Below, piece after piece: positions 1 through 64,000 of a stretch of 64,000 nt of DNA; the stretch's first letter is position 1, and every line of letters starts with the position of its first letter. The notes beneath the pieces are model-generated. The model searched no databases, was not told where the DNA came from, and worked only from the letters and a program-made list of their open reading frames with translations. The DNA comes from Shinella lacus (lineage in GTDB: Bacteria; Pseudomonadota; Alphaproteobacteria; Rhizobiales; Rhizobiaceae), in contig NZ_WHSB02000004.1 of the NCBI RefSeq assembly GCF_010994755.1, positions 310,001-374,000 on the forward strand, in the 5' to 3' direction. Both the position numbers and the translations under genes were made by a program.

Positions 1-1842
1 GGTCTCGGCGGCGATGACGCTGCCGCGATGACCGACAGCGTTCTGACCTTCGCCAAGGCGACCAGGGCGGAAACGATCGACGCCGGCAAGACGGCTGTCG
101 CTCTCCAGAACAATATGAAGGTCGGCGCCAATGAACTGATGACAGCCTTCGACGCCATGGCGCTCGCCGGCAAGGAAGGCCAGTTCGAAGTTCGCGACAT
201 GGCGCGCAATGCGCCATCCATCTTCGCCAAAATGGCAAAGCTCGGGTCTACCGGCCTTGAAGGCGTGCGCAATTTTTCCGCCATGGCGCAGGCGATCCGT
301 GCGACGGCCGGCACCTCGGATGAAGCGGCGACGAACTTCGAGAACATGCTCGACAAGTTCACCTCGGGCGACTTCATCAAAAACGCCTCGAAGATGGGCA
401 TCAACGTCAAGAAGGTGTTTGCCGACGCCAACAAAAAGGGCCTCGACCCGACCTTCGAGCTGCTCAAGAAAATCCGCGACGTGACGAAGGGCGACACGTT
501 CAAGCTCAAGGAATTGATGCCCGACGTTCAGGCGAACTCGGCGCTCTCCTCGCTGATTTCCAAGCTCGATGAGGTCTTCGCTGCTGCCAGCCGTTATGGA
601 AATGCCGGTGGCACGGTCATGCGGGATTTCACGAAGGCGACAGACAACGCAACGGAAAGCTGGAACCGCCTTTCAAGCAATATTCAAAACCAAGCCGAGA
701 TGATTGCATCCAAGGCAATCCCGTTCGTGACAGACGCCATGAACCGCCTGTCGAAGTCCATGGAGGATATCGAGGCTCGCCGTAACGCCATGAGCGGCGA
801 TAGTGGCGACATGGTCAACAACGACCGTGACGAATTCATGCGGCGGTATCGAGCCTACAATCCTAACGCTGGCCCGATGGACGGTTCTTACTTTTATGAG
901 CAGGCGCTCGCCCGCAAGGGACGCGGTGAAATCCCGTCGATCATGACGGTGATCGAAGAGATGGAAAGCCGACAACGCGCCCGTGAGATCTATACGGCGG
1001 GCAAGGCGCGCCCCTCGACCGGTCGCCATAGTCAGCAGTTTCTCGGCATCAGCACAGGTACGATCCCCACCCCGAGCCGGCGCGAGGACAACCTGCCAGC
1101 CGAGCCCGGATCGGCGCGATGGCTTGCGGAACGCTATGGCAAGGGCACAGGCCGCGAGTATGTCGCTGGCGCCGAGGAGCCTGCACGCAACTGGGGCCGT
1201 CAGAACCGCCGGGCGCTTTTGAAGAAGGCCAGCCTTTCAGAACTTGGCATGCAGGGCATGGGTGGTGCCGAACTGGAAACGGCCGCAGCCGGCCAGAAGG
1301 CTGGAGACGGTCTCGCCAAGGGGATGGAACAGGGCGGCAAGAAGGCGGAGCAGGCGATCAAGGCGACGGCCAGCGCAATTGAAGCAACCATCAATGCCAT
1401 CTCGGCCTATACCTCCGGCTACAAGGTGGGCGTACAGTTCGCGGCCGGCATTCAGGCGGCCGCACCTTTGATCGCGGCAGCGGCTTCAGCCGCACTGGTA
1501 TCCCCAGTTGCCGGGCGGCTTCCACAATCCCCGGCGAAGATCGGCCCTCTGCGCAACCTGCCTCTCATGGGCCGCAAGATCGCCCAGCAGCTCGCAGGCG
1601 GCATGGAGAGCGAGCAGAGCCCGCTCCGCGCCGCCCAGGGTATTGCCGGCCGCATAGCCGCAGCCTCGACCGGCAGTGCTGGCGGGGTGGCGTCGGTGCA
1701 GGTTGCCGGTGGCGCTGGCGGGCGGTCGCTCACGATCGGCTCGATCGTCCTGAACGGCGTCAAGGACGCGGCCGAGGGGGTCAATAGTCTCGGCATCGAA
1801 CTCGAAAGGCGGCTCGCGGGAACGCTGGCCGACGTGGGTTAG
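1..1842 (+). CDS. Phage tail tape measure protein, 5' end outside window
   Basis: The frame is already open at base 1 (codons GGT CTC GGC precede the first ATG at 28), so only the C-terminal 613 residues are present. The region up to about residue 250 has the Ala/Met/Lys-rich helical pattern and the FSAMAQAI-type core of tape measure proteins of contractile-tailed (P2/Mu-like) phages. These proteins set tail length and fill the tail tube. An Ala-rich hydrophobic stretch lies near residues 470-505. The gene leads a tight tail operon: the next start lies 2 bases after its stop. Homology is inferred from pattern and from the following gpU, gpX and gpD genes. Confidence 0.85.
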   Translation, partial: GLGGDDAAAMTDSVLTFAKATRAETIDAGKTAVALQNNMKVGANELMTAFDAMALAGKEGQFEVRDMARNAPSIFAKMAKLGSTGLEGVRNFSAMAQAIRATAGTSDEAATNFENMLDKFTSGDFIKNASKMGINVKKVFADANKKGLDPTFELLKKIRDVTKGDTFKLKELMPDVQANSALSSLISKLDEVFAAASRYGNAGGTVMRDFTKATDNATESWNRLSSNIQNQAEMIASKAIPFVTDAMNRLSKSMEDIEARRNAMSGDSGDMVNNDRDEFMRRYRAYNPNAGPMDGSYFYEQALARKGRGEIPSIMTVIEEMESRQRAREIYTAGKARPSTGRHSQQFLGISTGTIPTPSRREDNLPAEPGSARWLAERYGKGTGREYVAGAEEPARNWGRQNRRALLKKASLSELGMQGMGGAELETAAAGQKAGDGLAKGMEQGGKKAEQAIKATASAIEATINAISAYTSGYKVGVQFAAGIQAAAPLIAAAASAALVSPVAGRLPQSPAKIGPLRNLPLMGRKIAQQLAGGMESEQSPLRAAQGIAGRIAAASTGSAGGVASVQVAGGAGGRSLTIGSIVLNGVKDAAEGVNSLGIELERRLAGTLADVG

Positions 1843-1844
1843 CC

Positions 1845-2270
1845 ATGTCGCTCATGCAGTTCGGCGGCTTCAAGTTTGAGATGCGCGGCGTCTCCCCGCG
1901 CCGGGTGACCAGCCTGGACGAATGGCGCTGGCCTTCGACAGAGCGCCTCTCTGGCGAGAGCGCCATCCAGTTCCTCGGCCGTGGACCCGGAGAATTGAGC
2001 ATGGAGGCCGTGCTGTTCCCGCTCGCCCGATCGGGCCATTCCGAAAGCGCGATCGGACGTCTGCAGGCGGTCGGCGATGCCGGCATTCCCTTGCCCTTCA
2101 TTCGCGGCGACTGGCGCATGCTTGGCTGGTACGCGCTCACCTCGATCGAGCAGGACCATAGCTATCTCGACCAGCGCGGTCGGCCCGGTATGATCGGCCT
2201 CCTCGCCAGCTGGTCGCGCTTTGGCGCTGATGGTCCTGGTGGCGGCCTCACCGGCTTCTTTGGATTGTGA
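1845..2270 (+). CDS. Phage tail protein, P2 gpU family
   Basis: This 141-residue protein resembles P2 gpU, the tail completion protein that caps the head-proximal end of the tail tube. Visible family features are the opening 'MQFGGFKFE' strand, the 'RRVTSLDEWRWPSTERL' segment and a 'GRGPGELSMEAVLFP' motif typical of gpU-like proteins. Length is normal for the family. It starts 2 bases after the tape measure stop, so translation is probably coupled. Order tape measure-gpU-gpX-gpD matches tail modules of alphaproteobacterial P2-like prophages. Confidence 0.85.
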   Translation: MSLMQFGGFKFEMRGVSPRRVTSLDEWRWPSTERLSGESAIQFLGRGPGELSMEAVLFPLARSGHSESAIGRLQAVGDAGIPLPFIRGDWRMLGWYALTSIEQDHSYLDQRGRPGMIGLLASWSRFGADGPGGGLTGFFGL

Positions 2271-2271
2271 G

Positions 2272-2487
2272 ATGGCAAAGATCATCATCACGACCGAAGG
2301 AGACATGGCCGACGAGATCGCCTGGAAGGTTTATGGAGACCGGCCGGAAGGCCTCGTTGCCATCCTCGAAGCCAATCCCGGCCTGTGCCGCTATCCGCCG
2401 ATGTTGCCCGCCGGCCTTCGAATTGTCTGCCCCGACCTGCCGGAACGCCCGATCGCGCCGGCCGCCAGCGTGAGGATATTCACATGA
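2272..2487 (+). CDS. Phage tail protein, P2 gpX family (LysM-like)
   Basis: A 71-residue protein of the gpX family, which carries a LysM-like fold and belongs to the baseplate/tail tip. The ATG at 2272 is chosen because it lies one base after the gpU stop and yields the family start 'MAKIIITTEGDMADEIAWK'; an in-frame GTG/ATG further upstream would overlap gpU. The 'YGDRPEGLVAILEANPGL' segment and 'LPAGLRIVCPDL' end are characteristic of this small family. The stop overlaps the next start by 4 bases (ATGA). Confidence 0.88.
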   Translation: MAKIIITTEGDMADEIAWKVYGDRPEGLVAILEANPGLCRYPPMLPAGLRIVCPDLPERPIAPAASVRIFT

Positions 2488-3485
2488 AGGGCTTCACGCC
2501 GCAGATCTACTGCTCGATTAACGGTCGCAACGTCTCCGGCCTCATGCAGCCGCGCCTCATCCGCGCGACCGTCACGGATGGCACCGGCATTGAGAGCGAC
2601 GGCGTTACCGTCGAGCTGGACAATGCCGGCGACGTCATCGACCGGCCACAGAAGGGCGATCCGCTCGTTTTTGGTGGCGGCTACCGCGAGACCGGAGGAC
2701 CGAAGCGGTTCGGCAGCTATACGATCGAGGATGCCGAGAAGAGCGGGCCGAAGCGCCGGCTCACCGTTATCGCCCGTGCGGGCGGCGTCGGCGAAAAGTC
2801 GAAGGAGAAAAAGAACCGTGCCTGGGACGGCAAAACGATCAAGGAAATTGTCAACCAGATCGCCGGCGAAATGAACCTGTCGCCGGCCGTGGATCCCGAC
2901 CTCGCCAACATAAAGATCCCGTATCGCGCCCAGCTCAACGAGAGCGACTGGCATATGCTGAGCCAGATCGGTCAGCGCCTCGGCGCGGTCCCGACATCAA
3001 AGGACGGCCATCTCGTCTTCGCCCGCAAGGGAAAGGGCATGTCGATCTCCGGCCAGGCGCTGCCCGATGTCGAGATTGGCCCGGACGATCTCCATGGCGA
3101 AGACGCCTACCGCCTGCGCGGTTGCGCCCGCGCCAAATACGGCACCGTGCGCGCCTATTGGCACGACCCGGCGACTGTGACCCGAAAGAAGGTCGAGGAA
3201 AAGGATGGCGACGGCCCGGTCTACGAGATCCCGGAACTGTACCAGGACGAGGCGGAGGCGAAGGAGGCGGTTAAGGGCCAGCGCAAGAATTCCGATCGGG
3301 AAGAGGAAAAGCTGTCCTTGACCGTCGTCGGGAAGGAAACGCGCCAGGCCGAGGCCAAGCTGAAGGTTTCTGGCATCGACCGCGATGCTGATGGGGAATG
3401 GTCGATCGACAGCATCACCCACAACTTCATTGGCTCGGCGATCTACACCAATAACATCGAAGCGGTGCGGAAGGAGAAGAAATGA
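2484..3485 (+). CDS. Phage late control protein gpD (baseplate hub)
   Basis: A 333-residue homologue of P2 gpD, the baseplate hub protein that joins tail tube and spike. The ATG at 2484 overlaps the gpX stop (ATGA), which fits translational coupling and gives the expected 'MKGFTPQIYCSINGRNVSG' start. Later segments 'DGTGIESDGVTVELDN', 'RFGSYTIEDAE' and 'NESDWHMLSQIGQRLGA' match the gpD/VgrG-like hub pattern. A charged insertion near residues 240-290 is Lys/Glu-rich. Length is slightly below P2 gpD (387), as is common in alphaproteobacterial prophages. Confidence 0.85.
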   Translation: MKGFTPQIYCSINGRNVSGLMQPRLIRATVTDGTGIESDGVTVELDNAGDVIDRPQKGDPLVFGGGYRETGGPKRFGSYTIEDAEKSGPKRRLTVIARAGGVGEKSKEKKNRAWDGKTIKEIVNQIAGEMNLSPAVDPDLANIKIPYRAQLNESDWHMLSQIGQRLGAVPTSKDGHLVFARKGKGMSISGQALPDVEIGPDDLHGEDAYRLRGCARAKYGTVRAYWHDPATVTRKKVEEKDGDGPVYEIPELYQDEAEAKEAVKGQRKNSDREEEKLSLTVVGKETRQAEAKLKVSGIDRDADGEWSIDSITHNFIGSAIYTNNIEAVRKEKK

Positions 3486-3676
3486 ATAAAAAGAACGGGC
3501 CGCCTGAATTCGACAACCTCGCCCCCTTCAGGCAGCGGCTCGCCGCCCTCATTAAAGAAGGGGTCTTTAGTGACGTTGTATCTTCTTTTCGCGAAGCAAA
3601 CCGATCAAGTATGCAAACCCTTTCCGATGCACGTCAGCTTCTTGCGGCCCTCAAAGCCCATTTGATTCGCCTTTAA
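3482..3676 (+). CDS. Small hypothetical protein at end of prophage tail operon
   Basis: A 64-residue protein that I do not recognise. Its start overlaps the gpD stop by 4 bases (ATGA), and 'GGAGAAG' lies just upstream as a ribosome binding site, so it is very likely translated with the tail operon. It is basic, mostly helical, has no signal peptide or membrane segment, and ends in 'ALKAHLIRL'. It is the last gene before the prophage edge and is followed by a hairpin at 3697-3717. Confidence 0.6.
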   Translation: MNKKNGPPEFDNLAPFRQRLAALIKEGVFSDVVSSFREANRSSMQTLSDARQLLAALKAHLIRL

Positions 3677-3696
3677 AGCCGATTTTGTCACCCACT

Positions 3697-3717
3697 CCGG
3701 AATTTCAAAAATTCCGG
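3697..3717 (+). terminator. Putative terminator of the prophage tail operon
   Basis: A perfect 9-bp inverted repeat (CCGGAATTT / AAATTCCGG) with a 3-base loop begins 20 bases after the last phage stop and is followed by TTTCTC. It is AT-rich in its inner half, unlike host terminators in this window. The half-site AATTCCG recurs shortly downstream near 3730-3737. The short T-run makes termination plausible rather than certain. Confidence 0.5.
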
Positions 3718-3846
3718 TTTCTCGTGTCAAAATTCCGAAAATTCGCGGCGAGCTACATTGGATAAATAGGTAGCGCGAACACGTTGAAAAGCCGTGATTA
3801 TCCTGCATCCCCTCGCCCAATCTGGACTTTACTGGACGAAGGGGAG

Positions 3847-3922
3847 TGGTGGGCCCGGAGGGACTCGAACCCCCAACCAAGCGGTTATGAGCCGCCGGCT
3901 CTAACCATTGAGCTACAGGCCC
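3847..3922 (-). tRNA. tRNA-Ile2 (anticodon CAU), CCA encoded
   Basis: Read on the minus strand from 3922, a full cloverleaf of 76 bases forms: 7-bp acceptor stem, D-arm GCTC/GAGC, anticodon arm with loop CTCATAA, T-arm GGGGG-TTCGAGT-CCCTC, discriminator A and encoded CCA. The CAT anticodon allows Met or lysidine-modified Ile2. The anticodon stem GGCGG/CCGCT with following TGG resembles E. coli ileX (GGCGA..TCGCTTGG) more than elongator tRNA-Met, so Ile2 is preferred. Its 3' end points toward the prophage, so it may serve as the integration target. Confidence 0.93.
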
Positions 3923-4076
3923 TTCCCAGTCTCGACCAGGGGCCGTCGGTCAATGGCGGCCGACGGTTAGAGATCGTCTAGACGAATTCGGCGGGCCTCA
4001 CAAGCACCGCCGTATTCTCTACACAATCCCGGGCGAAGAACGGCGCGAGGGACACAACCATCAGGAGATAGTCTTC

Positions 4077-4832
4077 ATGTTCTACGGAACACTGGGCCGC
4101 CGCGCGGGTGCCGGCCTCTTCGCGCTTTCGCTCGCTCTCGCCGCTGCCGTTCCCATGGCCGCCCGCGCGCAGGACGCCGCAAAGCCGCGCGAGGCCACCA
4201 TCGTCGTTACCGGCGAAGGCAGCGCGGAAATCGCGCCCGACATGGCACTGATCGACCTTGGCGTCGTCAAGGATGCCAAGACCGCCCGCGAGGCGCTCGA
4301 TGCCAACAACAAGGCGATGGCCGAGATTCTTGCAGCCCTCAAGGACGCCGGCATCGCGGAACGCGACCTGCAGACCTCCGGCTTCATGATCAACCCGCAA
4401 TACCAGTATCCGCAGAGCTCGACGGGCGAAAACCCGCCGCCGATTCTGACGGGCTTCCAGGTCACCAACACGGTGACGCTGCGTGTGCGCGATCTTTCCA
4501 AGCTCGGCGAGATCCTCGACAAGGCCGTGACGCTTGGCGCCAACCAGGGCGGCGGCATCCGCTTCACCAACGACAAGCCGGACACGGCCGTCAGCGCGGC
4601 GCGCAAGAAGGCCGTCGAGAATGCCATCGCCAAGGCCAAGGAACTGACGTCCGCTGCCGGCGTCGGCCTCGGCCGCGTGCTGGAGATTTCCGAAACCAAC
4701 TACCGCGCGGAACCCGTGCCGATGATGCGCGCCATGGCCAAGGACTATGCCGAAGGGGCCTCCGTGCCGCTCGCGACCGGCGAGAACAGCTATTCCGTCG
4801 TCGTCAACGTAACCTTCGCGCTCGGCACCTGA
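4077..4832 (+). CDS. SIMPL-domain (DUF541) periplasmic protein
   Basis: A 251-residue secreted protein. Residues 1-31 form a signal peptide ending 'AARAQDA'. The rest is a SIMPL/DUF541 domain: 'ATIVVTGEGSAEIAPDMA' near the start and 'SAARKKAVENAIAKAKELTSAAGVGLGRVLEISE' toward the C-terminus are family signatures. Members of this family act in the bacterial envelope, some linked to oxidative stress, but the exact role is unknown. A GGAG ribosome binding site lies about 10 bases before the ATG. It is monocistronic, ending at a strong terminator (4857-4879). Confidence 0.88.
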   Translation: MFYGTLGRRAGAGLFALSLALAAAVPMAARAQDAAKPREATIVVTGEGSAEIAPDMALIDLGVVKDAKTAREALDANNKAMAEILAALKDAGIAERDLQTSGFMINPQYQYPQSSTGENPPPILTGFQVTNTVTLRVRDLSKLGEILDKAVTLGANQGGGIRFTNDKPDTAVSAARKKAVENAIAKAKELTSAAGVGLGRVLEISETNYRAEPVPMMRAMAKDYAEGASVPLATGENSYSVVVNVTFALGT

Positions 4833-4856
4833 GACGCGCGAAAGCCATGAACGAAA

Positions 4857-4879
4857 GGGCCGGGAAACCGGCCCTTTTT
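4857..4879 (+). terminator. Rho-independent terminator after SIMPL gene
   Basis: Stem GGGCCGG/CCGGCCC (7 bp) with loop GAAA followed by TTTTT, 24 bases after the SIMPL gene stop. Confidence 0.93.
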
Positions 4880-4919
4880 CGTTTGCGGGTTCACAATGCC
4901 CGTACCAGAACGCAAAGAA

Positions 4920-4943
4920 CCCTCCCGGCGCAAACCGGGAGGG
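4920..4943 (-). terminator. Terminator for the minus-strand secreted protein gene
   Basis: A perfect 9-bp stem (CCCTCCCGG/CCGGGAGGG) with a 6-base loop. Read on the minus strand it is followed by TTCTTTG, and it lies about 70 bases after the stop of the gene at 5015-5401. The U-tract is imperfect. Confidence 0.75.
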
Positions 4944-5014
4944 TAGCCGTTCGCCGGCCGGGGGTGACGAGGCGAGCGGCGTCCGTCAGGCAGAAGCCGG
5001 AAGGCCGGTCGCCC

Positions 5015-5401
5015 TTAACGCCAGAGAACCGGGCAATGACGGTCGTTTGCGAAGACCATGCGGCTGTAGCCCTGGTAGCGGAAGCCCTCGACGACGACCT
5101 TGCGCGGCGTCACATCGGCCACGCGGGCGCGGCGCAGGCCGAAATCGCGCGCCTTGGCGACGGCAAGGCCGATATCGCAGCGGCCGCGGCCACCGCCCCA
5201 GTTGCCATGGCGGCGGTCGTGGCGGCGATCCCAGCGGTCGCGGCCGCGATCATGATCGCGCACTTCGAGGAAGCCGTTGCGGTAACCGACGGTCTCGACC
5301 GACAGCTCGATATTCGCGGCGGACGCAGCCGGGGCGAAAGCGGTCAGGGCACCGAGGCCGAGCACGGCGGCAAGAAGGGTGTTTTTCAGAAAGCTGGTCA
5401 T
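5015..5401 (-). CDS. Secreted hypothetical protein, rhizobial
   Basis: A 128-residue protein with a clear signal peptide (residues 1-28, ending 'AASAANI'). The mature part has a low-complexity Arg/Asp/His segment ('DHDRGRDRWDRRHDRRHG', about residues 49-66), then a compact conserved-looking domain beginning 'CDIGLAVAKARDFGLRRA' and ending 'NDRHCPVLWR'. Two cysteines in the mature part could form a disulfide. I recall similar unnamed proteins in rhizobia but no function. The start is supported by GGAGAT about 6 bases upstream, and a terminator follows at 4920-4943. Confidence 0.75.
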   Translation of the reverse strand: MTSFLKNTLLAAVLGLGALTAFAPAASAANIELSVETVGYRNGFLEVRDHDRGRDRWDRRHDRRHGNWGGGRGRCDIGLAVAKARDFGLRRARVADVTPRKVVVEGFRYQGYSRMVFANDRHCPVLWR

Positions 5402-5510
5402 CGGGATCTCCTGTTCGCTTGCACCGGACCGTCGTGTCCGGCGATTGAGGAGACCTTAGCGGGGGGAGGCTGAACGCAGGCCGAAGCCGCCGTTCAGCCG
5501 CCGTTCAACT

Positions 5511-5861
5511 TCATGAACCGGAAAAGAACGCAATGCGGGTGATGGATCCCTCCTCGAGCTCGAGCAGCAGGATCTTCTCCTTCGAATAGGTGGCGCCGGC
5601 GGCGGATTTGCCGTGCGCCGTCAGGCGGATCGCGACGTTGTGGCCGAGCGCATCGCTCATCACCAGCGCATCGCCATAGTTTTCATCAAACGCTTCGAAA
5701 TGCCGGGCGAGACGGTCGCGCAGCGCGTCGCGGCCGTTGTCCATACCCTCGCCGATGCCGGAGATCGAGACGTCCTCATGGACCTTTGCGGCGAGTGCGG
5801 CAAAATCCCGGGCATTCAGCGCCTCGATGACGGCGTGGTTGATGCTTTCCGTGTCTGACAT
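5511..5861 (-). CDS. SnoaL/NTF2-like domain protein
   Basis: A 116-residue protein of the NTF2-like (SnoaL/DUF4440-type) fold: an N-terminal helix pair 'INHAVIEALNARDFAALAAKVHEDV', then beta strands ending 'ITRIAFFSGS'. Such proteins are small cone-shaped enzymes or binding domains; the ligand cannot be told here. The start at 5861 is chosen because GAGAGGAGAG lies directly upstream and the product begins 'MSDTESI'; a longer frame would extend into the preceding intergenic space without support. It lies 56 bases after yjbQ and may be co-transcribed with it. Confidence 0.75.
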   Translation of the reverse strand: MSDTESINHAVIEALNARDFAALAAKVHEDVSISGIGEGMDNGRDALRDRLARHFEAFDENYGDALVMSDALGHNVAIRLTAHGKSAAGATYSKEKILLLELEEGSITRIAFFSGS

Positions 5862-5917
5862 GGATCTCTCCTCTCGTGAGCCACGCCAGGAACGTTCCTC
5901 CGTGTGAACGGGTTCCG

Positions 5918-6340
5918 TCAAGGGCCGAGATGCAGCACGATTTCGCGCCGGTGCGGCCGGTCGCGGTGCTCGAAGAGGTAGAGGCCCTGCCATGTGCCGA
6001 GCGCCAGGCGCCCGGCGATGACAGGAATGCCGACCGAGACCTGGGTCAGCGCTGCCTTGATATGGGCCGGCATGTCGTCCGGCCCTTCCATCGTGTGCAC
6101 GATCCAGCGCATGGAGGGATCGTCGGAGGGCGGCACGAGGCGGCGGAAGAACTGGTCGAGATCGCGCCGGACATCCGGATCGGCATTTTCCTGGATGAGC
6201 AGCGAGCAGGAGGTGTGGCGGACGAAGACCGTCAGCAACCCCTCCTCCCCGCCGGCCTCCTGCACAAAGGCAGCGGCCTCGCGGGTGAACTCGTAGAGCC
6301 CCTGCCCGCGGGTCGCGACCGTCAGGATCTTTTGCGGCAT
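5918..6340 (-). CDS. YjbQ/UPF0047 family protein
   Basis: A 140-residue member of the YjbQ family (UPF0047, annotated in databases as secondary thiamine-phosphate synthase enzyme). The signature 'VRHTSCSLLIQENADPDV' (about residues 40-57) and the 'WIVHTMEGPDDMPAHIKAALT' segment carry the conserved His, Asp and Glu residues that surround a metal/phosphate site in the trimeric family fold. The C-terminal 'GTWQGLYLFEHRDRPH' is also typical. Its start lies 10 bases after the stop of a 42-codon membrane-protein gene, suggesting a two-gene transcript. Physiological role is unsettled. Confidence 0.9.
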   Translation of the reverse strand: MPQKILTVATRGQGLYEFTREAAAFVQEAGGEEGLLTVFVRHTSCSLLIQENADPDVRRDLDQFFRRLVPPSDDPSMRWIVHTMEGPDDMPAHIKAALTQVSVGIPVIAGRLALGTWQGLYLFEHRDRPHRREIVLHLGP

Positions 6341-6350
6341 GGCGCCCGCC

Positions 6351-6479
6351 TCAGCCGCCGATCGCCCAGAACAGGGTGCCGACGACCGCGATGAAGACGA
6401 TGATCACGCCCATGAAGCGCGCGAGACCCATATTCGTATCCGTGGTGGTGCCGACGATCGCGTAATAAAGGTCCTTCAT
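6351..6479 (-). CDS. Small single-span membrane protein (42 aa)
   Basis: This short gene encodes 42 residues: a polar N-terminus (MKDLYYAIVGTTTDTNMG) followed by a hydrophobic segment 'RFMGVIIVFIAVVGTLFWAI' that should span the membrane. AAAGGGAT lies 7-8 bases before the ATG. It ends 10 bases before yjbQ on the same strand. I do not recognise a named family. Support comes from the ribosome binding site, the spacing and the coherent membrane segment; it could still be chance. Confidence 0.55.
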   Translation of the reverse strand: MKDLYYAIVGTTTDTNMGLARFMGVIIVFIAVVGTLFWAIGG

Positions 6480-6531
6480 GGCGCATCCCTTTCATCGTGT
6501 TGGATGCGGTGATAGCGCACCCGCGCTTCGC

Positions 6532-6885
6532 TCACAACTCGACGAAGGCGCGGAAGCCGCCATAGATCATGCGCTTGCCGTCGAAGACGTTCTTCCACTG
6601 GTCGCCCTTCAGACGCTCGTCCGCCATCACCTTGGCCATGATTTCGTCGCGCTTTTCGCGCGATTCATAGGTGATCCAGGAAAAGACGACGACCTCGTCC
6701 TCCTTCGCCTGCACGGCGCGCGGAAACGAGGTGAGCTCGCCATAGGGCACGTCGTCGCCGATGCATTCGACATAATCGATCGCGCCATATTCCTTCCACA
6801 CCTCGCCCCCCAGGCGCGCCATATCCTTATAAGCCTCCAGATTGGCCTTCGGCACGGCCACCAGGAATCCATCGACATAGGTCAT
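6532..6885 (-). CDS. DUF1428 domain protein
   Basis: A 117-residue protein of the DUF1428 family, a ferredoxin-like dimeric alpha+beta barrel. The opening 'MTYVDGFLVAVPKANLEAY' and the central 'VVVFSWITYESREKRDEI' followed by 'GKRMIYGGFRAFVEL' are family hallmarks. Function is unknown; family members are small cytosolic proteins. The ATG at 6885 is preceded by AAAGGAGGAG, a very strong ribosome binding site. It appears monocistronic, with the small membrane-protein gene following after 50 bases. Confidence 0.88.
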   Translation of the reverse strand: MTYVDGFLVAVPKANLEAYKDMARLGGEVWKEYGAIDYVECIGDDVPYGELTSFPRAVQAKEDEVVVFSWITYESREKRDEIMAKVMADERLKGDQWKNVFDGKRMIYGGFRAFVEL

Positions 6886-7005
6886 GATCGTCTCCTCCTT
6901 TGGGTTGGACATGCCAAGGACGTGTGTCACCGGGCGGATCCGACAAGGGGGTGCGTTTTTTTGTGAAGACCAAGGCGAACCAACCACGAACGCTCTACGG
7001 TGATG

Positions 7006-7145
7006 GTGGATCCTCGGGTCAAGCCCGAGGATGACAGTGGGGAGGTGACGTGCTGCCCCCTTGAATGGTCGCGGCATACGGGGCGGCCGTTTTGCACGCC
7101 GCCCTCTCTTCTTTCGTCATCCTCGGGCTTGACCCGAGGATCCAG
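7006..7145. repeat. RIME/RPE-type rhizobial palindromic mosaic element
   Basis: Two 30-base palindromic units, 7006-7035 and 7116-7145, are reverse complements of each other except at one end base. Each has the core TCCTCGGG/CCCGAGGA around TCAAG, the motif of dispersed rhizobial intergenic palindromes (RIME/RPE). The 80 bases between them are not obviously repetitive. The pair lies between the DUF1428 gene and the GIY-YIG gene, ending 19 bases before the latter's start. Confidence 0.88.
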
Positions 7146-7164
7146 AACGGCACACATTTCCCGC

Positions 7165-7449
7165 ATGGCGGGATATGTTTACATCGTGACCAACCAGAGG
7201 CATGGCACGCTCTACATTGGCGTCACCTCCGACCTTGAGCGACGCGTTCATGAACATCGCGAGGGCCTGACACCAGGCTTTACGCGGCAACACAGTTGCA
7301 CAAGGCTGGTCTGGTACGAGGAGCACCTGGGTATCGGCACCGCCATTCAGCGTGAAAAGTCGCTGAAGCGCTGGTATCGGCAATGGAAAATCGAACTGAT
7401 CGAGGCATTCAACCCGCAATGGCGGGATTTGTATCCGGAACTCTGGTGA
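7165..7449 (+). CDS. GIY-YIG domain nuclease-like protein
   Basis: A 94-residue single-domain GIY-YIG protein. 'GYVYIVTN' and 'LYIGVTSDLERRVHEH' are the GIY and YIG strands with the conserved Arg, and 'AIQREKSLKRW' holds the expected catalytic Glu. This is the small YhbQ/UPF0213-like class, whose targets are mostly unknown. The ATG at 7165 gives normal length; the frame continues upstream through the palindromic element, so a longer N-terminus cannot be excluded. The ribosome binding site is weak. The close link to the RIME element is discussed as a finding. Confidence 0.88.
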   Translation: MAGYVYIVTNQRHGTLYIGVTSDLERRVHEHREGLTPGFTRQHSCTRLVWYEEHLGIGTAIQREKSLKRWYRQWKIELIEAFNPQWRDLYPELW

Positions 7450-7485
7450 AGATCAAGCTGTTGCTCTCGACCGGCCCTACCGCAC

Positions 7486-8058
7486 CTACCAAGACCCGCA
7501 GTCGCGCAACTGGCGCGAATAGCTGGACGCCATGTTGGCGGCGCGCTTGGCGCCGGCCTTTGCCGTGCCGCTCCAGTTGCCGCGCTTGTAGCCGGCATGG
7601 CCGTGGTAATAGGCGATGTAGAGCCGGTAGGTGTCGTTGAGCGCGATGCCGTTCTTTCGGTTGCTCTCGCTGTGATACCAACCGATGAAGCGGATCGCGT
7701 CGGAGAAATCCGTGCGGTTTGCCGTCCAGCGGCCCGTCACGCGCTTGTAGCGTGCCCAGGTGCCATCGAGCGCCTGGGAGAAGCCCAGCGCCGTCGACTG
7801 GCGCTTCCACGGAATGAAGCCCAGGAGTTTGGTGCGCGGCGGGCGGGCATTATGGCGGAAGCCGGACTCCGTGTAGATCGTCGCCATCAGCACGGGCACA
7901 GGCACGCCATATTCCCGCTCGGCGCGGTAGGCGGCTCGCCGCCAGTTATCGAACATGCCGTCACGTTGCTCGAAGATGGCACAGGCGTTCTGCGTCTGTC
8001 GGGGGACGGACGCGCAGCCGGCAAGCAACAGGAGGACGACGACCAAGACGCAACGCAT
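7486..8058 (-). CDS. Transglycosylase (SLT-like) lipoprotein
   Basis: A 190-residue lipoprotein: signal peptide with lipobox LAGC (Cys at residue 15), then an SLT-type lytic transglycosylase domain. 'VLMATIYTESGFRHNARPP' contains the catalytic Glu in the E-S motif, 'ALGFSQALDGTW' the second motif and 'AIRFIGWYHSESN' and 'LYIAYYHGHAGYKRG' the later sugar-binding segments. It would cleave peptidoglycan from the outer or inner membrane periplasmic face. Family members in rhizobia are often annotated only as lipoproteins. It stands alone on the minus strand. Confidence 0.85.
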   Translation of the reverse strand: MRCVLVVVLLLLAGCASVPRQTQNACAIFEQRDGMFDNWRRAAYRAEREYGVPVPVLMATIYTESGFRHNARPPRTKLLGFIPWKRQSTALGFSQALDGTWARYKRVTGRWTANRTDFSDAIRFIGWYHSESNRKNGIALNDTYRLYIAYYHGHAGYKRGNWSGTAKAGAKRAANMASSYSRQLRDCGSW

Positions 8059-8353
8059 CGCAGTTCCTCAGAATTTCCGGATATTTATAAATCGTAAATC
8101 TTAACAATCCGTTTTGATTCAAATGCCGGGAACAGCGCTTCCATTCACGGGTGTGATCCGCCCATCAAATATGCAAATGCATTATTTTGTTGCGCTTTTT
8201 GGCCTTCCGGCCTAATCAATCTGCAGCACGCCGGCCTTTCGCGCACGATTGTTCCGGACCGTGAAAGAACCCGCTCTGCCATCGGATCTGGACCTCGCCA
8301 TCCGTGAGCGTTTGCGACCGGGCCTTCCCAAGGCCCCAGCCAGGAGAAAAATC

Positions 8354-9460
8354 ATGAAGAAGCCAATTTTCGCCGGAGCCCTGCTCGCGGCTTCCGTCGC
8401 CTTTGCGCCGCTCGCCCATGCCGATATCGTCATCGGCCTCGTCGCACCGCTGACCGGCCCGGTCGCAGCCTACGGCGACCAGGTCAAGAACGGTGCCGAA
8501 GCGGCCGTTGCCGAGATCAACAAGAACGGCGGCATTCTCGGCGAACAGGTCGTGCTGAAGCTGGCGGACGATGCCGGCGAGCCCAAGCAGGGTGTTTCGG
8601 CCGCCAACCAGATCGTCGGCGAAGGCATCCGCTTCGTCGTCGGACCAGTGACCTCGGGCGTCGCGATCCCGGCCTCGGACGTTTTCGCTGAAAACGGCGT
8701 GCTGATGGTCACTCCGACGGCAACCGCGCCGGACCTGACGGCCCGCGGCCTTACCAACGTGCTGCGCACCTGCGGTCGCGACGACCAGCAGGCGGAAGTC
8801 GCCGCCGCCTATGTCGTCAACACGCTCAAGGACAAGAAGGTCGCCATCGTTCACGACAAGGGCGCCTATGGCAAGGGCCTGGCGGATGCATTCAAGGCGG
8901 CGCTCAACAAGGGTGGCATCACCGAAGCGCTCTACGATTCGGTCACGCCCGGCGACAAGGATTTCAGCGCGCTGATCACCCGCCTCAAGGCCGATGGCGT
9001 CGAGGTCATCTATTTTGGCGGTTACCATCCGGAAGGCGGCCTGCTCGCCCGCCAGCTGAAGGATCTTTCGGTCAATGCCACGATCATCGGCGGCGAAGGC
9101 CTGTCGAACAGCGAATATTGGGCGATCGGCAACGAAGCCGCTGGCGGCACGCTGTTCACCAACGCCTCGGACGCGCTGAAAAGCGCTGATTCGCAGGCAG
9201 CCGTCTCAGTGCTCAAGGAAAAGGGCATCCCGCCGGAAGCCTTCACGCTCAACGCCTATGCCGCCGTCGAAGTGCTGAAGGCCGGCATCGAGAAGGCCGG
9301 CAGCGCGGAAGACTCCGCCGCCGTTGCCGCGGCGCTGAAGTCCGGCGAAGCCATCCCCACCGCCATCGGCAAGCTCACCTACGGCGAAACGGGCGACCTC
9401 ACCTCGCAGAGCTTCTCGCTCTTCAAGTGGGAAGACGGCAAGATCGTCGCTGCCGAGTAA
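8354..9460 (+). CDS. Branched-chain amino acid ABC transporter substrate-binding protein (LivJ/LivK type)
   Basis: A 368-residue periplasmic binding protein of the Leu/Ile/Val-binding type I fold. Residues 1-23 form a signal peptide (cleavage after 'LAHA'). '[20 protein letters not shown]' opens the mature domain, '[12 protein letters not shown]'-like and '[10 protein letters not shown]' segments form the ligand pocket, and '[20 protein letters not shown]' starts the second lobe. AGGAG lies 10 bases before the ATG at 8354. No permease or ATPase genes are next to it; it is a stand-alone gene with its own terminator, so it probably feeds a transporter encoded elsewhere. Exact amino acid is unknown. 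Confidence 0.93.
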
Positions 9461-9482
9461 GGTTTGCGATTTGGAATGGGAA

Positions 9483-9508
9483 ACGCCGGGGGAAACCCCG
9501 GCGTTTTT
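9483..9508 (+). terminator. Rho-independent terminator after the binding-protein gene
   Basis: Stem ACGCCGGGG/CCCCGGCGT (9 bp), loop GAAA, followed by TTTT. Adenines on the 5' side may also let it serve the convergent gene. Confidence 0.93.
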
Positions 9509-9530
9509 GTTTGTGGATGGGAGCTTCCCC

Positions 9531-11177
9531 TCAACGCCCTGCGCGAAATTTCTCCTTGAGCCGCGCAACATCCGCCTCGCTCCAGTCCGTCACCCCCGTC
9601 ACCGCGATCCACGGATCGACATAGTGCTCCCCGGCATAGACGTGGCCGAGCCCCATCGGCGTGGTCGTCGCCATCGCCATGTCGAGCGTCAGTTGCAGGA
9701 AGGTAACGACGGGATACCAGGCAAAATCCGGCGAGACATCCGGACCGCGCGGCACCGTCATCCATTCCGGTTGGCGATAGAAGGAATAGGGATCGTAGAA
9801 GACGATCGGGTCGCTGGCATATTGCAGGTAGACGATGCGCATCGGCCCCCAATGGTCGCCCGCCTGCGGCAGCACATTGCGCTGGCTGGTGAAGCGCACA
9901 TAGGAGCCGTCGCGAAAACGCGGCAGCCAGGCGGGCGTGCCGGGATTGCGGTCCGCCGTCATCTTGCGCCAGATGCGGCTCGGAAATGGCGGGCCGGCCC
10001 AGAGCGCACCCTGGTAGGGATCGCCGATCACCTCGAAGAGTTCGGCCGATTGTTCGGAGGAGAGCGCGCCGAGGCTAAGGCCATAGAGATAGAGTTTGGG
10101 GCGGCTCTCCTTCGGCAGCGTGGTCCAGTGGCCATAGACGGCGCGGAACAACGCGCGGGCGGCCTCCGCGCCATAATCCGGCTCGGCCAGCAGCGAGAGC
10201 CAGCTCGCGAGATAGGAATACTGGATGGCAACGCTCGCGATGTCGCCATGGTGCAGGTACTCGACCGTGTCGATGCCTTCCGGATCGATCCAGCCGGTGC
10301 CGGTCGGCATGACGACGAGCAGCGTCGAGCGCTCGAAGCCGCCGACGCGGATAAGCTCGTCGAGCGCGATTTTTGCGCGCGCCTCCGGCGTCTCGGCCGC
10401 GTTGAGGCCGGCATAGACACGCAGCGGCTCAAAAGCCGGTTTGCCGGTGAAGGCGGCAATATCCTTGGCCGCCGGACCCGTGGCGACGAACGAGCGGCCC
10501 ATGCGGCCGAGGTCATCCCAGCGCACCAGCGAGGCGGCGCTGCCGGATTTCAACGGATCGGAGGGCTCGGCCGTATCCGGCTCGATCACCTGGTCGAGCC
10601 GTCGGAAGGACGAATCGGCCGTGTGCAGCACGAAGCGCACGAGAAGCCCGTCGGCGAGCGTCCAGAACAGGGTCGCGGCAAGCACCGTGCCGATGACATA
10701 GGAGAGCCGCCGCGGGGCCGCGCGGCGCGAGGTGCTGGCGAAAAGCCGGACGAGAAACGCAAAAAGACGCCCGAGGCCGAACAGCACGAGAAACAGGGCA
10801 AGCGCGATGAGGCCGACATAGAAGGGATGCGCCGTCTCGATCGGCGGCAGGTCCATCAGCGCGCGAATGGAATTCTGCCATTCGGCGGTGCGCCACAGGA
10901 ACACCAGCACCACCACGCCGCACACACCGCCCGCCGCCGCCTTCAGCCACAGCCGCACACGATCCTTCGGCTCCGGCAGTTCGAGCCAGAACCAGAGCGC
11001 GGCCAGGAGCACGCCGAGGCCATAACCACAGGCCATGGCAACGCCGGAAAGCAGGCCCTGCGTGACATAGGGGCGCGGCAACAAGCTCGGCGTCAGCGAT
11101 GCGGCAAAGAGCAACGTGCCGAGCACGAGGCCTGTGGCCGAGAAAGACAGAGCGAGGCGCCAGAACCAATCCCGCAT
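9531..11177 (-). CDS. Membrane-anchored alpha/beta-hydrolase (DUF/Abhydrolase_9 type)
   Basis: A 548-residue protein with about five N-terminal membrane segments (residues 1-190) and a C-terminal cytosolic or periplasmic alpha/beta-hydrolase domain. The nucleophile elbow 'YGLSLGALSS' (G-x-S-x-G) is clear, and 'HYVDPWIAVTG' near the end is conserved in this family of large bacterial membrane hydrolases (Abhydrolase_9 with its N-terminal membrane domain). Substrate is unknown. I chose the ATG at 11177 because GAAGAAGGG precedes it at a good distance; three ATGs further upstream are possible but worse placed. Divergent from the DUF1801 gene. Confidence 0.83.
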   Translation of the reverse strand: MRDWFWRLALSFSATGLVLGTLLFAASLTPSLLPRPYVTQGLLSGVAMACGYGLGVLLAALWFWLELPEPKDRVRLWLKAAAGGVCGVVVLVFLWRTAEWQNSIRALMDLPPIETAHPFYVGLIALALFLVLFGLGRLFAFLVRLFASTSRRAAPRRLSYVIGTVLAATLFWTLADGLLVRFVLHTADSSFRRLDQVIEPDTAEPSDPLKSGSAASLVRWDDLGRMGRSFVATGPAAKDIAAFTGKPAFEPLRVYAGLNAAETPEARAKIALDELIRVGGFERSTLLVVMPTGTGWIDPEGIDTVEYLHHGDIASVAIQYSYLASWLSLLAEPDYGAEAARALFRAVYGHWTTLPKESRPKLYLYGLSLGALSSEQSAELFEVIGDPYQGALWAGPPFPSRIWRKMTADRNPGTPAWLPRFRDGSYVRFTSQRNVLPQAGDHWGPMRIVYLQYASDPIVFYDPYSFYRQPEWMTVPRGPDVSPDFAWYPVVTFLQLTLDMAMATTTPMGLGHVYAGEHYVDPWIAVTGVTDWSEADVARLKEKFRAGR

Positions 11178-11298
11178 GACCATCCCTTCTTCCGCTGCCT
11201 GTGTCATGGCCGCAAACCTTGCATGCCGCTCGAGCCGGTGCAACCGCTGGCACGGCGACGGCTTTTCGCGATAGGATCGCTGAGCGGGAGGAAAGCCC

Positions 11299-11685
11299 AT
11301 GATGCGCAAGGAAAAGCCGGCGGAGAGCCCCGAAGCCTATGTCGCCGCCCAGAGCGGCTGGCATCGGCAGATCTTGGAGGCCCTGCGCGCCGCGGTTCTT
11401 GCCGCGGGCGACCTCGACGAACGCATCAAATGGGGCCACCTCGTCTATTTCTCCAACGGCCCTGCCCTCTTGATCCGCACCGAAGAAACCCGCGTGCTCT
11501 TCGGCTTCTGGCGCGGCCAGCGGCTGCGCGGCAGCGAACCACGCCTGAAACCCGGCGGCAAATACGAGATGGCGACGATGACCTTTGTCGAGGGTGACAG
11601 CGTCGATGCGGAAAGTGCAAGCCTGCTGGTGCGCGAAGCGATACGGCTGAATGCCGAGTTCGGCGATCCGACAAAGCTGGCCTAG
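11299..11685 (+). CDS. DUF1801 domain protein
   Basis: A 128-residue protein of the DUF1801 (YdhG-like) family. '[28 protein letters not shown]' and '[24 protein letters not shown]' match the family, which has a small alpha/beta fold of unknown biochemical role. GGAGGAAAG precedes the two consecutive ATG codons at 11299/11302. It ends at a two-way terminator shared with rpoD. Confidence 0.85.
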
Positions 11686-11691
11686 ATATAA

Positions 11692-11724
11692 AAAGCCCCG
11701 CGACCTTTTGGGTAACGGGGCTTT
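11692..11724. terminator. Bidirectional terminator between DUF1801 gene and rpoD
   Basis: Stem AAAGCCCCG/CGGGGCTTT (9 bp) with a 15-base loop; T-rich on both outer sides, 6 bases after the DUF1801 stop and 18 bases after the rpoD stop on the other strand. Confidence 0.85.
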
Positions 11725-11742
11725 CTTTGTCTGTCTATCGCC

Positions 11743-13797
<2,055 letters not shown>

Positions 13798-14220
13798 TTA
13801 TTTCGTCGCTTTCCTGAGCATCCAGTTTTCAAGCGGTCAGGGTTTCCGCAGCCGATCGCCCTTCGGCATGCGCAATCGCCTCACGGCATCCCTCACCTAA
13901 CGGATTGACAATTAAATCCCGATTAACCACATCCCGGCCCGCGGGACTGTGGACATGTTGCCGAGGCAACACAATTGACATGACTTCCCGATCCGCCGTA
14001 CCCATTCCTTGCTCGCCAACAATGGTGATTCCCAGAATTTTCGGTTACGTCAAGCTTTTCCGGCAAAAAAGCCGCAAAAGGTTCCGATTCGGGTTCGCGG
14101 ACAGGAAAGTCGGCGGATCCGGGCGATTGAGCCTTCATGTAGGCGCAAATCCCGAAAAGACAAGAGCCGCATTACCCGCGCCCCCACGCGTCTCACGACA
14201 GCGATTCGCACGTCAGGGTT
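13798..14220. other. Intergenic leader/promoter region of rpoD (423 bp)
   Basis: No convincing gene is seen here. The region must hold the rpoD promoter(s), reading leftward. A candidate -35 box CTTGAC lies on the minus strand at 14054-14049, but the -10 at proper distance (GAATCA) is poor. A perfect 16-bp palindrome sits at 13956-13971. A GTTC-N8-GTTC pattern at 14081-14096 has the wrong spacing for a LexA box. AT-rich patches lie near 13905-13925. Confidence 0.6.
13956..13971. promoter_or_regulatory. 16-bp palindrome upstream of rpoD
   Basis: TGTTGCC-GA-GGCAACA is a 7-bp inverted repeat around two bases (not self-complementary at the centre), about 160 bases upstream of the rpoD start. It could be an operator or the foot of a leader hairpin; no T-run follows, so it is not a terminator. 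Confidence 0.35.
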
Positions 14221-14568
14221 TCAAAACGACTTTCCGTCCACCTTTGTGATCGCCAGTGTCTCAAGATCGATCGCCGGAATGCAGCGCAGATTGACCGCCG
14301 CCATGCCGTTTCCCTTCGGGTCCTTGCCCTCGCCATAGGGCGCAATGCCGCATTTGGCACAGAAATGATGCTCGATCATGTGGCGGTTGAACTGGTAGGT
14401 CGAGACGTTCGCCTCCGGCGTCGTCAGCACCAGGCTGTCCCGCGGCACGAAGGCGAGCAGGCCGCCGCGTCGGCGGCACAGCGAACAGTTGCAGTCGAGC
14501 CCCGTATCGAATTCGCCCTCCACCTCAAAGGCGATGGCGCCGCAATGACAGCTTCCCTCGTATTTCAT
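14221..14568 (-). CDS. GFA-family zinc protein
   Basis: A 115-residue protein of the GFA family (named for glutathione-dependent formaldehyde-activating enzyme). Zinc ligands are seen as 'CHCG' (residues 7-10), 'CNCSLC' (27-32) and 'CAKCG'. The core 'GSCHCGAIAFEVEGEF' is the family signature. Most members have no proven activity. GGGAGGAG precedes the ATG. It lies just after tdh on the same strand (55 bases), so co-transcription is possible. A second, unequal GFA gene lies on the other side of kbl-tdh at 16917-17372. Confidence 0.88.
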   Translation of the reverse strand: MKYEGSCHCGAIAFEVEGEFDTGLDCNCSLCRRRGGLLAFVPRDSLVLTTPEANVSTYQFNRHMIEHHFCAKCGIAPYGEGKDPKGNGMAAVNLRCIPAIDLETLAITKVDGKSF

Positions 14569-14623
14569 TCGAAAAACTCCTCCCGATTCTTTTATCGCAC
14601 CGCTGCACGCGTTCGCGGCCTGC

Positions 14624-15661
14624 TCAGTGCCAGTCCATGACGACCTTGCCGGAATTGCCCGAGCGCATCGCCTCGAACCCGTCGCGGAATTCGTCGATCC
14701 TGATGCGGTGGGTGATGATCGGCGAAAGATCCAGCCCGCCCTGCACGAAGGCGATCATCTTGTACCAGGTCTCGAACATCTCGCGGCCGTAGATGCCCTT
14801 CAGCGTCAGCATCTTGAAGATCACCTTGTTCCAGTCGATGCCGAAACCGTCCGGCGCGATGCCGAGAATGGCGATCTTGCCGCCATTGTTCATCGTGTCG
14901 ATCATCGAGCGGAAGGCCGGCGGCGCGCCGGACATTTCAAGGCCGACGTCAAAGCCCTCGGTCATGCCGATCTCGGTCATCACCTCGGCGAGATCCTGCT
15001 TCGAGGCGTCGACGACATACTCGATGCCGACCTTGCGGGCGAGATCGAGGCGGACAGGATTGATGTCGGTGATCACGACCTTGCGTGCGCCGGAGCGCTT
15101 CGCGACCATCGCGCCCATGATGCCGATCGGCCCCGCGCCCGTCACCAGCACGTCCTCGCCCACCAGATCGAAGGAGAGTGCGGTGTGCACGGCATTGCCG
15201 AAGGGATCGAAGATCGCGGCCACCTCATCGGGAACATCGTCCGGGATCGGCACGACATTGTGCTCGGGAATGCAGACATATTCGCCGAAGGAGCCGGGGC
15301 GGTTGACGCCGACGCCCTTGGTGTAGTGGCAGAGGTGCCCGCGGCCGGCGCGGCAGTTGCGGCACTTGCCGCAGACGATGTGCCCCTCGCCCGAGACCCG
15401 CTCGCCGACATGGTATTTCGTAACGGAGGAGCCAATCTCGGCAATCTCGCCGACGAATTCATGGCCGACGACCATCGGCACCGGAATGGTCTTCTGGGCC
15501 CAGTGGTCCCAGTTCCAGATATGCACGTCCGTGCCGCAGATCGCCGACTTCTTCACCCGGATCAGCACGTCGTTCGGCCCGACCTCCGGCACGGGGACAT
15601 TCTCCATCCAGAGGCCGACTTCAGGTTTCGCTTTAACCAGCGCACGCATCATGTTCGACAT
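14624..15661 (-). CDS. tdh: L-threonine 3-dehydrogenase
   Basis: A 345-residue zinc-dependent medium-chain dehydrogenase that oxidises L-threonine to 2-amino-3-ketobutyrate with NAD+. '[17 protein letters not shown]' contains the catalytic-zinc Cys and the Tdh-specific tryptophan-rich stretch; 'GHEFVG' and the structural-zinc cluster '[15 protein letters not shown]' follow. '[11 protein letters not shown]' is the NAD-binding turn. Start at 15661 is backed by GGAG 8 bases upstream; a second Met lies at residue 4. It is the second gene of a kbl-tdh operon (33-base gap), the complete two-step threonine-to-glycine route. Confidence 0.97.
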
Positions 15662-15694
15662 GACGAAATCTCCGCAAGGGATTCAGAGGATTCT

Positions 15695-16882
15695 TTAAAT
15701 CACACCCAGTTCGCGCCCGACCTCGGCGAAGACGGCGATCGCCTTGCGGACATCCGCCTCGCTATGCGCCGCCGACATCTGGGTGCGGATGCGCGCCTGG
15801 CCGCGCGGCACGACGGGGAAGGAAAAGCCGATGACATAGACCCCCTTCGCCAGCATGCGCGACGCCATGTCCTGCGCCAGTGCCGCATCGCCCAGCATGA
15901 CCGGAATGATCGCATGCCCCTCGCCCGCAAGCGTGAAGCCGAGCTTCGTCATCTCGGTGCGGAAGAGATCCGCATTGGCATAGAGCCGCTGGCGAAGCGC
16001 ATCGCCATTGTCGATGAGGTCGAAGACCTTCAGCGAGGCGCTCGCGATGACGGGGGCGAGCGTGTTGGAGAAGAGATAGGGCCGCGAGCGCTGGCGCAGC
16101 CACTCCACGACCTCGCGCTTGCCGGACGTGTACCCGCCGGAAGCCCCGCCCAGCGCCTTGCCGAGTGTGCCGGTGATGATATCGACCCGGCCCTCGACAC
16201 CGCAATGTTCCGCCGAGCCGCGGCCATGTTTGCCGACGAAGCCGACCGCGTGGCTGTCGTCCACCATGACCATGGCGCCGTATTTTTCCGCGAGGTCGCA
16301 GACGCCGCGGAGATTGGCGATGATGCCGTCCATCGAGAAGACGCCATCGGTGGCGATCAGCTTGAAGCGCGCGCCTTCCGCCTTCTTCAGCTCCTCTTCG
16401 AGCGCCGCCATGTCATTGTTGGCATAGCGGAAGCGCTTCGCCTTGGAGAGCCGCACGCCGTCGATGATCGAGGCGTGGTTCAGCGCATCGGAGATGATGG
16501 CGTCCTCCTCGCCGAGCAGCGTCTCGAACAGCCCGCCATTCGCATCGAAACAGGAGGAATAGAGGATCGTGTCTTCCAACCCGAGGAAGGCTGAGATGCG
16601 CGCTTCGAGTTGCTTGTGCTCCTTCTGCGTGCCGCAGATGAAGCGCACCGAGGCCATGCCGTAGCCATAGCGGTCGAGCGCCGCCTTGCCGGCTTCCGCC
16701 AGTTCCGCATTGTCGGCTAGGCCGAGATAGTTGTTGGCGCAGAAATTCAGCACGCGCTCGCCGGAGATCACGGTGATCTCGCCGGCCTGCTTGGAGGTGA
16801 TGACGCGCTCGGCCTTGTAGAGGCCGCCGGCCTTGAGGCCGTCGATTTCGGATTGCAGATGGGCGATGAAGGCGGAGGTCAT
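15695..16882 (-). CDS. kbl: Glycine C-acetyltransferase (2-amino-3-ketobutyrate CoA ligase)
   Basis: A 395-residue PLP enzyme that splits 2-amino-3-ketobutyrate with CoA into glycine and acetyl-CoA, the step after Tdh. '[12 protein letters not shown]' near residue 50, '[15 protein letters not shown]' and the PLP-lysine segment '[16 protein letters not shown]' are diagnostic of the alpha-oxoamine synthase family and of Kbl. The start at 16882 gives '[20 protein letters not shown]', matching the usual N-terminus. It heads the kbl-tdh operon. Confidence 0.97.
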
Positions 16883-16916
16883 GGGCACGCACTCACGGCT
16901 TTGAGAAAGGGGCGGC

Positions 16917-17372
16917 TTAGGCGATGCTCGCGGCATAACCGGCCATCAGCGGCTGAAAATCCTCCATCGGGGGGAATTTTTCATAGCTGTGCTTGGCGGG
17001 CGTCGTCGCCCAGGCGAGCTTTTCACTCACATAGGTCTCGACGAAGGGGCTGTACCAGCTCACATCGTCGAGCATGGTCGGGCGCACATTGACAAAGAAA
17101 TCGAGCCCCTGCGGCCGCGTGAACATCCATGTCATGCAATCCGGGCAGAAATGATGGCCGGCCTCGGGGCTGGCGCCGGCGATGACCGGCTCGCCCTCGA
17201 TAACGGCAAAACCCTCCGTCGGGATCGCCGCGCTCAGGGAATAGGCGCTGCCCGACATGCGCTGGCAGCCGGTGCAATGACAGGCCATGGCGATGAGCGG
17301 CGGCGCGCTGATGCGGATTTTGACGCGCCCGCAGCGGCAGGCACCGTCGAGCGGCAATTTCAGTTTTCCCAT
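16917..17372 (-). CDS. GFA-family zinc protein
   Basis: A 151-residue GFA-family protein. '[16 protein letters not shown]' and '[16 protein letters not shown]' carry the first zinc ligands, and '[15 protein letters not shown]' the second pair, as expected for glutathione-dependent formaldehyde-activating enzyme-like folds. The variant CRCG in the first motif is common. The ATG at 17372 gives '[15 protein letters not shown]'. It lies 34 bases upstream of kbl on the same strand. Its biochemical role is unproven; it may be transcribed into the kbl-tdh operon. Confidence 0.88.
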
Positions 17373-17497
17373 CGCTTGGCTCCCCTTCCGATTGAACGCG
17401 GGCTGTCTTTTTGATCGTGATGCCGGCGATTTCCACGGGGATAGTTCTAGCGCAGCCGCAAGCCGCGTAAAGGGCTCTCGTCGCCCTTTCGCTGTTT

Positions 17498-18226
17498 TCA
17501 ACCGCGCGCGCAGGCGATCAGCAGGAACATCGGCCGGTTCAGTTCCACCTGCCATTCCGGATGCTCGGCAAGCTGTGCCGCACTCGGCCGCCACTCCTCG
17601 ACATGGCGGATCGTGAAGCCCGCCGCAATCAGCGCATTCAGCGTCGTGCCGAGCGTGCGGTGATATTTGACGACGCCCTTGGCGAGCCAATCCGTCGTGC
17701 GCGGGCCTTCGACCAGGTAGCCATCAACCGGCCAGACCGTCCGTCCGCCGACCTCCGCCCAGTCCGGTGCCGACGGCGCCATGAAAACCGGATGTTCGAT
17801 GGTGAAGACGAAGGACGCGCCCGGCGTCAGCGCGGCATGGACCGTACGCGCCAGCCGGTCGAAATCCGCGACATAGTGGAAGGCGAGCGACGAATAGGCG
17901 AAATCGAAGGCGCCCTGCGGCAGGTCGAGCGTGTCGAGATCGGCGATCTCGTAGCGCACGGCCGGCGAGGCCGTTTCCGCCCGGGCGCGCGCGATCATGT
18001 TTTCCGAAAGATCGAGGCCGAGCACACTTTCAGCCCCTTCCGCCGCCGCATGCCGCGCGAACCAGCCGAATCCGCAGCCGAGATCGACGATGCGGCGGCC
18101 CTTGAGATCCGGCAGCAGCGCGCGCACCGAGCCCCATTCCGCCGCCCCCGCAAGCCCGTGCACCGAGCGCGGAAGGCTACTGTAGCCTTCGAAAAAGGCG
18201 GGCTGGTCGTAGATATTCTGGGCCAT
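17498..18226 (-). CDS. Class I SAM-dependent methyltransferase
   Basis: A 242-residue methyltransferase of the class I Rossmann fold. Motif I 'IVDLGCGFGWFARHAA' (about residues 45-60), motif II 'VLGLDLSENMIARAR' and 'FDFAYSSLAFHYVADF' (motif IV) bind S-adenosylmethionine. The opening 'MAQNIYDQPAFFEGYSSLPRS' is seen in a group of small bacterial methyltransferases of unknown substrate. AAAGGA precedes the ATG at 18226. Divergent from the SDR gene at 18356, sharing a 129-base promoter region. Confidence 0.88.
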   Translation of the reverse strand: MAQNIYDQPAFFEGYSSLPRSVHGLAGAAEWGSVRALLPDLKGRRIVDLGCGFGWFARHAAAEGAESVLGLDLSENMIARARAETASPAVRYEIADLDTLDLPQGAFDFAYSSLAFHYVADFDRLARTVHAALTPGASFVFTIEHPVFMAPSAPDWAEVGGRTVWPVDGYLVEGPRTTDWLAKGVVKYHRTLGTTLNALIAAGFTIRHVEEWRPSAAQLAEHPEWQVELNRPMFLLIACARG

Positions 18227-18355
18227 GGCAAAGTCCTTTTCCTGCCGGACATAGCCGTTTTTTTCCCGGCAGGCAAAGCCGTGCCCGGATTGACGGAAGG
18301 GATTGACAGAACCGGCCTGCGCCTGTCCGGTGGCGGCCGGAAAAAGGGTGCGACG

Positions 18356-19126
18356 ATGACGATACTGGACAGGTTTTCCCAGAAGGGCCACGTGGCGCTG
18401 GTGACGGGTGCCGCCCGCGGCCTCGGCTTCGAGATCGCCAAGGCGCTCGCCGAGGCGGGCGCCCATGTCGTGCTGACCGGCCGCACCGCCGCAACGCTGG
18501 AGGCCGCCGTGGCCGCGATCACGGAAGCAGGCGGCAGCGCGTCCGCGAGCGCCTTCGACATCGCCGACCGCGCCGCCCAGCGCGAAACGCTGGCCGCGAT
18601 CGACCGCGAACATGGCCGGCTCGACGTGCTCGTCAACAATGTCGGCGCCCGCGACCGCCGGCCGCTTTCCGAGATGGACGACGAGGCCATCGACGAGCTG
18701 ATCCGCACCGATCTTCTCGCCGCCGCCAGCCTCGCCCGAGACGCGGCCGCCCTGATGAAACGCCACTGCCACGGCCGCCTCATCTCCATCACCTCGATCG
18801 GCGGCCATGTCGCCATGCCGAACGACGGCATCTACCCGGCTGCAAAACACGGCCTGACCGGCCTGATGCGCAGCATGGCCGTCGAATACGGCCCGCACGG
18901 CATCACCAGCAACGCCATCGCGCCCGGCTGGTTCGCCACGGAAACCAACGCCGTGCTCGCCGCCGACGAGGAGCTTATGCCCTTCGTGCGCCAGCGCATC
19001 CCCGTCCAGCGCTGGGCGCGCGCCGACGAAATCGCCGGCGCCGCCCTGTTCCTCGCCAGCGACGCCGCCTCCTTCGTCAACGGCCATGTGCTGGTGGTGG
19101 ACGGCGGGATGACGGTCCGGATGTAA
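18356..19126 (+). CDS. SDR-family oxidoreductase (gluconate 5-dehydrogenase-like)
   Basis: A 256-residue classical short-chain dehydrogenase. 'VTGAARGLGFEIAKALAEAG' is the TGxxxGxG cofactor turn, 'NNVG' follows at about residue 90, the catalytic Ser is in 'SITSIGG', and Tyr/Lys are in 'YPAAKHGLTG'. 'GRTAATLEAA' with Arg after the second strand suggests NADP(H). The sequence resembles gluconate 5-dehydrogenases, but the substrate cannot be fixed without sugar-pathway neighbours. The ATG at 18356 follows an AAGGG site; longer upstream frames overlap the divergent methyltransferase. Confidence 0.87.
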   Translation: MTILDRFSQKGHVALVTGAARGLGFEIAKALAEAGAHVVLTGRTAATLEAAVAAITEAGGSASASAFDIADRAAQRETLAAIDREHGRLDVLVNNVGARDRRPLSEMDDEAIDELIRTDLLAAASLARDAAALMKRHCHGRLISITSIGGHVAMPNDGIYPAAKHGLTGLMRSMAVEYGPHGITSNAIAPGWFATETNAVLAADEELMPFVRQRIPVQRWARADEIAGAALFLASDAASFVNGHVLVVDGGMTVRM

Positions 19127-19161
19127 AGGCGCCCCTCAGCCAACGCCGGAACAACGGTCGA

Positions 19162-19635
19162 TCAACGCGCCGCGGCGGCGGCCTCCAAGCCGGCAATGTC
19201 CAGCTTCACCATCGTCAGCATCGCCTCGGTGACGCGCTTGACCTTCGCCTGATCGGGGTCGCTCATCAACTCGCCAAGCCGCGCCGGCGCGATCTGCCAG
19301 GAGAGGCCCCAGCGGTCCTTCAGCCAGCCGCATTGTTCCACCGAGCCGCCCTCCCTCAGCGCATCCCACAACCGGTCGAGATCGCCCTGCGTCTCGCATT
19401 CGACCATGATGGAAAAGCTGTGGTTGAACGGATCGAGCGGGCCGGCCTCGATCGCCATGTAGCGCTGGTCGCCCAGCGTGAAGCTCGCGATCTTGACGCT
19501 GCCCGGCGGGCCACTCGGCGTTTCCGCAAGCAGCGGCGAAACCCAGTGGACCGAAGAGCCGGGGATCAGCGACGTATAGAGGCCGATGGCGGCCTCCATG
19601 TCCTTTTCGAACCAGAGATGCTGCGTGACTTTCAT
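19162..19635 (-). CDS. VOC/PhnB-like protein
   Basis: A 157-residue vicinal-oxygen-chelate protein of the PhnB/3-demethylubiquinone methyltransferase-like subgroup. 'HLWFEKDMEAAIGLYTSLIPGS' and 'GQRYMAIEAGP'-type strands plus 'NHSFSIMVECETQGDLDRLWDAL' and 'CGWLKDRWGLSWQIAP' are the standard pattern. Despite the database name these proteins are usually of unknown function. AAGGAGG lies in front of the ATG at 19635. Confidence 0.9.
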   Translation of the reverse strand: MKVTQHLWFEKDMEAAIGLYTSLIPGSSVHWVSPLLAETPSGPPGSVKIASFTLGDQRYMAIEAGPLDPFNHSFSIMVECETQGDLDRLWDALREGGSVEQCGWLKDRWGLSWQIAPARLGELMSDPDQAKVKRVTEAMLTMVKLDIAGLEAAAAAR

Positions 19636-19706
19636 CGTGACGTCCTCCTTGGTGAACTACAGCAAGGACGAACGAGCCACGAACGTTCCGACAGGCTTAT
19701 AAAAAA

Positions 19707-21566
19707 CTACCCGGCAAATTCCTCGATGACGGCCAGAAAGGCATCACCGAACCGGTCGCGCTTGGAAACACCGATGCCGGGGATGTCCAGAAGTTCCTCC
19801 CGGTCACGCGGCCGCTCCTTGGCGAGCGCGATCAGCGTCGTATCCGGGAACACGACATAGGGCGGTACGTCGAGGTCCTTGGCGATGGCGAGGCGCTCGG
19901 CGCGCAGCAGCTCGAAAAGCTCGCGTTCCGAGCCGGCAAGGTTGGAGCGCTCGCGGGCGGCGGGCGAGTTTCCGGCCTTGCCCTTGCGGCCCGCCTGCGG
20001 CCGGTCCTTGCGGAAAAACACCTCCCGCTCGCGGCGGAAGACGGCGCGCGCCTCCTCCTCCAGCTTCAGCGCACCGAAGGCGGCATGATCGACGCTGATC
20101 AGGCCGGACGCCAGCAACTGCCGGAAGATCGACTGCCAGATGCGCGGCGCGATGTCCTTGCCCGCACCGAAGACCGGCATTTCGGTATGGCCGAAGCGCT
20201 CCGTCTTCTCGTTAACCGACCCCATCAGCACGTCGATGACATGCGCCGCGCCAAAACGCTCGCCGGTGCGGTAGACCGCGGCAAGCGCCTTGATGGCGGC
20301 CTCGGTACCATCCCAGGTCTCGACCGGGTTGCGGCAGGTATCGCAATTGTCGCACTGGTCGGCATGCGATTCGCCGAAATGCGCCAGGATCGCCTTGCGC
20401 CTGCAACCGGACGTTTCGCAGATGGCGAGCAGCGCCATCAGCTTGGCGCGCTCGATGCGTTTGATCTCGTCGGCCGCATTGCCCTCGTCGATCATCCTGC
20501 GGCGCTGCACGACGTCGGCCATGCCATAGGCCATCCAGGCATCCGACGGCAGGCCGTCACGCCCGGCGCGCCCCGTCTCCTGGTAATAGGCCTCCACCGA
20601 ACCCGGCAGGTCGAGATGGGCGACATAGCGCACATCCGGCTTGTCGATGCCCATGCCGAAGGCGACGGTCGCGACAAGGCAGAGGTTTTCCTCCTTCAGG
20701 AAGGCATCCTGGTTGGCATCGCGCACGGCACGGTCGAAGCCCGCATGATAGGGCAGCGCGCGAACACCCTGCGTGTTCAGCCATTCGGCCGTGTCCTCGA
20801 CCTTGGCGCGCGACAGGCAGTAGACGATGCCGCTCTCGCCCTGGTGGCGTCCGAGGAAACGCAACAACTGCTGACGCGCCTGGTCGCGCTCGGCGATCTC
20901 GTAGGAAATGTTCGGCCGGTCGAAGCTGGTGGTGAAAACCTCGGCATCCTGCAAGCCGAGCCGCTCGATGATATCGCCGCGGGTATGCGGGTCGGCGGTC
21001 GCCGTCAGCGCGATGCGCGGCACGCCGGGGTATCGCTCGCCGAGCATGCCGAGCGTGCGGTATTCCGGCCGGAAATCGTGCCCCCATTGCGACACGCAAT
21101 GCGCCTCGTCGATGGCGAAGAGCGCGATGCGGGCATCGGCCACCAGCTCGGCGAACCCCTCCGTGACGATGCGCTCCGGTGTGACGTAGAGCAGGTCGAG
21201 CGTGCCCGCGCGCATCGAATCGCGCACAGCAAAGAACTCGTCACGTGTCAGCGAGGAATTGAGCGCCGCCGCGCTGACGCCAAGCTGCTTCAATGCCTCC
21301 ACCTGGTCGCGCATCAGCGCAATCAGTGGAGAGATGACGATGCCGACACCCTCGCGGCAGAGCGCCGGGATCTGGAAGCACAGCGATTTGCCCGCGCCCG
21401 TCGGAAACAGCACGACCGCATCGCCCCCCGCGGCCACATGCTCCACAACCGCCTGCTGCTTGCCGCGGAAGGCGTCGTAGCCGTAGACGCGCTTCAACAC
21501 GTCGAGCGGCGCCGACGGCGCGTCGAACAGCGCGGAGAGAGAACGGGACGGTTTGGTCTGGGTCAT
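19707..21566 (-). CDS. recQ: ATP-dependent DNA helicase RecQ
   Basis: A 619-residue 3'-5' DNA helicase of recombination and fork repair. Motif I '[12 protein letters not shown]', DEAH box '[13 protein letters not shown]', motif VI '[10 protein letters not shown]', the zinc subdomain ('[17 protein letters not shown]' and 'CDNCDTC'), a winged-helix region and a C-terminal HRDC domain ending '[10 protein letters not shown]' are all present, so it is full length. The ATG at 21566 is preceded by GGAGGAAGG and starts 'MTQTKPS'. An exact GTTC-N7-GTTC site 86-100 bases upstream (21652-21666) suggests LexA control. Confidence 0.98.
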
Positions 21567-21651
21567 CAATGGCACCTTCCTCCTTTCATTCTGGCCAAGT
21601 GCACCACCATGGGCAACCGCCCGACCGCCAGCTTTTGCCTTCACACACAAT

Positions 21652-21666
21652 GTTCTTGATTTGTTC
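21652..21666. promoter_or_regulatory. Putative LexA (SOS) box upstream of recQ
   Basis: GTTC-TTGATTT-GTTC, the direct-repeat LexA site of alphaproteobacteria, with an AT-rich spacer, located in the recQ/dnaG intergenic space and 86 bases upstream of the recQ ATG. Confidence 0.65.
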
Positions 21667-21810
21667 TGATTTCAAGGCTAAGTTGCAAATAAATTGAGAG
21701 AAGGGAGAAAAACGGTGGGCATCGGCGCGACACTTGCCCTGTTGGGCGCCATCCTCTGCGGATTGTTCCGGCAGGCCATGCTCACTCCCACCGGGGTCGC
21801 AAGAGCGCTC

Positions 21811-23778
21811 CTACTTCCCCGCCGGCCCTTTTACCCTGCCGGACAGCACGCCAAAACCCTCGATGATGGCTTCCTGGTTTTCCATGCGCATCGTCTCCAT
21901 CTGCACCTCCTGAAGGGCGCGCAGGATCTGCGGCACGCGTTCGCCGTCGCCCTCTTCGGTCGAGACCGCGAGTTCGCGCTCCAGCTCGCGGCGCTGCCAG
22001 AGCAGCGCTCGGGTGCGCTTGTGCAGCGCGAGCGCCTGGAGGAAGCCTTCGCGGGCGTCCTCGGGGGCGGCCTCCGCCGTCGCGGTCCAGAGGCGGGAGT
22101 TGCGGACCTGCTGGTCGAGGCCCTTGAGCAGCCCATCGAAACCCGCCGTCTCCAGCTCCTCGATCAACCGGTCGCGCGCGAGCCTCGCACCGACGGAGCC
22201 GGCAATGCCGAGCAGCGACGACCACAGCCGCTGCAGGTCGCGGTGCTCATATTCGATGATGGCGATCTCGTCGTAGTCGCTGAAGAACAGGCCGGGATGG
22301 TTGACGACGGTGAGCGCCAGCACGCTTTCGCGCAAGGGCGGCAGCCCTTCGGCGCCGCGCACAAGCGAGGATCGCGCCAGCCGATCCGATATGCCGGACG
22401 AGACCGCATTGCCCTGCGGCGCATTGCGCCCGCCCCGGCCCTGCCGATTGCCGGAAAAGGTGCCGCCGCCCTGCCGCTGCTGGGCGGGGCGGAAGAAGGC
22501 GTTCAGCCGGTCGCGCATGTTCTGCTGGTAGTGGCGCCGCACGTCCTCGTCGACGATCGCAGCCGTCACCTGGCGCAGGCGCGCTTCGAGCGCGGCGCGG
22601 CTTTCCGGCGTGTCGAAGGAGGCGCCCTGCACTTCCCGGTTCCAGATCATCTCGGCAAGCGGGCGCGCGGCGGCCATCACCTTGTCGAAGGGCGCGCGGC
22701 CCTCGTTGCGCACCAGGTCGTCCGGGTCCTTGCCATCCGGCAGCAATGCGAAGCGTATGGTGCGCTCCGGCTTGATGAAGGGCAGCGCGAGCTCGGCGGC
22801 GCGGTTTGCCGCACGGATGCCGGCACCATCGCCATCGAAGCACAGCACCGGTTCCGGCGTCATCTTCCACAAGAGGTCGAGCTGGTTTTCGGTGAGCGCC
22901 GTGCCGAGTGGCGCCACGGCATTCTCGATGCCCGCCTGGTAGAGCGCGATCACGTCCATATAGCCTTCGACGGCGATGATCGTGCCGGCGCCGTCAACTC
23001 CTTGAGCGCCCTTTCGGGCGCGGGCGTGGTTGTAGAGCACGCTGCCCTTGTGGAAGAGCTCGGTCTCGTTGGAGTTGAGGTATTTCGCCTGCGCATCCGG
23101 CGACATCGCGCGGCCGCCGAAGGCGATGACCTTTTCGCGCACGGAGAGGATGGGGAACATGATGCGGTCGCGGAACCGGTCGTAAGAGACAGGGCGATCT
23201 GGCCCGTGCACGACGAGGCCGCAGGCCTCGATCGATTCCTTCGGCACGCCCTTGCCGGCCAGGAATTCCTTCAGCGCATTGCGGCTTTCCGGCGCGTAGC
23301 CGAGCCGGAACGTCTCGATGGTGCGGCCCGTCAGCCCGCGGTCGCGCAGATACGCGCGCGCCTTGGCGCCGGCCGGCGTCTGGAGCTGGTCCTCGAAGAA
23401 GCGCGCCGCCATCTCCATGACCTCGACGAGGCCGGTGCGCTCCTTCTCCCGCTGCTCGGCCTCGCGGTCCGGTTGAGGCATGGCGACGCCCGCCAGGTCG
23501 GCGATCTGCTGTACGGCCTCGGGGAAGGAAAGCCCGTCGAGATCGGTGAGGAAGCGGAAATGGTCGCCGGAGACGCCGCAGCCGAAACAATGATAGCGGC
23601 CCTTGCGGTCCTCGCAGTGGAAGCTCGGCGACTTTTCACCATGGAACGGGCAGCAGGCCCAATAGTCGCCGCGCGACACATTGGTCTTGCGGCGATCCCA
23701 GGTCACGCGCTTGCCGATCACGTCGGAAATGGAGACGCGGTCGCGGATCTCGTCTAGGAAGGCGTTGGAAAAGCGCAT
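21811..23778 (-). CDS. dnaG: DNA primase
   Basis: A 655-residue primase that makes RNA primers at the replication fork. The CHC2 zinc finger 'CCPFHGEKSPSFH..CFGCG' (about residues 39-67) binds template DNA; the Toprim catalytic core has 'VEGYMDVIALYQAG' and the acidic 'CFDGDGAGIRAANRAAEL'. A Gly/Gln/Arg linker ('RQGRGGRNAPQGN') precedes the C-terminal DnaB-interacting domain. The ATG at 23778 gives 'MRFSNAFLDEIRDRV', the common DnaG start; a Met 10 codons upstream is an alternative. rpoD is not directly downstream here. Confidence 0.98.
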   Translation of the reverse strand: MRFSNAFLDEIRDRVSISDVIGKRVTWDRRKTNVSRGDYWACCPFHGEKSPSFHCEDRKGRYHCFGCGVSGDHFRFLTDLDGLSFPEAVQQIADLAGVAMPQPDREAEQREKERTGLVEVMEMAARFFEDQLQTPAGAKARAYLRDRGLTGRTIETFRLGYAPESRNALKEFLAGKGVPKESIEACGLVVHGPDRPVSYDRFRDRIMFPILSVREKVIAFGGRAMSPDAQAKYLNSNETELFHKGSVLYNHARARKGAQGVDGAGTIIAVEGYMDVIALYQAGIENAVAPLGTALTENQLDLLWKMTPEPVLCFDGDGAGIRAANRAAELALPFIKPERTIRFALLPDGKDPDDLVRNEGRAPFDKVMAAARPLAEMIWNREVQGASFDTPESRAALEARLRQVTAAIVDEDVRRHYQQNMRDRLNAFFRPAQQRQGGGTFSGNRQGRGGRNAPQGNAVSSGISDRLARSSLVRGAEGLPPLRESVLALTVVNHPGLFFSDYDEIAIIEYEHRDLQRLWSSLLGIAGSVGARLARDRLIEELETAGFDGLLKGLDQQVRNSRLWTATAEAAPEDAREGFLQALALHKRTRALLWQRRELERELAVSTEEGDGERVPQILRALQEVQMETMRMENQEAIIEGFGVLSGRVKGPAGK

Positions 23779-23865
23779 GGATACCTCGATCAGGCTCCAT
23801 ATAACCATGCGGGGGAGCTATCGCCAGCACTACTCGGCTGCCCACAGCAATTCACAGGCTGCCCG

Positions 23866-24207
23866 TCAAAAGCCCATGTCCGGCGCGTAGAAACAGCGCG
23901 GCGTGTCCTCGGTCGGGTAGAGGCAGAGATGATATTCGCCATCCGGCGAGTGGCGGGTCGTATCCTGCGGCAGGCGGAAGATATGGGCGCGCGTGGCAAG
24001 CCGGTGGTCACCGGGCGCGAGCGTCACCTGGTAGCCGCCCTTGATGATGCGCACGGTCGTCGCCGGGATCATCTGGCAGTCGCCATTGTGGCTGTTGCCG
24101 TTGCAACAGAACTGCTCGTATTGCCAGCCGCTCGCCGCGTCATGCGCAAGGGCGGGGCCGGCAAGGGCGAACATGCCAAGGGGAAAAAGAAGAAAGGTCA
24201 CGCGCAT
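23866..24207 (-). CDS. Secreted hypothetical protein, cysteine-containing
   Basis: A 113-residue protein with a signal peptide (residues 1-21, ending 'GPALA'). The mature part begins 'HDAASGWQYEQFCCNGNSHNGDC' and contains five cysteines, ending 'RCFYAPDMGF'; disulfides and export to the periplasm are likely. I recognise it as a recurring unnamed rhizobial protein but know no function. The start at 24207 follows GGAGACC. It lies upstream of dnaG on the same strand (87-base gap). Confidence 0.75.
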   Translation of the reverse strand: MRVTFLLFPLGMFALAGPALAHDAASGWQYEQFCCNGNSHNGDCQMIPATTVRIIKGGYQVTLAPGDHRLATRAHIFRLPQDTTRHSPDGEYHLCLYPTEDTPRCFYAPDMGF

Positions 24208-24404
24208 CGGCTCGGTCTCCGTTAACGAGAACGGCCACCGGGGCGTCTACGCATGAACAAAACCGGCGGCACAGCATGCACTTCGCCGGGGCGGGCCGAT
24301 GCGCGCACGCATCGTCAGGCTCCTGTTTCGCGGTGTTTAACTGTGCGCGGCGTTTTTGGTTCCCGTCAAGGGCGCTGGATCGTGCCGCGACACGAAACGT
24401 CCAC

Positions 24405-24433
24405 AAACAAAAAGGGCGGCTGACGCCGCCCTT
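24405..24433 (-). terminator. Rho-independent terminator of yqeY
   Basis: On the minus strand: AAGGGCGGC-GTCA-GCCGCCCTT followed by TTTGTTTG, 26 bases after the yqeY stop. A second small palindrome (ATCCGGTA-GT-TACCGGAT-type, 24442-24459) overlaps the yqeY stop codon. Confidence 0.92.
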
Positions 24434-24458
24434 CCCTGTAGATCCGGTAGTTACCGGA

Positions 24459-24908
24459 TTATTTCAGCAGTTCCTTCACCACGCCGGAGGCCTTGGCGAA
24501 GTCCATCTGGCCGGGATAGCGCTCCTTCAAAGCGTTCATGCACTTGCCCATGTCGCGCAGGCCATGCGCGCCGGTTTCGCTGACCAGCGAGGCACAGAGT
24601 TCCTTCATCTTCTCTTCCGGAATCTGCGCCGGCATGAAGCTTTCGATCACGACGATTTCCTGGCGCTCCTGGGCGGCAAGCTCCGGGCGGCCGTTTTCGC
24701 CGAAGATCTTGGCGGATTCCTCGCGCTGCTTGATCATCTTGGCGAGGATCTGCATGATCTCGTCGTCGGCGACCGGGCCCTTGCCCACGCCGCGATTGGC
24801 GATATCGCGATCCTTGATCGTTGCCTGAATCAACCTGAGCGTCGAAACGCGGCAGGAATCCTTGGCCTTCAGCGCATCCTTCAGCGCATTTGCGAATTGC
24901 TCGCGCAT
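24459..24908 (-). CDS. GatB/YqeY-domain protein
   Basis: A 149-residue YqeY-family protein, related to the tRNA-binding tail domain of GatB amidotransferase subunits. 'STLRLIQATIKDRDIANRG', 'QILAKMIKQREESAKIF', 'IESFMPAQI' and the C-terminal 'DMGKCMNALKERYPGQMDF' are typical. Two adjacent ATGs (24911, 24908) follow a GGAG site; the second has better spacing and gives 'MREQFANALKDALKAKD'. An ATG at 24920 is less likely. It stands divergent from carA, the usual rhizobial arrangement. Confidence 0.9.
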   Translation of the reverse strand: MREQFANALKDALKAKDSCRVSTLRLIQATIKDRDIANRGVGKGPVADDEIMQILAKMIKQREESAKIFGENGRPELAAQERQEIVVIESFMPAQIPEEKMKELCASLVSETGAHGLRDMGKCMNALKERYPGQMDFAKASGVVKELLK

Positions 24909-25230
24909 CATTTTCTCCATAGGAAGCCGCCCGGCGCCGGATGCGCGAGCGGTCTTCGATAGTGCTTTCTCGTGCATGCTCATAGACCGGCAAAGGGGCC
25001 GCGGGCAAACGGATTACATAAGCGTTTGAATTTCAACGCTTTATAATTCCACGCAATCCACAGGCGGCGGTTGACCCCGTCATCCGCTTTGTCTATTTTC
25101 CGGCACCTGCACGAAATTTGGCAATCAGGGCGAACCAACGCGGGTTTCCGCGCGCCCTTGCCTGCGAGATAAATGGTGCGCGGCCGCCCGGCTTTCAAGC
25201 CTTACGCCCGGCACCGGAAACGGGATACTC
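24909..25230. other. Divergent yqeY/carA intergenic region (322 bp)
   Basis: No gene is seen. It holds a good carA promoter at 25071-25099 and an inverted repeat AGCGTT-N8-AACGCT at 25021-25040 that lies in the likely yqeY promoter area. The carA leader from about 25106 to 25230 is GC-rich; I see no clear pyrimidine-type attenuator with a T-run. Confidence 0.6.
25071..25099 (+). promoter_or_regulatory. Putative sigma-70 promoter of carA
   Basis: -35 TTGACC (25071-25076) and -10 TATTTT (25094-25099) with an optimal 17-base spacer, about 130 bases upstream of the carA start. Confidence 0.65.
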
Positions 25231-26439
25231 ATGACCTCGACCCCCGCATGGACCACCGACAAGCCGACCGCCCTGCTCGTCCTCGCCGACGGCACGGTGA
25301 TCGAAGGCAAGGGCATCGGCGCCACCGGCAAGGTGACCGCCGAAGTCTGCTTCAACACGGCGCTGACGGGCTACCAGGAAATCCTGACCGACCCCTCCTA
25401 TCTCGGCCAGATCGTCACCTTCACCTTCCCGCATATCGGCAATATCGGCGCCAATGACGAGGACATCGAGGACCTGACGCCCGCCGCCCGCCACGGCGCC
25501 GTGGGCACGATCTTCAAGGCCGACATCACCGACCCTTCGAGCTACCGCTCTGCAAAACATCTCGACGGCTGGCTGAAGGCCCGCGGCATCATCGGCCTCT
25601 CGGGCATCGACACGCGGGCGCTGACCGCCTGGATCCGCGAGAATGGCGCGCCGAACGCGGTCATCGCGCATGACCCGAACGGCGTCTTCGACATCGAGAC
25701 GCTGAAGGCGGAAGCCAAGGCCTGGAGCGGCCTCGTCGGCCTCGACCTCGCCAAGGTCGCCTCCTCCGGCCAGTCCTCGCGCTGGAGCCAGGAGCCCTGG
25801 GTCTGGAACGAAGGCTACGCGGACCTCGCGGACGCGGACGTGAAATACCACATCGTGGCACTCGACTACGGCGTGAAGCGCAACATCCTGCGCCTCTTCG
25901 CCGGCCTCGGCTGCAAGGTTACCGTCATGCCGGCAACCTCCACCGCGGACGAAGTGCTGGCGCAGAAGCCGGACGGCATCTTCCTGTCGAACGGCCCGGG
26001 CGACCCGGCGGCGACCGGCGAATATGCCGTGCCGGTCATCAGGACGCTGATCGAGACGGGTATTCCGGTCTTCGGCATCTGCCTCGGCCACCAGATGCTC
26101 GGCCTTGCCGTCGGCGCCACGACCGAAAAGATGCACCAGGGCCACCACGGCGCCAACCATCCGGTGAAGGACCACACGACCGGCAAGGTCGAGATCGTCT
26201 CGATGAACCACGGTTTTGCCGTGGCCTCGGCCTCGCTGCCGGAAGGCGTGGAAGAAACCCACGTCTCGCTGTTCGACGGCTCGAATTGCGGCCTGCGCCT
26301 CGTTGGCAAGCCGGTCTTTTCCGTACAGCACCATCCCGAGGCCTCGCCCGGCCCGCAGGACAGCCACTACCTCTTCCGCCGCTTCATCAACCTGGTGCGC
26401 GAGAAGAAGGGCGAAGAGGCCATTCCGGAACGGGCGTAA
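25231..26439 (+). CDS. carA: Carbamoyl-phosphate synthase small subunit
   Basis: A 402-residue glutaminase subunit that releases ammonia from glutamine for CarB, feeding arginine and pyrimidine synthesis. The N-terminal CPSase_sm domain shows 'TALTGYQEILTDPSYLGQIV' and 'LSGIDTRALT'; the class I glutaminase domain has the nucleophile in 'FGICLGHQMLGLAVGA' and the His/Glu pair in 'VQHHPEASPGP'. Full length. carB lies on the same strand more than 13 kb downstream, so the two subunits are made from separate transcripts. A strong terminator follows. Confidence 0.98.
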   Translation: MTSTPAWTTDKPTALLVLADGTVIEGKGIGATGKVTAEVCFNTALTGYQEILTDPSYLGQIVTFTFPHIGNIGANDEDIEDLTPAARHGAVGTIFKADITDPSSYRSAKHLDGWLKARGIIGLSGIDTRALTAWIRENGAPNAVIAHDPNGVFDIETLKAEAKAWSGLVGLDLAKVASSGQSSRWSQEPWVWNEGYADLADADVKYHIVALDYGVKRNILRLFAGLGCKVTVMPATSTADEVLAQKPDGIFLSNGPGDPAATGEYAVPVIRTLIETGIPVFGICLGHQMLGLAVGATTEKMHQGHHGANHPVKDHTTGKVEIVSMNHGFAVASASLPEGVEETHVSLFDGSNCGLRLVGKPVFSVQHHPEASPGPQDSHYLFRRFINLVREKKGEEAIPERA

Positions 26440-26460
26440 GCTTCACCTTCCGCAAAACAA

Positions 26461-26494
26461 AAGGCCCCGGACGTCGCGTCCGGGGCCTTTTTTT
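26461..26494. terminator. Strong terminator between carA and MATE gene
   Basis: A 13-bp perfect stem AAGGCCCCGGACG/CGTCCGGGGCCTT with loop TCG, followed by a T-run on the plus strand and preceded by an A-rich run, so it can serve both convergent genes. Confidence 0.95.
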
Positions 26495-26498
26495 GCAT

Positions 26499-27884
26499 TC
26501 AGGCGGGCCGCGCCGCGCCCTGGGTCACAAGGCGATAGAAGCGCCAGTTGAGCAGGATGGCGGCGGCGGCAAGACCGCTGACGAAGCCGAACCAGACGCC
26601 GACGCCGCCGAAGCCGGCCGGGAAGGCGAAGAACCAGGCGCAGAGGAAGCCGATCGGCCAATAGGAGATCAGCGCCAGGATCATCGGAATGCGCGTGTCC
26701 TTCAGCCCGCGCAGCAGGCCGGCGGCAATCGCCTGGAGCCCGTCGACGAGCTGAAAGATACCCGCGATCACCACGAAGGGACCGGCGATCGCCAGGACGG
26801 CGGCCGAATCCTTGCCGGCCGTGTCGAGGAAGATCGAGGCGAGCGTGGTGGGTGCGACCGCAAAGAGAATGCCGCCGCCGACAGCGATGGCCGCCGCGAC
26901 GACCAGCACTGCCCAGGATGCGCGGACCACGCCGAGGCGATCACCCCGGCCATGCGCCACGCCGACGCGCACCGTGCCGGCCTGCGCCAGGCCGAGCGGA
27001 ATCATGAAGGCGATCGAGGCGAGCTGGAGCGCAATACCGTGCGCGGCGAGTTCCAGCGTGCCGATATTGCCCATCAGCAGCGAGGCGCCGGTGAAAAGCG
27101 TGACTTCGGCGAGCATCGTCAGGCCGATCGGCAGACCGAGCTGAACGACCTCGCGGAAGGCCTGCCAGTCCGGCCGCCAGAAACGCACGAATAGCTCGTA
27201 GCGCCGCAGCTCCGGGCGAAGCTGGATATAGGCGGTAAGCAGCAAGAAGCTCAAAATATTGACCGCGACGGAAACGATCGCCGCCCCCTCGATGCCGAGT
27301 GCCGGGAAGCCGAAATGGCCAAGCACCAGCGCATAGGCGAAGAAGGCGTTGACCGACAGGATGACGATCGTGACATAAAGTACGACGCCCGCCCGGCCAT
27401 GCGCGCTGACGAGGCCGCGCAGCGTCATGAAGAGCAGCGCCGGCGCCATGGCCCATTGCGCGATCTTCAGGTAGCTGCCGGCAAGGGCCGCCACCTCCGG
27501 CTTCTGGCCGGCATAGAGCAGGATGCCCTCGACATTGTAGAAGACCGGGATCATCAGCGCCGCATAGATCAGCACCACCCACATGCCCATGCGCACCGAG
27601 CGGCGCACGGAGACGGCATCGCCCCGGCCATAGGCCTGCGCCACCATGGGCATCACGGCATTGGCGAAGCCGGAACCGAGGATGAAGATGGTGAAGAAGA
27701 ACTGGCTCGCCAGCACGATTGCCGCCAGATGCGCGGCCCCCAGGCGGCCGAGGATGACCACGTCCGTCGTGTGAATGCCGAGCTGGGCGAGCTGCGCGCC
27801 GATCAACGGCACGCCGAGGGTGAAGGTCGCCCGGAAATGGGCGCCCCAGCTATTGTCCGCGCGGTGCGTGGCCATGTGCATCAT
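26499..27884 (-). CDS. MATE-family multidrug efflux transporter
   Basis: A 461-residue inner-membrane protein with about 12 membrane segments and two MatE repeats. 'GVPLIGAQLAQLGIHTTDVVILGRLG' in the first repeat and 'GLPIGLTMLAEVTLFTGASLLMGNIG' in the second are characteristic of NorM-type cation/drug antiporters. The start at 27884 (first of two ATGs) follows a weak GTGAG site; ATGs at 27881 and 27875 are alternatives. An MFS exporter gene lies upstream on the same strand (148-base gap), making this a small export cluster. Confidence 0.93.
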   Translation of the reverse strand: MMHMATHRADNSWGAHFRATFTLGVPLIGAQLAQLGIHTTDVVILGRLGAAHLAAIVLASQFFFTIFILGSGFANAVMPMVAQAYGRGDAVSVRRSVRMGMWVVLIYAALMIPVFYNVEGILLYAGQKPEVAALAGSYLKIAQWAMAPALLFMTLRGLVSAHGRAGVVLYVTIVILSVNAFFAYALVLGHFGFPALGIEGAAIVSVAVNILSFLLLTAYIQLRPELRRYELFVRFWRPDWQAFREVVQLGLPIGLTMLAEVTLFTGASLLMGNIGTLELAAHGIALQLASIAFMIPLGLAQAGTVRVGVAHGRGDRLGVVRASWAVLVVAAAIAVGGGILFAVAPTTLASIFLDTAGKDSAAVLAIAGPFVVIAGIFQLVDGLQAIAAGLLRGLKDTRIPMILALISYWPIGFLCAWFFAFPAGFGGVGVWFGFVSGLAAAAILLNWRFYRLVTQGAARPA

Positions 27885-28032
27885 AATTCTCACTTTCGTG
27901 ACGCTTCGGATCACAAAGTCCCGCCGCGATCAATCGAGTAGCTGTGATCTTTTCATCAAAAATGCGCTGAATCGGGTTTCTCGCGCAGGTTTTGCGCGAA
28001 AATTTCGTCAAAACGTCACGGTTGAAAGCGCT

Positions 28033-29286
28033 TCAGGGCGATTGCGCGGCCAGAGTCTCGCTTGGCCCCGCATCGGCGCCGCGCAGCTTCACGATGAAAA
28101 TCACGAGGCCGATGAAAAGGATCACCGCCGCCAGCGCATAGGGCGCGCCGGCAAAGACCACCGGCGCGGCCGGCCCCGTGAAGTGGCTGAAGACCTGCGT
28201 GAAGATCAGCGGCCCGACAATCGTCGTGATGCTGGAGACGCTGGTGAGCGCGCCCTGCAACTCGCCCTGGGCCGATGGCGGCACACGGACCGATGCGATC
28301 GAGCGCAGCGGCGGGTCGGCAAGGCTTTCCAGTGCCGTCAGCGCGATCACCGCATAGACCATCCAGCCCTGCCACGCTGCGGCATAACCGGAGAGGCCGA
28401 GTGCGGCGAAGGCGAGGCCGACGATCGCGGTGCGGTATTCGCCGAGCTTCGGCACGACGCGCGGCAGCACGAAGGCCATGACGACCGCCCCGCCGATGCC
28501 GAAAACGCCGAGCGACAGCCCGATCTGCCCTTCGCTCCAGCCGTAGCGGAGCGCTGCAACGAAGGGCCAGACGGAGGGGTAGACGGCATGCGCCAGCCAG
28601 TAACAGAAGAACACGAGCCCGACCCAGAGCACGCCCGGATATTGCCGCATCTGCAAGAGCGCGCCGAGCGGATTGGCGCGGGAGAACTCGAAGCGGCGGC
28701 GGTTGGCGGGCTCCAGGCTTTCCGGCAGCAGGACCCAGGCCGCGACGAAATTGAGAAAGGCGAGCGCCGCCGCGCCATAGAAAGGAATGCGGGGCCCGAA
28801 TTCGCCGAGCAGGCCGCCGATGACCGGCCCGAGCGCGAAACCCGTGCCGAAGGCGATGCCCATCAGCCCGAAATTTTTCGCGCGCGTCTCGTCGGTGGAG
28901 ACGTCGGCGATATAGGCGGCTGCGGTGCCGAAGCTTGCGCCGCTGATGCCGGCCAGCACCCGGCCGATGAAGAGCATCCAGTAGCTGGTGGCGAGCGCGC
29001 AGATGAGGTTGTCGATGGCGAAGGTGAGGATGCAGGCGAGCAGCACCGGCCGCCGGCCGAACCGATCCGACAGGTTGCCGATGAAGGGCGCGAACAGGAA
29101 CTGCATGCCGGCATAGACGAGCAGCAGCCAGCCGCCGTCGATCGCCGCCTGGCTGATGTCGTCACCGGTCAGTTCGCGCAGATAGGTCGGCAGCACCGGC
29201 ATGATGATGGCGATGCCGATCACGTCGAGAAACATGATCATGAAGACGAGAAAGAGCCCCCGCCGGGTGGACCTGGCATCGATCAT
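28033..29286 (-). CDS. MFS transporter, TetA-like (DHA1)
   Basis: A 417-residue, 12-span major facilitator of the drug:H+ antiporter type. Motif A 'GNLSDRFGRRPVLLACI' between segments 2 and 3, 'GRVLAGISGASFGTAAAYIAD' in segment 5 and 'FGLMGIAFGTGFALGPVIGGLLG' (motif C-like antiporter signature) point to the TetA(class G/A)-like branch. Substrates are unknown; tetracycline resistance should not be assumed. Start at 29286 follows AGAGGTG. No TetR-type regulator is adjacent; the nearest upstream regulator is a LysR gene at 29429-30331 on the same strand. Confidence 0.9.
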   Translation of the reverse strand: MIDARSTRRGLFLVFMIMFLDVIGIAIIMPVLPTYLRELTGDDISQAAIDGGWLLLVYAGMQFLFAPFIGNLSDRFGRRPVLLACILTFAIDNLICALATSYWMLFIGRVLAGISGASFGTAAAYIADVSTDETRAKNFGLMGIAFGTGFALGPVIGGLLGEFGPRIPFYGAAALAFLNFVAAWVLLPESLEPANRRRFEFSRANPLGALLQMRQYPGVLWVGLVFFCYWLAHAVYPSVWPFVAALRYGWSEGQIGLSLGVFGIGGAVVMAFVLPRVVPKLGEYRTAIVGLAFAALGLSGYAAAWQGWMVYAVIALTALESLADPPLRSIASVRVPPSAQGELQGALTSVSSITTIVGPLIFTQVFSHFTGPAAPVVFAGAPYALAAVILFIGLVIFIVKLRGADAGPSETLAAQSP

Positions 29287-29428
29287 GGTGTCACCTCTGG
29301 AATGATCGGCGCCCATCGCGGCGGGCAAAACGTCAGGCGAGGAGTTGTATTTCACTTTTTCCCGCGAAACAATCCGTGAACATCGCAAAATTTTTGATGA
29401 TGCGGATGCGGCACACTGATGCTTCGCC

Positions 29429-30331
29429 TCATTCGGGCCAGGGATTGGCCTTCACGAAATCGACGAAAGCGCGCAACGGCGCCGGCATCAGGATGCGGCT
29501 CGGATAGTAGAGGAAAGGGCCGGAAAAGGTCTGGACCCACTCCGGCATTACGATCCGGAGCGCGCCGGTGGCAAGCGCCGGCGCGAGGAACTCCTCGAAG
29601 GTGCAGACGAGGCCGAGGCCGGCCTCGGCGGCGTGCAGTTCCACCTCGTTCGATCCGGAGATGAGGCAGGCGGGCGGCATCAGGGACATCTTCTCCTCAC
29701 CGCGTTCGAAGGCCCAGGGCAGCACGCGGCCGCTGGCGAACCGGTGCAGGATGCAGCGATGCTGCATCAGGTCGCGCGGATGGTCCGGCGCGCCGTGCTC
29801 GGTGATGTAGGATGGTGCGGCGGCGACGACAAAACGCTGCCGGCGCGGGCCGATCGGCACGGCGATCATGTCCTGGTGCAGCGCCTCCTCATAGCGGATG
29901 CCGGCGTCGAAACCTTCGGCGAGCACGTCGACCAGGGCATCGTTGGAGGCGACCTCCAGCGTGATGCCGGGATAGGCCTGGAGGAAGGGTGTCGCGATCG
30001 GCGGCAGCACGAAGCGGGCGACGACGCCCGGCACGTTGAGCCGCAGCCGGCCGACCGGGCGGTTGCGCAGGCTGTTGACGCCATCGATCGCCGCCTCGAC
30101 TTCGGCAAGCGCCGGCGCCAGGCGTTCCAGCAGGCGCTCGCCGGCATCGGTCAGCGTCACGCTGCGCGTCGTGCGGTTGAACAGGCGCAGGTCGAGCCGC
30201 CCTTCCAGCCGCCGCATCGCCTCTGACAGCGCCGAGGCGGAAACGCCGCGAAGTTTCGCGGCCGCGCGAAAACTCTTCACCCGGGCGATGGCCACGAAGG
30301 CATCGAGATCGGCAAGGGGGATTTGGCTCAT
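29429..30331 (-). CDS. LysR-family transcriptional regulator
   Basis: A 300-residue LysR regulator. The N-terminal winged helix 'LDAFVAIARVKSFRAAAKLRGVSASALSEAMRRLE' is followed by the effector domain ('GRLRLNVPGVVARFVLPPI', 'FDAGIRYEEALHQDMIAVPIG'), the pattern of the DsdC/YafC-like group that often controls neighbouring oxidoreductases. It is divergent from the aldo/keto reductase gene at 30436 with a 104-base shared promoter, so it probably controls that gene. Effector unknown. Confidence 0.93.
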   Translation of the reverse strand: MSQIPLADLDAFVAIARVKSFRAAAKLRGVSASALSEAMRRLEGRLDLRLFNRTTRSVTLTDAGERLLERLAPALAEVEAAIDGVNSLRNRPVGRLRLNVPGVVARFVLPPIATPFLQAYPGITLEVASNDALVDVLAEGFDAGIRYEEALHQDMIAVPIGPRRQRFVVAAAPSYITEHGAPDHPRDLMQHRCILHRFASGRVLPWAFERGEEKMSLMPPACLISGSNEVELHAAEAGLGLVCTFEEFLAPALATGALRIVMPEWVQTFSGPFLYYPSRILMPAPLRAFVDFVKANPWPE

Positions 30332-30435
30332 TGTTTGGAAAACCGCACAAGCTGTTCAGGAGAGGACGGATTATCGCACAAAGGCCGGCGCGGTAAAAGG
30401 CTCTCGACCGAACGGCAGATCACAGGAGAGACGCC

Positions 30436-31434
30436 ATGAAGACCACCCACCTCGGCAAGACCGGCCCCGCCGTTTCCACCATCGGGCTCGGCTGCATGGG
30501 CATGTCCGGCATGTATGGCCCGGCCGACCGGGCCGAAAGCATCGCCACCATCCACGCCGCCCTCGACGCCGGCATCAACCTGCTCGACACCGGCGATTTC
30601 TACGGCATGGGCCACAACGAGATGCTGATCGCCGAAGCGCTCAGCGACCGCCTGCGCGAGGACGTGGTGATCAGCGTGAAGTTCGGCGCGCTGCGCGGTC
30701 CGGACGGCGCGTGGAGCGGCTACGATTCGCGCCCGGCGGCGATCCGGAATTTCCTCGCCTATTCGCTGCAACGGCTCGGCACCGATTATATCGATATCTA
30801 CCGCCCCTCCCGCCTCGACCCGGCCGTGCCGATCGAGGAGACCGTCGGTGTGCTCGCCGACCTCGTGAAGGCCGGGTACATCCGCCATATCGGGCTGTCG
30901 GAAGTGGGGTCGGAAACCATCCGCCGCGCCGCCGCCGTTCACCCGATCGCGGATTTGCAGATCGAATATTCGCTGATCTCGCGCGGCATCGAGGCGGACA
31001 TCCTGCCGACCTGCCGGGCGCTCGGCGTCCCGATCACCGCCTATGGCGTGCTGTCGCGCGGCCTGATCAGCGGCCATTGGCAAAAGGGCGCGAGCGCCGG
31101 CGGCGATTTCCGCAGCATCAGCCCGCGCTTCCAGGAGGGCAATGTCGAGCAGAACCTCGCCCTCGTCGAGGCGCTGCGCCGCGTCGCCGAGGAGAAGGGT
31201 GCGAGCGTCGCCCAGCTCGCCATCGCCTGGGTCGCCGCGAAGGGCGCGGATATTGTCCCCCTCATCGGCGCCCGCCGCCGCGACCGGCTGGCGGAAGCGC
31301 TGGGCGCGCAGGCGGTTTCGCTGAGCGAGGCCGATCTGGCGGCCATCGAAGCCGCCATGCCGAAGGATGCGGCGGCCGGCGAGCGTTACCCCGCCGCGCA
31401 GCTTGCCCATATGGACAGCGAAAAGCGCGCCTGA
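30436..31434 (+). CDS. Aldo/keto reductase
   Basis: A 332-residue (beta/alpha)8 aldo/keto reductase using NADPH. '[21 protein letters not shown]' supplies the catalytic Asp and Tyr, and '[14 protein letters not shown]' the Lys. At the usual catalytic-His place ('YYQHRVDP' in many relatives) the sequence reads 'YRPSRLDP', so the His is missing; I recall a bacterial subgroup with this change. '[21 protein letters not shown]' is conserved. GGAGAG precedes the ATG. Likely controlled by the divergent LysR regulator. Confidence 0.92.
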
Positions 31435-31439
31435 TTCCC

Positions 31440-31474
31440 CTGACGACGGGCCGCGCAGCACGGCCCGTCGTCAG
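31440..31474 (+). terminator. Long hairpin after aldo/keto reductase gene
   Basis: A perfect 14-bp stem (CTGACGACGGGCC.. with its complement) and 7-base loop begin 6 bases after the stop. There is no T-run, so it may protect the 3' end or give Rho-assisted termination rather than intrinsic termination. Confidence 0.6.
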
Positions 31475-31586
31475 CGTCCTGTCAGGTTCCTCGTGAGAGA
31501 AATGCGCGGATACACGCGGATTGTCATGCGCCGGTAACGGTGCGCGCCGAGATGTGTGCCTGCGCATCAGTTCTTGAGGACCGGCA

Positions 31587-32177
31587 ATGTCGACCCGCTC
31601 TGCCCCGAGCCATCTTTCCGCCAGACCCAGCTTCGCGAGCCTGACGGTGAGCCTGGCGACCGGCCTCTATCTCTTCCTGATCACCAGCCGCGATTTCTGG
31701 ATGGAGACCTGGGCGCTGCTCGGCGCGCGGCCGGACACGCTGGTGTTGGTGACGAGCGGCTTCTTCTGCCTGTTCATCGCCACCTGCGTCATCTTCTCGT
31801 GGAAAAACGTGATGAAGCCGCTCTTCATCCTGCTGCTGCTCATTGCAGCGGCCGCCGCCTGGTTCATGGACGATGACGGGGTGTTTCGCGCCGCGGAACA
31901 GGGCGAAGGTGCTCCCTTCCAGCCGCTGCGCTTCGCCTTTCACATGCTGGCCTTCGCCGGCATTCCGGCGGCCTTCCTGCTGTGGGTAAAGGTCGTGCAC
32001 CGGCCGTTCTTCTGGCAGTTGCGCGGCAATCTCGCGATCGCCGTGCCGACGCTCGTCGTGGCGCTGGCGGTCGCGCTCACCCATTCCGGCAAATATGCCT
32101 CGATCGTCGAGGAAGACCTGAAGGTCGCCGACGGCGGCAGTGCCGCCGGCGCATCCCTCATCACACATCGCCCTTGA
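31587..32177 (+). pseudogene. EptA-like phosphoethanolamine transferase, N-terminal membrane domain only
   Basis: A 196-residue membrane protein with about five hydrophobic segments. Its pattern follows the N-terminal domain of EptA-type lipid A phosphoethanolamine transferases: 'RPSFASLTVSLATGLYLFLI', 'PLFILLLLIAAAAAWFM' and 'THSGKYASIVEEDLK' align in order with the E. coli protein. The normal enzyme has about 540 residues with a periplasmic sulfatase-like domain, which is absent: the frame stops after a short unrelated tail and overlaps the convergent metallopeptidase gene by 17 bases. Either a remnant after deletion or a free-standing membrane protein. GAGGA precedes the ATG. Confidence 0.6.
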
Positions 32178-33087
32178 ACGTATCGCAGGCATCGACCCGG
32201 CCGGTGTCGAAGCCGCGCTTGAACCAGCGGCGGCGCTGCTCGGATGTGCCGTGGTTGAAGCTTTCCGGCACGACGTAACCCTGCGTGCGCTTCTGCAGCG
32301 TGTCGTCGCCGATCTGGGTTGCGGCGTTCAGCGCCTCCTCCAGGTCGCCGCGCTCCAGAAGACCCTTCTGCTCGGTATATTTGCCCCAGATGCCGGCATA
32401 GCAATCGGCCTGGAGCTCGACGCGGATCGACATCTGGTTGGCCTCGACCTCGCTCATGCGCTGGCGCTGCTGGTTGAAGCGCGGCAGCACGCCGGTGAGG
32501 TTCTGCACATGGTGGCCGACCTCGTGGGCGACGACATAGGCCTGCGCGAAATCGCCCGACGCGTCGAACTTGTTGGCGAGTTCGTCGAAGAAGCTCATGT
32601 CGAGATAGAGCTTGCGGTCGCCCGGGCAATAGAACGGGCCGGACGCCGCCGAGGCAAAGCCGCAGGCGGACTGAACGGAGCCCGAGAAGAGCACCATCTT
32701 GGGCTCCTCGTAGCGTTCGCCGGCCGTCTGGAAGATGCCGTTCCAGGTGTCTTCGGTCTCGGCAAGCACCGTCGCCATGAAGGCCTTGCGTTCCTCTTCC
32801 TGCGGCGAGGAGCGCTGGCTGGCGCTTTCCGTCTGCTCGAAGCCCGGCACGCTGACCTGCCCGCCGCCCTCGCCCATCACCTGCAACAGGTCGATGCCCA
32901 TCGCCTTGAAGATGAAGTAGATGACGACGAGGAAGATGATCGTGCCGATGCTCATACCGCCGCCGGCGCGACGTCCGCCGCCCATCGGAATACGGAACCC
33001 GCCATTGCCGCGGCCGAGCGAAGGGCCGCCCCCGGCCCCGCGCTGGTCCTCGACATTGCTCGACTGACGGCGACCTTTCCATTCCAT
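32161..33087 (-). CDS. Neutral zinc metallopeptidase, YpfJ family
   Basis: A 308-residue membrane-anchored zinc peptidase. A basic, Gly/Arg-rich N-terminus precedes one membrane segment ('GTIIFLVVIYFIFKAMGIDLL', about 48-68), then a catalytic domain with HEVGH at residues 188-192 in 'AYVVAHEVGHHVQNLTG' and the downstream Glu region 'MSIRVELQADCYAGIWG'. 'SACGFASAASGPFYCPGDRKLYLD' is the family signature. The family (putative neutral zinc metallopeptidase) has no firmly known substrate. Overlaps the 3' end of the convergent EptA-like fragment by 17 bases. Confidence 0.93.
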   Translation of the reverse strand: MEWKGRRQSSNVEDQRGAGGGPSLGRGNGGFRIPMGGGRRAGGGMSIGTIIFLVVIYFIFKAMGIDLLQVMGEGGGQVSVPGFEQTESASQRSSPQEEERKAFMATVLAETEDTWNGIFQTAGERYEEPKMVLFSGSVQSACGFASAASGPFYCPGDRKLYLDMSFFDELANKFDASGDFAQAYVVAHEVGHHVQNLTGVLPRFNQQRQRMSEVEANQMSIRVELQADCYAGIWGKYTEQKGLLERGDLEEALNAATQIGDDTLQKRTQGYVVPESFNHGTSEQRRRWFKRGFDTGRVDACDTFKGDV

Positions 33088-33194
33088 GGCGCATTTCCCC
33101 GAATTGATTGCCGACGAACGTCCACAAAGTGAATTCGTTCCTCAGCACCAGCTTATAGGGCCTGGCGGGCGCCTTGCAAAATGAAAAGCAGCCG

Positions 33195-33716
33195 TCAGCG
33201 CCGACGGAAAACCGCCGGCAGGCGATCGAGCCAACCGGCCTCGCGAACGGCCAGCCCACCCGCCGCGACGAGCAGCACGCTGACGATGGCGGCCGCCAGC
33301 CCGCTTGCCAGACCGGAGGCGCCATCGAAGATCATGGCGCCCATCACGCGGTGCGGCACCAGCGTGAAAAGCCCGGCCACGACGATGCCGCCGAAATACA
33401 TGCCGGCCACATGCGCGCGGTGCGCGCGGATATCGCGGCGGCGCGCGGCACGGATCGCCGGCACGCTGCCGACGATGACGTAGACGGAGAGCAGATGGAT
33501 CGGGCTGAAGTCGCCGATCACCTTTAGGTCGTGGATGAAGAAGGTCGAAAAACTCGTCGCAACCATCAGCAACAACCAGATTTTTCCAAGGAGACGATGG
33601 GCCGGCGTGCCCTTCGGACGGGCGAGCAGGACGGCGCCGAGCACGGCCGCCGGCAGCACGGTCGCCACATGGAACTGGACGGCGGAAGGGGCGTTGAGAA
33701 GCGGCTCGAAGGTCAT
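33195..33716 (-). CDS. DUF2306 membrane protein
   Basis: A 173-residue protein with four to five membrane spans of the DUF2306 family. Conserved polar positions 'PAHRLLGKIW', 'FFIHDLKVIGDFSPIHLLS', 'RRRDIRAHRAHVAGMYFGG' and 'TLVPHRVMGAMIF' include several His residues inside or near membrane segments, consistent with a possible haem or redox role, which is only inference. GGAGCC precedes the ATG. It is divergent from the membrane LytTR regulator at 33808, a pairing that suggests control. Confidence 0.85.
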   Translation of the reverse strand: MTFEPLLNAPSAVQFHVATVLPAAVLGAVLLARPKGTPAHRLLGKIWLLLMVATSFSTFFIHDLKVIGDFSPIHLLSVYVIVGSVPAIRAARRRDIRAHRAHVAGMYFGGIVVAGLFTLVPHRVMGAMIFDGASGLASGLAAAIVSVLLVAAGGLAVREAGWLDRLPAVFRRR

Positions 33717-33807
33717 GGCGGGCTCCGGATGCGGTTGAAATCGCTCCGGTCTTCAGACATTGATCGGATCGCCTCAAACGCTTTGGCCCGAATGGACGGA
33801 AAACTTC

Positions 33808-34599
33808 GTGGAACGCCCCTTCCTGCAATCCGCGCTTCGTGAACTGCAGGTCTTCCTGCGCTCGCCCCGCTTCTGGGCGACCTTCGGCGCCGTCGTTCTG
33901 ATCTTCTGGGTGACCGGCCCCTACGGCACGTCTCAGCGGCTTGCCGCCGTGCCGCGCCTCGGCTTCTGGCTCGTGCTGCACGCCGTCGCCTGGGGCATAG
34001 CCATCGTCACCATCGTCGTCGTCAACACGCTGTTTGCCCACCGCATCCCGAGCCTTTTCGGCCGCATGGCGCTCGGCACGCTGATTGCCGGCGTGCCCGT
34101 CGGGCTTGCGACGGAAGCGATCAGCCTGCTGACCTTCGGCGGCACGATCACTCCTTCCGTGCTCGCCGAAAGCATCGCGACCGGCCTCCTGCTCTCCGCT
34201 CTGTTCTGCGGCCTGACCTTCATGACGATGAGCAGCAAGCAGGCGCAAGCGCTCTCTCCGGCGCCTGCGCGGGAGGAACGGGCCGAGGTCTTGCTGCTGC
34301 GGCGCCTGAAGCCGGAAAACCGCGGTGCGATCTTGCATCTCACCGTCGCCGACCACTATACCGAGGTGACGACGAGCCGCGGCCGGGAATTGATCCTGCT
34401 GCGCTTTTCCGATGCGCTGGAGGAACTCGGCCCCACGCCCGGCCTTTCCGTGCACCGTTCGCATTTCGTCGCCGACGCCCATGTCGAAAAACTCCTGCGC
34501 GGCGATGGCCGGCTCACGATCCTGCTCAAGGACGGGCGGGAAATACCGGTGAGCCGCAGCCGGGCCGAGGCGGTGCGCGCCCGCTGGGGCCGCGGCTGA
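33808..34599 (+). CDS. Membrane-bound LytTR-family transcriptional regulator
   Basis: A 263-residue one-component regulator: four hydrophobic segments at about residues 20-150, then a C-terminal LytTR DNA-binding domain (from 'LLLRRLKPENRGAILHLTVADHYTEVTTSRG' to 'GREIPVSRSRAEAVRARWG'). 'LSVHRSHFVADAHVEKLLR' is the typical LytTR core. The start is uncertain: the GTG at 33808 with GGAAA upstream gives 'MERPFLQSALREL', while a TTG at 33760 would add 16 residues with no visible ribosome binding site. Likely controls itself and the divergent DUF2306 gene in response to a membrane signal. Confidence 0.85.
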   Translation: MERPFLQSALRELQVFLRSPRFWATFGAVVLIFWVTGPYGTSQRLAAVPRLGFWLVLHAVAWGIAIVTIVVVNTLFAHRIPSLFGRMALGTLIAGVPVGLATEAISLLTFGGTITPSVLAESIATGLLLSALFCGLTFMTMSSKQAQALSPAPAREERAEVLLLRRLKPENRGAILHLTVADHYTEVTTSRGRELILLRFSDALEELGPTPGLSVHRSHFVADAHVEKLLRGDGRLTILLKDGREIPVSRSRAEAVRARWGRG

Positions 34600-34681
34600 T
34601 AATTTTTCAGCCCCGTGTCGGATCGCCCTTTCGCCGCGCGTCTCTAGATATCAGTCAAGCGATCACGCGAGGAGAAGACCC

Positions 34682-35341
34682 ATGAGAAAGATCAATGTCG
34701 GCGCATTCGTCAGCCTCGACGGCGTCATGCAGGCGCCGGGCGGGCCGCTGGAGGACCCGATCGGTGGCTTCAAGTTCGGCGGCTGGGTGGCCCCGCTTTT
34801 CGACGAGAAGGGCGGTGCCGCGGTCGGCGAGATGTTTGCAAAACCCTTCGACCTGCTGCTCGGCCGCAAGACCTACGACATCTTCGCCGCCCATTGGCCC
34901 TATGTCGAGAAGGACGACCCGATCGGCCCGCTCTTCGACCGCATCAACAAATATGTCGCGACCCGCAACCCGGCCTTCAGGGCCACCTGGCAGAACAGCC
35001 ACGTTCTTGGCGCAGACGCAATCGCCGCCGTGAGGGCGTTGAAAAACGAGGACGGACCGGACCTGCTGACGCAGGGCTCGACGGAGTTCCTGAAGGCGCT
35101 GTTCGAAAACGACCTCGTCGACGAGATCAACGTTTTCACCTTCCCGGTCATCCTGGGCAAGGGCAAGCGGCTGTTCGGCGACACCGCCTTCCCGCGCGCG
35201 CTGACGCTCGTCGATTCGCGCACCAGCGACACCGGCGTCGTCATCAGCAAATATGCCCGCGCCGGCGAGGTCACCACCGGCTCCTTCGAGTTCGACACGC
35301 CGACCGATGCCGAACTAAAGCGTCGCCGCAACCTGACTTGA
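34682..35341 (+). CDS. Dihydrofolate reductase-fold (RibD C-terminal-like) protein
   Basis: A 219-residue protein of the RibD C-terminal/dihydrofolate reductase-like family. 'MRKINVGAFVSLDGVMQAPGG' is the family start, 'LLLGRKTYDIFAAHWP' the NADPH-binding segment and 'LVDEINVFTFPVILGKGKRLF' the central strand. Such stand-alone members are common in rhizobia and rarely have an assigned substrate; they are not the folate enzyme. GAGGAG precedes the ATG. Confidence 0.9.
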   Translation: MRKINVGAFVSLDGVMQAPGGPLEDPIGGFKFGGWVAPLFDEKGGAAVGEMFAKPFDLLLGRKTYDIFAAHWPYVEKDDPIGPLFDRINKYVATRNPAFRATWQNSHVLGADAIAAVRALKNEDGPDLLTQGSTEFLKALFENDLVDEINVFTFPVILGKGKRLFGDTAFPRALTLVDSRTSDTGVVISKYARAGEVTTGSFEFDTPTDAELKRRRNLT

Positions 35342-35393
35342 CCGCGCCGGCCGTTCCCGCTCCTAATCCTCTCGAGGAAAATGGGAGGACGGC

Positions 35394-36422
35394 ATGAAGG
35401 CGGCGCGGCTGGAAGCGATCGGCGGATTTTTCGTGCGCGAGGTGGAAAAGCCGGTGCCCGGCCCGGACGACCTGCTCGTGCGGATTGAAGCCGCCGGCAT
35501 CTGCGGCACGGACCGCCACCTCTTCCACGGCGAATTCCCCTGCAAGCCGCCGGTGACGCTTGGCCATGAATTTTCCGGCATCGTCGAGGCGGTCGGCCAT
35601 GCCGTCATCCATTTTCGCCCCGGCATGCGCATCACCGGCGATCCGAACATCCATTGCGGCCGCTGCGCCCAATGCCAGCGCGGCCGCGTCAACCTCTGCG
35701 AAAACCTGCAGGCGATCGGCATTCACCGCGACGGCGGTTTTGCCGAATATGTTCTGGTGCCGCAGAAGCAGGCCTATGAACTGCCCCTCTCGCTGCCGCC
35801 GGAACACGGCGCTTTCTGCGAACCGCTCGCCTGCTGCCTGCACGGCATCGACATGGCGGGCATAGAGCCCGGCAGCTCCGTCGTGATGCTCGGCGGCGGG
35901 GTGATCGGCATGCTGGTCGTGCAGCTCGCCCGCCTTGCCGGTGCCGCCTCCGTCATCCTGGTCACCCGTCAGGCGGTGCGCCGGGCGCTCGCCGAGGAGA
36001 TCGGCGCAACCGGTTCCTTCGACCCCACCGCCAGCGACGTCATCCAGGGCATCGCCGGAAAGGCCGGCCTGCTGCCGGGCGGGGCGGACGTGGTCATCGA
36101 ATGCGCCGGCGTGGCCGAAACGGTGGAGCAGGCGCCGAGACTTGCGCGCAATGGCGGCACGGTGGTCATTCTCGGCGTGATGCCGCAGGGGGAAACCGTG
36201 GCGTTCGAGCCCTTCGACCTGCTCTTCCGCGAGGTGAAAATCCTGACCTCCTTCGTCAATCCCTTCACGCACGGCCGCGCCGCCGCCCTCATCGCCGCCG
36301 GCACGATCAAGGTCGACCGCCTGGTCTCCCGCCGCATCGGCCTCGATGAACTGCCGGATGCGGTGACCAATCCGCCACGACCGGGCGAGGTGAAGGTGCT
36401 GGTCATGCCGGGACTGGCCTAG
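35394..36422 (+). CDS. Zinc-dependent alcohol/polyol dehydrogenase (MDR family)
   Basis: A 342-residue medium-chain dehydrogenase of the sorbitol/polyol branch. Catalytic zinc region 'AAGICGTDRHLFHGEFP', 'GHEFSG', and the structural-zinc cluster 'CGRCAQCQRGRVNLC' are intact; 'MLGGGVIGMLVVQLARLAG' is the NAD(P) turn. Sugar-alcohol substrate is likely, but no transporter or kinase is adjacent to define it. GGGAGGAC precedes the ATG. It lies 52 bases after the DHFR-like gene and may share its transcript. Confidence 0.9.
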   Translation: MKAARLEAIGGFFVREVEKPVPGPDDLLVRIEAAGICGTDRHLFHGEFPCKPPVTLGHEFSGIVEAVGHAVIHFRPGMRITGDPNIHCGRCAQCQRGRVNLCENLQAIGIHRDGGFAEYVLVPQKQAYELPLSLPPEHGAFCEPLACCLHGIDMAGIEPGSSVVMLGGGVIGMLVVQLARLAGAASVILVTRQAVRRALAEEIGATGSFDPTASDVIQGIAGKAGLLPGGADVVIECAGVAETVEQAPRLARNGGTVVILGVMPQGETVAFEPFDLLFREVKILTSFVNPFTHGRAAALIAAGTIKVDRLVSRRIGLDELPDAVTNPPRPGEVKVLVMPGLA

Positions 36423-36435
36423 GACCAATCGACAT

Positions 36436-37323
36436 TCAGCTCAGCCCCTCCTCCGCCACCGCCTGTTCCAGCCAGGCCGCGAAGGCGGACATGGCGGGGC
36501 TGACGCTGCGCGACTGCAGTCGGGTCAGCCAGTAGCTGCCGAGCGTCACGCTGGTCTTGAACGGCTGCACCACCGCCCCCGCCCCCAGCAACCGCGAAAA
36601 CATCAAGGGCGGCGCGAGGCCGACGCCCGCCCCTTGCAGCACCACCTCCATCATGGCGAGCGAGGTATCGAAGACGATGGCGTTCTGCGGCGGCGGCGTG
36701 CGCGGCAGCCCGGCGGCCTCGAACCAGCGCGTCCACTCATCGCGGCGGTAGGAGCGCAGCAGCGTCATGCCGAGCAAGTCGGCGGGCTCCTTCAGGTCGC
36801 GCGCCACCGCGGGAATGGCGAGCACCGAGAGCGGCGCGTCGAACAGGCGGACCGCATCCGTGCCATGCCAGGCGCCGGCACCGAAGCGGATGGCAAAGTC
36901 GAGGCCCTCGGCGGCGAGGTCCACGCGGTTGTTGTTGGTGGAAAGCCGCACCTCCACGAAGGGATGGCGCTCGCGGAAACTCGCCAGCCGCGGCAGCAGC
37001 CAGCCGACCGCAAAGGTGCCGACGGCGCCGATCGTCAGGATTTCCCGCACATGCCCGCCGCGAAAGCGCTCCACCACGTCAGCCATGCGGTCGAAGCTGT
37101 CGCGCAGCACCGGCAGCAGGCTTTCGCCCTCCGCCGTGATCATCAGCCCGCGCGGCAGGCGCTTGAACAGCACGACACCCAGCTGGTCCTCCAGGCTCTT
37201 CACCTGATGGCTGACGGCCGCCTGCGTCACGTTCAGCTCGATCGCCGCGCGCGTAAAACTCAGGTGCCGGGCGGAGGCTTCGAAAGCGCGAAACGCGTTC
37301 AGCGGCAGATATGGCCGAACCAT
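36436..37323 (-). CDS. ampR: AmpR-type LysR regulator of beta-lactamase
   Basis: A 295-residue LysR protein that follows AmpR closely: 'YLPLNAFRAFEASARHLSFTRAAIELNVTQAAVSHQVKSLE' in the winged helix, then 'RGLMITAEGESLLPVL', 'STNNNRVDLAAEGLDFAIRFGAGAWHGTDA' (split here: effector-pocket region with the conserved Asp) and 'LLRSYRRDEWTRWFEAAG'. AmpR senses cell-wall muropeptides and switches beta-lactamase transcription. It is divergent from a class D beta-lactamase gene with a 110-base shared promoter, the classic ampR-bla layout. The ATG at 37323 matches the AmpR start 'M.R.YLPLN'. Confidence 0.92.
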   Translation of the reverse strand: MVRPYLPLNAFRAFEASARHLSFTRAAIELNVTQAAVSHQVKSLEDQLGVVLFKRLPRGLMITAEGESLLPVLRDSFDRMADVVERFRGGHVREILTIGAVGTFAVGWLLPRLASFRERHPFVEVRLSTNNNRVDLAAEGLDFAIRFGAGAWHGTDAVRLFDAPLSVLAIPAVARDLKEPADLLGMTLLRSYRRDEWTRWFEAAGLPRTPPPQNAIVFDTSLAMMEVVLQGAGVGLAPPLMFSRLLGAGAVVQPFKTSVTLGSYWLTRLQSRSVSPAMSAFAAWLEQAVAEEGLS

Positions 37324-37361
37324 GGCAATGCCCCAGTTTTCCTCATGGCTGAGACCAGTAT

Positions 37362-37382
37362 TGATCTTTTGCCAGACCATCA
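37362..37382. promoter_or_regulatory. Candidate AmpR operator
   Basis: TGAT-N13-ATCA, an interrupted palindrome containing the LysR-type T-N11-A pattern, lies in the ampR/bla gap, 39 bases upstream of the ampR ATG and 52 bases upstream of the bla ATG. Candidate only. Confidence 0.45.
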
Positions 37383-37433
37383 AAGCATTGCTATCCAGAA
37401 TGCGCAAGCCATTCAAAATTCGAGGAAAACGTG

Positions 37434-38240
37434 ATGGACATCCGTCTTTTCGCGGCCGGCGTCCTGCTGGCCGCGGGCATGAGCGTGCCGGCGCAAGCCC
37501 GCATTATTTGTACCATCGTCGCCGATGCGGGAAGCGACGAGGTCTTTCTGGAAAAGGGCGACTGCACGACCCGCGTGACGCCCGCCTCCACCTTCAAGGT
37601 GCCGCTCGCCGTGATGGGCTACGATTCGGGCTATCTCGAAGACGCCGAGGAACCGGTGCTGCCCTTCATGAAGGGTTATCCGGACTGGGGCGGCGATGCC
37701 TGGCGGCAGCCGACCAGCCCGAAGCGCTGGATGGAATTGTCCGTCGTCTGGTATTCGCAGCGCATCGCCGAATTCCTCGGCTACGAGCAGCTGCGCGACT
37801 ATGCCGACGCTTTCGGATACGGCAATGCCGACATGGCGGGCGATCCCGGCAAGGACAACGGCCTGGAACGCGCCTGGATCGCCTCCTCGCTGAAAATCTC
37901 GCCGCGCGAACAGGTGGAATTCCTGAAAAAGCTGGTGAACCACGAACTACCGGTCGCCGCCGATGCGATGGACAGGGCCATGGAGATCGTCGAGCGGCGC
38001 GACATCGAGGACGGCTGGGGCGTGCAGGGCAAGACGGGCATGGCCTATTCCCGCAAGGCCGACGGTACGCCGGAATACGGCCGCCCCTATGGCTGGTATG
38101 TCGGCTGGGCGCGCCGCGACGAGCGCACCGTCGTCTTCGCCCGGCTGATACAGGACGAGAAGAAACAGGAACCGCGCACCAGCCTCAGGGCACGCGACAG
38201 CATCCTGAAGGAACTGCCCGGCATTCTCGCGACGGACTGA
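37434..38240 (+). CDS. Class D beta-lactamase (OXA-type)
   Basis: A 268-residue serine beta-lactamase exported to the periplasm (signal peptide about residues 1-22, ending 'PAQA'). Class D motifs are complete: active-site S-T-F-K at 52-55, S-V-V at 103-105, Y-G-N at 129-131, and K-T-G at 200-202, with Trp148 before 'SSLKISPREQ'. The Lys55 is the residue carboxylated in OXA enzymes. ATG at 37434 follows GAGGAAAA; a GTG three bases earlier is less likely. Divergent ampR upstream indicates inducible expression. Which beta-lactams it hydrolyses cannot be told from sequence alone. Confidence 0.95.
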   Translation: MDIRLFAAGVLLAAGMSVPAQARIICTIVADAGSDEVFLEKGDCTTRVTPASTFKVPLAVMGYDSGYLEDAEEPVLPFMKGYPDWGGDAWRQPTSPKRWMELSVVWYSQRIAEFLGYEQLRDYADAFGYGNADMAGDPGKDNGLERAWIASSLKISPREQVEFLKKLVNHELPVAADAMDRAMEIVERRDIEDGWGVQGKTGMAYSRKADGTPEYGRPYGWYVGWARRDERTVVFARLIQDEKKQEPRTSLRARDSILKELPGILATD

Positions 38241-38247
38241 CCCGCGC

Positions 38248-39429
38248 TCAGCGCGTGGGAACCATTCCAAGCCCTTTGCGGGCAAGGCCCGAGACGTTGA
38301 GGGCGAGCTTGCGGCAGAAGACGGGCGAGGTGCCGAGAAGCCGCAGGGCGATATTGCGCAAGGTCCGGCCGATGCGGCTGCGGACCGTCGCGATCTTCGT
38401 CAGGCGGCCTGCCAGTTCCAGCACCTCGGCCGCCGCCGGCCGACGCTTCTCCTCATAGAGGTCCAGCGTCGCCTCCGGCGCCTTGCCGGTGAGCACGTCG
38501 GCCAGCAGCCGGCCAAGCACGACGGCATCGACGAGCCCCGTGTTCATGCCCTGCCCGCCGGCCGGGCTATGCACATGCGCGGCATCGCCCATGAGGAAGA
38601 ACGGCCCGGCGCGGTAACGCGAGGCGACCCGGTGGTGCACGCGAAACCGCGAACTCCAGATCACGTCGCGCACCCTGCTGACGCCCTTGCGCAGCCCGCG
38701 CGCGTCGAGAATCGCCTGCACCAAGGCCACGTCCGGCGCCTCCGGCGCGTCCTCGACGGGGGCCACGATGCGATAGCGCCCGCCCGGCAGCGGCGCGACG
38801 ACGGCCATGCCCTCCGGCGAAAAGAACAGCGACACCTCGTCGCTCAGTGCCCAGTCCATATGCACGTCGGCGAGCACGAAGGATTCGCTGTAGGTCTCGC
38901 CATCGAAGGTGATGCCGGCAGCGCTGCGCACCACACTGTGCATGCCGTCGCCGCCGACGACATAGCGGGCGCGGATGCTCTGCACACCCTCGGGCGTATC
39001 GAGATGGACGACCGCACCCGTCGCGTCCGGCTCGATCGTCGTCGCCGAAGCGCCGCGATATATCGTGCCGCCGAGGCTCGACAGCCGCTCGGCAAGGATC
39101 GTCTCCGTCTCGTCCTGCGGGATCATCAGGATCTGCGCATAGCGCGACGGCAGCATGGAAAAGTCGAGCTCCAGCAGCGCCTTGTCATGCTCGCGCAGCG
39201 CAAAGCGCGTGAGCGGCAGGCCACGCTGCTCCAACACGTCGGTGACGCCGATATGCTCCAGCACCTCCAGCGTATGCGCATGGATGACGGCCGCCCGCGA
39301 CGTGTTCTGGCCGGCGGCCAGCCGGTCGACGATCACATGGGCAACGCCCGCCTGTTGCAGGGTGACGGCCAGCGCAAGGCCGGTCGGCCCTGCCCCGACG
39401 ATCAGGACATCCGTTTCTTGCGGCAGCAT
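38248..39429 (-). CDS. FAD-dependent aromatic monooxygenase-like protein
   Basis: A 393-residue flavoprotein of the PheA/TfdB/UbiH class. 'TDVLIVGAGPTGLALAVTLQQAG' is the FAD-binding GxGxxG, 'ARYVVGGDGMHSVVR' the DG motif for FAD/NADPH, and 'GPFFLMGDAAHVHSPAGGQGMNTGLVDA' the second FAD motif. Such enzymes hydroxylate phenolic or polyketide substrates; the target is unknown. The last ~40 residues are basic with an amphipathic helix. It ends 8 bases after the convergent beta-lactamase stop, leaving almost no space for a terminator. Confidence 0.9.
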   Translation of the reverse strand: MLPQETDVLIVGAGPTGLALAVTLQQAGVAHVIVDRLAAGQNTSRAAVIHAHTLEVLEHIGVTDVLEQRGLPLTRFALREHDKALLELDFSMLPSRYAQILMIPQDETETILAERLSSLGGTIYRGASATTIEPDATGAVVHLDTPEGVQSIRARYVVGGDGMHSVVRSAAGITFDGETYSESFVLADVHMDWALSDEVSLFFSPEGMAVVAPLPGGRYRIVAPVEDAPEAPDVALVQAILDARGLRKGVSRVRDVIWSSRFRVHHRVASRYRAGPFFLMGDAAHVHSPAGGQGMNTGLVDAVVLGRLLADVLTGKAPEATLDLYEEKRRPAAAEVLELAGRLTKIATVRSRIGRTLRNIALRLLGTSPVFCRKLALNVSGLARKGLGMVPTR

Positions 39430-39691
39430 GGTCCGGCCTCCCAGATCAACATATATTTCCGCTCGCTTTCGGCCTTGCCTCGGGCCGTTCGAACCAAGGG
39501 TATATCGGGCGGGCGCGGCGCTGGAAACAGAGCGGCACTTTTCCTGTCGATTGCTCCATTTTCGGGGTTCCGCTCGCCTCCGCATTTGCCTATAAGCCGC
39601 TTCTAGCCTTGACAGACCATTTTTGCGCGCCCGGCCGGTGAACCCATCACCTTGGCCGGATTTTCGCGCACGCGGAAGAACGGATAGAGAC

Positions 39692-42600
39692 ATGCCCAAG
39701 CGCCAAGATTTGAAATCGATCCTCATCATCGGCGCGGGGCCGATCGTCATCGGCCAGGCCTGCGAATTCGACTATTCCGGCACCCAGGCCTGCAAGGCGC
39801 TGAAGGAGGAGGGCTACCGCGTCATCCTCGTCAACTCCAACCCGGCAACGATCATGACCGACCCAGGCCTGGCCGACGCCACCTACGTCGAGCCGATCAC
39901 GCCGGAAGTCGTCGCCAAGATCATCGCCAAGGAACGCCCGGACGCGCTGCTGCCGACCATGGGCGGCCAGACCGCGCTCAACACCGCGCTCTCCCTGAAG
40001 CGCATGGGCGTGCTGGAGCGCTACAATGTCGAGATGATCGGCGCCAAGCCCGCCGCCATCGACATGGCCGAGGACCGCGCACTCTTCCGCGAGGCGATGG
40101 CCCGCATCGGCCTCGAAACGCCGAAGTCGCTGCTCGCCAACGCCACCGAGATCAAGGACCTCGACCGCAAGGTGCACGAGGCCGAGCGCGCCAGGGTGAA
40201 GGCCGAGCTTTCCGGCGATGCGCTGGACAAGGCGCTGGACGAGCTGGAAAACCAGTGGAACCTCGGCGAGACCGACCGCAAGCAGCGCTATATGAGCCAC
40301 GCCATGGCGATCGGTGCGCAGGCGCTCGACGTGATCGGCCTGCCCGCCATCATCCGCCCGTCCTTCACGCTCGGCGGCACTGGCGGCGGCATCGCCTACA
40401 ACCGCTCGGAATTCTTCGAAATCGTCAATTCCGGCCTCGACGCCTCCCCGACCACGGAAGTGCTGATCGAGGAATCGGTGCTCGGCTGGAAGGAATATGA
40501 GATGGAGGTCGTCCGCGACACGGCGGACAACTGCATCATCATCTGCTCGATCGAAAACATCGACCCGATGGGCGTGCACACCGGCGATAGTATCACCGTC
40601 GCACCTGCCTTGACCCTGACGGACAAGGAATACCAGATCATGCGCAACGCCTCGATCGCGGTGCTGCGCGAGATCGGCGTCGAGACCGGCGGCTCGAACG
40701 TGCAGTTCGCCGTCAACCCCGCCAACGGCCGCCTCGTCGTCATCGAAATGAACCCGCGCGTCTCGCGCTCCTCCGCGCTCGCCTCCAAGGCGACCGGCTT
40801 CCCGATCGCCAAGATCGCGGCAAAACTCGCCATCGGCTACACGCTCGACGAGCTGGAAAACGACATCACCGGTGGTGCGACCCCGGCCTCCTTTGAACCG
40901 TCGATCGATTACGTGGTGACGAAGATCCCGCGCTTCGCCTTCGAAAAATTCCCCGGCGCCGAGCCGACGCTGACCACCGCGATGAAGTCGGTCGGTGAAG
41001 TGATGGCGATCGGCCGCACCTTCGCCGAATCCTTGCAGAAGGCCCTGCGCGGCCTCGAAACCGGCCTGACCGGTCTCGACGAGATCGAAATCCCGGGCCT
41101 CGGCGACGGCAACGACCGCAACGCCATCCGCGCCGCGATCTCCCGCCCGACGCCCGATCGCCTGCGCATGGTCGCCCAGGCGCTGCGCCTCGGCCTCACC
41201 CCCGAAGAGGTACATGACGGTTCCAAGATCGACCCGTGGTTCATCGAGCAGTTCAAGGCGATCGTCGACATGGAGGCCCGCATCCGCGAGCACGGCCTGC
41301 CGGAAGACGCCGAAAACCTGCGCATGCTGAAGGCCATGGGCTTCTCCGACGCGCGCCTCGCCACCCTTTCGGCCAAGCGCCCGAAGGAAGTGGCCGAACT
41401 GCGCAATCACCTCGACGTGCGCCCGGTCTTCAAGCGCATCGATACCTGCGCGGCCGAATTCGCCTCGCCGACCGCCTATATGTACTCGACCTACGAGACG
41501 CCGTTTGCAGGAGCCGCGCGCTCCGAGGCCGGCATTTCGGATCGCAAGAAGGTCGTCATCCTCGGCGGCGGCCCGAACCGCATCGGCCAGGGCATCGAGT
41601 TCGATTATTGCTGCTGCCACGCCGCCTTCGCGCTGAAGGATGCCGGCTATGAAGCGATCATGATCAACTGCAACCCGGAAACCGTCTCGACCGACTACGA
41701 CACCTCCGACCGTCTCTATTTCGAGCCGCTGACGGCCGAAGACGTCATCGAGATCCTGAAGGCCGAGCAGACCAGGGGCGAACTCGTCGGCGTCATCGTG
41801 CAGTTCGGCGGCCAGACTCCGCTGAAGCTCGCCGAGGCACTGGAAAAGAACGGCATCCCGATCCTCGGCACCGCGCCCGACATGATCGACCTGGCCGAAG
41901 ACCGCGACCGCTTCCAGAAGCTGCTCCAGAAGCTCGACCTCGCCCAGCCGAACAACGGCATCGCCTATTCGGTCGAGCAGTCGCGCCTCGTCGCCGCCGA
42001 GATCGGCTTCCCGCTCGTCGTGCGCCCGTCCTACGTGCTCGGCGGCCGCGCCATGCAGATCATCCATTCGGAATCGATGCTGCAGACCTACCTGCTCGAC
42101 ACCGTGCCGGAACTGGTGCCGGAAGACATCAAGCAGCGCTACCCGAACGACAAGACTGGCCAGATCAACACGCTGCTCGGCAAGAACCCGCTGCTCTTCG
42201 ACAGCTACCTGTCGAATGCCGTCGAAGTCGATGTCGACGCCATCTCGGACGGCAAGGACGTCTTCGTCTCCGGCATCATGGAGCATATCGAGGAAGCCGG
42301 CATCCATTCGGGCGACAGCGCCTGCTCGCTGCCGGTCCACACGCTCTCCAGCGAGACCGTCGACGAGCTGGAACGCCAGACCAAGGCGCTTGCCAAGGCG
42401 CTGAATGTCGGCGGCCTGATGAACGTGCAATATGCCATCAAGGACGGCACGATCTACGTGCTGGAAGTCAACCCGCGTGCCTCGCGCACGGTGCCTTTCG
42501 TCGCCAAGACCATCGGCGCGCCGATCGCCAAGATCGCCGCCCGCATCATGGCCGGCGAGAGCCTCGACGCGGCGATCGCCGCCTATGGCGAAAAGCCGGA

Positions 42601-43174
42601 CCCGCGCAACCTCAAGCACATCGCCGTCAAGGAAGCCGTGTTCCCCTTCGCCCGCTTCCCGGGCGTCGATACGCTGCTCGGCCCCGAAATGCGCTCGACC
42701 GGCGAGGTCATCGGCCTCGACACCGATTTCGCGCTGGCCTTCGCCAAATCGCAGCTCGGCGCCGGCGTCGACCTGCCGCGCGAAGGAACCGTCTTCGTCT
42801 CGGTGCGCGACGAGGACAAGGACCGCGTGCTGCCGGCCATCAACATCCTCACCGGCATCGGCTTCAAGGTGATGGCGACCTCCGGCACCGCCCGCTTCCT
42901 CGCCGAAAAGGGCATCGAGGCGGTCAAGATCAACAAGGTGCAGGAAGGCCGCCCGCATATCGAGGACGCCATCCGCAACCGCCAGGTCCAGCTTGTCATC
43001 AACACGACGGACGGCAACAAGGCCATCTCGGACTCCAAGTCGCTCCGCCGCGCCGCGCTGATGCAGAAGGTGCCCTACTACACCACCATGGCCGGCGCCC
43101 TTGCCGCCGCCCAGGCGATCCGGGCGCTCAAGCAGGGCCAGCTCGAAGTGCGGCCGTTGCAGTCGTATTTCTGA
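39692..43174 (+). CDS. carB: Carbamoyl-phosphate synthase large subunit
   Basis: A 1160-residue synthetase that makes carbamoyl phosphate from bicarbonate, two ATP and ammonia tunnelled from CarA. Two homologous halves are visible: the first begins '[22 protein letters not shown]', the second '[21 protein letters not shown]', each with an ATP-grasp domain. The C-terminal MGS-like allosteric domain ends '[11 protein letters not shown]'. ATG at 39692 ('[12 protein letters not shown]') fits family length; upstream in-frame codons lack a better site. It is separated from carA and followed within 9 bases by a small gene pair. Confidence 0.99.
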
Positions 43175-43183
43175 GAGGCCATA

Positions 43184-43441
43184 ATGGACAAGCCCTTGCG
43201 CTACTCGCTTCACGCCGAAACCGTGATGCGGGAGCGCAAGCTTGATCCAGCCTGGATCGAGGCTACCGTTCGTGCGCCTGAATGGCGTTTGAGCGACCCG
43301 TCCGGACCCGAGGTGGAGCGACGCTATCGCGCGATAGAGGCACTCGACGGGCGCATATTGCGCGTCGTTTGTGTTGAAGCGAGCGATGAGGTACGAATAA
43401 TATCCGCATTTATCGACAGAGGCGCCAGGAAGCCGGCATGA
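43184..43441 (+). CDS. DUF4258 domain protein, possible toxin
   Basis: An 85-residue protein of the DUF4258 family, a RelE-like/BrnT-like small fold: 'YSLHAETVMRERKLDPAWIEATV' and 'GRILRVVCVEASDEVRIISAFID' are typical, with the His/Glu/Arg set seen in the family. The start lies 9 bases after the carB stop with GAGAGG upstream. Its stop overlaps the start of a DUF2283 gene by 4 bases (ATGA). The arrangement is that of a toxin-antitoxin pair, but neither member is proven here. Confidence 0.8.
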   Translation: MDKPLRYSLHAETVMRERKLDPAWIEATVRAPEWRLSDPSGPEVERRYRAIEALDGRILRVVCVEASDEVRIISAFIDRGARKPA

Positions 43442-43632
43442 CCGTGAAAGTCGAATACGACCCCGTCGTGGACGCGGCCTATATCCGCTTCTCGCATGAG
43501 GACATCATCGAGACGGAAGAGGTGTCGCAGGGCATCATGCTCGATTTCGACAAGGACGGCCGCATCGTCGGCCTCGAAGTGCTCGACGCGCGCGCGCATC
43601 TGCCCAAGGACCTGCTTTCGCAGGCTGCATAA
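43438..43632 (+). CDS. DUF2283 domain protein, possible antitoxin partner
   Basis: A 64-residue DUF2283 protein: 'VEYDPVVDAAYIRFSHEDIIETEEVSQGIMLDFDKDGRIVGLEVLDA' (in two adjoining parts) is the whole family pattern, a small beta-rich fold of unknown activity. It overlaps the DUF4258 gene start-to-stop (ATGA), so translation is coupled. DUF2283 genes often sit beside DUF4258 genes, which is why I treat the two as a pair. It ends 2 bases before the stop of the convergent UdgX gene. Confidence 0.82.
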   Translation: MTVKVEYDPVVDAAYIRFSHEDIIETEEVSQGIMLDFDKDGRIVGLEVLDARAHLPKDLLSQAA

Positions 43633-43633
43633 C

Positions 43634-45091
43634 CTACCCCATCGTCTCCTTCAAATGCCCGACCATCAGCATGTCCTCGACGAACAGCGCGTGCTGGCGT
43701 TGGCGTTCGGCCTCATTCGGCAGGCGGAGCAGGTAGGACGGGTGGATGGTCGGGTATAGGACCATGTCGCCCTGCATGGCGATCGGTTTGCCGCGGACCT
43801 GATTGAGCGGCCTTTGTTCACCGCTCAGCGCATAGAGCGCGGTGGCGCCCATCGCCACGATCAGACGTGGCTTGACGAGTTCGACCTCCTTTGCCAGCCA
43901 CCAGCGGCAATGGTCGATTTCGCCGCGGTCCGGTTTCTGGTGGATGCGGCGTTTGCCGCGCGGCTCATATTTGAAATGTTTCACCGCATTGGTGAGATAG
44001 AGGGACGGCCGGGGGATGCCGGCCTCCTTCAGCACCGCGTCAAAAACCTTGCCCGCCGGGCCGACGAAGGGGCGGCCGGCGAGGTCTTCCTGGTCGCCCG
44101 GCTGCTCGCCGACCATCATCACGCTTGCATCCTGCGGCCCCTCGCCGAAAACGGTCTGCGTCGCTGTGCAATGTAGCGGGCAGCGCGTGCAGTGGCGCGC
44201 CTCCTCGCGCACCGCCTCGATCGTGCCGGCGCCGGCAGGCACGATCTGCGACAGGGGCTGCGCGGCCTCCTGGAGGCGATAGTGGAAGAGCGGCGGGTCG
44301 CTCGCGGCGCGCTCGGCCATGGCGCGCACATTCGCCTCGGCATTGGCGATCATCTCGGGAATGAGATCGGCTTCCGGCAGGTTGCGCCAGTATTTCTTCG
44401 GCATCTCGGCCTGCATGGCCTTCAGCTTCAGGCGGGCCGGATTGAAGATGCTTGCATAATAGGTGCGCCAGAGTTCATCGGTCGGGTCGCCATGGCCGGG
44501 ATTTTCGCCGGGGCGCGTGTCGAAGATCAGGGTCTCGCCATCCCAGCTTGCCGTGCCGTTCGGCGTCGCGATGATCCAGTCCATGTCGGCAAAGCGCCGG
44601 CGGAAGAACGGTGCGGTGCGCGCCACGACGAAATGCGACGGCTCGAACCAGGCAAAAAACCGTCGGCGCCCCGCCGTCTCGCCGGCAATCTCCTTGAAAC
44701 GCACGAAGGCCGTCATCTTGTGGCTGTCGCGATGGACGTTCTTGGCGAGAAGCCGCGCCCAGGCGACATCCTTGTCCGCCGTCAGTTCCAGCAGGCGGCG
44801 ATCCGATTGCAGGCGCCAGAGCAGCCGGTAGAGCATGTGAAACCGGCCGGGCTCCGTATGGCAGACGACAGCCTCGGCCAGGGGCAGGAAGGCCGGCGGC
44901 ACGGTGAGCGGCGGGGCGGCGGCATCCGGCTTCGGCAATTGCGGCGGCGCGACGGCATCGAAAAGCTCATGCTCCACCCCGCAAATGCGCCAGTCCGCCT
45001 CGCGCGGCGAAATGCCGGCGGCAGCGAGTGCGCGGGCGGCGTCGCGCCACTCGGAAAAATCGCCTCGTCCGACAAGAGGGATCGTGTGCAT
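43634..45091 (-). CDS. udgX: UdgX-type uracil-DNA glycosylase fused to a TIGR03915-like DNA-metabolism domain
   Basis: A 485-residue two-domain protein. Residues 1 to ~240 match the radical-SAM-associated 'putative DNA metabolism' domain ('HTEPGRFHMLYRLLWRLQSD', 'VHRDSHKMTAFVRFKEI', 'FAWFEPSHFVVARTAPFF'). The C-terminal ~200 residues are a family 4-like uracil-DNA glycosylase with FeS cysteines ('CTRCPLHC'), motif A 'GEQPGDQED' from residue 328 and motif B 'HPSYLLR' near 450. The UdgX-specific loop K-R-R-I-H at 380-384 contains the His that, in mycobacterial UdgX, bonds covalently to the uracil site. The start overlaps the radical-SAM stop by one base (TGATG). Confidence 0.93.
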   Translation of the reverse strand: MHTIPLVGRGDFSEWRDAARALAAAGISPREADWRICGVEHELFDAVAPPQLPKPDAAAPPLTVPPAFLPLAEAVVCHTEPGRFHMLYRLLWRLQSDRRLLELTADKDVAWARLLAKNVHRDSHKMTAFVRFKEIAGETAGRRRFFAWFEPSHFVVARTAPFFRRRFADMDWIIATPNGTASWDGETLIFDTRPGENPGHGDPTDELWRTYYASIFNPARLKLKAMQAEMPKKYWRNLPEADLIPEMIANAEANVRAMAERAASDPPLFHYRLQEAAQPLSQIVPAGAGTIEAVREEARHCTRCPLHCTATQTVFGEGPQDASVMMVGEQPGDQEDLAGRPFVGPAGKVFDAVLKEAGIPRPSLYLTNAVKHFKYEPRGKRRIHQKPDRGEIDHCRWWLAKEVELVKPRLIVAMGATALYALSGEQRPLNQVRGKPIAMQGDMVLYPTIHPSYLLRLPNEAERQRQHALFVEDMLMVGHLKETMG

Positions 45092-46320
45092 CAGAGCAAC
45101 GAAAGCTGTTCCGGTTTGCGCGCAAAAAGCGTCTTCAGGTCGGCGCGATCGGCCAGCCGCCGCGGCGTCCAACCCTCCGCCTCGATGAAGGCGCGCACCT
45201 TGCGCAGCGACACGCCGAGCCGCGCCAGATCCTCCAGCCGCAGGCGGCGGAAGCGGCGGCTGGAGAGGATGGCATCCACCGTCTTCGTGCCGAGGCCCGG
45301 CACGCGCAGCAGCCGTTCGCGCTCCGCCCGGTTGACGTTCATCGGAAAGGCGTCGCGGTTGGCAAGCGCCCAGGCAAGCTTGGGGTCCATGTCGAGATCC
45401 AGCATGCCGCCGGTCCCGGAGGTGATCTCGTCCACGCCGAACCCATAGAAGCGGTAGAGCCAGTCTGCCTGGTAGAGCCGGTGCTCGCGCACCAGAGGCG
45501 GCTTGATCAGCGGCAGCGCGCGCGACGCATCGGGAATGGGGCTGAAGGCGGAATAATAGACGCGCTTCAGGCCGTAGCTGCCGTAAAGCCGGGCACTCGT
45601 CTTCAGGATCGTCGCATCGTCCGCGCCATCGGCGCCGACGATCATCTGCGTGCTCTGGCCACCCGGCACGAAGCGCTTGCGCCGCTTGGTCTGGAGAGTG
45701 GGATCGTCCGCCGCCTCAATCTTGCGGCGCAGGTCACCCATCGCGCGGCGAATGCCGTCCGGTCGCTTTTCCGGCGCAAACCGGCCTATGCCGGCATCCG
45801 TCGGTAGCTCGATGTTGAGCGAGAGGCGATCGGCATAAAGCCCCGCCTCCTCGATCAGCTCCGGTGCGGCGTCGGGAATGGACTTGAGATGGATATAGCC
45901 GCGAAAGCCGTGCACGGTGCGCAGTTCACGCGCCACCCGCACCATCTCGCCCATCGTATGATCCGGCGAGCGGATGATGCCGGAGGAAAGGAAAAGCCCC
46001 TCGATATAGTTGCGCCGGTAGAATTCCAGCGTCAGCCAGACCACCTCCTCCGGCGTGAAGCGGGCGCGCTCGACATTGCTGGAGGAGCGGTTGATGCAAT
46101 AGGCGCAATCGAAGATGCAGAAATTGGTGAGCAGGATCTTCAAGAGCGAGATGCAGCGCCCGTCCGGCGCATAGGCATGGCAGATCCCCGCCCCTTCCGT
46201 CGAGCCCAGCCCGCCCGACGCAACGGAGTCGCGCTTGACCGTTCCGCTGGAAGCGCACGAGGCATCGTATTTGGCGGCATCGGATAGGATGGCCAAGCGT
46301 TGTTGCAGCGATTTCTTCAT
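45091..46320 (-). CDS. Radical SAM protein, putative DNA modification/repair (TIGR03916-like)
   Basis: A 409-residue radical SAM enzyme. The cluster motif C-I-F-D-C-A-Y-C has Cys68, Cys72 and Cys75 (CxxxCxxC) binding a 4Fe-4S cluster; 'SSGIIRSPDHTMGEMVRVAREL' and 'LSLNIELPTDAG' continue the barrel. A helix-hairpin-helix, 'LLRVPGLGTKTVDAILSSRR' (about 336-355), suggests DNA contact. It is always paired with the next gene's N-terminal domain in this family. The ATG at 46320 has no ribosome binding site and lies 5 bases from an SOS box, so the mRNA may be nearly leaderless. Reaction unknown. Confidence 0.93.
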   Translation of the reverse strand: MKKSLQQRLAILSDAAKYDASCASSGTVKRDSVASGGLGSTEGAGICHAYAPDGRCISLLKILLTNFCIFDCAYCINRSSSNVERARFTPEEVVWLTLEFYRRNYIEGLFLSSGIIRSPDHTMGEMVRVARELRTVHGFRGYIHLKSIPDAAPELIEEAGLYADRLSLNIELPTDAGIGRFAPEKRPDGIRRAMGDLRRKIEAADDPTLQTKRRKRFVPGGQSTQMIVGADGADDATILKTSARLYGSYGLKRVYYSAFSPIPDASRALPLIKPPLVREHRLYQADWLYRFYGFGVDEITSGTGGMLDLDMDPKLAWALANRDAFPMNVNRAERERLLRVPGLGTKTVDAILSSRRFRRLRLEDLARLGVSLRKVRAFIEAEGWTPRRLADRADLKTLFARKPEQLSLL

Positions 46321-46324
46321 ATTT

Positions 46325-46339
46325 GTTCACTATATGTTC
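46325..46339. promoter_or_regulatory. Putative LexA (SOS) box of the radical-SAM/udgX operon
   Basis: GTTC-ACTATAT-GTTC (GAAC-ATATAGT-GAAC on the coding strand), an exact alphaproteobacterial LexA site with an AT-rich spacer, 5 bases upstream of the operon's first ATG and overlapping the likely -10 region. Confidence 0.8.
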
Positions 46340-46380
46340 TAGAGAGCGCAGTCAATGAAAAAGCGGTTGGCATCGGCGGC

Positions 46381-47346
46381 TCAATAGCCGCCGATGATGG
46401 GAAGGACTTCGCCGGTGATATAGCTGGAGCATTGCGGCGAGGCGAGGAAGACATAGGCGGGCGCCAGCTCCTCTGGCTGGGCGGGGCGCTTCATCGGCGT
46501 GTCGGCGCCAAATTTGGCGACGTCTTCCGCCTCCTTGTCCGAGGGGTTGAGCGGCGTCCAGACCGGGCCGGGCGCCACCGCATTGACGCGGATGCCGCGC
46601 GGCACGAGCTGGCTTGCCAGCGAGCGCGTAAAGGCATGGATGCCGCCCTTGGTCATCGAATAGTCGAGCAGGGCCTTGGAGCCTTCGAGGCCGGTCACAG
46701 AGCCGGTGTTGATGATGGCGGAACCCGCCTCCATGTGCGGCACCGCCGCCTGCGCCATGAAGAAATAGCCATAGAGATTGGTCTTCAGCGTCTCGTCGAA
46801 ATGCTCTTCCGAGAGGTCCAGAATATCCTTGGCATGGACCTGGAAGGCGGCGTTGTTGACGAGAACGTCGAGCCGGCCAAGCTCCTTCACCGTGCGTTTG
46901 ACCGCAATGCGGCAAAAAACCTTGTCCTTAACGTCGCCGGAAAGCGCGATGCAGCGCCGACCCTCCGCCTCGACGGCGGCGATCGTGTCCTTCGCGTCGC
47001 CGCCTTCGGCAAGATGGGCGATCGCCACGTCCGCACCCTCGCGGGCGAAGAGCACGGCGACGGCCCGGCCGATGCCGGAATCGCCGCCGGTGATGAGCGC
47101 CACCTTGCCCTTCAGCTTTTCCGAGCCCTTATAGAAGGGCGCGTCATACATCGGTGCAGGATCGAGCTTGGCCTCATTGCCGGGTTTCGGCTGGTGCTGC
47201 TCGGGAAAGGGCGGCACGGGATAGAGGCGCGCGCCGGCCTGCATGGCCTTCGCCTTGTCCTCCCCGGCTTTGCGGTCGGCCGCCGCCACCTCGTCCTGAA
47301 TGTCACGCTGTTTGGCCGCCGTGCGGGCGGATTGGCTGCGGGTCAT
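46381..47346 (-). CDS. SDR-family oxidoreductase, YghA-like
   Basis: A 321-residue short-chain dehydrogenase with an N-terminal extension ('YPVPPFPEQHQPKPGNEAKL') typical of the YghA/glucose-dehydrogenase-like general-stress group. Cofactor turn 'ALITGGDSGIGRAVAVLFAREG', 'NNAAFQ', catalytic Ser in 'NTGSVTGLEGS' and Tyr/Lys in 'YSMTKGGIHAF' are present. GAGGAGG precedes the ATG at 47346. It follows a CsbD-like stress gene by 10 bases on the same strand, supporting a stress-response operon. Substrate unknown. Confidence 0.92.
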   Translation of the reverse strand: MTRSQSARTAAKQRDIQDEVAAADRKAGEDKAKAMQAGARLYPVPPFPEQHQPKPGNEAKLDPAPMYDAPFYKGSEKLKGKVALITGGDSGIGRAVAVLFAREGADVAIAHLAEGGDAKDTIAAVEAEGRRCIALSGDVKDKVFCRIAVKRTVKELGRLDVLVNNAAFQVHAKDILDLSEEHFDETLKTNLYGYFFMAQAAVPHMEAGSAIINTGSVTGLEGSKALLDYSMTKGGIHAFTRSLASQLVPRGIRVNAVAPGPVWTPLNPSDKEAEDVAKFGADTPMKRPAQPEELAPAYVFLASPQCSSYITGEVLPIIGGY

Positions 47347-47356
47347 GGCGACCTCC

Positions 47357-48106
47357 TCAAAGCTCGGTTGGGCGGATGTTGTCGACACGCACGGTGCCGG
47401 CGACGACTTCCCGCGGGCCGTCCAGCGGATAGGCCGGATCGCTCTCATCGACGACGGCGTAAAGTTTCTCGTTGCGGAAGGCGCTGGACGAGGTGGTGGA
47501 ATTGCCGTCCGCAGGCAGCGCATCGATTTCCAGATAATCGAGCTCCGCTTCAGCTGCGACCACGCGGGCGTCGCCCGAGGAGCGGGCACGCACCACCACT
47601 TCGCCCTGGTTCGGCGCGAGATCCCAGTTGGTGTCCGTGGCGGACGCGAGCGGGACGAGGCGGTATAGCTTCAGTTGTTCGGGGTCGGAATAATCGGTGA
47701 CGCCGGTCTCGGTATCCTGCCGCGGTGCGGTCTCATCGAAACCGGCGGACCAGTCGCGGGCGGGCGCCGCTATGCCGGGCGGCGTGCGGTGCACAGTGGC
47801 ATCGTCGCTGCCGGTGATGACGCGCGGCTTGGCGCTCGAAACGCCGTCATTGCTGCGGCCGGCCTGCGAAACCTCGAACTGCGGCACCGCATCGGCATGG
47901 ATGACCTTTTCGCGGCCGGTCTCTGCCGACACGACGCTTTCTGCACCCGGCACCGTGCGCGGCTCGACGGGCACCACCTGCTCGTGTTTTTCCTGGTAGC
48001 CGGTCTCCGCCGCCTCGCGGCGCCCTTCGTCGTGCATGGCCTGGTTGCCCGACACTTCGCCGGCGAGCTGCTTGAAATAACCGGAAATCTTCTGCATCAC
48101 GCTCAT
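47357..48106 (-). CDS. Hypothetical protein with CsbD-like N-terminus and beta-rich C-terminal domain
   Basis: A 249-residue cytosolic protein. Residues 1-40 ('[20 protein letters not shown]' after a short leader, then '[16 protein letters not shown]') resemble a CsbD-type stress domain. A Pro/Thr/Glu-rich linker follows, and the last ~110 residues ('[20 protein letters not shown]' to '[15 protein letters not shown]') look like a compact beta domain I cannot name. Start at 48106 or 48097 (Met 4). It is the first gene of a two-gene operon with the YghA-like SDR and may belong to the general stress response. Confidence 0.65.
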
Positions 48107-48260
48107 GGTCTGCTCCTCATGTCCGTGTCCGAATTGTCGATTGTCATGCACGCCTCCCGCGATATTCGGCTAACTGGAAGACGCGGCCGATTGTTCCGGG
48201 CGCTGTGGGCGGATGCTGCACCTGCGGCGAAAAAACTGGCTTTCGCCCGACGCAATCTGC

Positions 48261-48266
48261 TATAAG
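48261..48266 (+). promoter_or_regulatory. Candidate -10 box of greA
   Basis: TATAAG 110 bases upstream of the greA ATG; the -35 (TGGCTT at 18 bases) is weak. It would place the transcript start near 48273, upstream of the leader terminator. Confidence 0.4.
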
Positions 48267-48285
48267 CATCGTTCAAATGCTTTCG

Positions 48286-48324
48286 ACGGTTCCGGGGAAT
48301 CTTCTCCGGAGACCGTTTTCTTTT
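48286..48324 (+). terminator. Intrinsic terminator inside the greA leader
   Basis: A long stem: ACGGT/ACCGT at the base, TCCGG/CCGGA above it (one bulged G), capped by GGA/TTC-type pairs, followed by TTTTCTTTT. It lies 52-90 bases upstream of the greA start, between the likely promoter and the gene, and so may act as an attenuator. Confidence 0.75.
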
Positions 48325-48332
48325 GCGTTCAT

Positions 48333-48360
48333 GCGGGCGGGAGCCCGCGCGACGCGGGCT
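48333..48360 (+). promoter_or_regulatory. Two mutually exclusive hairpins before the greA ribosome binding site
   Basis: GCGGGC-GGGA-GCCCGC (48333-48348) and AGCCCGC-GCGAC-GCGGGCT (48342-48360) are both perfect stems that share the middle strand, so only one can form at a time. The second ends directly before the GAAGGACGGG ribosome binding region. Confidence 0.55.
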
Positions 48361-48375
48361 GAAGGACGGGATAAA

Positions 48376-48852
48376 ATGGTTGAAAAAGTACCGATGACTC
48401 ACGGCGGTTTCGTCAAGCTGCAGGAAGAACTGCGCTGGCGCCAGCAGGAAGAGCGTCCGAGAATCATCGAAGCGATCGCCGAAGCACGCGCCCATGGCGA
48501 CCTGTCCGAAAACGCCGAATACCACGCTGCCAAGGAAGCCCAGAGCCACAATGAAGGCCGCATCGCCGAGGTCGAGGACTACGTCGCGCGCGCCGAGGTC
48601 ATCGACCTTTCCAAGATGTCCGGCGCCAAGATCAAGTTCGGCGCCAAGGTGAAGCTCGTCGACGAGGACACCGAGGAAGAGAAGGTCTACCAGATCGTCG
48701 GCGACCAGGAAGCCGACGTGAAGCAGGGCCGCATCTCCATCTCCTCGCCGATCGCCCGTGCGCTGATCGGCAAGGAAGTCGGCGATTCGATCGAAGTGAA
48801 CGCACCCGGCGGCGCCAAGGCCTACGAGATCCTTGCCGTCACCTGGGGCTGA
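48376..48852 (+). CDS. greA: Transcription elongation factor GreA
   Basis: A 158-residue GreA, which stimulates RNA cleavage by backtracked RNA polymerase. The N-terminal coiled coil contains '[23 protein letters not shown]' and the tip '[20 protein letters not shown]' with the conserved acidic residues; the C-terminal FKBP-like domain has '[22 protein letters not shown]'. ATG at 48376 is preceded by GAAGGACGGG. The leader contains a terminator and alternative hairpins. In S. meliloti, as I recall, greA also precedes LPS-core genes. Confidence 0.98.
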
Positions 48853-48933
48853 TCGCGAGCGGCCGTTCGAAGGAGAACCGCCATTCTTTCCGAAGACGAC
48901 AATAGCCCAGCCGGTGGCGGCAGCACTGCCACC

Positions 48934-49974
48934 GTGGTCAAGGTCATGGGCCCGATCAACCGGGGGCATGGCATAAGCCCGCTTGCCCGGCAGCTTTCTG
49001 CAGGCTTTGCGCAACGCCACGGCGTGACCTTCACCTTCGATCCGGATGCGCGCGACTACGACTGGCTGGCGGTCTACGAGAACATGCCGCCTGCCGGTGG
49101 CGAACGCCGCCCGATGCGGGTGGAAACGCTTGCCTGCGCGCCGCAAAACACCATCCTCTTCACGACGGAACCCTCCGGCATCAAGATCTACAGCCGTGCC
49201 TATACGCGGCAGTTCGGCCATGTGGTGACGAGCCAGGAGCCCTTCGCGCTGCGCCATCCCGGCCGGATCTACAGCCAGGCGGGCCTGCGCTGGTTCTACG
49301 GCAACGGCAGCCAGCACCTGATGACCGCCGATGAAATTGCCGGGCACTTTCCGGAAAAGACGAAAGTCATCGGCACGGTCTGCTCGACCAAGCGGCAGGG
49401 CCACACGCTGCACCGGCTGCGCTACGATTTCACGCAGGCCATGGCCGCGCGCATGCCCGACCTCGACGTTTTCGGCCGCGGCCACCGGCCAGTCGATGAC
49501 AAGGCGGAATCGATCGATCCCTACAAGTATCATCTCGCGATCGAGAACCACCTCGCCCCGCACCATTTCACCGAAAAGCTCGCCGACCCCTTCCTCGGCC
49601 TGTCGCTGCCCTTCTATTTCGGCGCACCGAACGCTGCCGATTATTTCCCGGCCGAGAGCTTCATCGCCATCGACATCCGCAAGCCGGACGAGGCCTTCGC
49701 CATCACGCGCGCGGCGATCGACAACGGTGAATACGAGAAGCGCCTGCCCGCCATCATCGAGGCGCGCCGCCGCGTGCTGGAAGACCACAATATCCTCACG
49801 CTGATCGCCAATATCGTCGCCAAGAACGGCACCGCGCCGCGCGGCAACGGCGCGGCCGTGCTGAAGAGCCAGCGCGCGTCCCGCAAGGGCCATCCGCTGC
49901 TGACGGCAGGTGATTTTGCCTTCCGCGAGGCGCTTCACCTGAAGAACCGCATCGCCGGCCTCCTGGCGCGATAA
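48934..49974 (+). CDS. Alpha-fucosyltransferase, glycosyltransferase family 10
   Basis: A 346-residue GT10 enzyme that would transfer L-fucose from GDP-fucose. The C-terminal half holds the alpha-1,3/4-FucT signature: '[25 protein letters not shown]' (written here in one family motif; key residues E-N and E-K) followed by '[20 protein letters not shown]'. gmd and fcl immediately downstream make GDP-L-fucose. Start is uncertain: GTG at 48934 has no ribosome binding site, whereas AAGGAGAA at 48870-48877 sits upstream of an in-frame ATT at 48883; an ATG at 48946 is another option. Confidence 0.85.
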
Positions 49975-50054
49975 CATCCGCCGCCCGGATTCGGCGGTTG
50001 ATCGCCCGGGCGTTCGGGTTTAAGCCGCTTGCACCTTCACCCTGGAGAACAGAC

Positions 50055-51125
50055 TTGTCCAAGAAACCGGTGGCTTTGATTACGGGCGTAACGGGTCAGG
50101 ATGGCGCCTATCTCGCGCAATTGCTGCTCGATAAGGGCTACATCGTGCACGGCATCAAGCGCCGCTCCTCCTCGTTCAATACCGGGCGCATCGAGCACAT
50201 CTACGAGGACCCGCACGAGCCCGATCCGCAGTTCTTCCTGCATTACGGCGACATGACGGATGCGACGAACCTCGTGCGCATCGTGCAGCAGACCCAGCCA
50301 GACGAGATCTACAACCTCGCCGCCCAGAGCCATGTGCAGGTGAGCTTCGAGACGCCGGAATATACCGCCAATGCCGACGCGATCGGGACGCTGCGCATGT
50401 TGGAGGCGATCCGCATCCTGGGGCTGGAGAAGAAGACACGCTTCTACCAGGCCTCCACCTCCGAACTCTACGGCAAGGCGCAGGAGGTTCCCCAGAGCGA
50501 GACGACGCCGTTTTATCCGCGCTCGCCCTATGCGGCGGCCAAGCTCTACGCCTACTGGATCGTCGTGAACTACCGCGAGGCCTATGGCCTGCACGCCTCG
50601 AACGGTATCCTCTTCAACCACGAAAGCCCGCTGCGCGGCGAAACCTTCGTGACGCGAAAGATCACCCGCGCCGTCGCCGCCATCAAGCTCGGCCAGCAGG
50701 ACCAGCTCTTCCTCGGCAATCTCGACGCCAAGCGCGACTGGGGCCATGCCAAGGAATATGTGCGCGGCATGTGGCTGATGCTGCAACAGCCGCAGGGCAA
50801 CGACTACGTGCTGGCGACCGGCACCACGACCACCGTGCGCCAGTTCGCCGAATGGTGCTTTGCCGAGGTCGGCATGACCATCCGCTGGGAGGGCCAGGGC
50901 GCCGACGAGAAGGGTTTTGACGCCGCGACCGGCAAATGCCTGATCAGCATCGACCCGCGGTACTTCCGCCCGACGGAAGTGGACCTCCTGCTCGGCGATC
51001 CCAAAAAGGCCGAGACGGTGCTCGGCTGGCGCCACGAGACGAGTGCGCACGAGCTTGCCCGCGAAATGGTACGGGAAGACCTGAAGCTCATGCAGAAAGA
51101 GTTCTCCGACAAGGGCCGGCTCTGA
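50055..51125 (+). CDS. gmd: GDP-mannose 4,6-dehydratase
   Basis: A 356-residue extended SDR that converts GDP-mannose to GDP-4-keto-6-deoxymannose. '[23 protein letters not shown]' binds NADP+, '[18 protein letters not shown]' is a Gmd hallmark, and '[16 protein letters not shown]' and '[11 protein letters not shown]' hold the catalytic Thr/Glu and Tyr/Lys. The TTG at 50055 is taken as start since GGAGAAC lies 8 bases upstream and the product then begins '[11 protein letters not shown]'. Its stop is 1 base from the fcl start: one operon for GDP-fucose. Confidence 0.97.
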
Positions 51126-51126
51126 C

Positions 51127-52059
51127 ATGTATGAGCTCAAGGGAAAACGCGTCTGGGTCGCCGGCCATCGCGGCATGGTCGGCAGCGCCGTCGCGAGGCG
51201 GCTCGAAGCAGAGAATTGCGAGATCCTCTTCGCCCAGCGCGACACGGTCGATCTCGAAGAACGGTCCGATGTCGAGCGCTTCCTCGCAGAACACCGGCCG
51301 CACGCCGTGGTCATGGCGGCCGCCAAGGTCGGCGGCATCCTCGCCAATGACCGCAACCCGGTGGAGTTCCTCCAGCGCAACCTGACGATGGAACTGAACG
51401 TCATCAAATCCGCCCATGAGGCGGGTGTCGAAAAGCTGCTCTTCCTCGGGTCGAGCTGCATCTACCCGAAATTCGCGCCGCAGCCGATCAAGGAAAATGC
51501 GCTGCTCACCGGCGACCTTGAGCCGACCAACGAGTGGTACGCGATCGCCAAGATCGCCGGCATCAAGCTGTGCCAGGCCTATATGAAGCAGCATGGCGCC
51601 CGCTTCATCTCCGCCATGCCGACGAACCTCTACGGCCCCCACGACAATTTCGACCTCCAGACCAGCCACGTCGTGCCGGCGCTCATCCGCAAGGCGCATG
51701 AGGCGAAGCTTGCAGGCCTCGACCATGTAACGATCTGGGGTTCCGGCACGCCGCGCCGCGAATTCCTGTTCAGCGAGGACTGCGCTGATGCGCTCGTCTT
51801 CATCCTGAAGAACTATGAGGACTACGAGCACATCAATGTCGGCTCGGGCGAAGACATCCCGATTCTCGACCTGATGAAGCTCATCGCTGACGTCGTCGGC
51901 TTCGAAGGCCGGATCGAGACCGATCCGTCAAAACCGGACGGCACGCCGCGCAAGCTGATGTCGAACGAAAAGCTGGCGCGCCTGGGCTGGCGGCCGGCCA
52001 CGGACCTGCGCCAAGGCATTTCCCGCGCCTATCGATGGTATCTGGAGAATGTGCGCTGA
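51127..52059 (+). CDS. fcl: GDP-L-fucose synthase
   Basis: A 310-residue epimerase/reductase that turns the Gmd product into GDP-L-fucose with NADPH. 'VWVAGHRGMVGSAVARRLE' is the cofactor turn, 'FLGSSCIYPKFAPQPIKE' carries the catalytic Ser and Cys, 'YAIAKIAGIKLCQAY' the Tyr/Lys, and 'PTNLYGPHDNFD' the His region. Full length. Start lies 1 base after gmd. Together with gmd and the GT10 gene upstream it forms a complete GDP-fucose synthesis and transfer unit. Confidence 0.97.
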   Translation: MYELKGKRVWVAGHRGMVGSAVARRLEAENCEILFAQRDTVDLEERSDVERFLAEHRPHAVVMAAAKVGGILANDRNPVEFLQRNLTMELNVIKSAHEAGVEKLLFLGSSCIYPKFAPQPIKENALLTGDLEPTNEWYAIAKIAGIKLCQAYMKQHGARFISAMPTNLYGPHDNFDLQTSHVVPALIRKAHEAKLAGLDHVTIWGSGTPRREFLFSEDCADALVFILKNYEDYEHINVGSGEDIPILDLMKLIADVVGFEGRIETDPSKPDGTPRKLMSNEKLARLGWRPATDLRQGISRAYRWYLENVR

Positions 52060-52116
52060 GCATTTCCGGCCAAAGCAGCATCGCTTTGGCGTCGGACAAT
52101 GCGGCAAAACAAAAAT

Positions 52117-52848
52117 CTAGCGCCAGTTCTCGTCGATCCACTTCGTCGGCCGCACGTGTTTGTAGGCCTTCTTCCACCAGGCCTTGACCGGCCATTCGCC
52201 GATCACCGCCTCGTCCGGGTCCGGCTTGCCGGTGAACGCGACGATGCGGGTGGCCGACGGCAGCGGCACGTCCTTGAAGAAATTCATCGGCCAGCGCGGC
52301 AAAAGCGTGTGCTTGAAGCTGACGCACCATTCGGCCGGCCAATAGGTCATGCCCTCGGCGGCAGCGGAGACGTAACGCTGCGAGATGATATGCTTGTTGA
52401 CCTTGGCATCCGGGTCGCGGATGAAGTCGTTGAAGATGTGTGTGTTGGTGCCGACGGTCCAGCGATAGACCGAGGTGTTGCCGATGCCCTTACCAAGCTG
52501 CGTCCAGTTTTCCGCGATGCAGAATCGGCCCGGCGCATAATCGAAGAAGTCGTCGAGCGGCCCGGTGATGACCACGTCGAGATCGACGAACAGCACATCG
52601 CCTTCGAGATCGGCCAGCGGCGCCTGCCACAGCGAGATCTTGCGCCACGGCTTCCAGGCGACGCGCTCGGGAATATTGATCGGCGGCAGCGGGAAGACGG
52701 CGACGGCCGGGTCGATGCCGCTGGGATCTTCCGTAAAACAAACGAGCCGGGTGGGGCGAACGGTGTTGCGCTTGATCATGGACCACAGGCGGTTGACATA
52801 ATCCGCCGGATATCGCGTGCCCCATTTCATGCATGCTATCGTCTGCAT
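52117..52848 (-). CDS. Glycosyltransferase-like protein with DxD motif
   Basis: A 243-residue protein that resembles small bacterial glycosyltransferases of the GT8-like/DUF class: 'MKWGTRYPADYVNRLWSMIKRN' near the start, 'CFTEDPSGI', the metal/nucleotide-sugar motif 'VLFVDLDVVITGPLDDFF' (DLD) and 'AENWTQLGKGIGNTSVYRW'. It likely adds a sugar to the surface polysaccharide made by its neighbours. It is the only minus-strand gene in the locus, convergent with fcl and divergent from the double GT4 gene. ATG at 52848 follows GGAGACGATGACGA; a Met at residue 7 is possible. Confidence 0.8.
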   Translation of the reverse strand: MQTIACMKWGTRYPADYVNRLWSMIKRNTVRPTRLVCFTEDPSGIDPAVAVFPLPPINIPERVAWKPWRKISLWQAPLADLEGDVLFVDLDVVITGPLDDFFDYAPGRFCIAENWTQLGKGIGNTSVYRWTVGTNTHIFNDFIRDPDAKVNKHIISQRYVSAAAEGMTYWPAEWCVSFKHTLLPRWPMNFFKDVPLPSATRIVAFTGKPDPDEAVIGEWPVKAWWKKAYKHVRPTKWIDENWR

Positions 52849-52976
52849 TCGTCATCGTCTCCTGTCGCGCGCGCCTCCATAGACCATATCGGCCCGCGGT
52901 GATAGGAGTTCTGCGAAACATGCCGCCGCCATCGCGCGCGGGCAGTCCCATCGAGCCCCGACAGCCTATCATCACG

Positions 52977-55199
52977 ATGAACATCCTTATACTGACGCAA
53001 TGTTTTCCGCCTGACGTCGGCGGGATCGAAAACATGATGGGATCGATGGCGCTCGCGCTTCAGGAAAGCGGGCACACCGTCACGGTTCTCGCCGACGGCA
53101 AAGCGGACGCGGCGGATCCGAAGCGGCCGTTCCGCATCACGCGCTTTTCCGGCTGGAAACCGCTGCGGCGCTGGCGCAAGGCGCGCGCGGCGGAGAAACT
53201 CACCCGCAAAGGCGCTTTCGACCAGATCATCGCCGATACCTGGAAAAGCGTCGAAAACCTCGGCACCGTCGCCGTGCCGATCACCGTGCTCGCCCACGGC
53301 ATGGAGTTCCCGGCAACGCCCTCCCCGCGCAAGGCCGAGCGCATCCGCGCCGCCATGGCCAAGGCGGCGGACGTCATCGCCAATTCCTCCTTCACCGCCG
53401 GCCTTGCAGCGCCTTACGTGAAGGCCGAGCGGCTGCGCGTCGTCACCCCCACCGTTCCCGCCCAGGCGGACGCCGATCCGGAACGGGTGCAGGCGCTGCG
53501 CACCCTCCATGGCGACGGCTTGCAGATCATGACGCTCTGCCGGCTGGAGCCGCGCAAGGGCGTCGACAAGCTAATCGAAGCCGTGGCGAAACTCGGCCCC
53601 GCCTATCCCGGCCTGAAACTTCATGTCGCCGGTGACGGCGCGGATCGCGCGCGGCTGGAAACCCTCGCCCGGGAGGCCGGCGTCGCGGATGCCGTGATCT
53701 TCCACGGCCGCGTCTCGGAGGACGAAAAGGCCGCCCTTCTCCAACTCGCCGATGTCTTCGCCATGCCCGCCCGCCGCGAGGGCAACTCCGTCGAAGGCTT
53801 CGGCCTTGTCTATCTCGAAGCCGCCTGGCATGGCGTGCCGAGCCTCGCCGGCCGCGACGGCGGCGCCTCCGACGCCGTGCTCGACGGCGAGACCGGCCTG
53901 CTCTGCGACGGCGCCGACGGCGCCTCCGTGACGGCGGCGCTGGACAGACTGCTCGGCGACCGCGCGCTTCGCGAGCGCCTCGGCGAAAACGCCGCCCGGC
54001 ACGCCCGCGAACAGACCTGGCAGCGCAAGATCAAGGATTTTGCCGTGCGCGACGGAGAGGCCGCGGCACCCCGCATCATCCAGCTTCTGCCGGCGCTTGG
54101 CGATGGCGGGGTGGAGCGCAGCGCGGTGGAAATGGCCGGCCATCTCGGCACCCTCGGCGTGGCGAACTGGATCGCCAGCGCCGGCGGACCGCTGGTCGCG
54201 GCGGCAGAGGCTGCCGGCGCCCGGCATGTGACAATCCCGGTCGGCAAGAAATCGCCCTTCGCCGCCGTTTCGGCAGCACGCGCCATCGCGCGGCTCGTCG
54301 ACGCGGAAGGCATCGACATCATCCATGCCCGCAGCCGCGTGCCGGCCTGGGTCGGCCTGCTAGCGCGGCGCCTCGCGAAACGGCCGGTGCATTTCGTGAC
54401 GACCTTTCACGGCGTCTACAGCCACGGCAATGCCCTGAAACGCTTCTACAACAGCGCCATGTTGCGCGCGCCGCTGGTCATCGCGAACTCGCAGTTCATC
54501 CGCCGGCACATCACCGAGGTCTACGGCTTTCCGGAATCTCGCGTGGTCGTCGCCCCCCGCGGCGTCGAGCCGGCGCTTTTCGACCCCGCGAGCATTTCCG
54601 CCAAGACACGGGCGGCGTTGCGGGCCGAACTCGGGGCAACAGCCGACGGTCCGCTGGTGGTGATGGTCGGCCGCGTCACGCGGTGGAAGGGCCATGCCGT
54701 GCTCCTGGAAGCCGCCGCCCGCCTCGCCCGGCCCGACCTGTGCCTCGCCTTCGTCGGCGGCGGCTCCGAGGCGCTGGTTGCCGAATTGCAGCGCGACAGC
54801 GCCCGCCTCGGCCTCGAAGGCCGCCTGCATTTCACCGGTAGCCGGCGAGACGTGCCCGCCCTCCTCGCCGCCGCCGACCTCGCCGTCTCCGCCTCCACGG
54901 ACCCGGAAGCCTTCGGCCGCGCGGCGATCGAGGCCCAGGCGATGGGAACGCCTGTCATCGCCACCAACCACGGCGGCAGCCTCGAAACGGTGCTGCCCGG
55001 CGAGACCGGCTGGCTCGTGCCACCCGGCGACGTCGCCGCGCTGGCCGCCGCGCTGGAAGACGCACTCTCCAATCCCGAGCGTCTGGCCGCCATGGGCGAA
55101 AACGGCCGGCGACACGTCCTGGCGAATTTCACCACCCGGCAGATGCTGGAAAAGGAGTTTTCCGTCTACGAAAAACTCCTGACGGGACCGCGGTCCTGA
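52977..55199 (+). CDS. Double glycosyltransferase: two fused GT4 domains
   Basis: A 740-residue protein with two complete GT-B (GT4) enzymes in tandem. The first begins 'MNILILTQCFPPDVGGIENMM' and has 'LCRLEPRKGVDKLIEAVAKL' and the E-x7-E region 'EGFGLVYLEAAWHGVPSLAG'. A second starts about residue 364 ('PRIIQLLPALGDGGVERSAV'), with 'VGRVTRWKGHAVLLEAAARL' and 'EAFGRAAIEAQAMGTPVIAT'. The join is a short linker without a frameshift. Such activities are usually separate genes in rhizobial LPS-core loci. Its stop lies 1 base before the ELM1-family start. Confidence 0.92.
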   Translation: MNILILTQCFPPDVGGIENMMGSMALALQESGHTVTVLADGKADAADPKRPFRITRFSGWKPLRRWRKARAAEKLTRKGAFDQIIADTWKSVENLGTVAVPITVLAHGMEFPATPSPRKAERIRAAMAKAADVIANSSFTAGLAAPYVKAERLRVVTPTVPAQADADPERVQALRTLHGDGLQIMTLCRLEPRKGVDKLIEAVAKLGPAYPGLKLHVAGDGADRARLETLAREAGVADAVIFHGRVSEDEKAALLQLADVFAMPARREGNSVEGFGLVYLEAAWHGVPSLAGRDGGASDAVLDGETGLLCDGADGASVTAALDRLLGDRALRERLGENAARHAREQTWQRKIKDFAVRDGEAAAPRIIQLLPALGDGGVERSAVEMAGHLGTLGVANWIASAGGPLVAAAEAAGARHVTIPVGKKSPFAAVSAARAIARLVDAEGIDIIHARSRVPAWVGLLARRLAKRPVHFVTTFHGVYSHGNALKRFYNSAMLRAPLVIANSQFIRRHITEVYGFPESRVVVAPRGVEPALFDPASISAKTRAALRAELGATADGPLVVMVGRVTRWKGHAVLLEAAARLARPDLCLAFVGGGSEALVAELQRDSARLGLEGRLHFTGSRRDVPALLAAADLAVSASTDPEAFGRAAIEAQAMGTPVIATNHGGSLETVLPGETGWLVPPGDVAALAAALEDALSNPERLAAMGENGRRHVLANFTTRQMLEKEFSVYEKLLTGPRS

Positions 55200-55200
55200 G

Positions 55201-56184
55201 ATGGCGGAAAGCGGCGCCCCCGTCGTCTGGGTCCTGACGGACGGCAAGGCCGGCGACGAACAGCCGCTGGTCGGCCTTGCGGAGGCGTTGGGTGCCGCGC
55301 CAATCCTGCGCCGCGTCACGCCGCGCCGCGCCTTCACCTGGCTGATGCCCTGGGGGCCGATCGACCCGAAGGACGCACCGTCGAAGACTGGCTCACCGCT
55401 CGTGCCACCGTGGCCCGACATCTGCCTCGCCACGGGCCGGCGCGCGGTGCCCTATCTGCGCAAGCTGAAATCGCTGTCGCCGGCCACCTTCTGCGTGCTC
55501 TTCAAGGACCCGCGCACCTGCCGGCACGGCGCGGACCTGATGATTGTGCAGCAGCACGACGCACCGCGCGGCGACGATGTGCTCGTCGTCACCACCGCCC
55601 CCAACCGGCTCTCGCCGCAACGGCTGGCAGAGGCGCATGCTGCCTTCGAGGCCGCCCTGACACCCCTGCCCCAACCGCGCATCACCGTGCTCGTCGGCGG
55701 GAACGGCCGGCATCACCGGTTCACGCAAGGCGATATCGACCGCCTGCTCGGCGGGCTGCGCGCAAAACTCGACGAAGGATGTGGGCTGATGATCACGGCC
55801 TCGCGCCGCACACCGCCCTCGCTCGCCAAGGCGCTCGCAGACCTCGCGAAGGAACCGAACGCTCGCTTCTGGGATGGCACGGGCGAAAACCCGCTGCTCG
55901 CCTATCTCGCCTGGGCCGACGAGATCGTCGTGACCGGCGATTCGACCAACATGGTGGGCGAGGCAGCCGCTTTGGGCGTGCCCGTGCAAATTTTCCAGCC
56001 CTCCGGCCGGCACGACAAGATAGACCGCTTCATCGCGGCACTTTCCCGGGAAACCACCATCGGCCAGTTTCCCGAGGCCCCGGCAAGCGGCAGCCATGCG
56101 CCGGTGAATTCCACGCCGGCACTTGCGGAAGAAATCCTGTCGCGTTTTTGGAATTTCAGAGCTCGACCAGCCCGACCTTCTTGA
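55201..56184 (+). CDS. ELM1/GtrOC1 family protein
   Basis: A 327-residue member of the family named after plant mitochondrial fission protein ELM1. 'VWVLTDGKAGDEQPLVGLAEAL' opens it, 'DICLATGRRAVPYLRKLK' and 'LMIVQQHDAP' follow, and 'DEIVVTGDSTNMVGEAAALGVPV' is the strongest signature. Bacterial members sit in LPS loci and resemble GT-B nucleotide-sugar enzymes, so a glycan role is inferred. It follows the double GT4 gene by 1 base, and its 3' end overlaps the convergent lrp gene by 29 bases. Confidence 0.92.
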   Translation: MAESGAPVVWVLTDGKAGDEQPLVGLAEALGAAPILRRVTPRRAFTWLMPWGPIDPKDAPSKTGSPLVPPWPDICLATGRRAVPYLRKLKSLSPATFCVLFKDPRTCRHGADLMIVQQHDAPRGDDVLVVTTAPNRLSPQRLAEAHAAFEAALTPLPQPRITVLVGGNGRHHRFTQGDIDRLLGGLRAKLDEGCGLMITASRRTPPSLAKALADLAKEPNARFWDGTGENPLLAYLAWADEIVVTGDSTNMVGEAAALGVPVQIFQPSGRHDKIDRFIAALSRETTIGQFPEAPASGSHAPVNSTPALAEEILSRFWNFRARPARPS

Positions 56185-56623
56185 CCTGGCGGATGGTCAG
56201 CATGGTGCGCACGGTATCGACCTGCGCATTGGCCGTCAGCACCTCGATGACGAAATCCTGGAATCGGGTGAGGTTTTCGGCAACGCAGTGCAGCAGGAAA
56301 TCGCTGTCGCCGGAGACCATCCAGGCCTGACGCACCATCGACCATTCGCCGGTTGCGGCGGCAAAGGCCTTGAGGTTCGCCTCCGACTGGTGCTTCAGCC
56401 CGACCATGCAGAAGGCGACGAGATCGTAGCCGAGCGACGGCGCGTTCAGGAGCGCCGTATAACCCTCGATGATGCCTGCCTCCTCCAGCTTTCGCACACG
56501 GCGCAAACAGGGCGGCGCGGAAATACCGGCGCGGGCGGCCAGCTCCACATTGGTCATCCGGCCGTCGGCCTGAAGCTCTTTCAGGATACGCATGTCGATA
56601 GCGTCGAGTTCGGCACGGAACAT
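56156..56623 (-). CDS. lrp: Lrp/AsnC-family transcriptional regulator
   Basis: A 155-residue Lrp-type regulator. The winged helix-turn-helix is 'LDAIDMRILKELQADGRMTNVELAARAGISAPPCLRRVRKLE'-like (positions 6-46, 'ISAPPCLRRVRKLEEAGII' being the recognition part), followed by the RAM ligand domain ('AFCMVGLKHQSEANLKAF', 'VSGDSDFLLHCVAENL'). It is the homologue of the lrp gene I recall between lpsCDE and trxB in S. meliloti (lrp3). It overlaps the end of the ELM1 gene and is divergent from trxB. Confidence 0.95.
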   Translation of the reverse strand: MFRAELDAIDMRILKELQADGRMTNVELAARAGISAPPCLRRVRKLEEAGIIEGYTALLNAPSLGYDLVAFCMVGLKHQSEANLKAFAAATGEWSMVRQAWMVSGDSDFLLHCVAENLTRFQDFVIEVLTANAQVDTVRTMLTIRQVKKVGLVEL

Positions 56624-56683
56624 GGGACTTTTCGAAACCTTTCAGGATGACGACCGGATGTGACCCGAATCGCCGCATCAGCG

Positions 56684-56695
56684 CAACATTGTTAG
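56684..56695. promoter_or_regulatory. 12-mer shared with the second sRNA promoter (candidate LsrB site)
   Basis: CAACATTGTTAG, 61 bases upstream of the lrp ATG, identical to 59097-59108 in front of the second AbcR-like sRNA. An imperfect palindrome of LysR-site size when flanks are included. Confidence 0.4.
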
Positions 56696-56871
56696 TGCAA
56701 GAGGCACAAATATGTCACGCGCCTTCGCTTGTCTGTTGGCAAAGCCGCGCGCGCACTTGAAACTCGCGGCACTCCCTTCATAAATGAAGGTCGAACAACG
56801 ACACGCTGGCCGATGCCTGCGCGCAACCGCGCGGCTTGGCGATTGGGGCAAGAACCCCGAAAGGAACGACC

Positions 56872-57846
56872 ATGTCTGCCCGTCATGTAAAGGTGCTCAT
56901 CATCGGGTCCGGCCCTGCCGGCTACACCGCCGCCATCTACACCGCCCGCGCCATGCTGGAGCCCGTGCTGATCGCCGGCATGGAACAGGGCGGCCAGCTG
57001 ATGATCACCACCGACGTGGAAAACTATCCGGGTTATGCCGATCCGGTCCAGGGCCCCTGGATGATGGAACAGATGCTGAAGCAGGCGCAACATGTCGGCG
57101 CCGAGATCGTCAACGACCTCGTCACCAATGTCGACATGAACGTGCGCCCCTTCCGCGTCTCCACCGACAGCGGCACCGAATGGACCGCCGACGCGCTGAT
57201 CATCGCCACGGGCGCGAAGGCGAAGTGGCTCGGCATCGAGACCGAGCACAAGTTCATGGGCTTTGGCGTATCGGCCTGCGCCACCTGCGACGGCTTCTTC
57301 TACCGCAACAAGGACGTCATCGTCGTTGGCGGCGGCAATTCGGCCGTCGAGGAGGCGCTTTACCTTTCGAACCTCGCCAAGACCGTGACCGTGGTTCACC
57401 GCCGCGACGGTTTCCGTGCGGAAAAAATCCTTCAGGAGCGCCTGTTCGCCAAGGAGAACGTGAAGATCGTCTGGGACCATGAGGTCGTCGAATATCTGGG
57501 CGCCGATCCGAAGCCCCCGATGCCGGCCTCCGTCAACGGCGTGAAGCTGCGCAACGTGAAGACCGGCGAGACGCGCGACGTCGCCATCGACGGCGTCTTC
57601 GTGGCGATCGGCCATGCGCCGGCGGTCGAACTCTTCAAGGGCAAGCTGCGCCAGAAGCCGAACGGCTACCTCTGGACGGCGGCCGATTCCACGGCGACGG
57701 ACGTGCCGGGCGTTTTTGCCGCAGGCGATGTCACCGACGACATCTATCGCCAGGCGGTCACGGCCGCCGGCATGGGCTGCATGGCGGCTCTGGAAACCGA
57801 AAAATACCTTGCAGGTCATATGCCTGTCGCAATTGCGGCCGAGTAG
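56872..57846 (+). CDS. trxB: Thioredoxin-disulfide reductase
   Basis: A 324-residue low-molecular-weight thioredoxin reductase: NADPH to FAD to thioredoxin. FAD turn 'IIGSGPAGYTAAIYTARA', the redox pair C136-A-T-C139 in 'SACATCDGFFYRNK', NADPH turn 'VVGGGNSAVEEALYLSN' with 'VHRRDGFRAEKIL', and the C-terminal FAD motif 'VFAAGDVTDDIYRQAVTAAG'. Full length; ATG at 56872 follows AAAGGAACG. lsrB starts 102 bases downstream on the same strand, linking thiol redox balance to the LysR sensor. Confidence 0.98.
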   Translation: MSARHVKVLIIGSGPAGYTAAIYTARAMLEPVLIAGMEQGGQLMITTDVENYPGYADPVQGPWMMEQMLKQAQHVGAEIVNDLVTNVDMNVRPFRVSTDSGTEWTADALIIATGAKAKWLGIETEHKFMGFGVSACATCDGFFYRNKDVIVVGGGNSAVEEALYLSNLAKTVTVVHRRDGFRAEKILQERLFAKENVKIVWDHEVVEYLGADPKPPMPASVNGVKLRNVKTGETRDVAIDGVFVAIGHAPAVELFKGKLRQKPNGYLWTAADSTATDVPGVFAAGDVTDDIYRQAVTAAGMGCMAALETEKYLAGHMPVAIAAE

Positions 57847-57913
57847 AAGCCGCCAACTAAGGGAGGCGGATACGATCCGACCTCCCACGTGGGAACAGTT
57901 GAATCAGCGACCA

Positions 57914-57938
57914 GGCGGGAAACCTATGGTTCCCCGCC
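57914..57938 (+). promoter_or_regulatory. Hairpin in the lsrB leader
   Basis: GGCGGGAAACC-TAT-GGTTCCCCGCC, an 11-bp stem with one mismatch, ends 10 bases before the first lsrB ATG (57949). It may tune translation or be an operator; no T-run follows. Confidence 0.4.
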
Positions 57939-57948
57939 ATAAAGACAT

Positions 57949-58857
57949 ATGGGGGATAGAATGCCGCTGGATTGGGACAAGCTGCGGATTTTTCATGCCG
58001 CGGCCGAGGCCGGCTCGTTCACGCATGCGGCAGACAAGCTGCACCTCTCGCAGTCGGCCATCAGCCGCCAGGTGAGTGCGCTGGAGCAGGATGTCGGCAT
58101 CAAACTCTTCCATCGCCATGCCCGCGGCCTGATCCTCACCGAACAGGGCGAAATCCTCTATCGAACCGCCCACGACGTGCTGATGAAGCTCGAAAGCGTG
58201 CGCGTGCAGCTCACCGAAAACACCGAGAAGCCGAGCGGCAAGCTGCGCATCACCACCACGGTCGGTCTCGGCCAGGGCTGGCTGACCGACAAGGTACAGG
58301 AATTCCTCGCCCTCTACCCGGACATGCAGGTGCAGCTCATCCTCGACAACGAGGAGCTGGACGTGAACATGCGCCATGCCGACTGCGCCATTCGGCTCCG
58401 CGAGCCCCAGCAGTCGGACCTCATCCAGCGCAAGCTCTTCACCGTGCACATGCACGTCTATGCCGCACCCTCCTACATCAACCGCTACGGCGAGCCGCAG
58501 TCGATCGACGATCTCGACAACCACAAGATCATCACCTTCGGGGAGCCGGCACCGAACTACCTGCTCGACGTCAACTGGCTGGAGATCGCGGGCCGCGATT
58601 CGGACAATCCCCGCCCCTCCATCCTGCAAATCAACAGCCAGACCTCGATCAAGCGCGCCTGCCTGCTCGGCATCGGCGTCGCGATGCTGCCGGACTATAT
58701 TGTCGGACGCGATCCCGGCCTCCTGCAGTTGCCGGTGAGCGCCGACATCCCGTCCTTCGATACCTATTTCTGCTATCCGAGCGAGATGAAGAACTCCGCG
58801 AAACTCAAGGTTTTCAGGGATTTCATCGTCGCCAAGGCACGCAACTGGAACTTCTAA
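57949..58857 (+). CDS. lsrB: LysR-family redox/envelope regulator LsrB (VtlR)
   Basis: A 302-residue LysR regulator matching LsrB of S. meliloti and VtlR of Brucella/Agrobacterium in sequence style and neighbours. Winged helix: 'LRIFHAAAEAGSFTHAADKLHLSQSAISRQVSALEQD'-like (key part 'LSQSAISRQVSALEQDVG'). With the ATG at 57949, three cysteines fall at 146, 238 and 275, the numbering I recall for the redox-active S. meliloti protein. The ATG at 57961 (Met 5) has the better GGGGGAT site and is a real alternative. It likely activates the downstream sRNAs. Confidence 0.92.
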   Translation: MGDRMPLDWDKLRIFHAAAEAGSFTHAADKLHLSQSAISRQVSALEQDVGIKLFHRHARGLILTEQGEILYRTAHDVLMKLESVRVQLTENTEKPSGKLRITTTVGLGQGWLTDKVQEFLALYPDMQVQLILDNEELDVNMRHADCAIRLREPQQSDLIQRKLFTVHMHVYAAPSYINRYGEPQSIDDLDNHKIITFGEPAPNYLLDVNWLEIAGRDSDNPRPSILQINSQTSIKRACLLGIGVAMLPDYIVGRDPGLLQLPVSADIPSFDTYFCYPSEMKNSAKLKVFRDFIVAKARNWNF

Positions 58858-58886
58858 AAAGGGTGATCGGCAAGGCCTGCGCCTAA

Positions 58887-58903
58887 TGCATGGCTGGCAT
58901 GCA
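58887..58903. promoter_or_regulatory. 17-bp palindrome, candidate LsrB operator for the first sRNA
   Basis: TGCATG-GCTGG-CATGCA, perfect 6-bp arms, contains a T-N11-A pattern. Its centre is about 54 bases upstream of the predicted sRNA start, the normal place for LysR activation. Confidence 0.55.
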
Positions 58904-58913
58904 CATTAAATGA

Positions 58914-58942
58914 TTGATGTATGCCCAAAAAACCACCATATC
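58914..58942 (+). promoter_or_regulatory. Promoter of first AbcR-like sRNA
   Basis: -35 TTGATG (58914-58919), 17-base spacer, -10 CATATC (58937-58942), giving a start near 58949. Confidence 0.65.
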
Positions 58943-58948
58943 GCAGCC

Positions 58949-59069
58949 AGCTGATGCACTTTGGTGGCTTTTTCCTCCCAGTGCCACCGCAGCAGCTGTT
59001 CCCCTCTGGAGGTTTTATTACCTTCAAAACTATAAAGGGCCCAAGTTGATCTTGCGGCCCTCTTTTTTT
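58949..59069 (+). ncRNA. abcR: AbcR-type trans-acting sRNA, first copy
   Basis: A ~120-base RNA gene. Stem-loop 1 pairs CAGCTG with CAGCTG (58948-58953/58993-58998) and GGTGGC with GCCACC (58963-58968/58983-58988), exposing a CTCCCAG loop that can mask ribosome binding sites. A second pyrimidine/purine element CCCCTCTGGAGG follows, then a terminator AGGGCC..GGCCCT with a T7 tail at 59063-59069. The same modules recur in the next copy. Position between lsrB and an ArsR gene is that of AbcR1/AbcR2 (alpha-r15 family) in rhizobia, Hfq-dependent regulators of ABC transporter mRNAs. 5' end is predicted. Confidence 0.88.
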
Positions 59070-59096
59070 GCCTTTCATTAACCAAGGCAAAATTTT

Positions 59097-59108
59097 CAAC
59101 ATTGTTAG
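59097..59108. promoter_or_regulatory. 12-mer shared with lrp upstream region (candidate LsrB site)
   Basis: CAACATTGTTAG within TTTTC-N10-GAAAA, centred about 62 bases upstream of the predicted start of the second sRNA; identical 12-mer at 56684-56695. Confidence 0.4.
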
Positions 59109-59129
59109 AAAACTTGGCACGTCCTTCTC

Positions 59130-59158
59130 TTGAAGAAGCGGCTCGCCTTCTCCATATT
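59130..59158 (+). promoter_or_regulatory. Promoter of second AbcR-like sRNA
   Basis: -35 TTGAAG (59130-59135), 17-base spacer, -10 CATATT (59153-59158), giving a start near 59165. Confidence 0.65.
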
Positions 59159-59164
59159 CGTGAT

Positions 59165-59280
59165 AGCCAACGCACTTGCGGTCTTTCTCCTCCCAGTGCC
59201 GCGCGTTGGCTGTTCCCCTCTGGAGGTTATAAACCTTCACAACTGTAGGGCCCAGGCTTCGCTTGTGGCCCTCTTTTTTT
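59165..59280 (+). ncRNA. abcR: AbcR-type trans-acting sRNA, second copy
   Basis: A ~116-base RNA gene parallel to the preceding copy. Stem-loop 1 has AGCCAACGC/GCGTTGGCT (59165-59173/59203-59211) and GCGG/CCGC inside, with the loop TCTTTCTCCTCCCAGTG presenting the same CTCCCAG. GCTGTTCCCCTCTGGAGGTT is conserved between copies, and the terminator AGGGCC..GGCCCT ends in T7 (59274-59280). Stem sequences differ from copy one while pairing is kept (compensatory change), which supports real RNA structure. Which copy is AbcR1 and which AbcR2 I cannot assign. Confidence 0.88.
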
Positions 59281-59339
59281 GCCGATTTTTTGTAGCCTTT
59301 TTTGGGGTGGCCCCCTTGTATCGGCAAGCGGCGAACACA

Positions 59340-59362
59340 ATATCGGGAACATACGATATAAT
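59340..59362. promoter_or_regulatory. Candidate ArsR operator overlapping a TATAAT -10 box
   Basis: ATATCG-N8-CGATAT (59340-59359) overlaps a perfect -10 box TATAAT (59357-59362), 22 bases before the ArsR gene. Binding there would block the promoter, fitting autorepression. Confidence 0.55.
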
Positions 59363-59383
59363 CATCGACAGATCACGATAGAG

Positions 59384-59695
59384 ATGACCGCGCCCGACAC
59401 CGACGAAATCGAAATCCTGAAGGCGCTTGCCCATCCCAAGCGGCTGGAGATCCTTGCCTGGCTCAAGGATCCGGGCGAGCATTTCGCCGGGCAGGAGCAT
59501 CCTTTGGACTTCGGCGTCTGCGCCGGCCAGATCGAAAAGCGCTGCGAACTCTCGCAGTCCACGGTTTCCGCCCACCTTGCCACCTTGCAGCGCGCCGGTC
59601 TCGTCACCACGCGCAAGGTCGGCCAGTGGGTGTTCTTCAAACGCGACGACGAAAAGATCGCGGCCTTTCTCCACCACATCAACCGCGCACTCTGA
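59384..59695 (+). CDS. ArsR-family transcriptional regulator
   Basis: A 103-residue winged-helix repressor: 'EIEILKALAHPKRLEILAWLKD' then recognition helix 'CELSQSTVSAHLATLQRAGLV' and wing 'TTRKVGQWVFFKRDDEKI'. Two cysteines ('DFGVCAGQIEKRCELSQ') lie before and at the recognition helix and could sense electrophiles or metals. ATG at 59384 gives 'MTAPDTDEIEIL'. It is followed after 29 bases by an Old Yellow Enzyme gene, a common ArsR/ene-reductase pairing, and preceded by an operator-like palindrome. It is the homologue of the ArsR gene I recall beside the AbcR sRNAs in S. meliloti. Confidence 0.93.
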   Translation: MTAPDTDEIEILKALAHPKRLEILAWLKDPGEHFAGQEHPLDFGVCAGQIEKRCELSQSTVSAHLATLQRAGLVTTRKVGQWVFFKRDDEKIAAFLHHINRAL

Positions 59696-59724
59696 GCGCT
59701 TCCCAAGCCAGAATAGGACCCTTC

Positions 59725-60846
59725 ATGACCTCGCTCTTCGACCCCCTCAAGATCGGTGATATCCAGCTCGCAAACCGCATCGTCATGGCGCCGCTGACGC
59801 GCAACCGCTCGCCGGGCGCCGTGCCGAACACGCTGAACGCCGCCTATTACGAGCAGCGCGCCACCGCCGGCCTGCTGATCACCGAAGCGACCGCCATCAC
59901 CCACCAGGGCCAGGGCTATGCCGACGTGCCGGGCCTCTACAAGCCGGAAGCGCTCGAAGGCTGGAAGCAGGTCACCGACGCCGTGCACAAGGCCGGCGGC
60001 AAGATCGTCGTGCAGATGTGGCATGTCGGCCGTATCTCGCATGACACGCTCCAGCCGAACGGCGGCAAGCCGGTCGCCCCGTCGGCGATCCGCGCCAAGT
60101 CGAAGACCTACCTCATCAACGAGGACGGCACCGGCACCTTCGCCGAAACCTCCGAGCCGCGTGCCCTTGAGCTTAACGAGCTTCCGGGCATCATCGAGGA
60201 TTACCGCCGCGCCGCCCGCGCCGCGATCGATGCCGGCTTCGACGGCGTCGAGATCCACGCCGCCAATGGCTACCTCATCGACCAGTTCCTGCGCTCCGGC
60301 AGCAATGTCCGCACGGATGAATATGGCGGCTCGATCGAAAACCGCGCCCGCCTGCTCTTCCAGGTCGTCGATGCGATCACCGCGGAAATCGGCGCCGGCC
60401 GCACGGCCATCCGCATCTCGCCGGTAACGCCCGCCAACGATTCCTCCGACCCGAACCCGCAGCCGCTCTTCACCTATGTCGTCGAAGGCCTCGCCAAATA
60501 CGGCCTCGCCTATATCCACGTCATCGAAGGCGCCACGGGCGGCCCGCGCGATCACCAGCAGGGCGACACGCCGTTCGACTATGCGGCACTGCGCGCAGCC
60601 TACCAGGCGGCCGGCGGCAAGGCGGCCTGGATGGTCAACAACGGCTACAACCGCGAACTCGCGATCGACGCCATTGAAGAAAACAAGGCCGACCTCGTCG
60701 CCTTCGGCAAGCTCTTCATCGCCAACCCGGACCTCGTCGAGCGGCTGAAGAACGACACGGTGCTGAACGCCCCGGACCAGGGCACGTTCTACGGCGGCGG
60801 CGCCAAGGGCTACACGGATTACCCGATCCTCGAAAACGTCGCCTGA
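59725..60846 (+). CDS. Old Yellow Enzyme-type alkene reductase (NemA-like)
   Basis: A 373-residue FMN ene-reductase that reduces activated C=C bonds (N-ethylmaleimide, enones, nitro compounds) with NADPH. 'LANRIVMAPLTRNRSPG' binds FMN, 'VVQMWHVGRISH' carries the conserved Trp/His, 'GVEIHAANGYLIDQFLRSG' has the substrate-binding His/Asn pair, and 'TDEYGGSIENRARLLFQV' is family-specific. A proper ATG at 59725 follows the ArsR gene by 29 bases, so the ArsR protein probably represses this detoxifying enzyme. A strong terminator follows at 60909. Confidence 0.96.
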   Translation: MTSLFDPLKIGDIQLANRIVMAPLTRNRSPGAVPNTLNAAYYEQRATAGLLITEATAITHQGQGYADVPGLYKPEALEGWKQVTDAVHKAGGKIVVQMWHVGRISHDTLQPNGGKPVAPSAIRAKSKTYLINEDGTGTFAETSEPRALELNELPGIIEDYRRAARAAIDAGFDGVEIHAANGYLIDQFLRSGSNVRTDEYGGSIENRARLLFQVVDAITAEIGAGRTAIRISPVTPANDSSDPNPQPLFTYVVEGLAKYGLAYIHVIEGATGGPRDHQQGDTPFDYAALRAAYQAAGGKAAWMVNNGYNRELAIDAIEENKADLVAFGKLFIANPDLVERLKNDTVLNAPDQGTFYGGGAKGYTDYPILENVA

Positions 60847-60908
60847 CATCCCGTGCGGGCACGTCGCCGCAATCCGGCGCGCCCGCACCCGCCTCCCCCG
60901 TGGAGGTA

Positions 60909-60947
60909 AAACGCCCGCGGTTTCCTCCACCGCGGGCGTTTCCTTTT
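60909..60947 (+). terminator. Rho-independent terminator of the ArsR/ene-reductase operon
   Basis: A 12-bp stem AAACGCCCGCGG/CCGCGGGCGTTT with a 9-base loop, followed by CCTTTT. Confidence 0.9.
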
Positions 60948-61002
60948 GGCGCAGCTCGGCTACATCTAGGGCAGCCGCATCTGCCGAGGAGCCCGCCCGC
61001 CC

Positions 61003-62097
61003 ATGCTCTCCAGCCTTATGAAGGAACGTGTCCTGTTCGTCGGCCTCGCGGCCGCCATCCTCGCCTATGCGACGGAACACAGCCTCCTGGAGATGGGGCG
61101 CCTGCCGCTGCTCGTCGCGGCTTTCGCGCTGGTCGTCGCGATCATCCTCGTCTCGACGCGCATCGCGCACCATGCGGAAATCCTCGCCTCGAAGGTCGGC
61201 GATCCCTATGGCACGATGATCCTGACGCTGGCGGCGGTGCTGGTGGAGGTGGTCGTGCTGGCGATCATGATGCAGGGCGAGACCTCGCCGACGCTGGTGC
61301 GCGACACGATCTATGCCGCGGTGATGCTCGACATCAACGGCATCCTCGGCCTCGCGGCGCTGCTTGGCGGCATCCGCCATGGCGAACAGCCCTACAATGA
61401 CGATTCGGGAAAGACCTATGGCGTGATGATCCTGACGGCCATGGGCATTTCCATGGTCGTGCCGGAATTCGTGCCGCGCGAAAGCTGGCACCTCTATTCC
61501 GCCTTCACCATCGGCGCGATGATCGCGCTCTACGGCGTCTTCCTGCGCATGCAGGTCGGCCCGCACTCTTATTTCTTCAGCTATGCCTATCCGCGCGCCG
61601 AGCGGAAGGAAGGCCTGCCGCGCAAGGCGCCGGTCGAGAACGAACCGGCGACCTTCTCAATCGTCGTGATCGTTCTCGGCGTCGTGCTGATCGGCGCACT
61701 TGCGGAAGTGATGTCCGTGCTGCTTGGCGTGGGCTTAAAAGGCTCCGGTGCACCGCCCGCACTCATGGCGGTAGTCGTGGCGGCGATCTCGGCGGCGCCG
61801 GAAATCCTGACGGCGCTGCGCGCTGCACTTGCCAACCGCATGCAGTCCGTCGTCAACATCGCCATGGGCGCCTCGCTCTCCACCGTCATCCTGACGGTGC
61901 CGGTGATGGAGGCGATCGCGCTCTATACCGGCCAGCCCTTCGTCATGGCGATGACGCCGGTTCAGACGGTCATGGTGATGATCACGCTGATCGCCGCCGC
62001 CATCAACCTCAATGACGGCGAGACGAACGCCATCGAGGGCATGACGCACTTCATCCTCTTCGCCACCTTCATCATGCTGACGATGATCGGCTTATAG
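61003..62097 (+). CDS. chaA: Ca2+(Na+,K+)/H+ antiporter, ChaA type
   Basis: A 364-residue, 10-11-span cation/proton exchanger of the CaCA superfamily. The first alpha-repeat is 'GDPYGTMILTLAAVLVEVVVL' with the ion-binding Glu, the second 'VVAAISAAPEILTALRAALANR' with its Glu, both matching E. coli ChaA ('GEPYGSLILSLSVVILEV'). It is shorter in the acidic cytosolic loop than ChaA and stands alone after its own promoter. The ion preferred in vivo is not predictable from sequence. Confidence 0.9.
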   Translation: MLSSLMKERVLFVGLAAAILAYATEHSLLEMGRLPLLVAAFALVVAIILVSTRIAHHAEILASKVGDPYGTMILTLAAVLVEVVVLAIMMQGETSPTLVRDTIYAAVMLDINGILGLAALLGGIRHGEQPYNDDSGKTYGVMILTAMGISMVVPEFVPRESWHLYSAFTIGAMIALYGVFLRMQVGPHSYFFSYAYPRAERKEGLPRKAPVENEPATFSIVVIVLGVVLIGALAEVMSVLLGVGLKGSGAPPALMAVVVAAISAAPEILTALRAALANRMQSVVNIAMGASLSTVILTVPVMEAIALYTGQPFVMAMTPVQTVMVMITLIAAAINLNDGETNAIEGMTHFILFATFIMLTMIGL

Positions 62098-62112
62098 AGG
62101 GAGGATTGGCCT

Positions 62113-62361
62113 TTAGCGGTCGTACTCGCGGGTCAGGCCCTTGTAATATTCGCCCGGATCGAAGCGCACGGTGCGGGACTTGCCCGGATTGTTCAGGAAA
62201 TAATCGTAGATCGACATCGCCTCGGCGCGGTCGTTGACCACGATCCTGCCATGCGGCGCTGCCTCGCCCCGCTCGGCATTGCCATAGCCGTCCGCGGCAA
62301 GCGCAGATGTGGCGGCGAGAAGGGTCACCAGGCCGGCGATGGGGAGTGACTTGGCTTTCAT
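62113..62361 (-). CDS. Small secreted hypothetical protein
   Basis: An 82-residue protein with a signal peptide (residues 1-22, ending 'SALA'). The mature part, 'DGYGNAERGEAAPHGRIVVN' followed by 'AMSIYDYFLNNPGKSRTVRF' and ending 'YYKGLTREYDR', is polar and Tyr-rich. I do not recognise a family. Its stop lies 16 bases from the convergent antiporter gene. Signal peptide and clean ATG support it as real. Confidence 0.65.
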   Translation of the reverse strand: MKAKSLPIAGLVTLLAATSALAADGYGNAERGEAAPHGRIVVNDRAEAMSIYDYFLNNPGKSRTVRFDPGEYYKGLTREYDR

Positions 62362-62427
62362 GGTCCTGCTCCGATGTTCGTCTTTTCCCTATATCGGAAG
62401 CGAAAGCGGAAATGTCACGGCCCGGAA

Positions 62428-62456
62428 ACAAAAAACCCGCCGTCTCCGGCGGGTTT
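62428..62456 (-). terminator. Rho-independent terminator of the aminotransferase gene
   Basis: On the minus strand AAACCCGCCG-GAGA-CGGCGGGTTT followed by TTTGTTTCC, 23 bases after the aminotransferase stop. Confidence 0.95.
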
Positions 62457-62478
62457 CGATCGTGGTGGCAAAGCCGTG

Positions 62479-64000
<1,522 letters not shown>

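Follow-up and report, generated by a model that had tools for sequence, protein, structure and literature searches.

The window, a 64-kb stretch of Shinella lacus DNA analyzed here as a whole, carries on its minus strand a two-gene unit that raises two questions: whether it belongs to the SOS response, and which of its products is the object of that control. The first gene (45091..46320) encodes a radical-SAM protein of the TIGR03916 family, 409 aa long, with a CX3CX2C motif and a C-terminal part that weakly resembles helix-hairpin-helix regions. The second (43634..45091) encodes a partner of 485 aa in which DUF4130 is fused to UdgX; the ATG of this partner gene overlaps the stop codon of the radical-SAM gene. 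An SDR oxidoreductase gene precedes the unit on the same strand without belonging to it (46381..47346, stop codon 46381-46383), a possible source of read-through transcription.

Between the SDR gene and the radical-SAM ATG (46320-46318), the plus strand at 46325-46339 reads GTTCACTATATGTTC (GTTC-ACTATAT-GTTC), an exact match at the operon promoter to the alphaproteobacterial LexA motif GTTC-N7-GTTC; on the gene strand, the predicted operator is GAACATATAGTGAAC. The preliminary description of this DNA had proposed an exact LexA box with an AT-rich spacer in a short intergenic gap, five bases upstream of the ATG. The exact match holds, as do the gap, which measures 60 bp, and the spacer, with A or T at six of its seven positions. 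The distance needs a small correction: four bases (46321-46324) separate the box from the ATG, and five is reached only by counting to the first base of the box. Taken alone, the motif is weak evidence, because the window holds 7 exact matches against 1.70 expected (none of 100 shuffled windows reached 7) and the 7.04-Mb genome holds 168 against 97 for the reversed pattern.

To place the box in its genomic setting, other sites of the same kind were mapped in the genome. A single full LexA is encoded (G000:C13:547037-547747, 180.8 bits), and its gene has its own box just upstream, at 546953-546967. Exact boxes also occur in the ssb/uvrA gap, before two genes with ImuA-like products (scores of 58.1 and 56.6 bits, under the cut-off of 150), before three Y-family polymerase genes, two of which exceed a DNA polymerase IV cut-off, and before a DNA polymerase III alpha-like gene. 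Within the window, a second box (21652-21666) precedes recQ (TIGR01389, 764.4 bits). The recA promoter has no exact box and two one-mismatch sites. Several of the first 14 box sites examined, which were picked mostly for their AT-rich spacers, precede no recognized SOS-related gene, and an exact box is therefore not proof of SOS control.

Conservation rules out a chance origin of the box. In the stretch from -100 to +15, it was found near the start in 132 of 135 alphaproteobacterial orthologues (a set that leaves out the window itself and one non-orthologue) against 8 of 6914 background tiles of equal length taken elsewhere in the same loci; because the orthologues share kinship, such counts are not independent. 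Among the first 80 orthologues, GAAC-N7-GAAC lies within 45 nt upstream in 78, with GAAC-N7-GAAT instead in L026 and L027. When the first orthologues were combined with loci from draws of class and phylum, the box appeared in either orientation in 133 of 137 distinct alphaproteobacterial upstream regions, window included. The three orthologues without it among the 135 are L026, L027 and L082. In the genomes of L082 (G198, 92% complete) and L111 (G351), the LexA model is matched by the C-terminal half only, so no box is expected there.

A repeat so well kept might still be a conserved promoter, or the operator of another repressor, that looks like a LexA box by coincidence; the middle of the box does read as a -10 element, and LexA binding is itself a prediction. 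However, both GAAC half-sites are kept, including the bases outside the -10 element, and the motif changes with the lineage. Among 28 loci from Pseudomonadota outside Alphaproteobacteria (L139-L166, taken as beta- and gammaproteobacteria), a different motif, CTGT-N8-(A/C)CAG, stands at the equivalent place in 24, against 4 of 1133 background tiles. None of these 28 loci has the alphaproteobacterial box, and none of the 135 alphaproteobacterial loci has the CTGT-type box, a looser CTG-N10-CAG being found in one. A third motif, exact GAAC-N4-GTTC, is present within 250 nt upstream in three of seven loci of clostridial type, from Clostridia or faecal sources (L181, L229 and L232, five sites), against a background of one site in 53.6 kb over 11 loci. 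In L182 and L231 the only sites contain one mismatch, and in L228 and L230 no box-like site was seen in the 250 nt upstream. We take the CTGT-type and GAAC-N4-GTTC motifs to be the LexA-type motifs of their respective lineages.

Set beside the same-kind boxes before lexA, ssb/uvrA, the imuA-like and the Y-family polymerase genes of the genome itself, these changes of motif make a coincidental likeness very improbable. Since most relatives examined in other proteobacteria carry the LexA-type switch of their own lineage, the unit appears to be part of emergency DNA repair, and its apparent control through several dialects of the LexA motif argues for a function on damaged DNA. We therefore hold SOS control of the operon, as read from comparative sequence data, to be very likely indeed. 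The preliminary description had named conservation in orthologues among the checks on its proposal, and on that count it is supported both within the Alphaproteobacteria and, through the other LexA-type motif, in the remaining proteobacteria.

The CTGT box is absent from four of the 28 non-alphaproteobacterial operons, L139 and L140-L142. A missing LexA, which fits the unboxed L082 and L111, does not fit these four, whose genomes have LexA or a divergent relative. L140-L142 belong to one genus with a LexA over the model cut-off; its lexA promoter has TTAGTAGTAATACTACTAA, and the operon lacks it. The genome of L139 has only a divergent LexA below the cut-off, with a CTGT box at that gene's own promoter. 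Because the local lexA is boxed and the operon is not, SOS control seems not to extend to the operon in these four cases. The palindrome GTCTCAT-N3-ATGAGAC before L140-L142 was considered as a variant LexA site and rejected, since, even with one mismatch allowed, each genome has it at just one or two places, and lexA is boxed differently.

In the four Bacteroidota loci (L179, L180, L233 and L234), no convincing match to two published Bacteroidetes motifs was seen: CTAA-N5-TTAG did not occur at up to one mismatch, and GGA-N5-TCC occurred once, at a remote position (-211, L234). A tree built by a quick method split the CTGT-type loci into two groups, one beside the alphaproteobacterial loci, with moderate support; no conclusion here is drawn from it. 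Among viral contigs, a scan turned up no relatives.

Next, the position of the box relative to promoter elements was considered. A predicted -35 element, TTGACT (46350..46355), lies 15 nt before a predicted -10 element, TATAGT (46329..46334), which falls inside the LexA box. From the position of the -10 element, transcription is predicted to start at about 46322, which together with the ATG (46318..46322) would give a leaderless mRNA or a leader of 0-5 nt. The same geometry recurs in the 121 alphaproteobacterial loci whose box is oriented as in the window. A TTG precedes the box by 18 nt in 36 loci, by 17 nt in 15 and by 16 nt in 31 (82 of 121), corresponding to -35/-10 spacings of 17, 16 and 15 nt; no other offset has a TTG in more than 6 of the 121. 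Box positions 6-11 read TATAGT in 34 loci, TATCAT in 13 and TAACAT in 9. The first in-frame start codon lies 2 nt after the box in 52 loci and no more than 7 nt after it in 109 (105 ATG, 3 GTG and 1 TTG). In the commonest class, a transcript starting 7 nt past the -10 element would begin exactly with the start codon; in the window it would begin 2 nt before it. Translation in the window must start at 46320 and not upstream, because the box itself contains an in-frame TGA (46329-46327).

The translation signals agree with this predicted leaderless start. No Shine-Dalgarno sequence is visible by eye before the radical-SAM ATG, as the preliminary description had also observed, and a Shine-Dalgarno match of at least 4 nt precedes 10 of the 109 near-box starts, compared with 27% in a crude control set of 663 other ORF starts (the first ATG or GTG of every ORF of at least 250 aa on both strands) and 20% of random positions. 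The near-leaderless mRNA suggested earlier thus fits a conserved promoter geometry, with the transcript start itself a prediction.

SOS control could also be real and the mRNA not leaderless, with transcription starting further upstream or continuing into the operon from the same-strand SDR gene, which ends 60 bp before the ATG. A promoter scanner found no sigma-70 site in the window promoter, a null explained by its demand for a spacer of 16-18 nt where the spacer here is 15. In one alphaproteobacterial lineage (L129-L132, L135, L136 and L167), the box is reversed and in-frame starts follow 22-81 nt after it; the promoter geometry is therefore not universal. Against such a longer transcript stand the fixed distance of the TTG, the start codons close behind the box and the scarcity of Shine-Dalgarno sequences described above. 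We consider a longer transcript rather unlikely, though with an appreciable chance, and the operon transcript is probably leaderless. Elsewhere in the same genome, TTGAC, a box, 2 nt and an ATG precede an ORF of 59 residues (L261).

The radical-SAM protein scores 562.6 bits against TIGR03916 (cut-off 343.5), its only NCBIfam match, and its closest named relative is from Shinella kummerowiae (96% identity). The cluster cysteines C68, C72 and C75 are invariant in 61 sequences, at least 90% of which also retain C22, C47 and C56. Towards the C terminus there is a weak likeness to the helix-hairpin-helix regions of ComEA and RuvA (best E values 0.01 and 0.03), which hints at DNA binding. Structure modeling gave a pLDDT of 84, with low confidence for residues 22-47, and the model matched radical-SAM barrels of many kinds; no spore photoproduct lyase was among the best 50 of 1175 structural matches. 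Nor was an SplB family among the NCBIfam and Pfam matches, from libraries that may or may not include one.

In the partner, residues 8-241 match TIGR03915 (DUF4130, 203.1 bits) and residues 243-477 match TIGR03914 (UdgX, 328.7 bits), and a profile of the protein matches Mycobacterium smegmatis UdgX at 235 bits. The UdgX part contains GEQPGD, KRRIH and HPSYLLR, in line with the GEQPG motif, KRRIH loop and HPS-x-LLR motif given for UdgX in the accessible text of PMC10359453; motif B differs, with Y in the window protein where that text gives S or A. The model of the partner protein superposes on the solved UdgX structures among the matches listed at 1.4-2.0 Å rmsd over about 190-200 columns. The text of PMC10359453 treats the M. 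smegmatis enzyme as a UDG studied alone, whereas here UdgX is fused behind DUF4130 and encoded in an operon with a LexA box. For DUF4130, a search for a solved relative by sequence gave no convincing candidate (best E 0.78).

To see which part of this architecture the LexA box accompanies, the families were counted in 398 Pseudomonadota genomes. TIGR03916 occurs in 84 (E<=1e-50) and TIGR03915 in 88 (E<=1e-10), and DUF4130 is present in all 84 radical-SAM genomes. UdgX exceeds its cut-off in 78 of the 398, and 63 of these are among the 84, a frequency that would suit the alternative that SOS control exists for the sake of UdgX, with uracil in DNA as the target and radical SAM and DUF4130 merely assisting. 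The accessible text of PMC8565304 likewise reads the operon as a putative uracil-DNA-glycosylase base-excision system. However, 38 retrieved proteobacterial operons have a partner shorter than 400 aa, a length that fits DUF4130 alone, and 34 of them still carry the box of their lineage (18 of 21 in Alphaproteobacteria and 16 of 17 in the others). No UDG-like ORF was seen downstream of the short-partner operons, with more than 2.5 kb downstream covered in 15 of 39 loci.

The converse comparison also argues against UdgX as the object of control. Seventeen udgX loci lie outside the operon; one, L212, was set aside because the remains of a DUF4130 gene there contain a box-like match, and none of the other 16, which lack the operon, has a LexA box within 1.4 kb upstream. 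Among the udgX loci, L223 has a box about 1.5 kb upstream and L209 retains a short DUF4130 tail. At the three DUF4130 loci with no radical SAM nearby (L225-L227), by contrast, a box lies roughly 145-205 nt upstream in every case. Because short-partner and DUF4130-only loci are boxed and udgX loci are not, LexA control seems to track DUF4130 and radical SAM, not UdgX, and control on account of UdgX is distinctly unlikely. Radical SAM and DUF4130 thus look like the conserved pair under SOS control, and UdgX like an optional fusion to it. The earlier assignment of a radical-SAM and UdgX pair to the SOS response is thus upheld for the response and revised for the pair, and the presence of boxes at DUF4130 loci but not at udgX loci tells which part deserves testing first.

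We propose that LexA, bound to the direct repeat at 46325-46339, would cover the -10 element of the operon and block RNA polymerase. DNA damage would activate RecA, LexA would cleave itself, and the operon would then be transcribed from the ATG or a few bases before it into a leaderless or nearly leaderless mRNA, yielding the radical-SAM enzyme and the translationally coupled DUF4130-UdgX protein. Radical SAM and DUF4130 would most likely be a lesion-processing pair acting on DNA, and UdgX, where fused, may remove uracil and keep the abasic site covalently bound for these two to process. As a whole, the explanation of an SOS regulon member with its own LexA-blocked promoter, a leaderless mRNA and a radical-SAM/DUF4130 core appears to us highly probable. 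The proposed chemistry, in which radical SAM and DUF4130 together carry out a radical-based reaction on damaged DNA while UdgX is an accessory that traps uracil sites, is a more tentative idea, to which we give somewhat less than an even chance. On balance, we lean towards a broader picture in which operator, -10 element and start codon are fused within about 35 bp, so that in much of the Alphaproteobacteria the operon is conserved as a leaderless SOS gene; the control would act on a radical-SAM/DUF4130 pair for damaged DNA, with UdgX added in some lineages and three types of LexA motif used across lineages. A leaderless SOS operon, if true, would tie damage induction to Shine-Dalgarno-independent translation.

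Relating the locus to earlier work depends on matching names. We take COG4277 to be the TIGR03916 radical-SAM family and, by its COG contents, the COG1573-COG4277 operon to consist of the same two genes as the window pair; the alphaproteobacterial report mentioned for that operon presumably concerns the radical-SAM/DUF4130 operon. In its accessible text, PMC8565304 places the COG1573-COG4277 operon in SOS networks, predicts it in Bacteroidetes, and gives SOS regulation of the pair as reported for Verrucomicrobia and Alphaproteobacteria, citing Verrucomicrobia and Caulobacter papers. Its two genes are under LexA, as is predicted for the window operon, and SOS control of such operons is thus already reported. 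The available part of PMC3765255 ties DUF4130 to radical SAM and UDGs in an SOS network, a grouping like that of the window operon, and predicts a mutagenesis-related enzyme; it calls the radical SAM 'SplB-like', whereas the sole NCBIfam match of the radical-SAM protein in the window is TIGR03916. PMC1839093, as far as its text is accessible, lists four UDG-family genes in Caulobacter. Caulobacter vibrioides has matches to all three families, TIGR03914, TIGR03915 and TIGR03916.

What our analysis adds is, first, the predicted promoter arrangement, in which a box with a -10-like element abuts the start codon and a -35-like TTG lies at a fixed distance, predicting a leaderless or nearly leaderless mRNA, and second, a controlled core that looks like radical SAM plus DUF4130 and not UdgX. 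These two subjects and the operon-free udgX loci are treated here and not in the accessible text of PMC8565304. A literature search found no paper on UdgX together with radical SAM and, with subscription papers outside its scope, none on a leaderless promoter of the radical-SAM/DUF4130 operon. The accessible main texts of four alphaproteobacterial LexA/SOS papers (PMC12700426, PMC6473078, PMC13384398 and PMC4211646) mention neither radical SAM nor uracil. In Acinetobacter Tol 5, desiccation raises the expression of a gene annotated with the same product name (PMC13130816).

A second exact LexA-type box in the window, GTTCTTGATTTGTTC (21652-21666), lies immediately 5' of recQ, which is encoded on the minus strand at 19707-21650 (TIGR01389, 764.4 bits). 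Elsewhere in the same genome, the layout found at the radical-SAM operon, TTGAC followed by the box, 2 nt and an ATG, precedes a 59-residue ORF (positions 1287-1466 of locus L261), for which no NCBIfam match was obtained. On visual inspection, the small protein encoded after this ORF looks similar to one found close to a further boxed site, L259.

At the operon locus L181 of Pusillibacter (positions 2858-2986), a short ORF is annotated with no gap between it and the radical-SAM gene, and two LexA boxes of the Gram-positive type (GAAC-N4-GTTC), both exact, lie 5' of this ORF. In three congeners outside Alphaproteobacteria (L140-L142), the place of the LexA box, directly upstream of the radical-SAM start, is occupied by the palindrome (G/A)TCTCAT-N3-ATGAGAC. 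It was found at one or two places only in each of these genomes, and is possibly the site of another regulator.

At one operon locus, L170, a gene that appears deaminase-like from its first residues sits between the radical-SAM and DUF4130-UdgX genes. DUF4130 remnants adjoin the udgX genes of L209 and L212 in genomes lacking the radical SAM, which suggests that udgX can persist after the rest of the operon is lost.
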